From Arenicola marina (lineage: Eukaryota; Annelida; Polychaeta; Arenicolidae): a stretch of 64,000 nucleotides of DNA. The DNA is taken from assembly GCA_964019135.1 (NCBI GenBank), contig OZ025256.1, positions 40,086,035 through 40,150,034 on the forward strand, read 5' to 3'. Position 1 is the first letter of the stretch. Each line of letters opens with the position of its first letter. Under the pieces are notes generated by a model. The model had not been told where the DNA came from. It searched no databases and saw nothing but the letters and a program-made list of their open reading frames with translations. Positions 1-64,000 of this stretch are shown one piece after another. The position numbers and the translations under genes were made by a program.

Positions 1-165
1 TGCAACTCTTGCGAGCGCTCTAGCGGCCAAACTAAGCGTCCTAGAGCAATTCTATCGCGATTTTCGCTGGTCAACCCGCCATCTCTCTCTCGCTTCATGC
101 AATCTGGGCCCCCTAGGTCAATTATGAACCCAGTTATGGCCCTTTGAACGTCGAAACGCCACAAA

Positions 166-806
166 AGTCCCATAGAGAAATGCCGTCGGCCCTGGAACCG
201 CAAGTAAGATAGGAACGTATCGTTTTTAGCTTGTAGCTATACGAGGAACTACTTTTCCCACAATAAAATGCTACTCTCGCATTTTTGTGATTTTTTTCTG
301 ATTTTTGATGATTGTACCAAAAGTGACGTCATCGTGACGTCACGTGACGTATCAAAAATCACTAAGATTCAACACAAGTCATCACAATTCATATTTCTAT
401 GACATATTTGAACATCATAGCGATAGCTTGATGGCAAATGTGCCAAAAAGCGAAAAAACTGACAGAGGTCATTTAGTGCGTTTTCGGAAAAACCTATGAC
501 CTCGTTATCCTCGAAAATGAGTATTACGCATCAAAAAATGATCAACAGCCGAAAACTACACATCAGAAAGCCGCACATTCTGAAACTTACTCGAGATCTC
601 TAGCTTCAATATTAACGGAGATATATGCGTTTAAATTTATTTTTTCAAAACATCGCTGTGACCTTGACCTTTCACCTTTTGATCTGGGCGACGAGTATGT
701 TGTAGCCCTACTGCGTGGCTATGTGATTGAAAATACCGCAAATCCATGTATGCGTCCGTTACAAATCAATGAGACTTTTTGTAAAAACAGACATACAAAC
801 ACACAA
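166..806 (+). repeat. Dispersed repeat, first copy of a direct pair
   Basis: This ~640-bp segment is closely repeated in the same orientation at 2703-3376. Both copies start near 'aagtcccatagagaaat', pass through a stretch rich in TGACGTCA/TGACGT (around 325-350), share the 'tgaccttgacctt' block, and end in an 'acagacatac' microsatellite-like tail. No open frame of coding quality is present. The family is unknown to me. It could be a non-autonomous transposable element or a local duplication. Confidence 0.7.
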
Positions 807-2702
807 GCAAACAAACAAGAAGTCAGTGAGGACACTGATGATGACGAAAATCGACTCTAGGTCGAAGAGCGTGTCTATCTGAACATGTTGATCGAAACCG
901 CGACCGCCCACGATGATTATTAAGGGAATGAGGGCCATTTCTAGATTGCGATTTGAGCTGAACAGCGCATATAGGGGGCAATTTTGGATAAACGGCGCGT
1001 ATACGGGACAATTCGGGCTAAACAGCGCGTACAACGGGAAATTTAACCCAAATAGCGCATTCATCCGACAACGTGCGCACCGCAGGCTCTATTTTGAGCA
1101 GTGTGCAATGAGCAATTAACCGATATTAACGGAATTACAGGTAAAACCGTCGCTTGTGCCGATGACGTGACAATCGCGTCATGTGACGAATCTTCCGCCC
1201 AAGAATTTAATGCCATATTAGAGTTTAAGTGAACATGACATTTTCTCAAGAGCGATTGCTTAACCCATTGTGAATGGCGCTACGAATTTTACTTGTTATC
1301 TAATAATACGTCATCGTGACGCGACATGACGTCTTTTGACGTTTGCAAAAATGCTTAAGATGGCTTCTATTTCTTTAATATACCTACGTATCAACTCGTT
1401 CTATGACAGCTATTGCCAAAGTGGCTGAAAATAAAGCAAACCCAACATGTCGTAGGAGCACGTTAGCTATGACGTCATTTTTGACGCACACTTATCCCCT
1501 GCGCCAAACAAGTTACACACGGCACAAAATGTCCCTGAACACGACCTGCAACGTCAAGCAACCCGAAAGTCGCCATACCTTGTAATAGCTGAGTAATAGC
1601 CTACTTAAGATATGTGACGTCATGACGTCATGGTGACGTTATGACGTGACGCACGACAACATCCAAGCGGCAATATGCCAAGCTTTACTGCCACAACTTA
1701 TTCGATTAAAGAGCTAGCCGATAGTAAGATTAGTCCTTCAGCTATGGCTTGGCGAAATGGTCAAAAATTGCATTAGCTTATCATTGCGGAAACACGGAGA
1801 CCGACGACAAGAACAAAGAACACTGTAAGCGAAGCAATATAGCAACCAATTTGTTTCTTTTACTATTTTTCTGACCATCAATGTTCCCAACCATTTGACG
1901 CAAACATCACAGCTCTAGCTTGTTTTTCTGATTTTTGACGATTTTTTCAAGATGGACACAATCTCCATTCACTCATCATTGGCGGCCCCGCGAAGGTGTC
2001 GTCCCACTTCGGAGCCCTCTAGCGCCATAACTAGACAACATCCGCCTGATTAAAGCACTAAGTGATCTGAAGATGCTTATTGGCAACTAGTTGGCAAAAA
2101 GATTGCAATTTTAGCATTGTTTTCTGATTTTTGACGATTTTTCTTTCAATTCCAAGAATCTGTATGTTTATCATTAGGCCAGTGGCTTCGTTGCCATGGA
2201 AACAAAAAGTAATACAGAGATCGCCGTGTGTTTCTTATAACTTGCTTTAAGATGATATTATCTCACTGTGTGGCGAAGAAGACTGAAATAGCTGGAACGG
2301 AAGTAGGTCATATTCGATCAAGTTCATTTTTCCCCATAGGATCCCATGTTAAACGATTTCGACTATATGCCGAAAAGTAATGTGGCTATGGAACCATGTT
2401 GACACATTATGACTCAGCTTAGTATTATCCATCCACAGCTGCAAGCATTGAGTGATGGCTTGAATAGAACACCCGTGGGAGCCTCTGCTAACACCAAAAA
2501 GCCGTATCTTTCACCATTGGTTAAATTTCCAAAAAATCCTGTGACGTCACTATTTGCTCTAATTGCATATGGTAAGCACTGTGGCTACTAGACGTCATGT
2601 TCAACTAATAAAAAAATCCCGGTGTTGTTTGCTGGAGGCACTTGCGACATACATGACAAAACATTTTTTCCCAGCCTAAAGATACAGCCCTTTTAACATG
2701 GG
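807..2702. other. Non-coding spacer between the two repeat copies
   Basis: No gene seen. 957-1066 holds about four imperfect 30-bp tandem units with cores such as 'aacagcgcatatag', which create a short pseudo-periodic frame. TGACGT/TGACGTCA motifs recur at about 1300-1340, 1470 and 1610-1650, so the CRE-like words seem to be part of the repeat material rather than of a promoter. Confidence 0.5.
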
Positions 2703-3376
2703 AAGTCCCATAGAGAAATTCCTCCGGCCCTGGAACCGGAAGTAAGATAGGAACGTATTGTTTTTAGTTTATAGCTATACGAGGAACTACTTTTCCTACA
2801 ATATAATGTTACTCTCGCATTTTTGTGATTTTTTTCAGATTTTTGATAATTTTTTGCAAGTACCGAAAGTGACGTCATCGTGACGTCACGTGACGTATCA
2901 GAAACCACTAAGATTCAACACAAGTGATCACAATTCATATGTCTATGACATATTTAAACATCATAGCGATAGCTTGATGGCAAATGCACCAAAAAGCGAA
3001 AAAACTGACAGAGGTCATTTAGTGCATTTTCCGCAAAACCTATGACCTCGTTTTCCTCGAAAATGAGTATAACGCATCAAAAAGTGAACAATACCCGAAA
3101 ACTGCACCTGAAACAGGGGCACATTCTGAAACTAATTCGAAATCTCTAGCTTTAATATTAACGGAGATATAAGCGTTTTTAGTTTTTTTTTCACAAAATC
3201 GCTGTGACCTTGACCTTTGACCTTTCGACCTGCGTGACGAGAATATTGTAGCCCTATTAGCTGGCTATAAGATGTTAAAGATTGCGAAACGATACATGTA
3301 GCAGTTAGGCCACAAAGAGACTTCCCGTTTTCGAGTGAAACAGACATACATACATACATACATACACACAAACACG
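2703..3376 (+). repeat. Dispersed repeat, second copy of a direct pair
   Basis: Second copy of the segment at 166-806, diverged by scattered substitutions and small indels. Its 3' end has a (cata)n run. It is followed directly by the hairpin pair at 3394-3470, which the first copy largely lacks: only a short 'gatgacgaaaat' relic is seen near 838. Confidence 0.7.
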
Positions 3377-3393
3377 ACCAACCGACATATTCC

Positions 3394-3470
3394 GAAAATT
3401 GAAAAATTCAATTTTCGTCATAACAAACACGACCGACTGACATATGACGAAAATTGAAATTTTCGTCATA
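3394..3470. repeat. Two consecutive strong hairpins
   Basis: At 3394-3416 the arms are GAAAATTGAA and TTCAATTTTC with a 3-nt loop. At 3443-3470 the arms are TATGACGAAAATT and AATTTTCGTCATA with a 2-nt loop. Both are perfect and sit in two copies of a roughly 50-bp unit ('aaacacgaccgac...cgtcataa'). They may be the end of a mobile element, but no partner end was identified. Confidence 0.7.
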
Positions 3471-3884
3471 ATAAGGCAATGCAACCTCGGTAAAGCACGA
3501 CCAAGTCGGGGACCCTCGGGATCAATCGTCCGTCGCTGGGCACACGTTGGATGGCCTTGGGGAGTGGGTGGGTGGTGTAGTGAGAAGGAGGTTGGGGGAG
3601 GGGTGGGGATGGGGGGTACGGGGGGGGGGGGGCAGGGTATGTTGGCCATGGCGACATGGTGCCGGTTTCATGACGATGATAATGATGTTTACTGATTACT
3701 GATGTCCACCTGGTGGGTGAAGGGTGGGGGTTGGGGTGCAGGATTATGATGACGCTTAGGCTTCGGCAAGATGAGGTGGTGAGGGGTGAACAGATGGTGG
3801 GGTGGTAGGGGTGCTATGGAGGAGGGGTGGTGGGGTGGTGGAGGTGAAAGGATGGTGTGGTGGTGGGAGTGAAATGATGATGGG

Positions 3885-5090
3885 TTGTTGGGGGTGAAAC
3901 GTTGGTGGGGTGGTGGGGCTAAGATGGTGGTTGGGGCGAGAGGATGGTGGGGTGGTGGGGGTCAAAAGATGATGGGTGGTGGGGGTCTAAAGATGATGGG
4001 TGGTGGGAGTCTAAACATGATGGGTGGTGGGAGTCAAAAGATGATGGGTGGTGGGGGTCTAAAGATGATGGGTGGTGGGGGTCAAAAGATGATGGGTGAT
4101 GGGGGTCAAAAGATGATGGGTGGTGGGTGTCTAAAGATGATGGGTGGTGGGTGTCTAAAGATGATGGGTGGTGGGGGTCTAAAGATGATGGGTGGTGGGG
4201 GTCAAAAGATGATGGGTGGTGGGTGTCTAAAGATGATGGGGGGTGGGGGTCAAAAGATGATGGGTGGTGGGGGTCAAAAGATAATGGGTGGTGGGTGTCT
4301 AAAGATGATGGGGGGTGGGGGTCAAAAGATGATGGGTGGTGGGGATCAAAAGATGATGGGTGGTGAGGGTCTAAAGATGATGGGTGGTGGGTGTCTAAAG
4401 ATGATGGGTTGTAGGGGGTCTAAAGATGATGGGTGGTGAGGGTCAAAAGATGATGGGTGGTGGGGGTCTAAAGATGATGGGTGGTGAGGGTCAAAATATG
4501 ATGGGTGGTGGGGGTCTAAAGATGATGGGTGGTGGGGGTCAAAAGATGATGGGGGGTGGGGTTCTAAAGATGATGGGTGGTGAGGCTCAAAAGATGAGGG
4601 GTGGTGGGGTTCAAAAGATGATGGGTGGTGGGGGTCAAAAGATGATGGGTGGTGGGGGTCTAAAGATGATGGGTGGTGAGGGTCAAAATATGATGGGTGG
4701 TGGGGGTCTAAAGATGCTGGGTGGTGGGGGTCAAAAGATGATGGGTGGTGGGGTTCTAAAGATGAGGGGTGGTGGGGGTCAAAAGATGATGGGTGGTGAG
4801 GCTCAAAGATGAGGGGTGGTGGGGGTCAAAAGATGATGGGTGGTGGGGGTCAAAAGATGATGGGTGGTGGGAGTCAAAAGTTGATGGGTGGTGAGGGTCA
4901 TAAGAAAATGGGGGTGGGGGTCTAAAGATGATGGGTGGTGGGGGTCAAAAGATGATGGGTGGTGGGGGTCTAAAGATAATGGGTGGTGGGGGTCAAAAGA
5001 TAATGGGGGTGGGGGTCTAAAGATGATGGGTGGTGGGGGTCAAAAGATGATGGGTGGTGGGGGTCAAAAGATGGTGAGGGTGAGAGGATG
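3885..5090 (+). repeat. 24-bp G-rich minisatellite, ~45 copies
   Basis: The unit is about 24 bp, 'gatgatgggtggtggggg' followed by 'tcaaaa' or 'tctaaa', with two main variants interleaved. Because 24 is a multiple of three, the array reads as long open frames (GGGGQKMM-type octapeptides) that are not genes. The flanks at 3550-3885 are degenerate GGT/GGG-rich sequence from which the array may have grown. The G runs could form G-quadruplex-type structures. Confidence 0.9.
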
Positions 5091-5530
5091 GTGGGGAGGA
5101 AAGGTGGTTCTCAGGAGAAGATCAACCCAAAAGCGCGGGAAAGAACATAGGGACGGACTCCTGTAATCCGACCTGATATGAAAATTTTCAAATGCTATAA
5201 GTCATGTTTTTGAAAACGATTTACAAAGTCCGGTTTAATGACGATACTGGGAAATGTCGCTCTCCCTCTCGGGTAGTGGTGGAGGGGAGAGTCCTTATGG
5301 CGATGCTAATAGCAACGGCCAAAGATGAGGGTCGGGTGGTGAGGGTGAAGTGGGGTGGAGGGCACACACACACAGAACCGATACCTTCCCCGTTGTCACA
5401 TTGGTCAACAACGTGAATATAGACGTGAATATAGCTAATGGGAGGGGGAAGCCGTGCCGACACGTTTATCAGGAGTGAGGCCTGGCCGGGGCCCACACTT
5501 GACTCTCATTGCACAGTGTCCACTGGCACC

Positions 5531-5730
5531 NNNNNNNNNNNNNNNNNNNNNNNNNNNNNNNNNNNNNNNNNNNNNNNNNNNNNNNNNNNNNNNNNNNNNN
5601 NNNNNNNNNNNNNNNNNNNNNNNNNNNNNNNNNNNNNNNNNNNNNNNNNNNNNNNNNNNNNNNNNNNNNNNNNNNNNNNNNNNNNNNNNNNNNNNNNNNN
5701 NNNNNNNNNNNNNNNNNNNNNNNNNNNNNN
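5531..5730. other. Assembly gap (200 N)
   Basis: Exactly 200 N in a row, a conventional scaffold-gap size, so the true length is unknown. Frames crossing it are meaningless. Confidence 0.99.
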
Positions 5731-6630
5731 TCAGCGTTGTGAGATGTTCGCCTTGCAAGAGGCACACAAATTTCTGGTCATAACGCGCTACGGCCAGGAC
5801 ACGATGAGGGTCGTGGGATTGGTTACAGTACAAGTGAATACACGGGGGACTAATGATATCCTGTCTGAAATGAAGGATTGATTCACTTAACAGTTGGTGC
5901 CACGCCAAACAACTTTAGCTTATATTATTCTTATGTGTTTACTCTCACATTCCTGAGTTATAACGCCCCAAATTGTAGAAAGGAATACCTTTTCGTCATT
6001 TTCGCACATGCCGATTTAAATTCTGGGAGCGAGGAAAGTGACGTCAAAGGGGAATACAAACGCATGTGCTTTTACATTGAGACTCAGATGATCTCTGCTC
6101 ATTGGCTTGAACTCGTTGAGGTGGGTCACGGCGGCTTCTAAAGCGGCTCCGAGGCACCCCCGCCGCCCCCCCACCCTCTCGTCCTATACTTGCATGTGCC
6201 TCCCCCATCTTCCTTTAAAGTGAGCTGCATTGAGCTCGGCCAAGGTATTATATTATTATATTATATAATATGTAATGTGTAGTAACGAAAGCCATAACCA
6301 ATATATATATATATACACCTCTTTCATGCATGACAAGGGGTCACCCCGTAGCCTAGTAGGTACATCGGGCGACTAGTGTCGAGTATACAATACACTGCTA
6401 GGTCGATCCGGTGCGTGGTCCAAATCCCACCTGTGCAAATTTTCTATATTATTTTGTGTGCAAGATAAGGATTCCACGTTTTTCTTCACCAAGTGTAGGG
6501 ATTCCTCCAAAGCCCGAGGCTTCCCTTTCGCAGCTGTTCCCAATGTCGCGATATGACAGAGGTTGGAATGGAGGACACTTCTGGCGGGCGGGACGGGTTT
6601 CCGGGATTCAGAAGCAGGTTTAAACGCCAA
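5731..6630. other. Upstream flank, no gene seen
   Basis: AT-rich non-coding sequence with a short (AT)n tract near 6300-6315. 6337-6440 looks like a SINE head ('ggtcaccccgtagcctag' and, downstream, 'ggtgcgtggtccaaatccc', a degenerate B box). The same head recurs at 14236 and 22307. Confidence 0.5.
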
Positions 6631-6632
6631 TT

Positions 6633-6822
6633 AATGAAGCCATGGTTGGTTGGTTGTATATTCAGGACGCTTTAACCACTTTTGGTCATATCGTGTCAAC
6701 GGGAGAAGGAAGGGAGAGTGGAGCCATGTCCCCGGGGGTAACCCCTAGGCTCTCAGGTGGCCAGAGCACTCAAGGCGAGCGCCATAACCCACTGAGCTAT
6801 CGGGTCGGCCCCAATGAAGCCA
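6633..6822 (-). mobile_element. tRNA-derived SINE (family A), inserted with 10-bp target duplication
   Basis: The element (6643-6812) lies in minus orientation. Its head, read on the minus strand, starts 'ggggccgacccgatagctca' and its tail ends in (aacc)n. It is flanked by perfect 10-bp direct repeats AATGAAGCCA at 6633-6642 and 6813-6822, the expected target-site duplication of LINE-driven retroposition. The copy is internally shortened (about 170 bp against about 250 bp in the copies at 22 and 43 kb). The duplication also shows that it landed in the sequence carrying the tRNA-like segment at 6822. Confidence 0.8.
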
Positions 6823-6895
6823 GGGTAGCTTAGTTGGTATAACATCAGACTGTATATCGTGGGGTTGTGTGTTCAACTCCCGGTGGCGGCAAATG
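6818..6895 (+). repeat. tRNA-like pol III head (SINE or tRNA relic)
   Basis: It contains a perfect A-box word 'tagcttagttgg' and a B-box-like 'tgttcaactcc' 40-odd bases later. The D, T and acceptor stems do not pair well, so this is not a functional tRNA gene. It is best read as a tRNA-derived SINE head or a decayed tRNA. Confidence 0.45.
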
Positions 6896-7284
6896 TGGTC
6901 CTTTCCAAGGTCGTTACTTTTTGGATAAAAATCCTCAATCGTAATCTGGGATTCTAAGACTGATCAGAAAATTACTTCTGGCTGCCCCGCTTGTTTACAT
7001 CTTGTTGTAATACTACTTACCCACAATTAAAGTACGATTTAATCATCTCTAAATATTCATTTGATAACACATAATGGGTTCCCATTTGTTCCTAAATATA
7101 CTAAAAGACAAAAATGGCTTTTGTTCAACTGCGGATTTTTCCACCGCATATTAATATTTAACACTAGTAATGGCACCTGGATAATTTGGAATCTTTGTAA
7201 TAGTACGTAAAACCTACTTGTATCAACCAATTCAATCCATCCATGGAGCTCGCACCACACTGTATCTGTCGTTGTATCTTTCAG

Positions 7285-7488
7285 CCGCCATGTTAGTGGC
7301 GGAGAAGGCCGATGAGCCCACGACGGGCGGGTCCGGCTCCAAGGCCCCGGGAGCGGGGCCCTCCAGCTGCCGCCGAACACGCTCTAGTCCCAGCGTGTCT
7401 GACCCCAGGATTAGAATCAACCCAGAGCTTATAGACGAAATCGAGCGGTTTGCCGAAGAAAAACGGCGTTTGACGATGCGGGAAACCG
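7285..7488 (+). CDS. AGBL2/3: CCP2/3-like gene, exon 1 (start codon at 7290)
   Basis: The ATG at 7290 sits in a strong Kozak context (gccgccATGt). The exon encodes about 66 residues, Gly/Ser/Pro-rich and then a charged stretch (ELIDEIERFAEEKRR) that may be helical. It ends G|GTAGGT in phase 1 and joins exon 2 in frame. 'ttgtatctttcag' just before 7285 resembles a 3' splice site, so an untranslated exon may lie upstream. In-frame codons continue upstream to 7218, but without support. Nothing here identifies the family; it is assigned by phase and proximity. Confidence 0.6.
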
Positions 7489-7759
7489 GTAGGTGGCACC
7501 ACCGAAGAGGTGATTTGTCATTTGTTTCGTGCTTCAAATCATTTACGTTGAAAGTTTCTGAAATTGTTTTAATTAATTGTTTAGCACCTGTCACCGCTAA
7601 CAAGGACCATTGCTGACTGTCAACAGTGAATGTCGACAGATTTTGCGCTTGTGCCGGATAACGATCCGATGTCTGTCGTCATGAAATTTAGAGGCTTCTT
7701 CCCGGAAACATGGGTCCTCTATTCATTGACCTTTCGCAATGTCCCTCTTACTCTCCGCC

Positions 7760-10700
7760 ACTCCCTCCTACTCTGCCACTCTCTCTCTCTCTGTCATTCC
7801 CTGACGTCATCCTCGACAAATCTACTACCGTTACCTGTCAATCTGTTCCACCGTCACAAGGTCACCGTCACAGTCACGTCTTGTCATCTCCCACTCTGCC
7901 ACTAAGCGTCACTCGTTCACACGCTCTCATTCCCGGCCACTCCCTGCCACTCTCCGTCATTCACCGTCACTCTACGCCATTCTCCGTATCTCTCCGCCAC
8001 ACTCCGTCACACTCCGTCACTCTCCGTCACTCTCCGTCATTCCCTGCCACACTCCATCACTCTCCGTCACTCTCCGCCACACTCCATCACTCTCCGTCAC
8101 TCTCCGTCACACTCCGTCACTCTCCGTCACTCTCCGTCATTCCCTGCCACACTCCGTCACTCTCCGCCTCACTCCGTCACTCTCCGCCTCACTCCGTCAC
8201 TCTCCGCCTCACTCCGTCACTCTCCGCTTCACTCCGTCACTCTCCGCCACACTCCGTCACTCTACGCCATTCTCCGTATCTCTCCGCCACACTCCGTCAC
8301 TCTCCGCCTCACTCCGTCACTCTCCGCCTCACTCCGTCACTCTCTGCCACACTCCGTCACTCTCTGCCTCACTCCGTCACTCTCCGCCTCACTCCGTCAC
8401 TCTCTGCCACACTCCGTCACTCTCCGCCTCACTCCGTCACTCTCCGCCTCACTCCGTCACTCTCCGCCACACTCCGTCACTCTCCGTCACACTCCATCAC
8501 ACTCCGTCACTCTCCGTCATTCCCTGCCACACTCCGTCACTCTCTGCCTCACTCCGTCACTCTCCGTCACACTCCGTCACTCTCCGCCTCACTCCGTCAC
8601 TCTCTGCCACACTCCGTCACTCTCTGCCACACTCCGTCACTCTACGCCATTCTCCGTATCTCTCCGCCACACTCCGTCACACTCCGTCACACTCCGTCAC
8701 TCTCCGTCATTCCCTGCCACACTCCGTCACTCTCCGCCTCACTCCGTCACTCTCCGCCTCACTCCGTCACTCTCTGCCACACTCCGTCACTCTCTGCCTC
8801 ACTCCGTCACTCTCCGCCTCACTCCGTCACTCTCTGCCACACTCCGTCACTCTCTGCCTCACTCCGTCACTCTCCGCCTCACTCCGTCACTCTCTGCCAC
8901 ACTCCGTCACTCTCCGCCTCACTCCGTCACTCTCTGCCACACTCCGTCACTCTACGCCATTCTCCGTATCTCTCCGCCACACTCCGTCACTCTCTGTCAT
9001 TCCCTGCCACACTCCGTCACTCTCCGCCTCACTCCGTCACTCTCCGCCTCACTCCGTCACTCTCTGCCACACTCCGTCACTCTCTGCCTCACTCCGTCAC
9101 ACTCCGCCTCACTCCGTCACTCTCTGCCACACTCCGTCACTCTCCGCCTCACTCCGTCACTCTCCGCCTCACTCCGTCACTCTCTGCCACACTCCGTCAC
9201 TCTCCGCCTCACTCCGTCACTCTCTGTCACACTCCGTCACTCTCTGTGCCACACTCCGCCACACTCCGTCACTCTCCGTCACTCTCCGTCATTCCCTGCC
9301 ACACTCCGTCACTCTCCGTCACTCTCCGTCACTCTCTGCCTCACTCCGTCACTCTCCGCCTCACTCCGTCACTCTCTGCCTCACTCCGTCACTCTCCGCC
9401 TCACTCCGTCACTCTCCGCCTCACTCCGTCACTCTCCGCCTCACTCCGTCACTCTCCGCCTCACTCCGTCACTCTCTGCCTCACTCCGTCACTCTCTGCC
9501 TCACTCCGTCACCCTGCCTCACTCCGTCACTCTCTGCCTTACTCCGTCACTCTGCCTCACTCCGTCACCCTGCCTCACTCCGTCACTCTCTGCCTTACTC
9601 CGTCACTCTGCCTCACTCCGTCACTCTCTGTCTCACTCCGTCACTCTCTGCCCCACTGCGTCACTCTCTGCCTCACTCCGTCATTCTGTGCTTCACTCCG
9701 TCACACTCCGCCACACTCCGTCACACTCTGCCTCACTCCGTCACACCCTGCCTCACTCCGTCACTCTTCGCCACACTCCGTCACTCTCTGCCTCACTCCG
9801 TCACTCTCTGCCTCACTCCGTCACCCTGCCTCACTCCGTCACTCTGCCTCACTCCGTCACTCTCTGCCGCACTGCGTCACTCTGTCACTCTCTGCCTCAC
9901 TCCGGCACTCTCCGCCTCACTCCGTCACTCTCTGCCACACTCCGTCACTCTCTACCTCACTCTGTCACTCTCTGCCTCACTCCGTCACTCTGCATCACGC
10001 CGTCACTCTGCCTCACTCCGTCACTCTCTGCCTCACTCCGTCACTCTCTGCCTCACTGCGTCACTCGCTGTCCCACTCCGTCACTCTCTGCATCACTTGG
10101 TCACTCCCTGCCACACTCCGTCACTCTCTGCCACACTCCGTCACTCTCTGCCTCACTCCGTCACTCTCGGCCACACTCCGTCACTCTCTGCCTCACTCCG
10201 TCACTCTCTGCCTCACTCCGTCACTCTCTACCTCACTCCGTCACTTTCTGCCTCACTCCGTCCCTCTCTACCTCACTCCGGCACTCTCTGCCTCACTCCG
10301 TCACTCTGCCTCACTCCGTCACTCTCTGTTTCACTCCGTCACTCTCTGCCCCACTGCGTCACTCTCTGCCTCACTCCGTCATTCTGTGCTTCACTCCGTC
10401 ACTCTCCGCCACACTCCGTCACTCTCTGCCTCACTCCGTCACACCCTGCCTCACTCCGGCACTCTTCGCCACACTCCGTCACTCTCTGCCTCACTCCGTC
10501 ACTCTCTGCCTCACTCCGTCACCCTGCCTCACTCCGTCACTCTGCCTCACTCCGTCACTCTCTGCCGCACTGCGTCACTCTGTCACTCTCTGCCTCACTC
10601 CGTCACTCTGCCTCACTCCGTCACTCTCTGCCTCACTCCGTCACTCTCTGCCTCACTGCGTCACTCTCTGCCTCACTCCGTCATTCTGTGCTTCACACCG

Positions 10701-11340
10701 TCACTCTCCGCCACACTCCGTCACTCTTCGCCACACTCCGTCACTCTCTGCCTCACTCCGTCACTCTGCCTCACTCCGTCACTCTCTGCCTCAGTCCGTC
10801 ACTCTCTGCCTCACTCCGTCACACCCTGTCTCACTCCGTCACTCTTCGCCACACTCCGTCACTCTCTGCCTCACTCCGTCACTCTGCCTCACTCCGTCAC
10901 TCTCTGCCTCAGTCCGTCACTCGCTGCCGCACTCCGTCACACCCTGCCTCACTCCGTCACTCTTCGCCACACTCCGTCACTCTCTGCCTCACTCCGTCAC
11001 TCTCGGCCACACTCCGTCACTCTCTGCCTCACTCCGTCACTCTCTGCCTCACTCCGTCACTCTCTACCTCACTCCGTCACTTTCTGCCTCACTGCTTCAC
11101 TCGCTGCCTCACTCCATCACACTCTGCCACACTCCGTCACTCTCTGCCTCACTGCTTCACTCGCTGCCTCACTCCATCACACTCTGCCACACTCTGTCAC
11201 TCTCCGCCACACTCCTTCACTATGGGCCACTCGCTGCCACACTCCGTCACTCTCCGCCACTACCTGCCACACTCCTTCACTATGGGCCACTCGCCGCCAC
11301 ACTCCGTCACTCTCCGGTACTACCTGCCACACTGCCGCTT
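7760..11340 (+). repeat. 20-bp minisatellite/satellite array, ~170 copies
   Basis: The unit is 'cactccgtcactctccgcct' with substitutions. The first part is very regular (20-bp steps with 60-bp and larger higher-order patterns). The second part (after about 9500) is mixed with 18-bp variants. Since 20 is not a multiple of three and the unit has no stop in any frame, all three forward frames stay open for very long stretches (over 1,200 codons in one). The frames repeat Ser/Leu/His/Pro peptides and are artefacts. Confidence 0.95.
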
Positions 11341-12717
11341 TCTGTCATTGATCCTTACGTTGGTCCCTAGCGCTCGGCCGAGTGGACTATAGGTCCACAT
11401 CACACCGACAATGTCTGCCCCCCCCCCCCACCCCCCTACCCCGGCCCTCTCTCCCTCGTCCTGCTCTGCAATTCTGTAATTCCACACGTTGTTCCGTCGC
11501 CCTGAATAATTATACACTCCCTACCTCACGCACACCCACACACCACCAAAACGGTTACCTCCACCCCTCCTCCCCGCCCCCTCCGCCTCCCTCCCCGCAA
11601 GTGTTCGTTTGACTCTTACCCTCAGCGCACCTCGGCCATGCCACCCCGGTTTAATCCCCCACCCCCTCACCGGTCACCCCTCACAAACAGTTCTTTCTCC
11701 CGGACCAATGTCTACCAGCTTGGAACCATAATCCGACCGTCTTAAAGCACCTTCGACTCAGCTCTCCAACAGTCCAACAGAGCGATTTGGTCGCGACCAC
11801 GACCCACACCGCTCGAGTAGCCCGTTGCTATGGCCATCGCCACACCACCACCCAGGGCCGCCGCACCCCCATTGCCCTCCCCTCGACCTCTGCTACCCCC
11901 CCTCCACCCCAACCCCACCCCTGAAATGCTATCCCCCAATCGTCCTATAGCATACCGCTCGAGTTCTCGCAGCCCAATGACTGCAAACATGTTTTGTAGA
12001 CAGACATCTCGTCAAATCTCTCGCGGATGGGCGATTATTGGGACCACTCACTGGCCATGCCATATGCGGTTTTTCTTCTCTCTCTCTTTCTCGTCTGTGG
12101 ATACCAAGGCGGCGATAAAAAAATGTTTGTTTTGAATACCCGCGAATACAAACAAATGGCAGTTGTTAATGGTTGAAGAGCGCTCTCGACGCGTATGCCT
12201 GGTGTCTTGCGCGGTGCAAGTGTAGTGGCCCGAAGCCATAGCGTTTGTCACCAAGGACATTGAAATCAACTGTGGAATACCATTGGAACGGCCAACACCG
12301 TCAAAAATCTCCCCCTACCAATGTAAAACATATCAAAAATATCACTTCATTTTCTAGAAATATGGATTAAGCCTATGTACGCGCGCTGCATTATGGACTA
12401 AGTGATTGTTCACTCGGTGGCCATGAAGACAATATGAGTTGTTTTCTCGGAAGGTTTCCACGTATGTCTTCTGAGGGCATTGTTGTGTGACCCCCTGGTT
12501 GTGGAGTAATATTATGTCTGTACGACGGCGCGGGGACACGATGGCTTTCACTAGGAGTAAAACAAGTAAGAGTGATGGGAATTACCCCCGACACAAAGCT
12601 CCTCGGCTCATCCACTGCTATCAATATGTCTTAACGAGGCTTCTGTAAGCTGCGGTTTGCTGTCCGATCTGTAAAGCGCGAATAAACTGGTAAACTTGTA
12701 GAGTTGGAGTTGTTGGT

Positions 12718-12867
12718 GTTTCAGGCGGCATACAGGCTAAACCGGGGAACGAAATCTCCCCGGGACAATCAAATGGGGTTGGAGGAAACTTGCCATGGAT
12801 GCAGGCACCAGGATTCGAACCCACGACCTGTTGGTCTGCATCTGTGTACGAACTGAGCTAGTAACAG
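12718..12867 (-). mobile_element. SINE relic, family B, minus strand
   Basis: On the minus strand it reads a tRNA-like head 'gctcagttcgtacacag' and 'gggttcgaatcctgg', followed by a body ending toward 'agcctgtatgccgcctg'. This matches the family-B copies at 28.6, 28.9, 43.9 and 56.4 kb in outline. It is truncated or diverged. Confidence 0.5.
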
Positions 12868-15800
12868 AGATTGGATGCGACTGTCACGGCTGTTTTGGCA
12901 TGAAGTGTAAACGTCACACCGTATCAGGACAAGAGAGGGACATATTGTAGCTATAGATACGAAAAAACACAGGAGGGAAGAGGGTTCAAGGGGGACGATA
13001 TGCCTGTTATTTGTAGCAGAGAACATTACAATTCAAAAGTAGTTAATCAATGAGGGTGAACTCGTGAAGAAAACATTGCGGAAGCCCGGGAGGGAGGGAC
13101 GGGTGGGGGTAGCTCTCAGAAGAAAAAAACTTGCGACTGGCACGGGGGAGGGTTCAGGGGGGACGATATACCAGACATATGACATATATATAAATGTATT
13201 TGCTATTATAGCAAAGAAGAGGCAACAATAACAAGTACTTAATTATAAGCGGCGCGCTTCAAACTACTGGCTACCGGGCCGCGGGGGGGGGGGGGGGGTC
13301 GCTCTTTTATTTCTCTTGGTTTTACAATTTTGTATATGAATACACATGTTCTATAGAGTTACCATTCGTGTTCTTTAGTTATAACACATTGTTATTTGCG
13401 CTGAATCGCCAGCCGTTAACGACTGCGTGTCGAAACGAGAAACCGACAAAACTACAAGTCTCTCGGTACAATAATGGAGGTGACAGCGCCAGGGACCGAA
13501 CGACAGGCTTCTTCCGCTAGATGTCGCTCTGGTGAGCGGGGGCGAGATTGTCCCGTGTAGTAAAGGTAACGTGTGGAAGCTGTTGGCATGATCGCAACCG
13601 ATTGCCGTTCCTTAGGGACGCACCAATTCATGGAGTTTAGACAATTTGAAAACAAAAGTTTGTCACTGAGAAAAAAGGTCTTGCTCGACCAGGAGACAAC
13701 ATGCAGTTATTATCGTAATCCATTCTGTAAAAAGAACGTATTTGCATGTTGTGACACTTCGTCTGACCAATTCCCGGTCCCCTTATGAAATTTAATAGTG
13801 AGTTCCTTACTCCACGGGAGTAACATGTATTCGGAGGGTGTAGATCATTGTTCTGATATTAAACCCATGTTACTGGCCCGGGAGGCGTCGCTGCCTACCG
13901 TAGCCTTTAATTGTGACATACGTCCGGTGCGAATCCGATTACGGTATTAGTAATAGTATAATCTGCCCGACCCTGGTCTACGGCCTGCACGTGTAAATCC
14001 CCAGCACAACACTATCCATCTCAGATTATTTACCTGTAGAATGGAATTAGCGACCGAGGGGGTCCATTCAGAGCCTCAGCCTGTTGGGCCCTCGAGGCTG
14101 ATTGATTTAGCAGACCTGCCACTGAACACAGTGGCCGCACTGGAGGTGGCGGCCAGACCCTGAGGACTGGTCACCAGCCACTGGGGCATACTAGTGCTAA
14201 TCAGAGCATGGAAGGAGTCCAATACCTTACCAAGGGTCACCCCGTGGACTAGCTAGGCTCGCACATACCAGCGGTGCGTGGTTCGAACCCCACCTGTGCA
14301 ATTGTTTGCAGGGCGGATCTAAGAGGGAGGGGGGGGGGCGGGGCGGTTAGGGGGTTGCAACCTCCCCTGCCCATTAGGAACTTGAGCGTACATTGTGAAG
14401 TCTAGTTTTTCCGACGAAATACATCGTAAAGGGACAAGTTGTAGATACACCCCTCGATCCGCCCCTGTATGTTTTGGGACAAGATTCAGATCTCATATCT
14501 TTGTTCGCAAAGAGTAGAGGTCACAACATGGGGGCTTCACACTTCAGTTAGAAATTAAAACCTAGCCTCTACAGCGTGCAGCAGTAACCAATCCTTGCAT
14601 TAAACACTGTTTTACGGTAATCTTGTCGCTAACAGTAACAATATAATGTTACACTCGCCGGTATATGAAAAAAACAAGAACATTTCGCCACCTTGGCGGC
14701 GGATCTTTTAGATTTGTCCCTAGTTTAGCCTATGTGTGCACAAAAGCGTCCTAAGACATCAATCCAGTTAATTTCTATGATGACCATCAAAATCTGAAAA
14801 GAACGCTGCCGAATACTTCTTCTATTAACGGTAGCACAAACGAAATTCGACAAAATGTCCCAATGAAATCATAAGAAAAATCAATAGCAAAAGTTCATAG
14901 CAAATTGTATAGGTAGCAAATAGTGATATGAGCAGCTCTTACCTTGAGGACAGCACACCGTGGTTAAATTGGTGTGGAGTGCACGAGGCATAAGACAATC
15001 GACCTAGGTACCTTTGAGTGCTAATCGCAGCTTTGCAGGGTACACCGGCGCACACCCCAGCGCTCCTTGGACACCACCCCCCCTCTTAACCCCGGCGACC
15101 CCCCCCCCCCCCTCAGGGTCGCCCATCCTCCTCCCGGGGGTCCTACGCCCGACCGTCGTCCACTTGGTGATCTTAGTATTTGGATAAATGTGGCGTCAGC
15201 TGACCCGCCACCCGGCTCTATATGGAGTTCTATATGGACGCTCAGTTGATCACCAATGACTCCAGCCTAAAGGGCTATAAATAACTGCCAAGTCGATCGA
15301 TAATCGAACTGACGGGCAAGGGGAAAACTTGCAAGAGAGGTTGTTCCAGTTTCATACGCTAAGCGTCGTACGAAGGAGATTGAACAACACCAGTGTGCCT
15401 GAATGCGCCTGTTTTGTGGTGCCTCTGACAATATCTTGGCTGTGGGTGGGTAGCGGCGTGCCAGGTGTCCCCTGCTGTTATAAAGGTTAAATACTAGTAA
15501 CAATTAGTAACAACTGACTTGTTCAGTGAATGTACCACTGTCAATTACAATGTCTTCCATAGTCGATATTTCGCTTAGAACTCGTGATACGCTAGAGATA
15601 ACTAGATGTTCCAGATGTTCCCCACGCGCTCTGGATCGCGGAGGAAACACGACTACTTCACGTGACGTCAGTGCGCGGAGGCCTCATAACGCCCTACTCA
15701 CAGCAAAGAAATAGTCCCTTCTTTAACAACCGTTTTTCAAGCTCTCGTTAGGCCTAAAAATATAAAGTTTTCGCCAATAATTATTATGATTCGTTAGAAT

Positions 15801-16566
15801 ACCGCATAGAATATTATTTCTGTCGATTCTGTTCCCCTTTAATGGGTCATGGGTTCAAATCTCGCACACCCTGTTTGCCACACAGCGCATTACAACTCGC
15901 TCATCGTGACATATGCATTTTTGTCCGGTTAAGATTTAATCCAAGTCCAAGTAGCCTAATTGAGTTTGGAGTTAAACTTATTTCGCAGTCACTGCAACTT
16001 CATATAAAATCGCTAAAGTCAATGCGCAAAGCTATTCGGACAAAATCTTGCCAGTATCTAAAATTGTTACATTTCTAAGGTTTGGTTAGTGCTCAGCACC
16101 ACCAAAATGATGCAATAAACCAGTGTTGTTACATGTGAACGCTAATCTTTCAGTTCATGTCAGTTTACTATGTATATTTTTTATTATTTTTTTGTAATTG
16201 GCGAAAAGTAACTGTTCGAATAGCTTTACAGTTATTATCCAGATATTTCCTGTCAATTAAAAAAAATATCGTAGACATCGTAGACAGAAAATAAAGATTA
16301 GCAATCACATCGGACGGAACTGAAACATTGACTTCAACAAGATTTGGTAAATCTGACAGAAAGATCACTGAACTACCTTCTTACATGGCTTCACTCTACC
16401 CTTGATTCTCCCCACAATGACCTTCGTATTTAGCTTCAAGTGACCTTCACAAACAAAGCGACCGCCGTCACATATGCACCCCATCCCCCACCCCCACCCT
16501 CTCAGTGGCCACGCCCCCATCCGGCAAAATCTCACACTTCTGTCTCCACTTCCGGTTCCTCCACAG

Positions 16567-17322
16567 TTGCCGCCGACGAGACGTCCTGGCGGAACTCGAT
16601 TCGGGATCAGCTAGAGGAGGAGCTAGGTCGACGCGTCCGAGAGGTGCTCCAGACGCCGGTCCCGGACTCTGGAAACTCCGGGCAGCGCCCCTCGCGCCAA
16701 CAGTCCCCGCCACCGGACTCCGACCTGGAGTCTCTGGAGCGACTCAACTCACACATCAACTTTCAGGATCTCATGTCCAAGGACGCTGGTGACGTCACGC
16801 AGTCCAGGAAGTGGAAGCTCCTGCAAGCCAAGCGGACGTTCCGGAGCCTGATGTCCAATCCGGGTCTTCCGGATTGCACGGACGGCGGCCGACCTTTTCT
16901 GGATCAGCTCCGACGGGACAACGATGAGGAGTTTAACTCCCGGTTACTCGGCGGCGGGTACGCCGACGGTGGTGCCGCCTACCGGCAGAGATTGGCCGCG
17001 GGGGGGCGTCCCGTCGAGTTCTACGCGGACCTCACGGACAAAGCCAATAGTAACTACGGCTCCTTCACGGTGGTCGAAAAATACGAATTCTTCCACATGT
17101 TTACGAAAAACGGATTCCGGAAAGCCTTCCGGTCGGGGAAGCTTCCGGATGGGTCGGAGGTGGAGTTCCTGGCCAATGGGAAGTGTCGGGATAAGTACGG
17201 GATTACCCGGGATGAACACGGACCCTTCTGGCCGGCCGACTTCGGACCTCTCTTCCCGGCTCCAGAACACAAGGCGGACGCCCACCCCAAGGTGGAGCCA
17301 TTGGTCACTGAGGGCCATGACG
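16567..17322 (+). CDS. AGBL2/3: CCP2/3-like gene, exon 2 (long N-terminal exon)
   Basis: A 756-bp exon. Acceptor 'ttcctccacag' at 16566, donor GACG|GTAAGT at 17322. It enters in phase 1 (GTT made with exon 1) and leaves in phase 1. It encodes about 252 residues: a Glu/Arg-rich helix-like start (SIRDQLEEELGRRVREVL), a Ser/Pro linker (RPSRQQSPPPDSD), then a globular-looking part with FHMFTKNGFRKAFRSG, LPDGSEVEFLANGK and GPFWPADFGPLFPAP. Codon composition is strongly coding-like (GC-rich, T rare at first positions). I do not recognise the domain. Whether it belongs to this gene rests on phase and order. Confidence 0.75.
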
Positions 17323-17401
17323 GTAAGTGTCTGTAACTAAAATATGTAGGTTACGTAATGATTGGAATACAACAGCTGTGTGATGTAGAACTACAGTTAA
17401 G

Positions 17402-17673
17402 TATCCTTTAAACCGCTGGACTTACCCGTAGAACCGCCGTTGCGTTGTCATGCGCATCGCATGTGCAGGACCTAGAAGCTGGCCGCTTGGCTGTTTATAG
17501 GAACGGTTTAGCATGCACTGGTGGTTCGAGGCTAGTCAGGCAGCCGGTCTTCCTGGGTCTGTAACTGTACACAGCATGGAACATACGCGACGACGGTCCT
17601 ACGGTACTCGCGGTCGGCCTACCGGGGTCTGCAAACCGCTACGCATTACAACGCACATGCGGTTTAAAGGATA
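17402..17673. mobile_element. Short inverted-repeat element (MITE-like), 272 bp
   Basis: Perfect 15-bp terminal inverted repeats TATCCTTTAAACCGC (17402-17416) and GCGGTTTAAAGGATA (17659-17673). There is no coding capacity inside, but CpG-rich internal sub-repeats such as 'catgcgcatcgcatg'. TTAA occurs just outside both ends (about 17397 and 17681), not exactly abutting, so the target duplication is unresolved. Confidence 0.55.
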
Positions 17674-19544
17674 TGCAGGTTAATGGTCGTAGATCGATAA
17701 AACAATCCATGGGAAATAGTTTAAATCTCTCTGGAGGAAATCCTTTACGAATGTCCCCATAAATGGTTAAAGCGTCCTGAATAACCAACGAGCCAATCAA
17801 CCCCAAAGCATAAAGACCATGTTATAATGTACAAGAACCCAAAAAGAAAGACTTGTTTTGTCAGACTGACACATGTCGATATGCGAAAATGTGGCGTTCT
17901 TGGGTACTACGTCATCAAACTGGACTTTATTGACGTATGTGGCCTGTATCATCTTGGAATGAATCGCATGGCAATGTTATGGCTCCATGATTGACGGTAA
18001 GTGAAGGTGATATTGTTCAAATGATCTAAGATAACATCCAAATAAACAGATAAAACAGATTTAATGAGATTTTAATACTAAAACGACCTGCTAATACCAA
18101 AGGCAGTGCTCTATTATCGCTCACTCACACGTGTATGTGCTTGTGGTCGCAGATCGATAGCTATGTAAACACGACCATGGCCATCTCTGTAGTTCTCTTT
18201 GAGATCTCACCCTTGGCCCCGTAAGGAGGGAGAAGGCGTCTTAGTCACGTCTGATCACAGCATTGACTTCTCAAGTTTCACAACGTTCGAATCGCTGTAA
18301 CAGGAGTCAAAACGGTTCCCTAGCAAGCCTTTCTTCGTCATAACGCACCCAAGCTGACGCTCCGCGCGCCGTCATAACGCGCCCTGGTGTATAATCCGCG
18401 CTGCAACTGTCAAAACGCGCTTCACCGTATTAAAGCCACGCCTCTCAAAACGCACCCAAGCTAAGGGCACGCGATATGCTACCACCAGGACGCGATATGC
18501 TACCAGGACCCGGTCCTGGTTAAGATCCATGCCGTAAAATATACGTTTCTGTCAAAATCAATCGTAGCTGAAATTCACGCAAAAGACAACATTATTCGGT
18601 GGAATAATATATTACTTATACAGATCTACATTCGCTTACTTATACAGATCTACATTCGCTTGTGTCCCTAATCTAACTGCTTTGGAACAAGTTCTACATC
18701 ATCGTGGAAAGAAAATGTCATGAAAGAAACAACCATTGTCGGCCTAAGTTTATATTTGTCGGTTGGGAGGCGGGAGTACTTATTATCGTACTAAGATGTA
18801 TTAGTTACGCCGTGCAAAACAAACAAATGATCAAACATTTTCAAGAACCTCCAAATAGGGATAAAACATAAGACTTGCTACGCAGGTTTTAACGGTATTT
18901 TGGGAGTAAGAAGAAGATATATTGCCATGCATAATAAATGAGTTGTGCGGGATCTTACATATTATGTATTATGTGCATCGATATGTGAACAAAATACTAT
19001 AAATACAATGAACTCAAGAAATCTTTAGATTGGTCCTCAGTTAGAGGTGATTGCCACTGTACATATCCAACCATGGATTGCATCTGATTGTGTCGATCTG
19101 TAGACCTTGATACATCAACCAAAGCTTAGAGACAGATGGAGCACCATGAATTCAAAGACCAGGATGGCCTTGAATGTCATGTCTGCCGGTGAATGGAGCG
19201 AGGTGTTGCGGGTAAAAGGCAGCCTTTACCCGTCTGTAATTGTCCTCTCTCTGTCTTCTAAGGGAGGGCGTGTATCATTGAACGCTGGTGTGTCTGCGTC
19301 GTCTTCAAGGTCGGATCTCGACCATGATCCATTCACCAGCGATGAGAGGTCTTTGTTGTGACCACGTCTACCAGAGAATTCTCGTGTAGGTTACATGGTT
19401 GGTTTTTTTCTTTCCCCAACCAATAAAAAAACCGGTGATCTATTAGGTCTGGGTGGATGCAACCAAGGCAGCCCTATATGCTCATTGACCACTAAGACAC
19501 GGGTGTAAGCAACAGAGACCTTAACCGGGCTTCTCGCAACGACG

Positions 19545-19850
19545 ATTATCACCATATCGGGTGACAATGAGATAGAGATTATCACCATATCGGGTGATAT
19601 TTGCCTTGGATTGGAAATTATCACCATATCGGGTGATATTCCACAAGATATTATCACCATATCAGGTGATGTATCAAGTGAGATTATAACCATATCCGGT
19701 GATATATCTAGTGAGATTTTCACCATATCGGATTATATATCAAGTGAGATTTTCCCCATATGGCGTTATATAGCATTGCAGATTATCACCACATCGGGTG
19801 ATATAGCAAGTGAGATTATCACCATAGCGGGTGATGTGGCGATGGGGATT
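19545..19850 (+). repeat. 36-bp palindromic minisatellite, ~9 copies
   Basis: Each unit has a dyad core TATCACC-atatcg-GGTGATA separated by variable 'agcaagtgagat' spacers. Because the unit is 36 bp (12 codons), open frames run on both strands, but composition and repetition mark it as non-genic. Confidence 0.85.
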
Positions 19851-20689
19851 AGCCTATATCTACGCGTGAATGCCTGTCGATACCTACCCTACCACAGTGG
19901 GGATGGACTAGGCACATAGCCATATCAGCCGGAATCGTGATGTAACTGTGGGTGTATTTGATTATGCAACTCGCCTGCCCCGAGTGGATTTTTTGCGTAT
20001 GCGCTTTTAAAGTTTCGTGTGTTGGATATTTAAACGTGAAATCCGCGTAGGCCGACAACAAAATGGCAGACGAAGGAACTTTGGGTGTCACTTCACTAAG
20101 GTCTCGTAACTTTGTGTCATAAAATAAAAAAATTGAATTGCCGGCCCGAAGAGAAATGAAAATTTGGGAATTGACCATAAATATATGGCAAACATGTTTT
20201 TGAATAATATTGGCAGAAAATAAATTGCACGACGATGGTTGCACCCCAATAATAGCGGTATAACGCTTATTTTCGTTGCTCGTATAATAACAATCTCTCT
20301 CGTAAAATTAGCATGTAAAGGTAGCCTACTCGGTGCTGGTGCAGGTGCGAGCTCGTAACTGTTAGTGAAACGATCTCCTGCTCACCACTTGGGCTGTTCC
20401 TTTGACGCCATGTTGGAAATCCTTGTGTCCCTGCTTGAAACCGAGAGCACGCGGCGCGGTGACGTTGATCACGTGACGCAACGCTCCGGGCACGATTTTC
20501 ACCGTTTGATTTACAAGACGTCGTGATCGAGGTACTCCGCGCGCATAATCAAATACACCCTGTGATGTAACCTGTTAGAATACTCACCGACCTGATGACA
20601 ATGGTCTTATTCAGCTGCAGACGTCCTTATGGTATGGTGGGTATTGTATTGCATAAGAGACACCGGCTTGTTTGTGACCAGCACGTCTC

Positions 20690-21085
20690 TCCGTTAACGG
20701 CCAAACGACACGTGGATCAGTGCTTCGCGCCCCGCTGTGGCCATGTCTGCATGGTCGCACGATATAGATCCCATGTCCTTTGTCATAAAGAGTAGGGGGT
20801 TGCCCCGGGAGATGGCTCCACTATCCCTTCCTTCTCCCACTGACGCGATATGACCAAAAGTGGTTAAAGCATCCTGAATAAACAACCAACTAAGCTAACG
20901 GCCCGTGGATCGATGGTTCGCGCCCCGCTGTGGCCATGTCTGTGTGGTCGCAGGATAAATATCCAATGTCCTTCTTCGCAAAGAGTAGGGGGTTACCCCC
21001 GGGGACATGGCTCCACTCTCCATTCCTTCCCTCATTGACGCGATATGACCAAAAGAGCGTCCTGAATACACAACCAACCCTCTGG
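20690..21085 (+). mobile_element. Two tandem headless SINE family-A copies
   Basis: 20690-20888 and 20892-21085 each hold the family-A body ('tgtggccatgtctg', 'gatcccatgtcctt', 'cgcaaagagtaggggg', 'gacgcgatatgaccaaaag') and the (aacc)-type tail. They start at the same internal point ('taacggccaaacgacacgtg' / 'taacggcccgtggatcg'), so they look like a tandem duplication or 5'-truncated insertions. Confidence 0.75.
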
Positions 21086-21599
21086 TTAATGGGCTGATCT
21101 GTAAGCCACTCACACTGCCACGGAGTGGGTTAGCACGTCCGATGTGAATCCATGTGTTGGGATTGCCCCAAATCTCACGCACAGATCACAGGTAATACAT
21201 AGGAGCAAGATCAGGTCCCAACGTTGGGTTGGTTGTTTGCCTCGGACGCGCCAGTTAGCATTGATGGGATGCCGGGAAGCTGCCTGTCTCCACGAGACCC
21301 CACTAGGTGGCAGCACTTCGGATCACTCATCGAGAACCCCAAATCTCAGACACTTCTGGGTCAGCGGTGGCTCCACCGCGTGAGTGACGTAGGAGTTATT
21401 TGAATGCGTTTGATCAGTTTGGGCCTTGAGCAAGCCAGTGGGAGCCGCCTTTGTCTAAGCATGGATCTCGCCACTGCAGACGCAACAGCTGGTAAAAACC
21501 CCGCCTGTGTTTAGGGCTGTTACATCTCTTCAGCTCATGGTCCATTGAGTTGGTTCCTTGGCCTGGTTTAATCCATATCGTTTGCACAAATTGTGGCAT

Positions 21600-21745
21600 A
21601 AAACACTAGTGGACCGTGTCTGGCTGTCACCTGCAGTATTATCCGGATAACACCCGGAGACATGGCTCCTCGCGACCTTAACCCTTTCCATGGTCGCCAT
21701 ATGTTCATTAGCGGTCAAAGCGTACTTATAAACCAATCAGTCCGT
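21600..21745 (+). mobile_element. SINE family-A tail fragment
   Basis: Diverged 3' part of family A: 'acatggctcctcgcg', 'ggtcgccatatgttc', 'ggtcaaagcgtacttata'. It lacks a head. Confidence 0.45.
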
Positions 21746-22003
21746 GTTAACCGCCATCAAATCGAGTCAGTGTAGTGAAGGCTAGGTGTGAGTAATATGT
21801 GAGCTACATTAAAACAGTCGTACGTTATATATATAACCTGAAAAAGGGACCTTGGTTGCGGCCGTTACATTCTTTCATCACATTGTCATCTTACGGGTGT
21901 GTTGACCCAGTCTGGCATTATTGTACGCAGAAGCGGCAGCCAACACGAAACCTCTTTCATGTGGCTTCAACATCAGGTACTCGCATTCCAATTGGTGAGG
22001 GGC

Positions 22004-22258
22004 CGCCCCGATAGCTCAGTGGGTTAGAGCGCTCGCCTTGAGTGTTCTGGCCACCTGAGAGCCTAACGGCACGTGAATCGGTGGTTCGCCCTCCGCTGTG
22101 GTCATGTGTGTGTGGTCGCAGGATAAAGATCCCATGTCCTTGTTCGCAAAGAGTAGGGGGTAACATGGCTCCAGTCCTCTTTGACCTTCATTCTCCCATT
22201 GACGCGATATGCTCAGAATTGGTTAAAGCGTCCTTAATCTACAACTAACCAACCAGTC
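22004..22258 (+). mobile_element. SINE family A, near full length
   Basis: About 255 bp. Head 'ggccgccccgatagctcagt' carries the A box, followed about 70 bp later by 'ggtggttcgccctcc' (B box), then the 'gataaagatcccatgtcctt' body, the 'gacgcgatatg' block and a tail 'caactaaccaaccag'. It is one of the best copies for defining this family. Confidence 0.8.
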
Positions 22259-22304
22259 TAGTTGGTGAAGCAGACAGCAGTGCAGATGGCCCACTATTGC
22301 CTAG

Positions 22305-22575
22305 GTGGTCACCCCGTGGCCTGGTAGGTATAGGCCTGGTTCGGCCATTGTCGAGTTTGCTCTGCTGGGCCAGCGCAAGCGACCGGTCGGTGCGTGGTTC
22401 GAGTTCCACATCTGCAAATGTCCATGTTTGTGCAGGACAAAGATCCCATGTCTTTCTTCGCAAAGAGTTGGGGGTTACTCTCGGAGGCATGTCTTCTCTC
22501 TTCCTTGTCCCTTCCTATCGTGCAGATATAACAAATGAAGGTTAAAGAGTCCTACTTAAATCAATCAATCAATCA
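22305..22575 (+). mobile_element. SINE, related family with different head
   Basis: Head 'ggtcaccccgtggcctggta' with B box 'ggtgcgtggttcgagttcc', a body shared with family A ('aaagatcccatgtctttctt', 'cgcaaagagttgggggttac') and a (aatc)n tail. The same head occurs at 6337 and 14236, so two tRNA-like heads share one body. Confidence 0.7.
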
Positions 22576-25009
22576 AAACCCTGACCGCCTCAACATTTCT
22601 CGTGCCGTCCACCCGCACTAAAGTAGGAATAAATGTGAGCCTCGCTTGGCTGGATGCCAAGGATTGTTTTACCTTCCTGAACCTGGGTGGAATTCATGAA
22701 TTGTCAGAAGATGACAAACTAGAAGGGTTCGCAATATAACTCGGGTGGCTCCGTTTGTTGGCTCTTCCTGCATGGGGACAGAACTGATATAGGAATAGTT
22801 ACTGACACATGGTTCTGGCGTGATGGATCGCGTAAATGGTGATTTCAGCCTGGTCTCTGGCTTGTCTGGCAAGTGTTCTCATCGGTCTGTCAATATGAAC
22901 AGACCGAGCGTTTTATTTACGGGTTTACTGTTCCCAACTGTCCTGGGTGAGTGAGTGATGACGTGACGTGACAAGCAGGACGTGATATGAGTTAAGATTT
23001 TGGTCAAGTTATGACAGAATGTCTAGCTCTGAAGCCGACCACAGCTACAAACAACCACCGCGTGATATATAGCACTAACGTAAGAGTGGTGTAATTAATC
23101 ACACGCAAGGTAATCTGGCTAAACCGTAAAATTAATTTTGTTTCTGTCGCTTTGCCACGTGTAATCTAATACTCACAAAAATGTCTTACGTCGATTCCGT
23201 CTATTTCAATCTAATCAGTGTAATTCCATAAAAATGTCTCTGTTTATTCATTCTGTGTGTAAAGTCTGGTATTAATTCCCGTAAACTACGGGATTTCATT
23301 CGTTAACCACGTGGTATAATCCCTCAAGCCGCATTATGTAATGTGGCTTGATATGTCCCTGTCGCCATGGGGATCTAAATACGTAGTCTAACCCTCTAAC
23401 TTGTCTAACGTCGTCACTCCATCGTTTTCAGCGTGTTGTCTAAATCACACAAGCGTCTTATGCCCCCCCCCCCAAGTCCATCTGTCTTCCCGGCATGCCT
23501 TGCGCGCCGCCCTTATCTTTCTACGACGATTTAATGATCGCCGGTTTTCAGTTCCCCGTTCCGAAGCAGCCACAATCGTGTAACCATATCCATGACAACT
23601 TCTCCTTCTCATGTCAGTTCGCTTTTCCATCTGTTGGCTTTTCTTCAGCTCTCACTGTCGACCAAAGCAAATGTTGGCTCTCCCCTCCGCTGTGAAGTGC
23701 GCGAGCTCGGTTGCGTGGATGGCGTGCAAATGTCAAACATTAGTGGCTGCAGTTTTGTCCATTAGTCAAGTGTCGGCTTCTTTTGTCCTGTTCGGCCGGA
23801 CGCTGATGATATCGGTGGCAGTACCTCGATAGTGATCGATATATATATCCAGGTGTGGTGTGTGGTGTGGTATGGTGGATGGATGGATAGGTACAATGGG
23901 CGGGGGGGGCGAGTGACACTTGACTGTCACAAATCTAATCGCTAGCCAACCCATCGAGAGGTAGGCGTACTGGGAAAAGACAAGTGTGTCAAATAAACAT
24001 CATAGAATCCTATGGCTTTCCCATTTCGGGCACGCATCCCAGAATTTGACAAGGGTGGGTTCGACATTGTACGATCGAAGGGCCAAGGGGGGTAGGGTTG
24101 GGATCCGGCGACAGGGAGCAGGGATTGTGCTTGGAAATCTTATTACGAGGGGATGTGGGGGTACCATTTTAGACCAAAACAGGGGGTGGGTGCACAAAAC
24201 AATGAGTGTCCATCCAGTACGAAAAGGCGTGTGTGTGTGTGCGGGGAGGGGGGGGTGGTCCACCGTATACAACCTGTGCTTGATGTATTGTAGTAAACAC
24301 CAGTTATGAGTTATACATGAGCTATGCTGAACAAATGCCTCCCGTTTGTTTTTATCATATTCAACGCCAAAATTAATGATCTTTGACGGTATATTGACAT
24401 CTACACTCCCTCCCCCCCCCCCCCCCCTCTGTCCCCCTCCATTTCCTCCCCAACGTCCTATACACACACAACTTCATCACCCCCAACCTTGGGGGCCTTT
24501 GCCCTGTAGTTCAGCGTTCCTCTTGATTGTCTTGACAACCCGTCAACATAAACAGTCTTCCATCCGTATCCGTGACATTATCGAATCGACCCCTGGCGAG
24601 TAAGCCAGGAACTAGCTGCTCTGGACAATATGGATTTCATTAGCTGTTTTTATGCTTCTGTTGTCGGCGTTTGACTTCTCTGGTAATGATTTAGCGGGGC
24701 GAATATTGCCCAGGGACACCCGGAAGTTGTCTATTTTGAAAGAAAGATTTGCCTCATATAAACAGTCAATCCAATTGTACCGGGTCCCGATGCTCAATAT
24801 CTTCGAACAGCTTATATAGCCATGGATATCCACCATTCGATTCTTTTTCTTCTCTCTTTTTTTCATTTGCATAACAAAAAGCAGATTGACAACAAGTTCA
24901 TACTAAGGAACAGAATTTCACGTGAAAATCTCCTTCTCTGTTCTTCCGGCTTGAAATGGCTTCATGTAAATTAAACCTCATGATTGCTACTCTACTGTTT
25001 CGCCAAGCC

Positions 25010-25190
25010 AACAGCATCACCCGTGCGGTGTTTGAATCCCTCCTGTGTAAATGTCTATGCGCTTGCAGGATAAAGATCCCATGTCTTTCTTCGCAATGAG
25101 TCAGGGGGTTGCTCCTCTCTTCCTTAGTCATTCCTATTTTCGCGATGTTACCGACTCATGTTAAAGGGTCATACTTGAATCACTAAAGGC
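25010..25190 (+). mobile_element. SINE fragment related to family A
   Basis: It contains a degenerate B box 'ggtgtttgaatccctcc', the 'gataaagatcccatgtcttt' body and 'gttaaagggtcatacttg' at the end. The 5' head is eroded. Confidence 0.5.
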
Positions 25191-27674
25191 TGGGATAGTT
25201 TTTGTTCACCATTAACGGTAATATCGCCCAACAAACCTGAAGCTGTGCTTTTGTGGAAAACGAAAAAACTTCGTGTGAAAATTGAGGTAATTGTGCACTA
25301 TATGGCCATCCCTTTCAGGGATATGAAGCTGAAATAAGAGTGTTTGAAGGTCCAGATTTATGCCATCATAACAATATTACTACTGTGAATCAATAACAGT
25401 TTTGATGAGGAATGCACACATATGCCGCATTAGCATAAGGACAGATATAATACTGCATACATTTGCATAAATATTTAACGCTACCAACATGTGTCGCAAT
25501 AAAGTATGTTAAAGGCGGAAAATTGCTGATTATTTTAAATTACCTGTATCACGGGTTGTGTATGACATAACGCATTTATATGGAACATTGGTTTCTTAGA
25601 ATAAATGCCAATAAATGTCAATGAAATTATGTGGTACATCACGGACACAAGGGCGCGTCTATCGACTGTAAGTAAATCTATACCAGGGAGGTGGTGCCTG
25701 TTGTCTCCGGTAGAAGGCGCTTTGTCCGGGACCCGCCACAGGCCACTCCACCAGTCGATGATGCTAACATACCTGCCATTTTATACCGGGTTACTAAACC
25801 CGGCGCTGGCGTCCGGTGGGTAGGGTGGGGTTTGGACAAGGGAAGGAGGGGTAGTGGTGGCTGTGGTGGCTGTGGTGGTGGTGGTGGTGGTGACGGTACA
25901 GGTATGGATGACGTTGTAGGTGTGGCTGCTGTGGCAACTGTGGTTGGAGTGGGGGGGGGGGGCGGGGGCGAGGCCGGGGATACTGGGCTGGTAGGGGGGT
26001 GGGGAGGGTATGGTATATATCCTTGCGATAGACATCCTGACTGTCCACAGGTTAGCTGTAGGCGAGCCCCGAGGGAGCCCGGTCTGTGGGTCGACTGAGT
26101 GGCTGAGATCTCATTGGCTTCCAGTGAGTGGCAGGGGAGACTCAAGGTTTATTATTAACCCTCAGCCTCCGGCCGCCAACATGAAGCGTTGTAGAGACCT
26201 GCAAACAGGATTTCCCATTAAGGGAAAATGTGACATTGATTTGTGATTGAAAAGCGGTTCTAGTATTGTTGGCTTTCATCCCCCCCCCCCGCCTCCGTCC
26301 CCCCATTCCCTCTTCTGCTGCTGCTGCTGCTGCCGTGGTAGTGGCGCTGGTGGTGCTCCTTACGGTGGAGAGCGGGTATTTCGGGATTGATAAGGCGAAA
26401 ATCGGTAATGCTAAGACCTTAATACCGGGGCGGCCAATAGAAGTTGAGCCTCGCGGGACTGATCCCAACACCGGCGTGCGTGCAGCCCGTGCGACCACAC
26501 GCCTTCGTCCCACAGCACCAAGGCGGAGTTAATTTCGACATCCTATACCAATCAGCTAACCTGAGGAACAATCATTCCGGAATCGCGGAGCATGTACACC
26601 TTGGAATCCGGATCTGATGCCCTCCAGCTTAGCTCCACATGGATTTGGTCCACATAGAGCAGGCCACGTGTTCCGTAGTCAAGTCCCCTAATATCGCTAG
26701 GCCTACCAATGGGCCGTGACTTTCGGGGAAGTGACGTATTAAAGGGACCGTTGTCCGGTTATCGCGTGTCGGAAAGGCGCTTTGAAGTCAATTATTTTGC
26801 ATCGGTGGCTCGAGTTTGTTTTTGCTGGATAGTCCAGGTTTTCCTTAGGAACACACCGAGCGGCAGTGCGGTACGTGAGACACGTGACCCTTGCCTTGAC
26901 GCCGAGCAATTGGGCAAGTGTTTTCTTCAGACCGAGGGCGCCACTGCATGGTGGCGATCTGTCCTTTGTGGTCCCAAGTCCTCGTCCTGTCAGCCGACTG
27001 CTGTGGCCGTCCCCGGCGGACAAGACACGACTTAATCAACACACACCGGCCAGGTCAACAGTCGGCACGTTTAGTACATTAAGCGCTCACTTGGTGGAGC
27101 CATTTGTGTGTGTGTGAAGGAGGTACTAGAAGGAACCGAAGTGAGACCTGGTTAAGCCTCAGTCCGTGACCCCGACCAACGACAATATCACATCATGTGA
27201 TATGGGATATATCGCCTATTCACGCGGCTTACGGTTCAGGAGACGTGTGTATGTGTTTGTGAGGACACACACGTGTCTTTAGGTAGTTATATCAGGACTT
27301 CTCTGTCAGTAGTTATATGAGACCGGTGTTGAGGCGGCGTCAGTGGGTCTGGAGAAGGCTCTAATGGGGCGGCCAGGGACCGGGTGCCTTCAGCTGTAAC
27401 GCGACCCTCGCTGGACGCGCCACGGTATGGCACACCTCCACAAACCCACGCCCCCGGGGAGGAGGGTTGACCGGCGCTTCGCCTACAGGCGAAATATCGG
27501 AGGTTGTGGGCATAGCGAGGTTACTCCAGATCCCGGGATGAAGACTGTGGATTTCTCCGCGGCGGACCTCGGCGGTACCGGGCGTCGCGCCCCCCTCGCC
27601 CCGTCCGCTCCCCGCTACACGCCGAGAGACGAGCGTGACGTCACAGGGGAGCGGCAGCTCAGTTTCTGTCTCAG

Positions 27675-27973
27675 CGGACGGGAAGTTGGGAGCCACCGGA
27701 AGTCGCCATTCGATCACTTCCCGTCAGATGGAGACTCCGGTCGTTCCGCTTCCAACAAGGGGACCAATCCGGCATCGAATTCGACTCGTCTTACGTCCGA
27801 TAGTGGACATTCCGGATTGGATCCGAGTTTTGCGTGCGGTGACTCGTATTCCAGCGGTCGTTATAGATCGGAGCGCTGCGCTTACGGACGAGGGGGAAAA
27901 TCTGGATCAGCCTCCCCGGCCCCGCCATCACGGGGGGTCCGTCAGCCGCGGAAGACTGATCCGGACATCCAAG
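27675..27973 (+). CDS. AGBL2/3: Candidate CCP2/3-like exon 3 (tentative)
   Basis: 'agtttctgtctcag' gives a good acceptor at 27674, and the donor is AAG|GTCATC at 27973. With these ends the exon enters in phase 1 and leaves in phase 0, exactly bridging exon 2 and exon 4, which cannot join directly. The 99-codon frame (for example IVDIPDWIRVLRAV) has coding-like composition, with T rare at first codon positions. However, a second forward frame is also open from 27427 to 28221 (264 codons from an ATG). The frame, the 3' end and even gene membership are therefore uncertain. Confidence 0.4.
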
Positions 27974-28572
27974 GTCATCCGGAGAGGACCGCTGATCCAG
28001 ACGGCGCCGTGGGAGGAAAATCCCTCCTTTCTTGCCCTCCACCGGAATCCCACACCAAGAAGCAGTGCATCCTGGTCCAATATCTCCAGGGAAACACGCC
28101 GGATCTACTTTACCAGCGCAATAAGATGCTCGTGGTGCATTTGTACCTACGCGAGGCGTCCTTTGCCCGACTTCCGGTCGCCATAACACCGGAACACTTC
28201 GGTCGTGAAGGTCACGATTAATGCATACTTCAAACCTTTTACATAATATGTATGCTTATGCCGCCTGCTTAGGAGCCAACTGCTATATACATCGTGGTGC
28301 TTCTTCATAATGAGTGTCATGGTCAAGGTTAACAAGCTGAGTTGTTGGGCTAGGTTTGTGCCTTGATGTTGATGTATGTTCATATATTCGATTTTTGTCG
28401 TGAGTTTCTGTTTGACGCATTGATAGCTTGTAGGACTTCATGTTGCAAATAAATAAAACAGCCGTGATGGCACAAACAGTATAAATCGTGTGGATGTCCG
28501 ACGAACATGCTAGATGACCTATGGGTTTATGTGACAGACATGTTGTTGCGATATTGCTTTTCCGTTGCACAA

Positions 28573-28745
28573 ATGCGGTCTCTCTAGCTCAGTTGGTAGC
28601 CAGACTGAGCTTCAAATCGACAGGTCGTCGGTTCCTGTATCTTGGGCATTTTTCGACCGATCTCATTTCATTTGTCTCGAAAAACTTCTTTTCCCAGTTT
28701 AGCCGTCGTGTGCACAAAAGTGGCTTAAAGCGTCAAGATGTCATC
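28573..28745 (+). mobile_element. SINE family B
   Basis: tRNA-like head with A box 'tctagctcagttggtagcc', a degraded B box 'gtcggttcctgtatc', and the body end 'gtgtgcacaaaagtggctta' typical of this family. Confidence 0.65.
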
Positions 28746-28880
28746 TCATGCGGCGAACTGTTGATATAATTTTAATTACGTCTCGTGTCAGCTTGGTTTG
28801 GTGACGACTTTGTGATTGATTCAAACATGTGGTTTATTCATAGCGATGTGATTAGTTCGGTCAGTTTAGTTTGGGTGGGG

Positions 28881-29060
28881 GGGGGGGCCTCCCTGGTGCG
28901 CTAGAGAGATCAAGGTTCTGGGTTCGAATCCGGGCCCGGGCACCTAATGTAGGGCATGTTTCGTCCATTCATAATTCACAGTCCCGGAAGGTTCCTTGGC
29001 CCTGTTTAGCCCATATGTGCACAACAACACCAAATCGTTTTATTTCATTTCAGTTCTGGT
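28881..29060 (+). mobile_element. SINE family B, directly before the 37-bp array
   Basis: 'gcctccctggtgcgctagag', B box 'gggttcgaatccggg', then 'catgtttcgtccattcat', 'ttagcccatatgtgcacaa' and a (ttcatttca) tail. The tail passes into 'gatggcttcatgattgg', which resembles a degenerate first unit of the array that follows. Confidence 0.75.
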
Positions 29061-29079
29061 TTGGCGATGGCTTCATGAT

Positions 29080-32000
29080 TGGGGATGAGTTCAACATTGG
29101 TTCCATCAGTTTAGTGTGATGATGACTTCATCATTGGCTCCATCAGTTTAGTGTGATGTTGACTTCATCATTGGTTCAATCAGTTTAGTGTGATGATGAC
29201 TTCATCATTGGTTCAATCAGTTTAGTGTGATGATGACTTCATCATTGGCTCCATCAGTTTAGTGTGATGATGACTTCATCATTGGTTCCATCAGTTTAGA
29301 GTGATGATGACTTCATCATTGGTTCAATCAGTTTAGTGTGATGTTGACTTCATCATTGGTTCAATCAGTTTAGTGTGATGATGACTTCATCATTGGCTCC
29401 ATCAGTTTAGTGTGATGATGACTTCATCATCGATTCCATCAGTGTAGTGTGATGATGACTTCATCATTGGTTCCATCAGTTTAGTGTGATGCTGACTTCA
29501 TCATTGGTTCAATCAGTTTAGTGTGATGATGACTTCATCATTGGCTCCATCAGTTTAGTGTGATGATGACTTCATCATCGATTCCATCAGTGTAGTGTGA
29601 TGATGACTTCATCATTGGTTCCATCAGTTTAGTGTGATGCTGACTTCATCATTGGTTCAATCAGTTTAGTGTGATGATGACTTCATCATTGGTTCCATCA
29701 GTTTAGTGTGATGATGACTTCATCATTGGTTCCATCAGTTAAGTGTGATGTTGACTTCATCATTGGCTCCATCAGTTTAGTGTGATGATGACTTCATCAT
29801 TGCTTCCATCAGTTAAGTGTGATGATGACATCATCATTGGTTCAATCAGTTTAGTGTGATGATGACTTCATCATTGGTTCCATCAGTTTTGTGTGATGAT
29901 GACTTCATCATTGGTTCCATCAGTTAAGTGTGATGTTGACTTCATCATTGGCTCCATCAGTTTAGTGTGATGGTGACTTCATCATTGCTTCCATCAGTTT
30001 AGTGTGATGATTACTTCATCATTGGTTCCATCAGTTTAGTGTGATGATGACTTCATCATTTTTTCCATCAGTTAAGTGTGATGATGACTTCATCATTGGT
30101 TCAATCAGTTTAGTGTGATGATGACTTCATCATTGGCTCCATCAGTTTAGTGTGATGATGTCTTCATCATCGATTCCATCAGTTTAGTGTGATGATGACT
30201 TCATCATTGGTTCAATCAGTTTAGTGTGATGATGACTTCATCATTGGCTCCATCAGTTTAGTGTGATGATGACTTCATCATTGGTTCCATCAGTTAAGTG
30301 TGATGTTGACTTCATCATTGGCTCCATCAGTTTATTGTGATGATGACTTCATCATTGGCTCCATCAGTTTAGTGTGATGATGACTTCATCATTGGTTCTA
30401 TCAGTTTAGTGTGATGATGACTTCATCATTGGCTCTATCAGTTTAGTGTGATGATGACTTCATCATTGGTTCCATCAGTTTAGTGTGATGATGACTTCAT
30501 CATTGCTTCTATCAGTTTAGTGTGATGATGACTTCATCATTGGCTCCATCAGTTTAGTGTGATGATGACTTCATCATTGATTCTATCAGTTTAGTGTGAT
30601 GATGACTTCATCATTGGCTCCATCAGTTTAGTGTGATGATGACTTTATCATCGATTCCATCAGTGTAGTGTGATGATGACTTCATCATTGGTTCCATCAG
30701 TTAAGTGTGATGTTGACTTCATCATTGGCTCTATCAGTTTATTGTGATGATGACTTCATCATTGGCTCCACCATTTTAGTGTGATGATGACTTCATCATT
30801 GCTTCCATCAGTTTAGTGTGATGATTACTTCACCATTGGTTCCATCAGTTTAGTGTGATGATGACTTCATCATTTTTTCCATCAGTTAAGTGTGATGATG
30901 ACTTCATCATTGGTTCCATCAGTTTAGTGTCATGATGACTTCATCATTGCTTCCATCAGTTTAGTGTGATGATTACTTCATCATTGGTTCCATCAGTTTA
31001 GTGTGATGATGACTTCATCATTTTTTCCATCAGTTAAGTGTGATGATGACTTCATCATTGGTTCAATCAGTTTAGTGTGATGATGACTTCATCATTGGCT
31101 CCATCAGTTTAGTGTGATGATGTCTTCATCATCGATTCCATCAGTTTAGTGTGATGATGACTTCATCATTGGTTCAATCAGTTTAGTGTGATGATGACTT
31201 CATCATTGGCTCCATCAGTTTAGTGTGATGATGACTTCATCATTGGTTCCATCAGTTAAGTGTGATGTTGACTTCATCATTGGCTCCATCAGTTTATTGT
31301 GATGATGACTTCATCATTGGCTCCATCAGTTTAGTGTGATGATGACTTCATCATTGGTTCTATCAGTTTAGTGTGATGATGACTTCATCATTGGCTCTAT
31401 CAGTTTAGTGTGATGATGACTTCATCATTGGTTCCATCAGTTTAGTGTGATGATGACTTCATCATTGCTTCTATCAGTTTAGTGTGATGATGACTTCATC
31501 ATTGGTTCAATCAGTTTAGTGTGATGATGACTTCATCATTGGCTCCATCAGTTTAGTGTGATGATGACTTCATCATTGATTCTATCAGTTTAGTGTGATG
31601 ATGACTTCATCATTGGCTCCATCAGTTTAGTGTGATGATGACTTTATCATCGATTCCATCAGTGTAGTGTGATGATGACTTCATCATTGGTTCCATCAGT
31701 TAAGTGTGATGTTGACTTCATCATTGGCTCTATCAGTTTATTGTGATGATGACTTCATCATTGGCTCCACCATTTTAGTGTGATGATGACTTCATAATTG
31801 GCTCTATCAGTTTAGTGTGATGATGACTTCATCATTGGTTCCATCAGTTTAGTGTGATGATGACTTCATCATTGCTTCTATCAGTTTAGTGTGATGATGA
31901 CTTCATCATTGGTTCAATCAGTTTAGTGTGATGATGACTTCATCATTGGCTCCATCAGTTTAGTGTGATGATGACTTCATCATTGGTTCTATCAGTTTAG

Positions 32001-33015
32001 TGTGATGATGACTTCATCATTGGCTCCATCAGTTTAGTGTGATGATAACTTTATCATCGATTCCATCAGTGTAGTGTGATGATGACTTCATCATTGGTTC
32101 CATCAGTTAAGTGTGATGTTGACTTCATCATTGGCTCTATCAGTTTATTGTGATGATGACTTCATCATTGGCTCCACCATTTTAGTGTGATGATGACTTC
32201 ATCATTGGCTCTATCAGTTTAGTGTGATGATGACTTCATCATTGGCTCTATCAGTTTAGAGTGATGATGACTGCATCATTGGTTCCATCAGTTTAGTGTG
32301 ATGATGACTTCATCATTGGTTCAATCAGTTAAGTGTGATGTTGACTTCATCATTGGCTCTATCAGTTTATTGTGATGATGACTTCATCATTGGTTCCATC
32401 AGTTTAGAGTGATGATGACTGCATCATTGGTTCCATCAGTTTAGTGTGATGATGACTTCATCATTGGCTCCATCAGTTTAGAGTGATGATGACTGCATCA
32501 TTGGTTCCATCAGTTTAGTGTGATGATGACTGCATCATTGGTTCCATCAGTTTAGAGTGATGATGACTGCATCATTGGTTCCATCAGTTTAGTGTGATGA
32601 TGACTTCATCATTGGTTCAATCAGTTAAGTGTAATGTTGACTTCATCATTGGTTCCATCAGTTTAGAGTGATGATGACTTCATCATTGGTTCCATCAGTT
32701 AAGTGTGATGTTGACTTCATCATTGGTTCCATCAGTTTAGTGTGATGATGACTTCATCATTGGCTCCATCAGTTTAGTGTGATGATGACTTCATCATTGG
32801 CTCCATCAGTTTAGTGTGATGATGACTTCATCATCGATTCCATCAGTTTAGTGTGATGATGACTTCATCATTGGTTCCATCAGTTAAGTGTGATGTTGAC
32901 TTCATCATTGGCTCCATCAGTTTAGTGTGATGATGACTTCATCATTGGTTTGGTTTCATCAGTTTAGTGTGATGATGACTTCATCATTGGCTCCATCAGT
33001 TTAATGTGATGATGC
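29080..33015 (+). repeat. 37-bp minisatellite, ~106 copies, with higher-order repeats
   Basis: The unit is about 37 bp, 'gtgatgatgacttcatcatt' followed by 'ggttccatcagttta'. Each unit has a dyad GATGATGA-CT-TCATCATC. Variants (gttaag, cgattcc, gctcta) recur in the same order about 962 bp (26 units) apart, for example 30061 onward against 31023 onward, showing block duplication. Almost no frame stays open. The array ends abruptly at 33015. Confidence 0.95.
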
Positions 33016-33715
33016 TTCCGTTATATTTGTTTGGTAAGCTCGCGGCGGGATGTGGTTCAACAGTGGATAAGCCTCGGGTCACATGGCATGGTTGAACACA
33101 CATCTTTTTGTATTTTTGCCAAAACGTGTCATCTCGATTTAGAATTCGTAACATAATTGCAGCTAGTCTCACCTTCATAAACTAATATAGTCCGTGCAGC
33201 AGTTGATCATCATAAAGATCCTAAAGACAAGCTATAACCGGTCCATGCACGAAATTTCGCGAAAACAAATCTGGACCGGATGAATGTTTTGACCGGATGC
33301 GGTAACATTTTCAGGAGGTTCGATCGTCTAACGAAGTGAGCAAATATCAGGTTCATACAGCGATCCATAACGAGGCTCCAATGTTGATATTGGTGTAGTA
33401 TGAAGACCAGGGGCCGATCACCGTCAGGCTTCCATGCTTGGATAGAATACATTATTAATAATGCTGGTTTCCGCTGGGAAAGCCACAGGCTGGGAACGTG
33501 GTCTTATACGTCTGCTGGATTTGAAGAGGCCGTGTCGACGTGCATGTATCGTCAATCGCAGGAATCCAGAGTAGAGTCGAGCCATATGTCTTGGGGATTC
33601 CAGGGGGATTTGTATCTATGTTCCGCAGGGTCACACACCGAAATCAGTCGTTCGACAATAGTGAATATACCAGCAGACCTGTCTAAGGAACGACACTTTA
33701 TGTAACGGCTCGTGA

Positions 33716-33943
33716 TGACGTCATCGCAGCACAAAGGAACGACTGGTATACCGACAGCGGATATCGCTATCAACCTATATGAAGCAGCACCAGCGTCAGA
33801 ACCACGTCTGACGTCACGGGCTTGCGCAGATGACGTCACACTTGTTGGCTGACGTCATCCGGTACGTACAGACACTATCGTATCGCGGCTTGAAATAGCA
33901 GCAACATGACCGATGACGTCACGGTATTCACGCGATGACGTCA
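33716..33943. promoter_or_regulatory. Cluster of six perfect CRE octamers
   Basis: TGACGTCA, the palindromic CREB/ATF-type site, occurs at 33716, 33809, 33831, 33850, 33914 and 33936, six times in 228 bp. The last overlaps an ATG at 33935 that is in frame with exon 4. This could be an internal promoter for a shorter carboxypeptidase. The same octamer is also frequent in the repeats at 300-2900, so repeat origin is possible. Confidence 0.4.
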
Positions 33944-33964
33944 CTCGCTGTATCTCGCCGCCAG

Positions 33965-34160
33965 AGGAGCACATTCCCTCGCTACACCGTTCTGCTGGAA
34001 CGATACATCTTGAAGTATAAATGTTCACCATGTGATATAAAGTTCTGGCCCTACGGTCCGTACTGGCCCCCGGACACAGAGGGACCGATTCTGGATACCC
34101 CCCGGCACGCACCTGGATCAGAACCAGTCCCAGAGCCGCTGTATGAGGCCCTGGACGATG
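33965..34160 (+). CDS. AGBL2/3: CCP2/3-like gene, exon 4
   Basis: The frame contains RYTVLLERYILKYKCS, FWPYGPYWPPDTEGP and PVPEPLYEALDD, and ends GATG|GTACGT in phase 1, joining exon 5 in frame. The acceptor is weak ('cgccgccag', entering in phase 0; or two bases later, in phase 2). The frame is open back to an ATG at 33935, so this could instead be a first exon. By position it should form part of the N-domain preceding the peptidase, but it does not closely resemble the vertebrate sequence there. Confidence 0.75.
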
Positions 34161-34285
34161 GTACGTGGAACAGCCGAGTTGTCATGTCATGAAGAAACGA
34201 ATTTTCAATACATTATCAATATTATCATCAAACATCAAACCTTATCATTCTGGGGAGGAGGGTTGGTAAGGGGCGTGTAACAGGT

Positions 34286-34742
34286 TATCCACCAAACACG
34301 TAAGTTAACGTTAAAGTTAACCTCAGGACAACGTTATTACAACGTTTCTCGCAAACATTTAACTAATATTTCCGTGCCTATATTCCATAAAAATAAAAAA
34401 ATTGGCTGCGTGTAGCAGTTGTTATAGGTACAAAATGGTAAGAAGTCGAGAGTGGATGTTTTCACAACGTTAGGACAAGCTTACCTAAAAAATCAGACAT
34501 CATGAAAACAATTTGTAATTGATTGTCTTTGACAATCATGCTTCTAATTAATTCATCATATACGCATTTGTTTCTCACAGAATGGACACTATTAATACTG
34601 GACTGAATGTCTGACAGCGTTATCTGAAAAAGTTCGGGCAACATCCAAAAACCATACATTTGTGCAGGATCACAACGTTATCGCAACAACAAATAACGTT
34701 GTGTCGGCGTTGTCATGACGTTTCCTGTTTGCTGGGTAGGAA
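34286..34742. mobile_element. Possible MITE-like element with degenerate inverted ends
   Basis: The left end 'atccaccaaacacgtaag' and right end 'acgtttcctgtttgctgggt' are roughly complementary, and 'caacgttat' motifs recur inside near both ends in opposite orientation. No open frame. The ends are too degenerate to set exact borders. Confidence 0.3.
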
Positions 34743-35173
34743 CCCTCAACATCGATTAATACAACGCCTCTATGAGCTATAAATCTGCTATCGAACCGTG
34801 GAAGAAAGATCCGTACTTCGGACCTTTCCAGCCTTTGCAGGTTCACTGTTTTGGGCCATCGGGTCAAATACTTCTTTCATGTCCCGCACATTAATGCCAC
34901 TTGAAAAGTGTTTAGATAAGCCAGGCGTCCATGAGCTCAGTACCGACAAATCCCACTCAGCAAGACAGCTTTTTCTAATATCCTGTGCCGCCTTATATAT
35001 AATGGAACATTGCATCCTCATTTGCAGCTTCTTACTCCTCTTACTCCTGAAGACTGTCACTGAATTTTTACTTGTTTTGAACCTTGTTAAATGTTGTTAC
35101 GCCATTGATATTTGATGTCTGTAATTTGGAACTTGAACACATATAAAAAAAATACTTACCTTCTCCCCCCTAG

Positions 35174-35360
35174 CTCGCTACCCTACGGTGGACACCCAGA
35201 AGACCTCCTACGAGGGTCGGTGGCGGGGGGTCCAGATTGTGTATGACACGGAGATGAGCTCCAGAGACCAGACTCCGCGCCACGTGCACGACAGCCAGGC
35301 ACCCAGCCTCGTCTTCGAATCCCGGTTCGAGTCCGGCAATCTACGCCAAGCCAGACGAGT
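35174..35360 (+). CDS. AGBL2/3: CCP2/3-like gene, exon 5 (N-domain)
   Basis: Acceptor 'tctcccccctag', donor GAGT|GTGAGT. Phase in 1, out 2. It encodes TSYEGRWRGVQIVYDT and SLVFESRFESGNLRQARRV. FESRFESGNL is the hallmark of the CCP N-domain (beta-sandwich preceding the M14 domain). Strong homology with AGBL2/AGBL3. Confidence 0.93.
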
Positions 35361-35380
35361 GTGAGTACGGCACGATCAGG

Positions 35381-35672
35381 ATCAGATTATAGTGTACGCT
35401 TAGTGTGTACACAGGGGTGGTCAGCGGTTATAGTCTACGCCAATTGTGTATACTGGCGGTGTACAGCTGTCATAGTGTACGCCTATTGTGTACACAGGTG
35501 TGCAGGGGTTATAGTGTACGCCTATTGTGTATACTGGAGGTGTACAGCTGTCATAGTGTACGCCTATTGTGTACACAGGTGTGCAGGGGTTATAGTGTAC
35601 GCCTATTCTGTACACAGGGGGTGTACGGCGGTTATAGTCTACGCCTATTATGTATACTGGAGGTGTACTGCA
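35381..35672 (+). repeat. Alternating 42/39-bp minisatellite after exon 5
   Basis: Units built on 'tatagtgtacgcctattgtg' alternate a 42-bp form (tatactggaggtgtacagctg) and a 39-bp form (tacacaggtgtgcagggg), so the true period is about 81 bp, roughly 3.5 times. It begins about 20 bp downstream of the exon 5 donor. Open frames through it are artefacts of unit lengths divisible by three. Confidence 0.85.
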
Positions 35673-35679
35673 GAATCGG

Positions 35680-35860
35680 TTCATATGACTGACAGATGAT
35701 GTACATGTGTGTTTTTCTCTTGAGCAGCGGTCAGTATGAGTACGTATTGTCTGAGAGACGGTGTACATGTGTGTTTTTGTCTTGACTAGCGGTCAGTTTG
35801 AGTACCATAGGACTGACAGATGATGTACCTATGTGTTTTCTCTTGAGCAGCGGTCAGTTT
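35680..35860 (+). repeat. Triplicated 3' splice site before exon 6
   Basis: Three ~62-bp tandem units, each with 'gtgtgtttt', a pyrimidine-rich 'ctcttgagcag' or 'cttgactag' and then 'cggtcagt(a/t)tgagtac', the first ~15 bases of exon 6. Only the third copy (acceptor at 35850) runs into the conserved coding sequence. The upstream two (about 35728 and 35790) are pseudo-exon starts. Confidence 0.85.
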
Positions 35861-36005
35861 GAGTACGAGTTGGTCCTGAGAACCGACCTGTACACGTCGC
35901 GACACACGCAGTGGTACTACTTCCGGGTGCAGAACGCCGTGCCGGGCGCCACCTACCGGTTTAAGATCATCAATCTCCACAAGCGATCCAGTCTCTACAA
36001 CTACG
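35851..36005 (+). CDS. AGBL2/3: CCP2/3-like gene, exon 6 (N-domain)
   Basis: Phase in 2, out 1 (TACG|GTGAGT). It encodes FEYELVLRTDLYTSRHTQWY, YFRVQNAVPGATYRFKIINL and HKRSSLYNYG, near-identical in pattern to AGBL2/3 ('TDLYTNKHTQWFYFRVQN' in vertebrates). This is the core of the CCP N-domain. The choice of the third, downstream acceptor is fixed by the in-frame junction with exon 5. Confidence 0.96.
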
Positions 36006-36392
36006 GTGAGTCTCCGGCCCTGAAACTGCCCCGCCACGCCCCCCCCCCCACCCCCCCGCCCCTCCTCCCTATCAAGATTTTCTGGATCCGCCCCTGGGGT
36101 GGTTAGCAGGATTTAGAGGAGTTAAGCTGACTCCTGCATCATACGACAATAATTTATAAACCTGCAAAGCAAGTATATGCACATTATTTTAAGTTGCCAT
36201 TGATTCACAGTCTGACCGCCAGGCTGGCTAGCGACACTTGTGAAATATCGAGAATGAAATTGTTATAGAAAGATATGCATTTAATTATAAATATTACAAA
36301 GCGAGTGGTAATATCCAAAGATCACGTGACCACAGTTGAAGTACGTCACCACTTTCCTATGGCGCGTTGCATTCTGGGATGGTTCCTTCCAG

Positions 36393-36550
36393 GGATGAAG
36401 CCTCTATTATACTCCGAGAAGAGTGTTCAGATGAAGAAACCGGGTTGGCGCCGTGCTGGCCATCATATCACGTACGCCAAGAACACAGGATACATCCACT
36501 GCCCACTGCTTCAGAAGGATCGGACTTACCACACACTGGACTGGCAGATG
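36393..36550 (+). CDS. AGBL2/3: CCP2/3-like gene, exon 7
   Basis: Acceptor 'tggttccttccag', donor CAGATG|GTAAAA (weaker at +5). Phase in 1, out 0. It encodes GMKPLLYSEKSVQMKKPGWR and RTYHTLDWQM, matching the 'GMKPLLYS...WRR.G..I.YYKN' segment of CCP2/3 between the N-domain and the peptidase. Confidence 0.95.
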
Positions 36551-36920
36551 GTAAAACAAGACGGCATGCAACATCGCAACGGTCTTTCGCTGTTTACTTC
36601 ATCAATGATATCTCGGACGGCTGCTTAGTGAAAGAGTTGTATGATTACGGCAACAGTGTGGTGCATGACTTTTAGTTAAGAATAAATCAATTTAAATAGA
36701 TAAATAAACATTAAGGCAACTATAATTTGTGTGAATTCGTGATTGTGTATGACAGGACAGCGGTCAAATGTATTGCATGTCATGAATCGACACCACGCTA
36801 TATGAACTGCAACTGGCGTTGAATTTATCTCTTAACATATTTATATTATAATAATGTATTTATACACTGCAAGACGATCTGTTCTTTCATATGTTTCACC
36901 ATCAACCCTTTCATTGCCAG

Positions 36921-37104
36921 GAATTCCCTCACGCCAATGACACGTGCTACCTCGCCCACTGCTATCCCTACACGTTCACTGACCTCAGGGAAGACCTCGA
37001 CACCTTATTGGCTGACCCCAATAGGTCAAAAGTCATGAAGCGGGAGGTCTTGTGCGAGACACGTGCTGGAAATAGCTGTTTTCTTGTCACTGTCACGAAT
37101 TTCG
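36921..37104 (+). CDS. AGBL2/3: CCP2/3-like gene, exon 8
   Basis: Acceptor 'cctttcattgccag', donor TTCG|GTAAGC. Phase in 0, out 1. It encodes EFPHANDTCYLAHCYPYTFT and then CETRAGNSCFLVTVTNF. The 'DTCYFAHCYPYTYTDL' motif of AGBL3 is clearly present. This is the entry into the M14 peptidase domain. Confidence 0.96.
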
Positions 37105-37566
37105 GTAAGCAACGAAAAAAAATGTCTCGCATGTTTAGAATATGAAATGTGTGATATACTGAAAGTAAAGGTAGAGTAATTTGTATCCGCTCTAGATCAA
37201 TTTACGTGTTTGTTGTGCCCTTGGTCAGTTATTCGTATTCAGTACATTTGTATATATGACGTATCACCAATATTTGTAGAAATCTGAATAAAGGAGCATT
37301 TATGAAAAAAATCACTTAGTCTATTTACTAATTGTTCATGTTAATTACTGTACATGGTCAATAAGTCTCTTTAATTTGCTTTAATTTGCCCGTTTATTTG
37401 TCTAGCTTGGTTCTTTTCTTGTGTATGTCCATAAATATTTTGTGAGTCGCTTGTTGGCATGTAAATGGCCAGCCATGAAATATCTTCAGCCATGTGTTTA
37501 TGTGTGTCCAGACACGTCCCATGGCATGATACATATCCAGCCGTATGTCTGGCATATACTGAGAAA

Positions 37567-38180
37567 ATCATGACCTCTGTCTGACCAGACTTGCCCTATA
37601 ACCAGCCATGTCTCTGTCGGACCACACCTGCCCTATAACCAGCCATGTCTCTGTCTGACCAGACCTCCCCTATAACCAGCCATGTCTCTGTCTGACCAGA
37701 CCTCCCCTATAACCAGCCATGTCTCTGTCTGACCAGACCTGCCCTATAACCAGCCATGTCTCTGTCTGACCAGACCTGCTTTATAACCAGCCATGTCTCT
37801 GTCTGACCAGACCTGCCCTATAACCAGCCATGTCTCTGTCTGACCAGACTTGCCCTATAACCAGCCATGTCTCTGTCGGACCACACCTGCCCTATAACCA
37901 GCCATGTCTCTGTCTGACCAGACCTGCTTTATAACCAGCCATGTCTCTCTCTGACCAGACCTGCCCTATAACCAGCCATGTTTCTGTCTGACCAGACCTG
38001 CTCTATAACCAGCCATGTCTCTGTCTGACCAGACCTGCTTTATAACCAGCCATGTCTCTCTCTGACCAGAGCTGCCCTATAACCAGCCATGTCTCTGTCT
38101 GACCAGACCTGCCCTATAACCAGCCATGTCTCTGTCTGACCAGACCTGCCCTATAACCAGCCATGTCTCTGTCTGACCAG
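37567..38180 (+). repeat. 37-bp minisatellite carrying a 3' splice site, ~16 copies
   Basis: The unit 'acctgccctataaccagcc' + 'atgtctctgtctgaccag' is repeated head to tail right up to exon 9. The last copy of 'ctctgtctgaccag' is the real acceptor of exon 9, so every unit carries a near-identical pyrimidine tract plus AG. The array therefore looks like repeated duplication of the intron's 3' end. Confidence 0.95.
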
Positions 38181-38341
38181 AGCACCCTGAGAGCTCGGGG
38201 CGGCGCCGACGAGCCATCGTGGTGACCGGCAGGGTCCACCCTGGGGAGGCCAACAGCAGCTGGATGATGAAGGGACTACTAGACTACCTCACCGGACCCT
38301 CGGCCACCGCGCGCCAACTCAGGGACAAGTTCATCTTCAAG
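38181..38341 (+). CDS. AGBL2/3: CCP2/3-like gene, exon 9 (HxxE zinc motif)
   Basis: It starts directly at the end of the 37-bp array. Phase in 1, out 0, donor AAG|GTCAGC. It encodes RRRRAIVVTGRVHPGEANSS and then WMMKGLLDYL and LRDKFIFK. His and Glu of RVHPGE are the first two zinc ligands of M14 peptidases. Both are present, so the enzyme should bind zinc. Confidence 0.97.
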
Positions 38342-38618
38342 GTCAGCCGCAGATCCTCTTGCAGTGAGGGCGATAATAGATGTAATTAATCGCCGTAAGC
38401 TCAGCAAATTGTGCATGGTCGATGTTCTTCTGAATGCTTGCAGCGCAATAGTTGATTTGGTGTTAACGGCGCTTTCCGCCTATGGGCCTATATCGTGCCA
38501 CAATTAATATAGTTGCAAGATAGACAGATCAAGGACAATAGGACAAAATGACTTAGGAAGATGTGAAATGACTTAACCGGTATGACCAGAAGAGATATCT
38601 AGCTAGTTACTACCAGAG

Positions 38619-38880
38619 CCGCCCCGATAGCTCAATGGGTTAGAATGCCCTCATTGAGCGGTCTGGTCACTTGAGAGTCTAACGACACATGAATCGGTGG
38701 CTCGCGCCCCGCTGTGGTCATGTCTGTCTGGTCGCAAGATAAAGATCTCATGCCCCTCTTCGCAAAGAGTAGGAGATAATCCCGTGTATGTGGCTCCACT
38801 CTTCCCTTCCTTCTTCCATTGACTCTATATGACCAAAATTGGTTAAGGCGTCCTGAATATACAACCACTACAACCAACCA
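38619..38880 (+). mobile_element. SINE family A in intron 9
   Basis: About 260 bp. It has 'gccgccccgatagctcaatg' (A box), 'ggtggctcgcgccccg' (degraded B box), 'gataaagatctcatgcccc', 'ttgactctatatgaccaaaa' and the tail 'acaaccactacaaccaacc'. Confidence 0.8.
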
Positions 38881-39260
38881 TTATCACCACCATCCACCCA
38901 AACCCTGGAATGCTGGGGGGCGGGGGGGGGGGGGTACCCCCTCTGAATCGCGAATCCCCCAGAATTACGCAGGACAATATCGAATCTCCAAATGAGGACA
39001 TTTTAAAGCTGGGCGAAAAAAAAAAAAAATCGTGATATCGCGAATATCGAGGAATTCGCAGACTCCTATAACGGATCGCGGTAAATACGGTTGATCCAGG
39101 AATTGCACGGATAACGATCCCCACAAATTGCCAACAGCTAATCGCAAATCTATAAGAATTCCTGGATGCCAATCGCAGAGATCGGAAAAGGCATCCCCCA
39201 CTCTTGGCATCGCCTGTTTCATGGACCCGCTCCAGACAGTATGCCGCCCCTCCCTTGCAG

Positions 39261-39422
39261 ATTGTGCCTATGCTGAATCCAGACGGGGTTATCGTCGGGA
39301 ACTATCGCTGCTCCCTGGCTGCCCGAGACCTCAACCGGAACTACCGCCACCCGCGGAAGGAGACTTTCCCGACGGTGTGGCACACGAAGGCCATGATGGA
39401 AGATTTGTCGCGCTGGCACAAC
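39261..39422 (+). CDS. AGBL2/3: CCP2/3-like gene, exon 10 (substrate-binding NPDG...NYR)
   Basis: Acceptor 'cccctcccttgcag', donor CAAC|GTGAGT. Phase 0 at both ends. It encodes [20 protein letters not shown] and RDLNRNY. In CCPs the Asn of NPDG and the Arg of NYR hold the substrate C-terminal carboxylate, and DLNR is invariant. All are kept. Confidence 0.97.
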
Positions 39423-39670
39423 GTGAGTCACTCTCCGCCGCACGGTGGCGCCCCGCTGGTTGCACTGCTTTTATGTTTTTGATATTGAAGATTTACGAAT
39501 TGCGTCAATGTCAATGGAAAGCCATTTGCATCATAATGTACACATACTGGACGTTTAATCAGAATTGCCGGGAGAAATACAACGATATTCTAATCAGACG
39601 GTCAATTAACAGTCTGGTAACCAATGTCTCCATGCCATACTGAATCATACTTGAGACCAGCAATGGTAGA

Positions 39671-39787
39671 ATGTACTTCCATCATCCATGTTAGAGCCCA
39701 CGACATGGATTATTGTAGTAATGGGTAGACATGAGGCATACATGAGCTATGCTGAAACAATGGTTCGCCCTAACACGAAAGAACGAC
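39671..39787 (+). mobile_element. Small dispersed inverted-repeat element, copy 1
   Basis: 'ccatgttagagcccacgaca' at the left, 'tacatgagctatgctgaa' in the middle, and 'gttcgccctaacacgaaag' at the right. The same ~115-bp design recurs at 45058-45173, reversed at 54940-55045, and as a fragment at 24279-24345. The ends (CTTTCATGTTAGAGC type) are inverted repeats. Confidence 0.6.
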
Positions 39788-39948
39788 CGACGTAACAACT
39801 TACTGAAGTGTTCCGTTATTTCGAATTGAATCGGATTAAATTCAATTCAATTCTTAAATAGGATTAATTCGCTGTGCAGCATCTGTACACCATCAGATGT
39901 GTTCTGCCGCGATGGCTGCATGGTTTCCCTGTGTATATCCTGCCTCAG

Positions 39949-40098
39949 GTGCTGCTATATTGTGACATGCACGGCCACTCGAGGAAACAGAATGTTTTCA
40001 TGTATGGCTGTAACACGGAGGCCTTCCCCGCCCACGACCTCTCCGCCTCAGAGAAGTTCCTCAAGGAACGACTCTTTCCCTGGATGATGTCACAGAAG
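39949..40098 (+). CDS. AGBL2/3: CCP2/3-like gene, exon 11 (third zinc His)
   Basis: Acceptor 'tatatcctgcctcag', donor CAGAAG|GTGGGT. Phase 0 at both ends. It encodes VLLYCDMHGHSRKQNVFMYG and then CNTEAFPAHDLSASEKFLKE. DMHGHSRK carries the third zinc ligand and is diagnostic for CCP2/3 and CCP1/4, as opposed to CCP5/6. Confidence 0.97.
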
Positions 40099-40605
40099 GT
40101 GGGTCAGGCGGTGGTCTCGTGCAGGGCGAGACTAGGGGTCGGAATCTCGGCAGCTGATGGAATCATGTGATGATCGGGTTTTGATGATGTGATTGGCCAG
40201 TACGTTTATAACGATCGACGCTGCCATAACAAAACAAATAGAAATGTTGTCGTGGTAATCCACACTCCATCGACGAAGTAATGTAAAAGTAATACCCATT
40301 TAATATTATGGGTATCTTGTTGTCTTGTGTTTCCTTCTTGGTTGTGGCTTTTGATGAAATTATCATATTCTTTCTGAATTATACAGTGCGTGGCTTCTTT
40401 TATGCTTCATTTCAAATGACCGTTCACCTTACGCGTGCCTGTCTAATATGTAATAATTGTCTTAAATAATCACCCACATATTTGTTTAATATGCTGTAAC
40501 ATGTTTGCATTTCATTTTGAATGAATGTAGAATCAAAATTTCCTTTTTAGTGCATAAAGCCCAAGGTGGGTTAGAGGTCATTATTTTTCTTTTGTTTCTC
40601 CGCAG

Positions 40606-40751
40606 GCCCCCGACAAGTTTTGGTTCCGCGGCTGTAAGTTTCACGTGAGGAAGTGTAAGGAATCGACGGGCCGTGTCGTCATGTTCCAGCAGATGCAGAT
40701 CTCCAACAGCTTCACGATGGAGGCGACCTTCTGCGGCTCCACCATCTGCAG
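40606..40751 (+). CDS. AGBL2/3: CCP2/3-like gene, exon 12 (catalytic Glu)
   Basis: Acceptor 'ttttgtttctccgcag', donor TGCAG|GTACGC. Phase in 0, out 2. It encodes APDKFWFRGCKFHVRKCKES, TGRVVMFQQMQI and SNSFTMEATFCGST. The Glu in MEATFCGS is the general base of M14 enzymes. FTMEATFCGST matches AGBL3 exactly. Confidence 0.97.
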
Positions 40752-41423
40752 GTACGCCACCTCAATTTGTCAGCCTAGCATGCATATACGGGGGTCAGGA
40801 AGGGGTAAATGGCGACACGCGACACAGGCATATTAGAAAAATCGACATTTGACATTGACCCCCACATTCCGACACTGAGGATCTGAAAAGCGACATCGAC
40901 AGAGATTTTTGAAAAAAAGACACTGAACTTAGCCAAAAAGCGACACGAAACGTCGTGAAAACTCGACATTCGACACTGGGAATTTTGAAAAATCCACACT
41001 GGAGACTGACCCCCCCGCCCCCCCCCCCCCATTTCCAGACCGTTACATACCAGGGCTGAGTTCATATGCCCCAAGATAGGAAACCGGGCCTAAGCCTAAT
41101 AACGCACCGTATCAGGTGCTAGAAAGAAAGAGTTCGCGCTCAATTACAACTTTTCATTGTATTTTGCTGTATTAAATACATAGAGCTCGTTATTTTATGT
41201 TTTATTTTTGAAAATTATAATGTAAGAAATTACAGCTGATTCGTTTTTGAGAAACTTGAAATTTGCCCCCGGCCGACAGCAGCGGTAAAAGCGGAGCTTG
41301 CGTAGCGCCACCGTGCGCGGAGCTTGGTGCATATCAGGACCTAGTTCATCATTTCCACGATAGGGGGTTTCCTTGGTAGTGGGTAGACGCACTGGACAGC
41401 AAGATCAATAGGTCCTGCAGGGT

Positions 41424-41547
41424 ATGCATCCCGGCCCGGACGCCTAATCTGGGGCATGTTTCATCCATTCATCATTTAACATCCCTGGAGGTTCTGTGGC
41501 CCAGTTTAGCCATGGCGGGCACACAAGTGACCTCAAACCCCAATTCA
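41424..41547 (+). mobile_element. SINE family B fragment
   Basis: It has 'cggacgcctaatctggggca', 'tttcatccattcatcattta', 'ggaggttctgtggcccag', 'ttagccatggcgggcacaca'. The head is missing, and the 3' end is cut by unrelated sequence. Confidence 0.6.
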
Positions 41548-42119
41548 TAACCCCATGCGTAGCTTCCGCATAGAATTGGCTGGCCCATTGTATAGTTACT
41601 GACGTCGTGACGACTGTATCTGCCGTGTCTATTGCCCCTGTTGTCAAATCTAATTGGAATGGCTTAGCCGGCCTGAACATAAAGTGAACGCAGACTATAA
41701 CAACCGCGAGAAGAGGAGGGTCTAGGGAAATTCTGTTGTCGAATATTGCCCTTAAAAAATGGGGACACACGGTGTATTCCGCGGTGATGATAGCTAAGCC
41801 GCCAGCGTATAGCACACCCCAATCCGTGCGTTAGTATCTACGAAATGACTCATGGAAATATGATGCTTAAGGTTTTTGTGGAGAAGGGATGGGTCCTCTT
41901 GTTACCTTTGCCGTTGATATTGCGAAAGAGGGTTACGGTAGTCTCGTGGCGCGTGTGAAGGGTGAAGGTCAGAGGCATTGAGGTGACACGCCATGGAAGT
42001 AGCTTACATATTGCTTTGGTTTGTGGAGCGTATATGCACTCTTCACTAACCTCACCTTCCTTCTCTCACGGTCATGGGGTCAAATTAGGACGCAGACTAC
42101 AGTTTTGAGATATAGAGGA

Positions 42120-42385
42120 TTATGATGAAGATGGTGATGATGATGGTGGTGATGATGATGGTGGTGATGGTGATGGTGGTGGTGATGGTGATGGTGATGG
42201 TGGTGGTGGTGGTGGTGGTGGTGGTGACGGTGGTGGTGGTGGTGGTGGTGGTGGTGATGGTGATGGTGATGGTAATGGTGATGGTGGGGATGGTGATGGT
42301 GATGGTGATGGTGATGGTGATGGTGGTGGTGGTGGTGTTGGTGATGGTGATGGTGATGGTGATGGTGATGGTGATTGTGATTGTG
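42120..42385 (+). repeat. GAT/GGT trinucleotide and hexanucleotide microsatellite
   Basis: An uninterrupted run of gat and ggt triplets, mostly 'ggtgat', ends about 65 bp before exon 13. It reads as Met/Val frames on the plus strand and Ser/Pro on the minus strand, neither genic. Confidence 0.95.
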
Positions 42386-42448
42386 GCGCCAATTACCGTA
42401 CCTGTGTGTCTATCTGTTGACTGTTTGGTAACATTACATAATTTCTAG

Positions 42449-42547
42449 GGGAGAGAAGAGACATTTCAGCGCCGCGGACTACCAGGAGATGGGCCGAATA
42501 TTCTGCGAGGCTCTGCTGGAGTATAATGTCGTCCAGGAGGATCAGAC
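42449..42547 (+). CDS. AGBL2/3: CCP2/3-like gene, exon 13
   Basis: Acceptor 'acataatttctag', donor AGAC|GTAAGT. Phase in 2, out 2. It encodes GEKRHFSAADYQEMGRIFCE and ALLEYNVVQEDQT, aligning with 'KRGTHFSTKDLESMGYHFCDSLLDY' at the end of the peptidase domain of AGBL3. Confidence 0.95.
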
Positions 42548-42842
42548 GTAAGTATTCACAACCAGACACAGATCCTTTACAACATGTATTTTATTCTCGT
42601 ATCACACAAGGGGATAAATGACATAACTGTATGCACCCCATAGCGCATGAATATAGACCGAGTTGGCACCCACCTGGATCCGCATAATGGAATACGCACT
42701 AATTCTACACTAGACCTGTCGTGATGTCTATAGCATTATACCCACGGAGAGCAAAGTTCCAGAATATCGTGCATGGATAGAAATCCAATTAAATTTCGTC
42801 TTTCCGGAGTGTTAGCGTCACTGCCGGTTGTGATTCGTTAAG

Positions 42843-42975
42843 GCCGCTCTAACCTATGGTGATCATATTGCGTCAATGGGGAGGAGTATCAGGATCAGAG
42901 CTGAGCCATGTCCCTGGTAACCCGCTACTCTTTTCGAAGGAGAACGTGGGATCTTTATCCTCTACAGATATGGGT
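42843..42975 (-). mobile_element. SINE family A fragment, minus strand
   Basis: On the minus strand it reads 'gataaagatcccacgttctc', 'acatggctcagctc', 'gacgcaatatgatcaccata'. The head is absent. Confidence 0.55.
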
Positions 42976-43145
42976 ATTCATAGATTGAGGCGCGATCCCT
43001 GAAACTCCCGGCATGATGGCTGACCCGACAGAGCTTATTCGCTGGCTCGTTAACCTTCAGACCATTGAAAAGGCCTCCGTGATATTAGAAATCAGATGCC
43101 ACGTGTATAACGAAATGAAATCATCGTAATGATCAAGATACATCG

Positions 43146-43396
43146 GGGCCGCCCCGATAGCTCAGTGGGTTAGAACGCTGGCACTGAGCACTCTGGCCAC
43201 CTGAGAGCCTAACGACACGTGGGTCGGTGGTTCGAGCCCCGCTGTGGCCATGCCCGTGTGGTGGTATAATAAAGATCCCATGTCCTTCGCAAAGAATAGG
43301 GGATTACCCCGGGGACATGGCTCCGCTCTTCTTTCTCTCATTGACGCGATATGACCTTGACTGGTTAAAGCCTCCTCAATATACAGCCAACAACCA
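43146..43396 (+). mobile_element. SINE family A, near full length, upstream of exon 14
   Basis: 'ggggccgccccgatagctca' (A box), 'gtcggtggttcgagccccg' (B box), 'aaagatcccatgtccttcgc', 'gacgcgatatgaccttgact', tail 'cagccaacaaccaatc'. About 57 bp separates it from the exon 14 acceptor. Confidence 0.85.
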
Positions 43397-43453
43397 ATCC
43401 GTAGGAGTCATCACAAGTGTTGAGTATCTTTTTGGCGATGATTCTCCTTCCAG

Positions 43454-43578
43454 GCGGAAGTCCGAGGTTGTTCTGGAGATGACCCGGGCCGTCACGCAGC
43501 AAGTCCTGGAGTCCCGGGGACTCCTGCCTCCGGATCTACCGGACTTCACCACAGAACTGGGGCGCCATCAGCTCCAGA
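43454..43578 (+). CDS. AGBL2/3: CCP2/3-like gene, exon 14
   Basis: Acceptor 'gattctccttccag', donor CCAGA|GTGAGT. Phase in 2, out 1. It encodes RKSEVVLEMTRAVTQQVLES and RGLLPPDLPDFTTELGRHQL. It is mostly helical in character and follows the peptidase domain. I see no clear counterpart in vertebrate AGBL2. Confidence 0.9.
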
Positions 43579-43847
43579 GTGAGTCAACCATCAACCTTTG
43601 GCTGCAAACTGCTTTTCTCCACCAAAGTCCTGAAATGATATTCCTGAAATTTGAAAGTATATATCTAGATCAGTACATTTGACGTTGCTATTTTTTTCTG
43701 CAATTTACATTAATCTTCATTTAAAATACTTTCACTGATGCACAAAGTGTGTGTTAATTGGTCAACGGTGATGTGGAATATTGCTAGCGGATGAGTGAAC
43801 ATTGGTCCAAAATAAATTTAAGTAATTATAGGCAGGGAACGTTCCTA

Positions 43848-44004
43848 GATGAGTTGGTAACCAGGCTGAGCCGCAGGAAAAGAAGTCTTGGGTTCGAACC
43901 CTGGCACCTGCATATGACCCATCTCCATTGGCTGTATTTCAGGGCCTCGGGTGGTTCATTGACCTACTGCATATGCACACAAATGGCTTCACACAGGTTC
44001 TTAA
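43848..44004 (+). mobile_element. SINE family B
   Basis: 'gatgagttggtaaccaggct' (A-box region), B box 'gggttcgaaccctgg', body 'atgcacacaaatggcttcac'. It is followed at once by another family-B copy. Confidence 0.65.
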
Positions 44005-44007
44005 AAA

Positions 44008-44156
44008 TTCAGCAGCTCAATAGGTCCTGGGTTCGAATCCGGGCCTGGCCACCTAATCCAAGACTTATTTCATTCATTCATCTTGGTCTAGTTTAGCCCG
44101 TGTGTGCACAAAAGCGGCCTAAACCACCAATATATTTCACTTTCTTTCACTCACAG
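44008..44156 (+). mobile_element. SINE family B whose tail abuts the exon 15 acceptor
   Basis: Partial head with B box 'gggttcgaatccgggc', body 'cacctaatccaagacttatt' and 'tagcccgtgtgtgcacaaaa', then the family's (ttcatttca)-like tail 'tatttcactttctttcac', which runs straight into 'tcacag', the 3' splice site of exon 15. The SINE tail apparently supplies the polypyrimidine tract. Confidence 0.7.
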
Positions 44157-44409
44157 GTTATTGTATCAACGACAAAGCCCCTAACCCCGAGGTGGCCGCC
44201 GCCTTCCTGACCATGATAAACCAGGAACAGGTGGGCGACCGCCGGGCCAGTGACAAGCCCGCGAGTACCAATGGGGACACTGATGGCCAACAGGCCAAGG
44301 GCCTGATGAATATTCAACACATTCTGAACTCCATGTCCTCCCACACTATTGACGGATGCGTTCAGCTCCTGGAACAATTGGAGTTGGACAACACCAGCGT
44401 GGAGTCAGA
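44157..44409 (+). CDS. AGBL2/3: CCP2/3-like gene, exon 15
   Basis: Phase in 1, out 2 (TCAGA|GTGAGT). It encodes YCINDKAPNPEVAAAFLTMI, a polar linker (DKPASTNGDTDGQQ), and a helical MNIQHILNSMSSHTIDGCVQ followed by LLEQLELDNTSVES. Codon use is clearly coding. No catalytic motif; it is a C-terminal regulatory or interaction region. The acceptor is formed with SINE-derived sequence. Confidence 0.9.
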
Positions 44410-44775
44410 GTGAGTGCTGCTCGATATGTTCAGGCCCCGATGAAGGATGCTGTCCATGGTGGCTGTGCGGACGCGGAGATGTGTAGTGTAGATATCGTGG
44501 TGTGGATATTATGGTGTAGATATCATGGGTCATAACATAGATATTATCTTTGATGGTGTATATATCATAATTTAGATATATTGGTACATGGTGTAGATAT
44601 TATGGGTGATGATGTAGATATGAGGAACCATGTAATAGATATCGCGGAGCATGATATAGGACTTGATTTTTTGTTTAAACGCAAATAGTTTAGCTTTTAC
44701 TAATTTTGTAGTAAGTCAAACTCTTTAATATTTTAATGAAATGTTGACAGAATATCTTTGGACTTCGGGCTTCAG

Positions 44776-44974
44776 CTCCTCTGATAGCGACAGCGAATCG
44801 GAACCGGAAATGACGTTTTCCGAAGAAGCCAAAACGAAGCGTCGGCGGAAACGCCAGCGACGCCGAGAGCGACGCGGGGACGGCGTCTTGCAGCGCCACT
44901 CAGCGGACAAACAGAAGGTAGTGGACGGCGGCGCGCATCCCGGCACCGTGGAGCCCCCCAAGCCCGGCGGGCCA
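44776..44974 (+). CDS. AGBL2/3: CCP2/3-like gene, exon 16 (acidic then polybasic)
   Basis: The acceptor 'tggacttcgggcttcag' at 44775 is preferred over 'atgttgacag' at 44750, because only the former keeps the frame from exon 15. Out phase 0 (CCA|GTGAGT). It encodes SSDSDSESEPEMTFSEE followed by KTKRRRKRQRRRERR, then a Pro/Gly tail. A Ser/Asp/Glu run at this place also occurs in vertebrate AGBL2 ('SSTSGSDSSLSD'). The basic run could act as a nuclear signal or bind acidic tubulin tails (inference). Confidence 0.88.
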
Positions 44975-45057
44975 GTGAGTGTGTGCTCTAACATAGCTCT
45001 GCTACTTACAGCATGAACTGTCCGGTTTGTAGGTCTTGGTAGAAGCCATTATATGGA

Positions 45058-45173
45058 GGTCAATCTTTCATGTTAGAGCTCGCGAAATGGGTTATTGTCA
45101 TGCATGATAGAGTCATACGTGAGCTATGCTGAGTCAATGGTTCGATGGTGCCCTCTAACATGAAAGAAAGACA
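45058..45173 (+). mobile_element. Small dispersed inverted-repeat element, copy 2
   Basis: The ends 'caatctttcatgttagagc' and 'ctctaacatgaaagaaagac' are inverted repeats around a 'gagctatgctga' core. It is the best-preserved of at least four copies in the window (39671, 54940 reversed, 24279 partial). The size and the lack of a frame suggest a MITE. Confidence 0.7.
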
Positions 45174-46194
45174 TTGTTGATTCTGTTTGCTGGCTGTCCC
45201 AGCGATCTATCTTAGATTATTGTTTTTGTTATTTTTTTGTTATGATTTGATGGATTCAGTTCTACGATTAATAATAATTAGGACTGTTTTTAGAACGTAT
45301 ATGTCAGTTGCTGCATGCGTCCAATTCAAGGGAACCGATTCGCATCGGGTTAATTAAGATCATTAAGTGAGGCGTGACTACCAACACGCACATGTTCTGT
45401 TGGCGTTGGAGCCAAAAACGCGCGAATGCCCCAAAAGAAATGGACGGCTACGCGAAATATTACGTGATGTGTAATCGAACGTTTCGGCTCCAACGCACTT
45501 TGGATTGAATCTTATATCCGCGTCAACATCTCTCAAGTTTGAAACCAGAAATATCTAATATCGTTTCATCTTATTAATCCGTGTGCTCGTTTGGGTATTG
45601 ACTTCATGATAACATATATATGTTATCTGTCTAAGTTTCACCTCTTATTAAATACATCCATTCTGCGTTCCATGCTATTAGCTCGCTGATTGATGAAGAG
45701 CAATTATCAGATATAGTTAGGAAATAGTCTTCTTGTTCGTTTTGATATCTCATTTCAGTTGTGATTTTTCCGATAATTGTAATTCTTCCACCTTTCCACC
45801 TTGTAACTTAGAAGGAACTAACACATTTTAACTGAAAAATGCGCAATAAAAGGAAGTTGGTCTAGTTCTTTCCGCATTTTGTTCTGGATTTGAAGCATAT
45901 TTACGGCGGTGCACGTTAAGGCTACATATGGGCAATGTCTAGATGTCCAAGATACCACATTTTTCCACTGAAATGTAAGATTATAATGGTTATAACATGT
46001 TATCAAGAACCCTGTATGGCCCTTGTATAACATTCTCGCATTCTATTCCACATTGTCTTCCAGGCTTTGTTCTTAACATGTGGCTTCTAAGCCCATATAA
46101 AGGCGATAGAGGGATGCCGGAGATTAACTCAACAACAAATACGTTTTAACGGTTAATAAACTTTGTGTTACCTGTATGCCGTTTTCTCAAACAG

Positions 46195-46239
46195 GGACTT
46201 CCGGTCCTCAGCGACTCGGAGATAAAGAAGAAAAAACAA
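46195..46239 (+). CDS. AGBL2/3: CCP2/3-like gene, exon 17 (45-bp microexon)
   Basis: Acceptor 'ccgttttctcaaacag', donor CAA|GTATGT. Phase 0 at both ends, 15 codons: GLPVLSDSEIKKKKQ. It resembles 'DGLPVHLANIADE...KKK' of human AGBL2, so this short exon is probably real. Being phase 0/0 it could be skipped without changing the frame. Confidence 0.82.
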
Positions 46240-46600
46240 GTATGTATGACATCAATTACTGCCTTTTACCGCGATTATAACGGTGGCTCTTGTAAGTAAA
46301 CGATCAGACTGAGAAAGTAAAAATTAATATTTATTTACTGGTATATTATAGTATAGTAATTTAGTGCATTACTAAATCTTCAATCTTCATTGCTCTTTCA
46401 GCTTTTTTTCATTTCATCATATCGATGCTGCTTAATCTCACGACTTCTTCGCTGTTGTGTTGCTATAATTTGTATAGTAAATTGTTTATAGTACGTGGTT
46501 CAATGTGGACTCCAATGTGCGCCAGACCAGCTTATGTATGGCTATCTCCACAGAGATATACGGCAATGGCGTGTCATCGTGACGTCATTCTTTCCTTCAG

Positions 46601-46735
46601 GAGGGGCTGGGGATGTCCAAGTACGTCAAGAAGTTCGTAAGAACCAATCCTGGCTTCGTCAACAAGTACAGGGACCGTAGTAACGGCGGGATTCCGTGTT
46701 TCGCCGAAGAAAGGCTTCTGGAACGGTCGTCTAAG
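46601..46735 (+). CDS. AGBL2/3: CCP2/3-like gene, exon 18
   Basis: Acceptor 'cattctttccttcag', donor TCTAAG|GTGACA. Phase 0/0, 45 codons. It encodes EGLGMSKYVKKFVRTNPGFV and NKYRDRSNGGIPCFAEERLL. It is a charged, possibly helical segment. I do not recognise a domain. Confidence 0.85.
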
Positions 46736-47310
46736 GTGACATTGACTTTCCATTTTGTAAGGCTGTACCATTCCGGGGTAATAACATTGGTAGTCATCAA
46801 CAGTATGATGACAGTGACGAATCCAGGTGTGCGGGGAGGGCGCGGGGGCACTAGAGGCACATTCGCTTGCTATTTGATTTTTACCGATCCAGTATAAGAT
46901 AATTGGGGGGCACTTTTCGAAAATCTTACGACCGATGGTAAATGCAAAAATGTGGGGGTGGGGGGGGGTCGCTTCACACAAATGGGGGCGGGGGGTCCAG
47001 GCCCTCTTGGCCCCTCCCACCACCACTTTGGATCCACGCCTGCATCCAAGAATGCTTCCCATAACCTAAGCTACATATTTAACCAAGATAATCATTTGGG
47101 TGATTAGATGGCATATACTACCGTCTCCAGTGCGTTGCTTATAACACATAAGAGCTCACGATAGCCTACACTTTATCCCAGATAAAGACACATTGCTATA
47201 GAACCACGGGGTACCTACTGTCTCCTCGATAGAGGGTACGTGTCGTCTTGCAAGGAATACATGAATGAATAATGTGATGTGCTGCTCTCTAACCGCTGTT
47301 GGTGTTGTAG

Positions 47311-47379
47311 AGGATGGAGGAGTCACGACAGAGACAGGAACTCGAACACCAGCGACTGGAGATGATGGCGTTGTCTGGG
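47311..47379 (+). CDS. AGBL2/3: CCP2/3-like gene, exon 19
   Basis: Acceptor 'gctgttggtgttgtag', donor TCTGGG|GTGAGG. Phase 0/0, 23 codons: RMEESRQRQELEHQRLEM and then MALSG. This is a short coiled-coil-like helix. Confidence 0.82.
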
Positions 47380-47563
47380 GTGAGGCCCTGGCACACTGTC
47401 TGACTACTGTTAGTTAGGTTGATCACAAGCCATGTAGCTCTAGTCTATGTCGCAAGTCAGATAATGAATTTAAGTTTATTTCCGCGATAAGCCATATTAC
47501 GAGAATGGCAGAAAAGGGTTTAAATAAGTTTTAAAATGTTGTAATAAGACAACATAATTATAT

Positions 47564-47758
47564 GGGGGGCCTCCCTGGTGTACTGGTTTAGCGCGCTAGA
47601 CCGCTGATCGAGTTGTCCCGAGAGCGAGTCCTGGCCCTGGCGCCTAATCTGGGGCATGTGTCACCCATTAATCCTTCATCCCGGGAGGTTAAGTTTTCCA
47701 CTTTAGCCATTGTGTGCACAAAAGCGGCATAAAACACAAATTCATTTCATTTCAATTC
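47564..47758 (+). mobile_element. SINE family B, 50 bp upstream of exon 20
   Basis: 'gggcctccctggtgtactgg', degraded B box 'cgagtcctggccctgg', 'taatctggggcatgtgtcac', 'ttagccattgtgtgcacaaa', tail 'attcatttcatttcaattc'. Confidence 0.75.
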
Positions 47759-47809
47759 TACCGATGATATCACTCGAGTTTAATCTACCGTGTGGGGTAC
47801 TGCTTTCAG

Positions 47810-47987
47810 ATGGGGGAGGGTGGTGACCCGGGGAGCACTACCCCACCCCTGGGCACCCTGCCCGGCCAGCCTCTCTCCACCCCCCAGGGTCTCAGACGTC
47901 AGGTGACGAACGCTGAGCTCCGACAACACTTCTGCGCGGCCCTCGGGCAGTTCACCTTCCCGCCTCGGACCGGCTACACCCACGTCG
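47810..47987 (+). CDS. AGBL2/3: CCP2/3-like gene, exon 20
   Basis: Acceptor 'ggtactgctttcag', donor GTCG|GTAGGT. Phase in 0, out 1. It encodes a Gly/Pro-rich start (MGEGGDPGSTTPPLGTLPGQ) and then LRRQVTNAELRQHFCAALGQ and FTFPPRTGYTHV. The second half looks folded and may be a conserved tail motif of invertebrate orthologues. Confidence 0.87.
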
Positions 47988-48465
47988 GTAGGTGGGGGAC
48001 GAGGGAAGGGATGGGGAGGAGGCCAAAGTTGGAGGGGTGGGGGGGTACAGGTCATACTCACCTAATAATATATTCTCTATGAACGAAATGGGATGTTGCA
48101 GTTAACAAAGGAATTGTGTGAGATATATCAGTCCACAACCGTGCATTGATTAAGCATTGTCAGTGAAAAAAAGTCCAATTGTAGGCTGTAGGCATACACG
48201 TTTTAATCGCAGGCATGATAATAAATAATGAATAATTATATCAATAATATTGGACCTAATCCGAACACAAAAACGTGTTTTAATACAGTATGTATGCATG
48301 TGTATAGAATAGAATTAGTTTCAGTTTCGTACCAAAGACGAAACATCAAAACACATATGAAATTATATATGTGACTTGACCTCAGATTGTATATATAACT
48401 GACGGAATATTATACATGTTGATGATATATTGACTTGAACCTGTGTGTGTCCCCGTGACCCCCAG

Positions 48466-48544
48466 GCATGCAGAGAGGTAGCACCGGGCATGACGGCCTG
48501 GGACGTCTGAACGGTCTGGCCCTACAGCCGCCAGAATATGACAG
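48466..48544 (+). CDS. AGBL2/3: CCP2/3-like gene, exon 21
   Basis: Acceptor 'cccgtgacccccag', donor GACAG|GTACGT. Phase in 1, out 2. It encodes GMQRGSTGHDGLGRLNGLAL and QPPEYD. Disordered in character. Confidence 0.85.
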
Positions 48545-48972
48545 GTACGTAATGTGCTCATTGTCATATTCAAGGTCAAGGTCAAGGTCAATGCACGCGC
48601 CTTTAATGGGATATGATTTCTGAAGTAATATTATTTTTGTTTGCATTACAGAAAATACATGAATGGTTTGCACCAATCGTGTTTTTTTTACAAGAACCAG
48701 AGGTGGGGTTGTGACTTTTCAATGGAACGAGATCCATTTATTGATCCATCCATTAAGACCTGCATCCTCTAAGAGCTCAAATGTGGCCAGGCGTTAGCGA
48801 TTAGGTAATTTTAGCCTGTGTCTCCTTACCTTCAATACCTCTGTAATGCATAATATATGTAACGAAATATTTACTTTTTGGAAAATAAATGAAATGAATT
48901 CTGAAGAGTGATACTAGCATCTTGTTATCATTTTAATGTGATACACACCTTTCCTTGATTATCGCCCATCAG

Positions 48973-49089
48973 CTCGGAGTCGGACGAGGACGATGAGGCA
49001 CCACTCCCCCTCCCCCGGGGACGCTCCTCCTCTCACCCCACAGACCATCCTGGCATGCCGCAGGTGCTACCCCACAGGAGGCTGGGCAG
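48973..49089 (+). CDS. AGBL2/3: CCP2/3-like gene, exon 22
   Basis: Acceptor 'tatcgcccatcag', donor GGCAG|GTCGGT (moderate). Phase in 2, out 2. It encodes SSESDEDDEAPLPLPRGRSS and SHPTDHPGMPQVLPHRRLG. An acidic cluster followed by a basic Pro-rich part. Alternative donors just downstream would change the frame of the next exon. Confidence 0.78.
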
Positions 49090-49261
49090 GTCGGTGTTCT
49101 CTCTGTCTCTCGTTGTGTGTCTGGTACACAGTGAGCTGTGGGCGTATATTCTTGTTGGTGGCTTAAGGATTCACGATTCAATAGTTAGTTGACCTTGAGA
49201 AGTTGTTTACTTGCTTGGGATTGCAAAGCCACGTGTTCACCGCAGCGTCTTCAGTGGGTGA

Positions 49262-49590
49262 TTAGCGGCTTTCGTAGCAATGTCAAGGTCATCATATTGA
49301 TCATGTCATTGGTATAACGCAATGTCAAGATCAACACTGATCATGCCATTAATATATAGAAATGTCAAGGTCATCACTGATCATGCCATTGATATAACGC
49401 AATGTCAAGGTCGTGGCTGATCACGTCATATGTATAACGCAATGTCCAGATCAGTAACTGATCATGTCATGATTATAACGCAATGCCAAGGTCATCACTG
49501 ATTATGTCATTAGTATATCGCAAAGCCAAGGTCATCACAGATCATGTCATTGATAATACGCAATGCCAAGGTCACCCAAGTAGAAGCCGC
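49262..49590 (+). repeat. 40-bp degenerate tandem repeat, ~8 copies
   Basis: The unit is close to 'gcaatgtcaaggtcatcact' + 'gatcatgtcattgatataac'. Copies differ at several positions. It lies about 170 bp after the exon 22 donor and does not include it. Confidence 0.85.
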
Positions 49591-50473
49591 TATAGTTATG
49601 TAGGTGCATGCCACTAGTTTCTTCCCATTCAACATTTCACCTTGATATCATATTTTTCGTGTGTTTGCACACAAACACAATCAGGCAACAGGGCTGGTAG
49701 GAATTTCGAAAAGTCTTAGGCTATAATGTATATATAGAGCTTAGGCATCATGCATGTTATGTCATGATTTTTATATTGTGCTGTTGTCAACATTTTCTGA
49801 ACTGCCATTTACCAGTTGCCACAAATAGCGTCTAGAAGCTAGAATTTCATATGTTATATTACGAATGAAATTATCAAGTATCGTTGTCTCAATGATGCGA
49901 AAGGTAACATTATGCCATTAAATCTGAGAGCCATCAGTAAGTGCTATCCATGACACGGTGGTAACCCGTGAATCATCGCTTCATCCTGTGACGTCACACG
50001 TTGGATGGATACTTTAGATGCATGTGGTTTACTTGTAGGACGCAGACAACGGTGCGGTAATACTAACCACGGCGTTTCCTCCTTCCATGTAGCTTTCCGC
50101 TAATAATATCGCTTTGTGCTTTCTAAGATGTCCATGCTTCATGCAGCTTAGATAGCTCAGATTCACATAACAAAATTAGACTAATAATCGAGCTTCGCAA
50201 TCCATAACAGCAGCAACCCGAGCTCTGCCAGCAGAAAGCCCGCTGCAGGAGGTCCTAACGGTGGGGTTCGTGCTCCACTGGAATAACTCTGGCGGGACGT
50301 CTTTCACACAGTAATTCTACTTCTTCCAAATCTCAATCAATTCGCCTTGATACAACCTCCCACTATTTAGAAATCGCAACTGTGCCTCCCATCAGCAATA
50401 AAATGTATTTAACGCTATGTACATCCTTCGCTGTTATACTCTAAGTTATTTTACCTACGGGGCGGGTTTCCTC

Positions 50474-50718
50474 CCCAGTAGCTCAGTTTGTTAAGCAGGC
50501 TGAGCTGCAGAACAACCGGACGTTGGGACGAACCCTGCTCCTGCGTGAGGGGCATATAAAACACCCACTTCTTTCCCATTCCTCCCGCAAATGGTCTCAT
50601 TTACTTAAATTGGCCTTGCAACTGACCCCTTTCCATTGGTCCTTGAAGTTCCTGGGCTCAATTATCCTTTATATGCCCCAAAGCGGCATGAAACCCCCAA
50701 CATGTATTTTCATTTCGC
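50474..50718 (+). mobile_element. SINE family B, diverged
   Basis: 'cccagtagctcagtttgtta' (A box), degraded B box 'gggacgaaccctgctcc', body 'cccttgaagttcctgggc'-like stretch, '3' end 'atgccccaaagcggcatgaa' and a 'atttcatttcgc' tail. Confidence 0.6.
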
Positions 50719-51049
50719 TGATTACATCCGCTAACATGCCAATATCGGGAAGTATATAAACACCCATTGGTTTCCTATTCCTCAGGCAAATGGTCTGTTA
50801 AATTAATTACCTTGGCCTTAGCTGGATACTAATGCATGGATGTTTTCTCGACGTAATTGTTACTGATAGAATCTCCGTATCTCTGTGGTAGGAGGCACAT
50901 GTCTTGCTCAAGGTTTGTAATGCTTTAAGCCATTTGTCTTAACAATTGCTTCAATATATGTATATATATAAATGTATATGTGTATAATTATGTCTATCTG
51001 TGTTTCATAATCAGCGCCATCAGTTTTTCCTTCCAAAGTCAATTGTCAT

Positions 51050-51135
51050 GAGTTTTGTGACTCACTTTTAGTGACTCACTTTTAGTGACTCACTTTTAGT
51101 GACTCACTTTTAGTGACTCAATTTTAGTGACTCAC
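51050..51135 (+). repeat. 15-bp tandem repeat, ~5.5 copies
   Basis: Unit 'tagtgactcactttt', nearly perfect. TGACTCA inside each unit equals the AP-1 consensus, but this follows from the unit sequence and has no visible gene context. Confidence 0.9.
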
Positions 51136-52538
51136 GTATGTTCACCGCCCTTCAATACATTTACTTCTACCGATTGTCTTTGTCAACGCAGCAGAATTTG
51201 CGACCAAACGAAACGACGTATTATGTCCATAGCTTTTTCTGCCAATGTCGCTACAGTTCCGACGGGTATAACCTCACTTATACATACATTTGTCTGCTAT
51301 GCGATACTTTTTGCTGTTTCTTACGCTTGTTTCTTTATCCTCTTCGCCTTCTATGCTGGGATATCACTATTCGTGTCTTGGTAGGTAAAGACGTGTGCGA
51401 TATAAACTTTCTCTTTAAAACTTAACATGTGGTAATAATAATCATCACAATCGCAATTAACCGCAATATATATTCCACTTGCACACATTTTTTCTGCGCC
51501 TGAATTTTTTAGTATGCATTATTTTTTGCATAGTATATGATAACTTCATCATAAATGGGGACTTCAATACGCTGGTTTGTAAGCTGAGTGTGGAAAGACG
51601 GTGTAACAAATGTTAATGTGCATGCCAGTTATACCGATTCAACGGTCTCCTATTATGGTATGAATGGTTATGTGGACTAACTACACCACTAGATACTGTT
51701 CTAACCTGCACGATGTGAATTATAAATAATCAATCTTACGCAACATGGAGGGTGGACAACTACAATAAGAGCATTGGACTAATAAGCAGTAACTTAATGG
51801 CCGAGGAACACGACCATACGGGAAAGTAATGGAGTCCATGCAAGGGAAAAGCCCGAGGACCCATTGTTAACGGGTAACGTTATTTTCCCGGGACGTTAAC
51901 TTACGTAAAATCCTACGAAACTTATACAACTGGATTACCAAAAAATAATGTCGCGAGAGAACAATGGTGTGACGTCATCACGTGACGTATCGCGGTTTCA
52001 AAATCTGATTCTTAGATAGTTAGTATGTTATCGATTACCCTTAAAGCTGGGAAATAAAGAAATCGATATAACATTAGTGTCGTTATTAATAACTAACTTT
52101 GATAACATTTTCCACCGGTGCATAAGGTAAATTCGGGTTATCGTAGGTACACTTCGCGTCTAGATGTATGCCGTTCGTTATTACGAAAGACAAGTATAAC
52201 CTCAAGTTGATCAATATGTATCCTTATCCCCAAACAGTTCTCATTAATTTGTTAATATGCCAGTTACAATCTTTATATTGACTCAACTGTTAACGACTTA
52301 ACCTCAACTCCACCACCAGTTTGTTGGTGGCCGTTGTTGGTGGCCAAGGTGGCCGTTGATATATGTATTCGTGGAGTTTATACGAAACAAATCTTTATAT
52401 TATAAATTTTCCCTTCTTAGACCGTTGCTATCACTGTGTATTCAGTGTATTTATAACCTATTAAAGTGCAGCAATACATGTGACGATATATATATATATA
52501 TAAGCCACATCCTGATGTGAGTGCCGTCAATCTTTCAG

Positions 52539-52701
52539 GATCTGCGCTCCGCTTCCTCCGGTCGGCAGTTGTTCCATCCCCCCGCGACACAGCCACAGTC
52601 TGGCGGTGGCCCCCCTGGCTATTGGCGGTCCAGGGGACTATCCTCGCATCACCGGGGCGCCTCTTACGGCGCGCCATCTAGCGAGCAAGGCAGAAGTGCA
52701 G
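52539..52701 (+). CDS. AGBL2/3: CCP2/3-like gene, exon 23
   Basis: Acceptor 'gccgtcaatctttcag', donor GTGCAG|GTTAGT. The frame joined in phase from exon 22 begins ICAPLPPVGSCSIPPRHSHS and continues LAVAPLAIGGPGDYPRITGA. It has very few T-first codons (about 4 of 54), as expected for coding. A second frame (DLRSASSGRQLF...) is also open but has about 14 T-first codons and would need another exon 22 donor. Phase in 2, out 0. Confidence 0.68.
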
Positions 52702-53057
52702 GTTAGTGGGGATGCGAGTTTCACTCCCGACAGAGGGCGCTCGCTCAGCTCACACTAAGCCGCCCTCTGTCGCCAGATCGGTGTGTATAAGTAGGGAGTT
52801 CTGAAACTCATCATGAATTAATTGTAGAAGTAATGGCGCACCCTGAATTATTGGACTTATATTGAGTGGATGTTATTGCACGTAATGTCCAACAAATCCG
52901 TAAAAAGGAAGCCGAACTTTTACAATGATTTAAATTCATGTCGCACTTCCTTCCGGTAAATAATTAGCTGGTCCGACTCAGTAACCTTCATAACTAATGT
53001 TGAAAGGTTTCCCTTTTCAAATGTGTTACTTGATGTAAGGTAATTTGTTGGTTGCAG

Positions 53058-53111
53058 TCGGCACTCGTACTCCGCGCGTCCCGAAGAGTGAGTGAGCGGC
53101 ACGCTACCTGA
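53058..53111 (+). CDS. AGBL2/3: CCP2/3-like gene, exon 24 (C-terminus and stop)
   Basis: Acceptor 'aatttgttggttgcag'. In phase 0 it reads SALVLRASRRVSERHAT and stops at TGA 53109-53111. The two other phases also stop within about 40 bases (RHSYSARPEE or GTRTPRVPKSE ends), so the C-terminus lies here in any case. The exon is short and unconserved, so it is only moderately supported. Confidence 0.5.
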   Translation, partial: SALVLRASRRVSERHAT

Positions 53112-53810
53112 GAACGACATCATCACGCAGCAACACCGCCATCGGCTCCTCAATAAGCCGTTAATTTATAAACCTGAACTTGTTCGCTTGAGATGTTTTG
53201 GGCTCTGTCCATTATTTACAGTGGTGCGGGACTTAAATAGACAAATCGGGTTACTAAAGTATTTTATAATTACTGCGGACCTGCTAATAATGAAACAGGA
53301 CCGTGGATATTAACTGCGGACCTGTACAGAAACATGGCAGTTAATATTCACTGCGGGCCGGCTAACAGTGACGCAGGACGTACAATAATGAAACAGGACA
53401 GTTGATATTTACTGCGGACCTCTTCATATGGAGACGCAGCAGTTGATATTCTTTGCGGATCGGCTCTTAGTGGACTTGGGGAGTTCCTGGATGAGGCGAA
53501 GTTTAAATGATTTGTCCACATGTTGATGCATTTCACCTTGATAGATGGTAGATATTGTTCACCAAGAGAGATTGCATCATGTTGCAGAAGTGGCGCTGTG
53601 ATATTGTGACGTTCAACATGTTCCTGTTGTAATGGCATCGCAGCGTTAATCTAATGTTCTCAGTGAGGAAAAACACTGTTTTAACAATGTTTCCGCAAGT
53701 TAGCTATGTATGTAATGTTCTTATAATGTTGTACCATCAAGATCCAAATCTGGAGAAATGCCCGCCGCTTAGCGATATATTTTGTATTATGTCAATACAG
53801 AATAAACTCT

Positions 53811-53816
53811 CGTTCG
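53811..53816 (+). terminator. Candidate poly(A) signal of the CCP2/3-like gene
   Basis: First canonical AATAAA on the plus strand after the stop, giving a ~0.7-kb 3' UTR. A second AATAAA lies at 53893. No downstream GU-rich test is possible beyond noting 'tggtgtgggtatgtggtgttgg' words near 53935. Confidence 0.35.
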
Positions 53817-54939
53817 ATGCAAACGAGATCTCGTCTTATACAGACGACATGTCGTTCTTCCGTCCACATTGTTACCTCTTGTTTTATAGACCAATAAACA
53901 TGTGGGCAACAGTATATGGTATATGGTGATGGTATATGGTGTGGGTATGTGGTGTTGGACTGTTGATATTGGACTGTACAGGCACTACGGAATCTTATCG
54001 AGACCCCACGATACAGGCATACTTATACTATACGTCAATGCCTAGCAACAACGGCCTGTACGTGCTGCCTACTTTCCGGTTGTCGGCCTTCACTCGAAGC
54101 TCTGTGCATATAAGGATTATAACCACCGGAGTAGAATGATGTAATATATGAGCGGTTAGACAGTTGATAAACCAGAATGCGGTTGTCTCATGAGTGACTG
54201 CCAGTGTCAGACGATCTAATGTGCTGCGCGGGGTTTTACATGTCGTATGACGTAATAATCATCATGACGCGCGTGTCTGCGCGCGGTATATGGTTACGAA
54301 ACAACGCTCCTTATATATGGACTGAACAGGCAAGGACAATGGTGCTCCGTTGTAAACACCGATCATTTGGCTCAAAATACAACGCTTCCAATAGTCTCAT
54401 CAAACAGACCACATGCATTATGGAGAGATGAATGTTTTATCTGTAACAATATTATGATTTTATAGTTAACAATGCCTGGACCAAAGCAAACAAAAAATAG
54501 TTTCACACCCACTCGATTCTTCACGCACAAACCGCGCAGCCGGCCGGTACCCAACACTCAAACGTTGACTACAATGAGTCCGCGTCACGCAGCTGCAGCC
54601 AGGCACCAGCGTGATGCGCACTCGTTTGTTGGTCCCCAAAAGACCTAAACCGGAAATAGAACCCGCGAGAACTGTACAGCCATATACATGCACGGAACTA
54701 CCTCTATCAACCCAACGTAATGTAATGAGACTGAGCGATATATGCGTTTTTTATGAGGTTTTCGGGGGATGAAGGTTTGAGTAGGGAATAAGAAACAATT
54801 CGGGACATGGATAAAGTTCGATATCGACAAGATAATAGTCTTGGGGGTTTATCAGATTTAGTGAGCCTGACACCATGGTCCAGGTTTACGCCAAAGGGAA
54901 CTTCAGCAAATCCAATATGGCCCCTATCAATAGGTCGTT

Positions 54940-55045
54940 CTTCCATGTAAGGGCGAACCATTGCTTCAGTATAGCTCACGTATTACTCACGCCTAACGTT
55001 TACTACAATAATGCATTTCGTGGGTTCTAACATGGAAGATGAAGC
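54940..55045 (-). mobile_element. Small dispersed inverted-repeat element, copy 3 (reversed)
   Basis: The reverse complement reads 'cttccatgttagaacccacg', 'tattgtagtaaacg', 'acgtgagctatactgaagca' and 'atggttcgcccttacatgg', matching copies at 39671 and 45058. Confidence 0.6.
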
Positions 55046-56406
55046 CATCTATCTCACCCCCCCCCCCTCCCCCCAGGCCCCGTGTGGTCGCGTTATGTGG
55101 CTCCTGCGTACGGGTCGCTGGTTGCATTTGAGGGGTCACTATATGAGGGAGCAAGGGAGGAGGGGGGGGGGGGTGGGGTGATCGTATTGTCAAATCACGA
55201 AGAATAAATGTTTTTATTCCCAGGTCACGATGAATTAGATGGAGAAGTTCCCGCATACAATGAAAGAGGCGGATACATGATATAAATGAGCGATTTCCCA
55301 ATTGACGGTTATTTAATATTAAAATTCTCACTTCACGATCAATTTAAATCATTGATCACGACGGTCGGCTAATATCTCATTCCCAGTTCCCGAAGAATTA
55401 GGTTCCTCATTCCCAGTTCACAGTGAAATAAAAATTAAAAAACGTTCCCGAGTCTAGTATTGTGAACAGCGTGTCTCTTCAGAATTACCAAACAATAGAA
55501 ATCGCTTCATCTTTAAGATAGCTGCTCGTTCATGCAACAGTTATTTCTCTCGGTTGTTGTTATGAACAATTGTACCTGGGTAAAGTGAAACAAAATCTTA
55601 GTTTAAATAAAATCTCGGCTAAAGCTGAAAAACGTAAACATATTATATAGTCAACATTGTAATAGTTTATATGAAGCGTTAAAATAGTGTCTAGTTCTAA
55701 AGCGGTGTTAGTGATCTGTGGAGCTACTAACTTCTTGACATGGAGCCATATTTAGAAGGAAGAATGCCGTCACCGGTATTTCGTCGCAGCGAGTGGCTGT
55801 GAAACTCTGGGGGCATCGTATAGTTTTTTGCTTAGATCAATGAATCGCCTACCATCGAAAGAGATAAAAATTCAACAAGTGTCTTATATTCGCTGTGCGC
55901 ATTCTAAAAAGTCTCCTGACTGCAATAAACAACACATTTTTCTCGACACTCGCTCAGCCATTTTGGCTTATCTTAGGTTGCCAGATTCTCAAAGTGGCGG
56001 AGCAAGTTTGTGTAAACTTCGTGCTATTTAGTGCATGTATAAAAGGCCAACATTGAGTATGAGGCAACGAAAGTTTTAACATTTGTGGAATTACTTTTCA
56101 TCACTTTTGATGGGTAATTTACTGATAGGGGTAAGTAGCTACATGATGCACAGACACCCCCACCAATTCCTGGACTCGAGGCACATTGCGAAACTGTAAT
56201 TTGCTTCCAGATGGCGCAGGACATGTGGTTAGACGTTTTTGTCACTAGGACATTTTGGGTCCTAACAGACGTAAGCCAAGTCGGTCACACTGGCATCAGA
56301 CTACATGTTGTGGGATGCAACGAAATGTTCGTGCTTTTGGCCAAGCATGCAAGTCACATGTCGCGAAAGCTCCCGGGGCAATGAAATTGAGGTCGAATGA
56401 ACGTCA

Positions 56407-56660
56407 TGGTATGAATGTGCCAGGGTTCGAACCCACGACTTGTTGGCCTGCAGCTCAGCCAGCTGACCAACCAGATGAAGGACTTTATTTTCTGGAGTTA
56501 AAGGATAAATACCATGGTGTGTCGAAATTAACATAAATGAATTTAATGTTTCAAGCCGCTTTTGGGCACAATAGGGCTAACACTAGGCCAGGAAGGATTC
56601 TTGGAGGAAACAAGCCCAATTGTAGGTGCCCGGGGAACGAGTTCGCCATGGTGAATCGAA
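56407..56660 (-). mobile_element. SINE family B, minus strand
   Basis: The minus strand reads 'gctcagctgcaggccaacaa' (head), 'gtgggttcgaaccctggc' (B box) and, toward 56570, 'ttgtgcccaaaagcggctt', the family-B 3' block. The order of the parts suggests two overlapping or rearranged copies. Confidence 0.55.
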
Positions 56661-56696
56661 GAAAAAGCCCACACACATAGAGTATAAATAATATGT

Positions 56697-56702
56697 TTTA
56701 TT
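56697..56702 (-). terminator. Candidate poly(A) signal of syndecan
   Basis: AATAAA on the minus strand (TTTATT here). It would give a 3' UTR of about 4.3 kb. An earlier AATAAA on the minus strand near 60275 would give about 0.7 kb. Which is used cannot be told from sequence alone. Confidence 0.3.
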
Positions 56703-59700
56703 CGCAGTGATCATGCTTACATCATCATGTAAACATTACCAAAACGTGTACATTACGGCCATTACTAAAATACAAAAAAGACAGACGACACACGGAAGCC
56801 GGCACGGTCAGTCGTTGGTAAGCGACCGCAACCAGTTTCCATCGCTAACTTGGGCCGAGCAGTGAGGTATGCGACAAGCAGGTAGAACACAGAAAGTTCC
56901 AACAGCGACAAAACCATTATTCATGCCATAAGCTCAACAAGAGACCCATCAGAATGAAACACATATCAAAGGAATCGTATTTTAGGTATTGTACGTACCA
57001 TTGCGTACGTTCTTCAAAACTCAAATTTTGGACAACCAAAACGCTATCTTAAACGGTTTTATTTGTGACTGAAGATGCAAGGCTTTTCAATCAACATTTA
57101 AAGCAAACTGCTCTGGCTTTTTTAGTCGATATTTGGTTAAGCATGCCGTTGAAACTAACCTACCTCGCTTTTCTTTGTCAATTTTTTTTGCAGCCCGTTC
57201 CATTATAACGCTTTCACTAAAAGAGAGACTTGCAGACCTATTTCTACGGCTAATCTCGCACACTCACACTCACACAGCGCACAGATCACGTGGCAGGAGG
57301 CGAAATTCACGTCACAAGATGGCGTCTTTGCTTTGGATACATTATGGAGGATTTGTAGGTCACTTTAAGGTCGACCCGTTGGGGCCCGGGGGAAATGGCG
57401 GAAAAAGTCGGCGGAAATTAAAACAGAGGCAATGAAATATCGATAATTTAAACCCATTTTTTACCAAAAACATTACCGCCACTGTGACGTCAACCAATAA
57501 AACAGCCATAGTGCCAGAAATTATTAAGACTGCCAGGGCACATATCTTTGCGCCCTTGGCTGGGGTTAATTAATAGTGAGTTAACAGACAGGAAGGATCT
57601 GCACACTTGGTTGTAACATGTGACCAATCGCAGTAAATCTCCAAAGCGGCGTTTATGTTAATATACATACAACCCAACCACCCTTTGGCAGTCGGCGAAA
57701 ATGACAAATCAAAATATTCGCTCCTTAAACTAAATAGCCGCCAAATAAAAGGAGAGAAAAATAACTATTTACTTCATTTGATGGTAAGCCAACAGTCGTA
57801 CAGTTACCATGGTAACTTCATCAACGCCAGACCACATGTAACAGGAAGGTAAAGGACATTTCAGCTTTCCCATTTAAAGGCTCCCTTGGGCCCATGGTAT
57901 GCATATATATATATATATAAGTACGTATAGTCTTAATAAATAGTTCTCGGTGTAAATATAGAACATTAATATAAAAATTGCATACACTTATACGGTGAGT
58001 GGGTCAAGAGAAAACAATGACGTCACGTGACAAGAGTGGGTGTGCCCGGGCACTGAACAGTTGGTAGTGTGAGACCCCAAGGGACGCTTCAGCATTTCGC
58101 CACTTTCGCGTCTCTCGGAACAACGATGAAATCAATTAGCAGTGATTTTGAAAGGAAATCGGTAAAAGGCATATAATCAATTATATTTCCAAATGGTCAC
58201 AAGCAAGGTTTCATTCCATGATCGGGAGGGCAGCAACCGCAGACTGTTCAGAACCAGAGTTCACGCCACCCCCGCCAGGCGGCACCACTGGGGGAACTGA
58301 TAGCCACATGATCACATGCATCGTTAAAATATTATTAGTAACTCCAACAAGTGTAAGTTTTCTCTAATTCCAATATATAAAATCACAAATATTACCTGCT
58401 CGACAGGGTCATTCCAGCTAACAACAGCACCCTCCCATTCCCTCCCCCCAACCCCCCTGACCGTGAACATGCTAAAATTATCATCCACTGTCGCGATGCT
58501 TAAAAAAAAAACATTTCTACATATATGTCGTACACTAATTTCCGGGTTTTCTCATTAAATCCTTGCGGCTTTCCACACGTCTTAACCATAACCTCAACAA
58601 AATCACCTCGCATGTTTGGTAACTGCACAACACTCCCAAACCCATGGGCTGAGGACTTTCTTTCACCCGATCCAGGTTAGCATCCTTGCGGCAGATTATT
58701 GTATGTTCACACTATATGCAGTCACCACGTGCATGGCAGACTCGCTTCAATTATTACTCACCCGACGCAATCACTTGATAACGTTCTCATATGTGATGGC
58801 TTATAAGTATCGTTACCAGAGATCACGCCTTTCTTCAAGGCGTATGGGACGCGTGCCTTTTTCCTAGCACGTGGCGTCGCCATAGTGCGAATATACCCGC
58901 CATAACTCTGCTCAGTCTACCCACAGAGCTTCCTCCTCGCGGCCGCTTCAGCTTAAAACCTGGCCCGCTATCCAAGACCATCGGCCTCCATTGGCTGAAC
59001 ACGACGTTCAGATACACTGATAAAATAATCCAAGAAAAAAAACCCACAACTCAACACCTCCCCCCCCCCCCCCCCCCCGAGATGAAAACTCAAAGGTACA
59101 ATTGACACACGACGACAGTACGGGCGGTAGCGTAACTTGCTCCTATGATACGAACTCTAAATCGGTGATTACGAAATGTATAGTACAACATCCACGCCAT
59201 CAACTACTACGATACACAGTCAATCAACACAGTGGTCGAGACCGAAAGGGTTGCGGGTATACTCTAGAGGAGGAGGAGGAGGAGGGGGTGGGGGGTGGGG
59301 GGTGGGGAGGTGGTATGTACAATATATATATCATCCATAAGTGTCAATGGTTATATACAGGTTATAGCACAGATACGTGTGTTATACGGTACAGCTACGA
59401 TGAATAACGTACGTAGTTCGCCTTATAACTCTCTTCACAAGGGAGACAGGTGTACAAATAAAAGAAACCATGTTTTGATGTACGTCTTTGAATAACCATT
59501 ATGATACTATTTCTTTCCTCCTCTCATATTTATAGACCCTATCCTCGTCCATGTCACCCTTTTAGAAGCACCAGGCTACTCATCCCCTGTACCGGGAACC
59601 GTTTGGGGGTTTTAGATACCCGGCCATGGCGTGCGTGTACAGTTTGATCTCGCTATCAACTCTCGCCACTTTTGATGAGAAGCTCTCGCCCTGAACATCC

Positions 59701-60993
59701 GTTTCCGGCACGTCTCCGACAGTTGGGCATTGTGACGTCATAATACCCCCTATTTCTCTGGCAGCCATGGCAACCATTGTCACCGCACCACTCTCTGAAT
59801 GATGGCCCATGAATGAAGGGTCGGGGGGGGTAGGCCGGGGTACGTCATACACACAACAAGGTCATCACTAGATCTCAGACAACTGGCAAAACGTGATCAA
59901 AATTTCAATTCACCCGTGTCATCTAATCAAAAAAATAATAAACGGGGTAATTCAAAAATGGCTACAAGATACGCGTTTTTCTTTCCGTTAGCCATCCCAT
60001 TTACTGAAGAACCGTCATAGGAAAAAGAACGCAATAAGGGTGACTTTAATTACTAATAAGCTGCCTTCCGCCGTGTCTTGTCTCGTGAGTTCGGCTCCTG
60101 TCAAGGCGTTCCAGGTCAGGCATGGCAGCGATTGTCCCACGCATGCGCGGGGGCGCCAGACTCCCCCGACTTCCGGTGGCTCGGTGGAGCACGTGGCGTG
60201 GGATCCCCTTCCGAAGGGGAGGTGGGGCTCTGTCGACCATGTTGGCGGCGCCATGCTGAGAACCACGAGACGGATTTTATTCCTGGTCCTATTCTATCGG
60301 CGGCGGACCTTACAAATTTCTTGAATACAGTCTGGAAATAAATATCGGGTGCGCGTGAAAGTGTGAGCTGAAGGCCAGGCGTGGGTGGGTGGGCGGGTGG
60401 GCGGGAGGGTGGTTGGGCAGGCAACTGCCCCACCACTCTCCGAGTCCGGGGTACGTGGGACAGGGCGTGGGGCGTGTGGGGTGTGGGGCGAGGAGGCACT
60501 GGCGGCCTTGACGAACGACACCCCGAGTCGGCGTCCCGGGGGAGCGGGCGGGGCGGGGGGATAAAGTGAGGTGTGGGGGGCTCACACCTGGGAGCGGCCA
60601 GCCTCGTTTTCATGTCCGGTGATGTCCGGCGAAAAAAAAAATCCAATTTTTTTTTTGCTTGCTGTGTGCGTGCGTGACGCGGGTGACCTTGATGACCTTG
60701 ACCTTGTCCGCCTCGCCCCTACCCTTCCCTCCCCCAGCACAGGGAGGGAGGGAGGGAGGGAGGACGGAGGGGTGGTGGTGGTGGTGACGGATCGAGAGAG
60801 CGAGGGAGCAGGGGGTTGCTAAGCGGGTGGGTGGGGGTCAGTCAGTCGGTCGGTTCTGCCTGGGGGTGTTGGTTGGCCACGCCTCCAGTCACACACTCAC
60901 TCATTCAGCCAGCCAGCGACCGTGACCTCCCCCTCCCCTCCCCTGCCACACCCCCGCACCCCCCGCCGCCGCCGCCGCCGCCGCCGCCGCTTT
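56703..60993 (-). other. Probable syndecan 3' UTR and flank
   Basis: Downstream of the syndecan stop on the minus strand. It contains an (AT)n tract (57900), poly-C (59059-59078), GGA/GGT-rich and G-rich stretches (59268-59310, 60380-60560), and a CGG triplet repeat directly after the stop. Short open frames on both strands in the GC-rich 60.0-61.2 kb are Pro/Arg/Gly-rich composition artefacts. Confidence 0.45.
60963..60990 (-). repeat. (CGG)n repeat directly after the syndecan stop
   Basis: About nine CGG triplets (minus strand) begin four bases after the TAA and pass into poly-G. They lie in the 3' UTR, not in the coding sequence. Confidence 0.9.
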
Positions 60994-61163
60994 TTACGCC
61001 CAGTACTCCTTGGTGGGTGCGCGGTGGTACCCCCGCGACGGTGACGTCATCTTGGGTTCCTCCAGGGCGTAGCTGCCCTCGTCCTTCTTCCGCATCCGGT
61101 ACACGGTGAACATGACCAGGAGCACGGCGCACAGCAGGCCGACCACGGCGCCCCCTATGATCG
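60994..61163 (-). CDS. SDC: Syndecan, last coding exon (transmembrane and cytoplasmic)
   Basis: Acceptor 'gtctctccgcag', phase 1 in, stop TAA. It encodes 56 residues: the membrane segment AIIGGAVVGLLCAVLLVMFT with the GGAVVG dimerisation motif; the conserved C1 region RMRKKDEGSYALEEPK, the basic/Tyr motif that binds cytoskeletal linkers; a variable MTSPSRGYH; and the C2 tail RAPTKEYWA. Syndecans almost always end EFYA, a PDZ ligand. Here both aromatics differ (EYWA), although their aromatic character at -2 and -1 is kept. Confidence 0.97.
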
Positions 61164-62739
61164 CTGCGGAGAGACAGAGACAGTGACGTCAGGACCGGAT
61201 ATAGCCAACACATCGGCAGCGCTTACACACATTTTTGCATACACGTACTTGCCGCAGGATTAACTTTAAGCTCAGTAAAACGTATAAGAAACTAGGTACA
61301 AACAAACAACTACAACGTAACTTAATCACTGTCAAATTCTAGGCTGGGTTTCCCATCACTTACCAGCCAACCAGCCTGGGTTTCCCATCACTTACCAGCC
61401 AACCAGTCTGGGTTTCCCATCACATACCAGCCAACCAGTCTGGGTTTCCCATCACTTACCAGCCAACCAGCCCGGGTTTCCTATCACTTACCAGCCAACC
61501 AGCCTGGGTTTCCCATCACTTACCAGCCAACCAGCCTGGGTTTACCATCACTTACCAGCCAACCAGCCTGGGTTTCCCATCACTTACCAGCCAACCAGCC
61601 TGGGTTTCCCATCACTTACCAGCCAACCAGCCTGGGTTTCCCATCACTTACCAGCCAACCAGCCCGGGTTTCCACTCACTTACCAGCCAACCAGCCTGGG
61701 TTTCCCATCACTTACCAGCCAACCAGCCTGGGTTTCCCATCACTTACCAGCCAACCAGCCTGGGTTTCCCATCACTTACCAGCCAACCAGCCCGGGTTTC
61801 CCATCACTAACCCGCCAACCAGCCTGGGTTTCCCATCACTTACCAGCCAACCAGCCTGGGTTTCCCATCACTTACCAGCCAACCAGCCTGGGTTTCCCAT
61901 CACTTACCAGCCAACCAGCCTGGGTTTCCCATCACTTATCAGCCAACCAGCCTGGGTTTCCCATCACTTACCAGCCAACCAGCCTGGGTTTCCCATCACT
62001 TACCAGCCAACCAGCCTGGGTTTCCCATCACTTACCAGCCAACCAGCCCGGGTTTCCCATCACTTACCAGCCAACCAGCCTGGGTTTCCCATCACTTACC
62101 AGCCAACCAGCCTGGGTTTCCCATCCCTTACCAGCCAACCAGCCTGGGTTTCCCATCACTTACCAGCCAACCAGCCTGGGTTTCCCATCACTTACCAGCC
62201 AACCAGCCTGGGTTTCCCATCACTTACCCGCCAACCAGCCTGGGTTTCCCATCACTTACCAGCCAACCAGCCTGGGTTTCCCATCACTTACCAGCCAACC
62301 AGCCTGGGTTTCCCATCACTTACCAGCCAACCAGCCTGGGTTTCCCATCACTTACCAGCCAACCAGCCTGGGTTTCCCATCACTTACCAGCCAACCAGTC
62401 TGGGTTTCCCATCACTTACCAGCCAACCAGTCTGGGTTTCCCATCACTTTCCAGCCAACCAGCCTGAGTTTCCCATCACTTACCAGCCAACCAGTCTGGG
62501 TTTCCCATCACTTACCAGCCAACCAGCCCGGGTTTCCAATCACTTACCAGCCAACCAGCCCGGGTTTCCCATCACTTACCAGCCAACCAGCCTGGGTTTC
62601 CCATCACTTACCAGCCAACCAGTCTGGGTTTCCCATCACTTACCAGCCAACCAGCCCGGGTTTCCCATCACTTACCAGCCAACCAGCCTGGGTTTCCCAT
62701 CACTTACCAGCCAACCAGCCTGGGTTTCCCATCACTTAC
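61164..62739 (-). other. Intron before the last syndecan exon
   Basis: About 1.58 kb, of which all but the 180 bp next to the last exon is the 32-bp array. Intron retention would add Gly-Lys and then a TGA in frame, just before the membrane segment. Confidence 0.85.
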
Positions 62740-62741
62740 CA
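61342..62741 (-). repeat. 32-bp minisatellite carrying a 5' splice site, ~44 copies
   Basis: Minus-strand unit 'ggctggtaagtgatgggaaa' + 'cccaggctggtt'. The exon-proximal copy is the end of the upstream exon (coding NPGWLA) plus its real donor CTG|GTAAGT. Nearly all copies keep this donor; a few variants are seen at about 61422, 61806, 61938, 62130 and 62448. 32 is not a multiple of three, and the unit brings a stop, so it cannot encode protein repeats. The array is extremely homogeneous, hence young. Confidence 0.97.
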
Positions 62742-62859
62742 GCCAACCAGCCCGGGTTTCCAATGATAAACGACTCAGAGCTGTCGTTCTTCTTCTCGGA
62801 CTGGACGTCATCCACGTCTTCGTTATCCCGGTCCATGTTCGTGAACTCCACTGTGTTGT
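62740..62859 (-). CDS. SDC: Syndecan, penultimate visible exon (juxtamembrane ectodomain)
   Basis: A 120-bp exon, acceptor 'ttactccttgcag', donor GGCTG|GTAAGT, phase 1 at both ends. It encodes NTVEFTNMDRDNEDVDDVQS, EKKNDSSESFIIGNPGWLA. The end matches the 'SFFAQPG.LAA' membrane-proximal segment of invertebrate syndecans and splices in frame to the membrane exon. It is strongly acidic and has no Ser-Gly attachment site in this exon. NDSS is a possible N-glycosylation sequon. Confidence 0.93.
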
Positions 62860-64000
62860 CTGCAAGGAGTAACAGTGGTTACATAAGCCAGGGCAAGGAG
62901 TAACATTGGTTACATAAGCCAGGGCATGGAGTAACAGTGGTTACATAAGCCAAGGCAAGGAGTAACATTGGTTACATAAGCCAGGGCAAGGAGTAACAGC
63001 GGTTACATAAGCCAGGGCAAGGAGTAACAGTGGTTACATAAGCCAGGGCAAGGAGTAACAGTGGTTACATAAGCCAGGGCAAGGAGTAACAGCGGCTACA
63101 TAAGCCAGGGCGTGGAGTAACAGCGGTTACATAAGCCAGGGCATGGAGTAACAGCGGTTACATAAGCCAGGGCAAGGAGTAACAGCGGTTACATAAGCCA
63201 GGGCAAGGAGTAACAGCGGTTACATAAGCCAGGGCAAGGAGTAACAGCGGTTACATAAGCCAGGGCAAGGAGTAACAGCGGCTACATAAGCCAGGGCAAG
63301 GAGTAACAGCGGTTACATAAGCCAGGGCAAGGAGTAACAGTGGTTACATAAGCCAGGGCAAGGAGTAACATTGGTTACATAAGCCAGGGCAAGGAGTAAC
63401 AGTGGTTACATAAGCCAGGGCATGGAGTAACAGTGGTTACATAAGCCAGGGCAAGGAGTAACATTGGTTACATAAGCCAGGGCATGGAGTAACAGTGGTT
63501 ACATAAGCCAAGGCAAGGAGTAACATTGGTTACATAAGCCAGGGCAAGGAGTAACAGCGGTTACATAAGCCAGGGCAAGGAGTAACAGTGGTTACATAAG
63601 CCAGGGCAAGGAGTAACAGTGGTTACATAAGCCAGGGCAAGGAGTAACAGCGGCTACATAAGCCAGGGCGTGGAGTAACAGCGGTTACATAAGCCAGGGC
63701 ATGGAGTAACAGCGGTTACATAAGCCAGGGCAAGGAGTAACAGCGGTTACATAAGCCAGGGCAAGGAGTAACAGCGGTTACATAAGCCAGGGCAAGGAGT
63801 AACAGCGGTTACATAAGCCAGGGCAAGGAGTAACAGCGGCTACATAAGCCAGGGCAAGGAGTAACAGCGGTTACATAAGCCAGGGCAAGGAGTAACAGTG
63901 GTTACATAAGCCAGGGCAAGGAGTAACATTGGTTACATAAGCCAGGGCAAGGAGTAACAGCGGTTACATAAGCCAGGGCAAGGAGTAACAGCAGTTACAT
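62860..64000 (-). repeat. 31-bp minisatellite adjoining the 3' splice site, ~37 copies in window
   Basis: Plus-strand unit 'caaggagtaacagcggttac' + 'ataagccaggg'. The copy nearest the exon is the real acceptor region (minus strand 'gttactccttgcag'). In array copies the AG is changed ('ccttgccc'). A block of 18 units (558 bp) is duplicated: the rare order at 62895-62960 recurs at 63453-63518. The array runs off the window. Confidence 0.97.

Follow-up and report, generated by a model that had tools for sequence, protein, structure and literature searches.

Minisatellites whose repeat unit includes an exon-intron boundary, known as mirages, have been described in the amphioxus globin genes BflGb6 and BflGb9, with Adh3 cited as a further case (PMC3087553), and PGBD5 has been added and TnC cited as mirage genes in the same animals (PMC3902484). 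Duplication can affect a 5' as well as a 3' boundary, the globin and Adh3 data are taken to suggest that regular splicing is undisturbed, and mirage clusters show length instability, with the suggestion that the phenomenon may be general in cephalochordates (PMC3087553). Adh3 units measure 10-72 bp, and those of the globins about 150-160 bp (PMC3087553, PMC3902484). Three other systems share single features with these arrays. The Rogers model of intron gain by AG/GT tandem duplication (cited in PMC3087553) also invokes duplications that span splice signals; introns of earthworm metallothionein genes carry large minisatellite arrays in an annelid, although no units spanning a splice site are described in the text available (PMC12783039); and in human internal tandem repeats within segmental duplications, minisatellite variation at a boundary alters gene structure, but with about four units of 30 bp on average and in a discussion of routes to new introns (PMC2812944).

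Here we describe a structure of the mirage type in an intron of a syndecan gene of the annelid Arenicola marina, located in a stretch of 64,000 nucleotides (hereafter, the window). As in amphioxus, the tandem units include the exon-intron boundary together with its splice signal, and both donor-side and acceptor-side cases occur. Unlike the amphioxus examples, the array belongs to an annelid and comprises 44 copies, the majority of which carry one and the same strong donor; in the annelid exons sampled below, such arrays occur at about one donor in ten; and whereas regular splicing is reported for Adh3 and the globins, in the annelid it is presumed from the sequence. It also differs from the Rogers model, in that the syndecan case has the look of an ordinary intron made longer, with no new intron shown. 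The resemblance had been anticipated in the preliminary description, which pointed to mirages at the amphioxus Adh locus; Adh3 is indeed cited as such in PMC3087553, and the syndecan structure matches the type. No report of a junction-spanning minisatellite in an annelid was recognised in searches of open-access literature, which is weak evidence of absence. As far as these searches show, the kind of structure is a described one and the phylum apparently new, so that junction-spanning minisatellites known from amphioxus are extended to a protostome.

The coordinates of the features discussed are collected in the table below. Joining the 120-nt exon to the last coding exon yields the product NTVEF...FIIGNPGWLA/AIIGGAVVGLL...KEYWA followed by a stop (the slash marks the junction), which matches the transmembrane and cytoplasmic domain family Syndecan of Pfam (PF01034) with E=5e-27 and 94.1 bits against a cut-off of 25.2. 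Residues 33-93 align to profile positions 4-64, the alignment passing over the junction without a net gap. The repeat unit has its exonic part (GNPGWLA) within this match, which identifies the syndecan exon as the source of the repeat. The protein ends in EYWA, and the usual syndecan C-terminus is EFYA. A crude search found no upstream syndecan exons, and the 5' part of the gene, where a signal peptide and an ectodomain with glycosaminoglycan sites would be expected, was not located.

Table. Features of the syndecan locus and of a second donor-spanning array nearby. Positions are those of the window unless stated; window-extended coordinates continue the same numbering beyond its end.
Feature	Position	Strand	Remarks
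Last coding exon of syndecan, transmembrane and cytoplasmic part	60994..61163	minus	ends KEYWA, stop TAA
Intron with array	61164..62739	minus	1576 nt long; array accounts for 1396 nt
3' splice site GTCTCTCCGCAG of the array-bearing intron	61164..61175	minus	
32-bp minisatellite, 44 whole units	61344..62765	minus	TRF and phasing from the exon
Putative authentic 5' splice site GTAAGT, exon-proximal copy	62734..62739	minus	assigned from protein continuity
Syndecan exon preceding the transmembrane exon, 120 nt	62740..62859	minus	phase 1 at both ends; last 26 nt form the first repeat copy
Acceptor AG of the 120-nt exon, adjoining the 31-bp array	62860..62861	minus	
31-bp minisatellite, about 49.5 copies	62862..64000, on to 64389 (window-extended)	minus	
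P5CR donor-spanning array (L027)	129564-130147 (window-extended); C9 about 40215598-40216181		

Tandem Repeats Finder (TRF) reports the array as 61344-62761 with a period of 32, 44.3 copies, 96% matches and 0% indels. When the minus strand is read in phase with the exon, each unit consists of 26 nt of coding exon end followed by GTAAGT and thus spans the exon-intron boundary, as mirage units do; counted from 62765 downward there are 44 whole copies, 43 of which are intronic. With the true donor included, GT is kept in 42/44 units, GTAAGT in 39/44, and CTG/GTAAGT is identical in 38 of the 44; among the 43 intronic decoys the first two figures are 41 and 38. The units fall into 14 distinct types, which are interspersed along the array. 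Also in keeping with a mirage, three positions distinguish the exon copy from the decoy consensus and one distinguishes it from its closest decoy, indicating that the boundary copy has been excluded from homogenisation, and the Pfam match without net gap suggests that the authentic boundary is the exon-proximal copy. A 64-nt query of two units gave 22 matches in the 867-Mb assembly, whose contig C9 contains the window (very common words being skipped), every one inside the syndecan array. Splicing at the first decoy would bring a TGA into the reading frame, and use of any further decoy also brings this stop, because every longer form contains the first decoy unit (six of the 44 forms were written out).

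Much of the preliminary description is sustained by this anatomy: the gene as syndecan, the putative donor between 62740 and 62739 on the minus strand, the in-frame TGA added by other donors, and the derivation of the array from the exon/intron junction, for which a coding copy lies at one edge and the exonic part lies inside the Syndecan match. Two points needed adjustment. Its count of about 44 strong donors holds for phased units, but identical donor 9-mers number 38, and the unit, said to begin in the last bases of the exon, does have an exonic part, but one that reaches 26 nt into the exon, with its edge at about 62761-62765.

At the acceptor of the same 120-nt exon lies a second minisatellite, with a 31-bp unit. 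Its last unit provides the bases just upstream of the acceptor AG, and the units are not copies of the acceptor, since they lack AG at that place. Block (higher-order) duplications of units were apparent on reading this array by eye.

Junction-spanning arrays also recur in other genes. About 67 kb from the syndecan array, a P5CR gene possesses a donor-spanning array with a unit of 96-104 bp and five intronic copies, the unit being the exon end LDAVTGLSGSGPAY plus GTGAGT, and the last intronic copy carrying a small insertion before the donor. A P5CR_dimer match extends over the array junction without net gap (residues 55-101 to profile positions 1-47), and the repeated part of the exon falls within it. 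Because the first decoy lies 96 nt on, in an open frame, a P5CR isoform longer by 32 residues is conceivable.

A wider sample comprised 78 exons of this genome from family searches, namely 30 myosin-head exons (the best 30 of 77 matches) and 48 kinesin exons (48 of 133 matches in table order, with five rows on the small contigs C390, C504 and C536 left out); several of the 78 come from the same genes. A donor was scored when 15 nt of exon and 6 nt of intron recurred downstream with GT, at 18 of 21 positions, and acceptors were subjected to the mirror test. This automatic test was positive for 10/78 donors and 2/78 acceptors, and a control with reversed flanks, in which GT or AG was not required, gave 0/78 for each. 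On reading, two donor loci (L056 and L080) were rejected, the array being intronic in both, leaving donor-spanning arrays at 8/78 exons (L039, L046, L059, L060, L067, L073, L092 and L109) and acceptor-spanning arrays at 2/78 (L082, with two decayed copies, and L092, a kinesin exon flanked by a spanning array at each end). Among the kinesin and myosin loci the repeated part falls in family-matched exon ends. The exonic stretch repeated is only about 8 nt in L109 and about 12 nt in L046. The array of L039, with the unit KGDPIGGHINNYLLEK followed by GTAGGC, has at least 24 copies and reaches the end of the sequence analysed. At six further loci (L034, L053, L064, L074, L083 and L106) arrays abut or lie near a splice site without crossing it. 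For the donor rate of 8/78 the exact 95% interval runs from 4.5 to 19%, the true interval being wider because exons of one gene are not independent, and the asymmetry between donors and acceptors (8 v 2, two-sided p=0.11) is only suggestive. Array starts relative to exon ends are not interpretable here, since 48 of the 78 loci had only 300 nt of flank.

Given a row of near-identical decoys, the splicing machinery must choose the right signal, and the variation among decoys bears on whether they are kept by selection. Pooled over ten arrays, decoys deviate from their consensus at 27/1053 donor positions (-3 to +6) and at 39/1328 exon-derived positions (p=0.62), a count that includes two G-run artefacts among six L067 copies and misses strongly decayed copies, decoys having been detected by similarity of 76% or more. 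In the syndecan array alone, donor positions deviate in 7/387 cases against 6/903 for the others with two polymorphic columns excluded (p=0.07), and 7/387 against 19/989 with these included (p=1.0). Over eight arrays the decoys show 12 synonymous and 25 nonsynonymous distinct codon changes, which is about what unselected copies would give, judged without a formal neutral expectation.

These data weigh on two readings in which the decoys are useful. Under one, raised in the preliminary description as a U1 sink, the array is a selected platform whose decoys bind U1 snRNP and block premature cleavage and polyadenylation or enhance transcription. The retention of GT in 114/117 copies over the ten arrays (the 117 including the two L067 artefacts) and of GTAAGT in most syndecan decoys would accord with this, as would the fact that decoys without changes are identical to the true site in sequence and hence in U1 duplex energy. 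However, donor positions show no stronger conservation than other positions of the unit, GTRAGT is absent from the unit of the 31-bp array at this exon's acceptor, and donors are not enriched in tandem arrays at large, GTRAGT occurring in only 4 units of the 54 arrays in 141 kb, where 3.0 are expected and 100/300 shuffles reach 4. (The other two donor-bearing arrays, at 51053 and, in extended coordinates, at 114874, look non-coding.) Nothing here supports a selected U1 sink, a weak or recent one being conceivable, and we regard the selected platform as very unlikely; the neutral option offered in the same description fares better, the decoys varying like unselected copies. The other reading, in which decoys are used at a real rate, stop-containing RNAs tune syndecan through nonsense-mediated decay (NMD) and array length acts as a dial, draws on the in-frame TGA and on the first decoy offset, which is not a multiple of three in 9/10 arrays. 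Yet chance would already give two thirds, which is close to this proportion, and here too decoy donors show no better conservation than other positions, so that such a switch seems unlikely, if less so than the U1 platform.

Two further explanations concern the origin of the array. That it is an assembly artefact is highly improbable: one copy of the syndecan locus was found in the assembly and no second haplotype for comparison of length, but the 14 interspersed unit types, and the presence in other genes of independent arrays built from different units, speak for a real structure. An extension of the exon into an older, pre-existing intronic minisatellite, already disfavoured, would account for the shared sequence and nothing more, while the position of the repeated parts inside the Syndecan and P5CR_dimer matches and in family-matched kinesin and myosin exon ends, together with nonsynonymous changes in the decoys, makes it the least credible of the alternatives.

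We consider it probable, from the sequence evidence, that the syndecan array is a near-neutral, junction-spanning minisatellite spliced out with its intron through the exon-proximal donor. A 32-bp segment across the exon/donor boundary would have undergone tandem duplication, with repeat turnover later multiplying the copies, the authentic donor staying at the exon edge with further copies downstream; because the true donor would lie at that edge and all other copies beyond it, the array would be removed with the intron. The donor used in vivo is assigned from protein-family continuity. Donor sequence cannot single out the true site when most copies are identical. Local RNA structure hiding the decoys was rejected as a cause, as the true donor gains no advantage in predicted accessibility: among the 44 sites it ranks 44, 23 or 5, depending on which of three window sizes is used. 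With sequence and predicted structure uninformative, what remains is position: the true donor would be the first transcribed and the nearest to the acceptor. The most likely cause is exon definition with co-transcriptional commitment and NMD as clean-up, such that the spliceosome would commit to the exon-proximal donor, transcribed first and paired with the acceptor of its exon, products from decoys would carry the stop and be lost to NMD, and the decoys, nearly invisible to selection, would drift. Against this near-neutral account stands the observation that among duplicated donors the intron-proximal copy is often favoured, which would predict use of decoys, and no local feature accounts for the opposite choice.

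More tentatively, the duplication of exon/donor segments may be genome-wide and ongoing, affecting about one in ten donors, with thousands of introns starting with such near-identical donors in a row, donor choice being decided not by sequence but by position (exon-adjacent and transcribed first), and donor-side arrays better tolerated than acceptor-side ones. Such a rate would surprise a specialist if it held up, and the genome would provide a natural experiment on position versus sequence in donor choice. Dozens of near-identical donors with one correct choice make a test of 5' splice-site selection which would be hard to build deliberately, and here it occurs in several unrelated genes. Junction-spanning arrays would also supply current material from which introns can lengthen and, perhaps, new ones arise.

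Tandem arrays with a period of at least 12 and at least 2.5 copies occupy 31,768 of the 141,000 bases formed by the window and 77 kb beyond it. They include an array at 7948-11316 with 10/40/60-bp periodicity, in which all three plus-strand frames are open for over 1100 codons, and a 37-bp array of 106 copies at 29084-33018; a run of 200 N, representing a gap or sequence withheld, lies at 5531-5730. The mitochondrial contig (15,942 bp) has 12 protein genes recognised from translations, on one strand and open under code 5, in the order cox1-N-cox2-D-(atp8)-Y-G-cox3-Q-nad6-cob-W-atp6-R-H-nad5-F-E-P-T-nad4L-nad4-C-M-(rRNA)-V-(rRNA)-L-A-S-L-nad1-I-K-nad3-S-nad2, with atp8 and the rRNAs placed by gaps and three ARAGORN tRNA calls (383, 3346c and 13224c) excluded as lying inside other genes or on the opposite strand. 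This is the order of Lumbricus and many other annelids, and a cephalochordate genome was rejected, the arrangement not being that known from cephalochordates. Kinesin matches on C390, C504 and C536 are interrupted only by TAG/TAA, and these are perhaps contaminant contigs from an organism reading TAG/TAA as sense, such as a ciliate. Finally, C4:380231-383133 and C4:367768-371306 each hold four neighbouring matches covering almost one and the same stretch of the myosin head (about 110-154 and 590-640), which are perhaps mutually exclusive exons.
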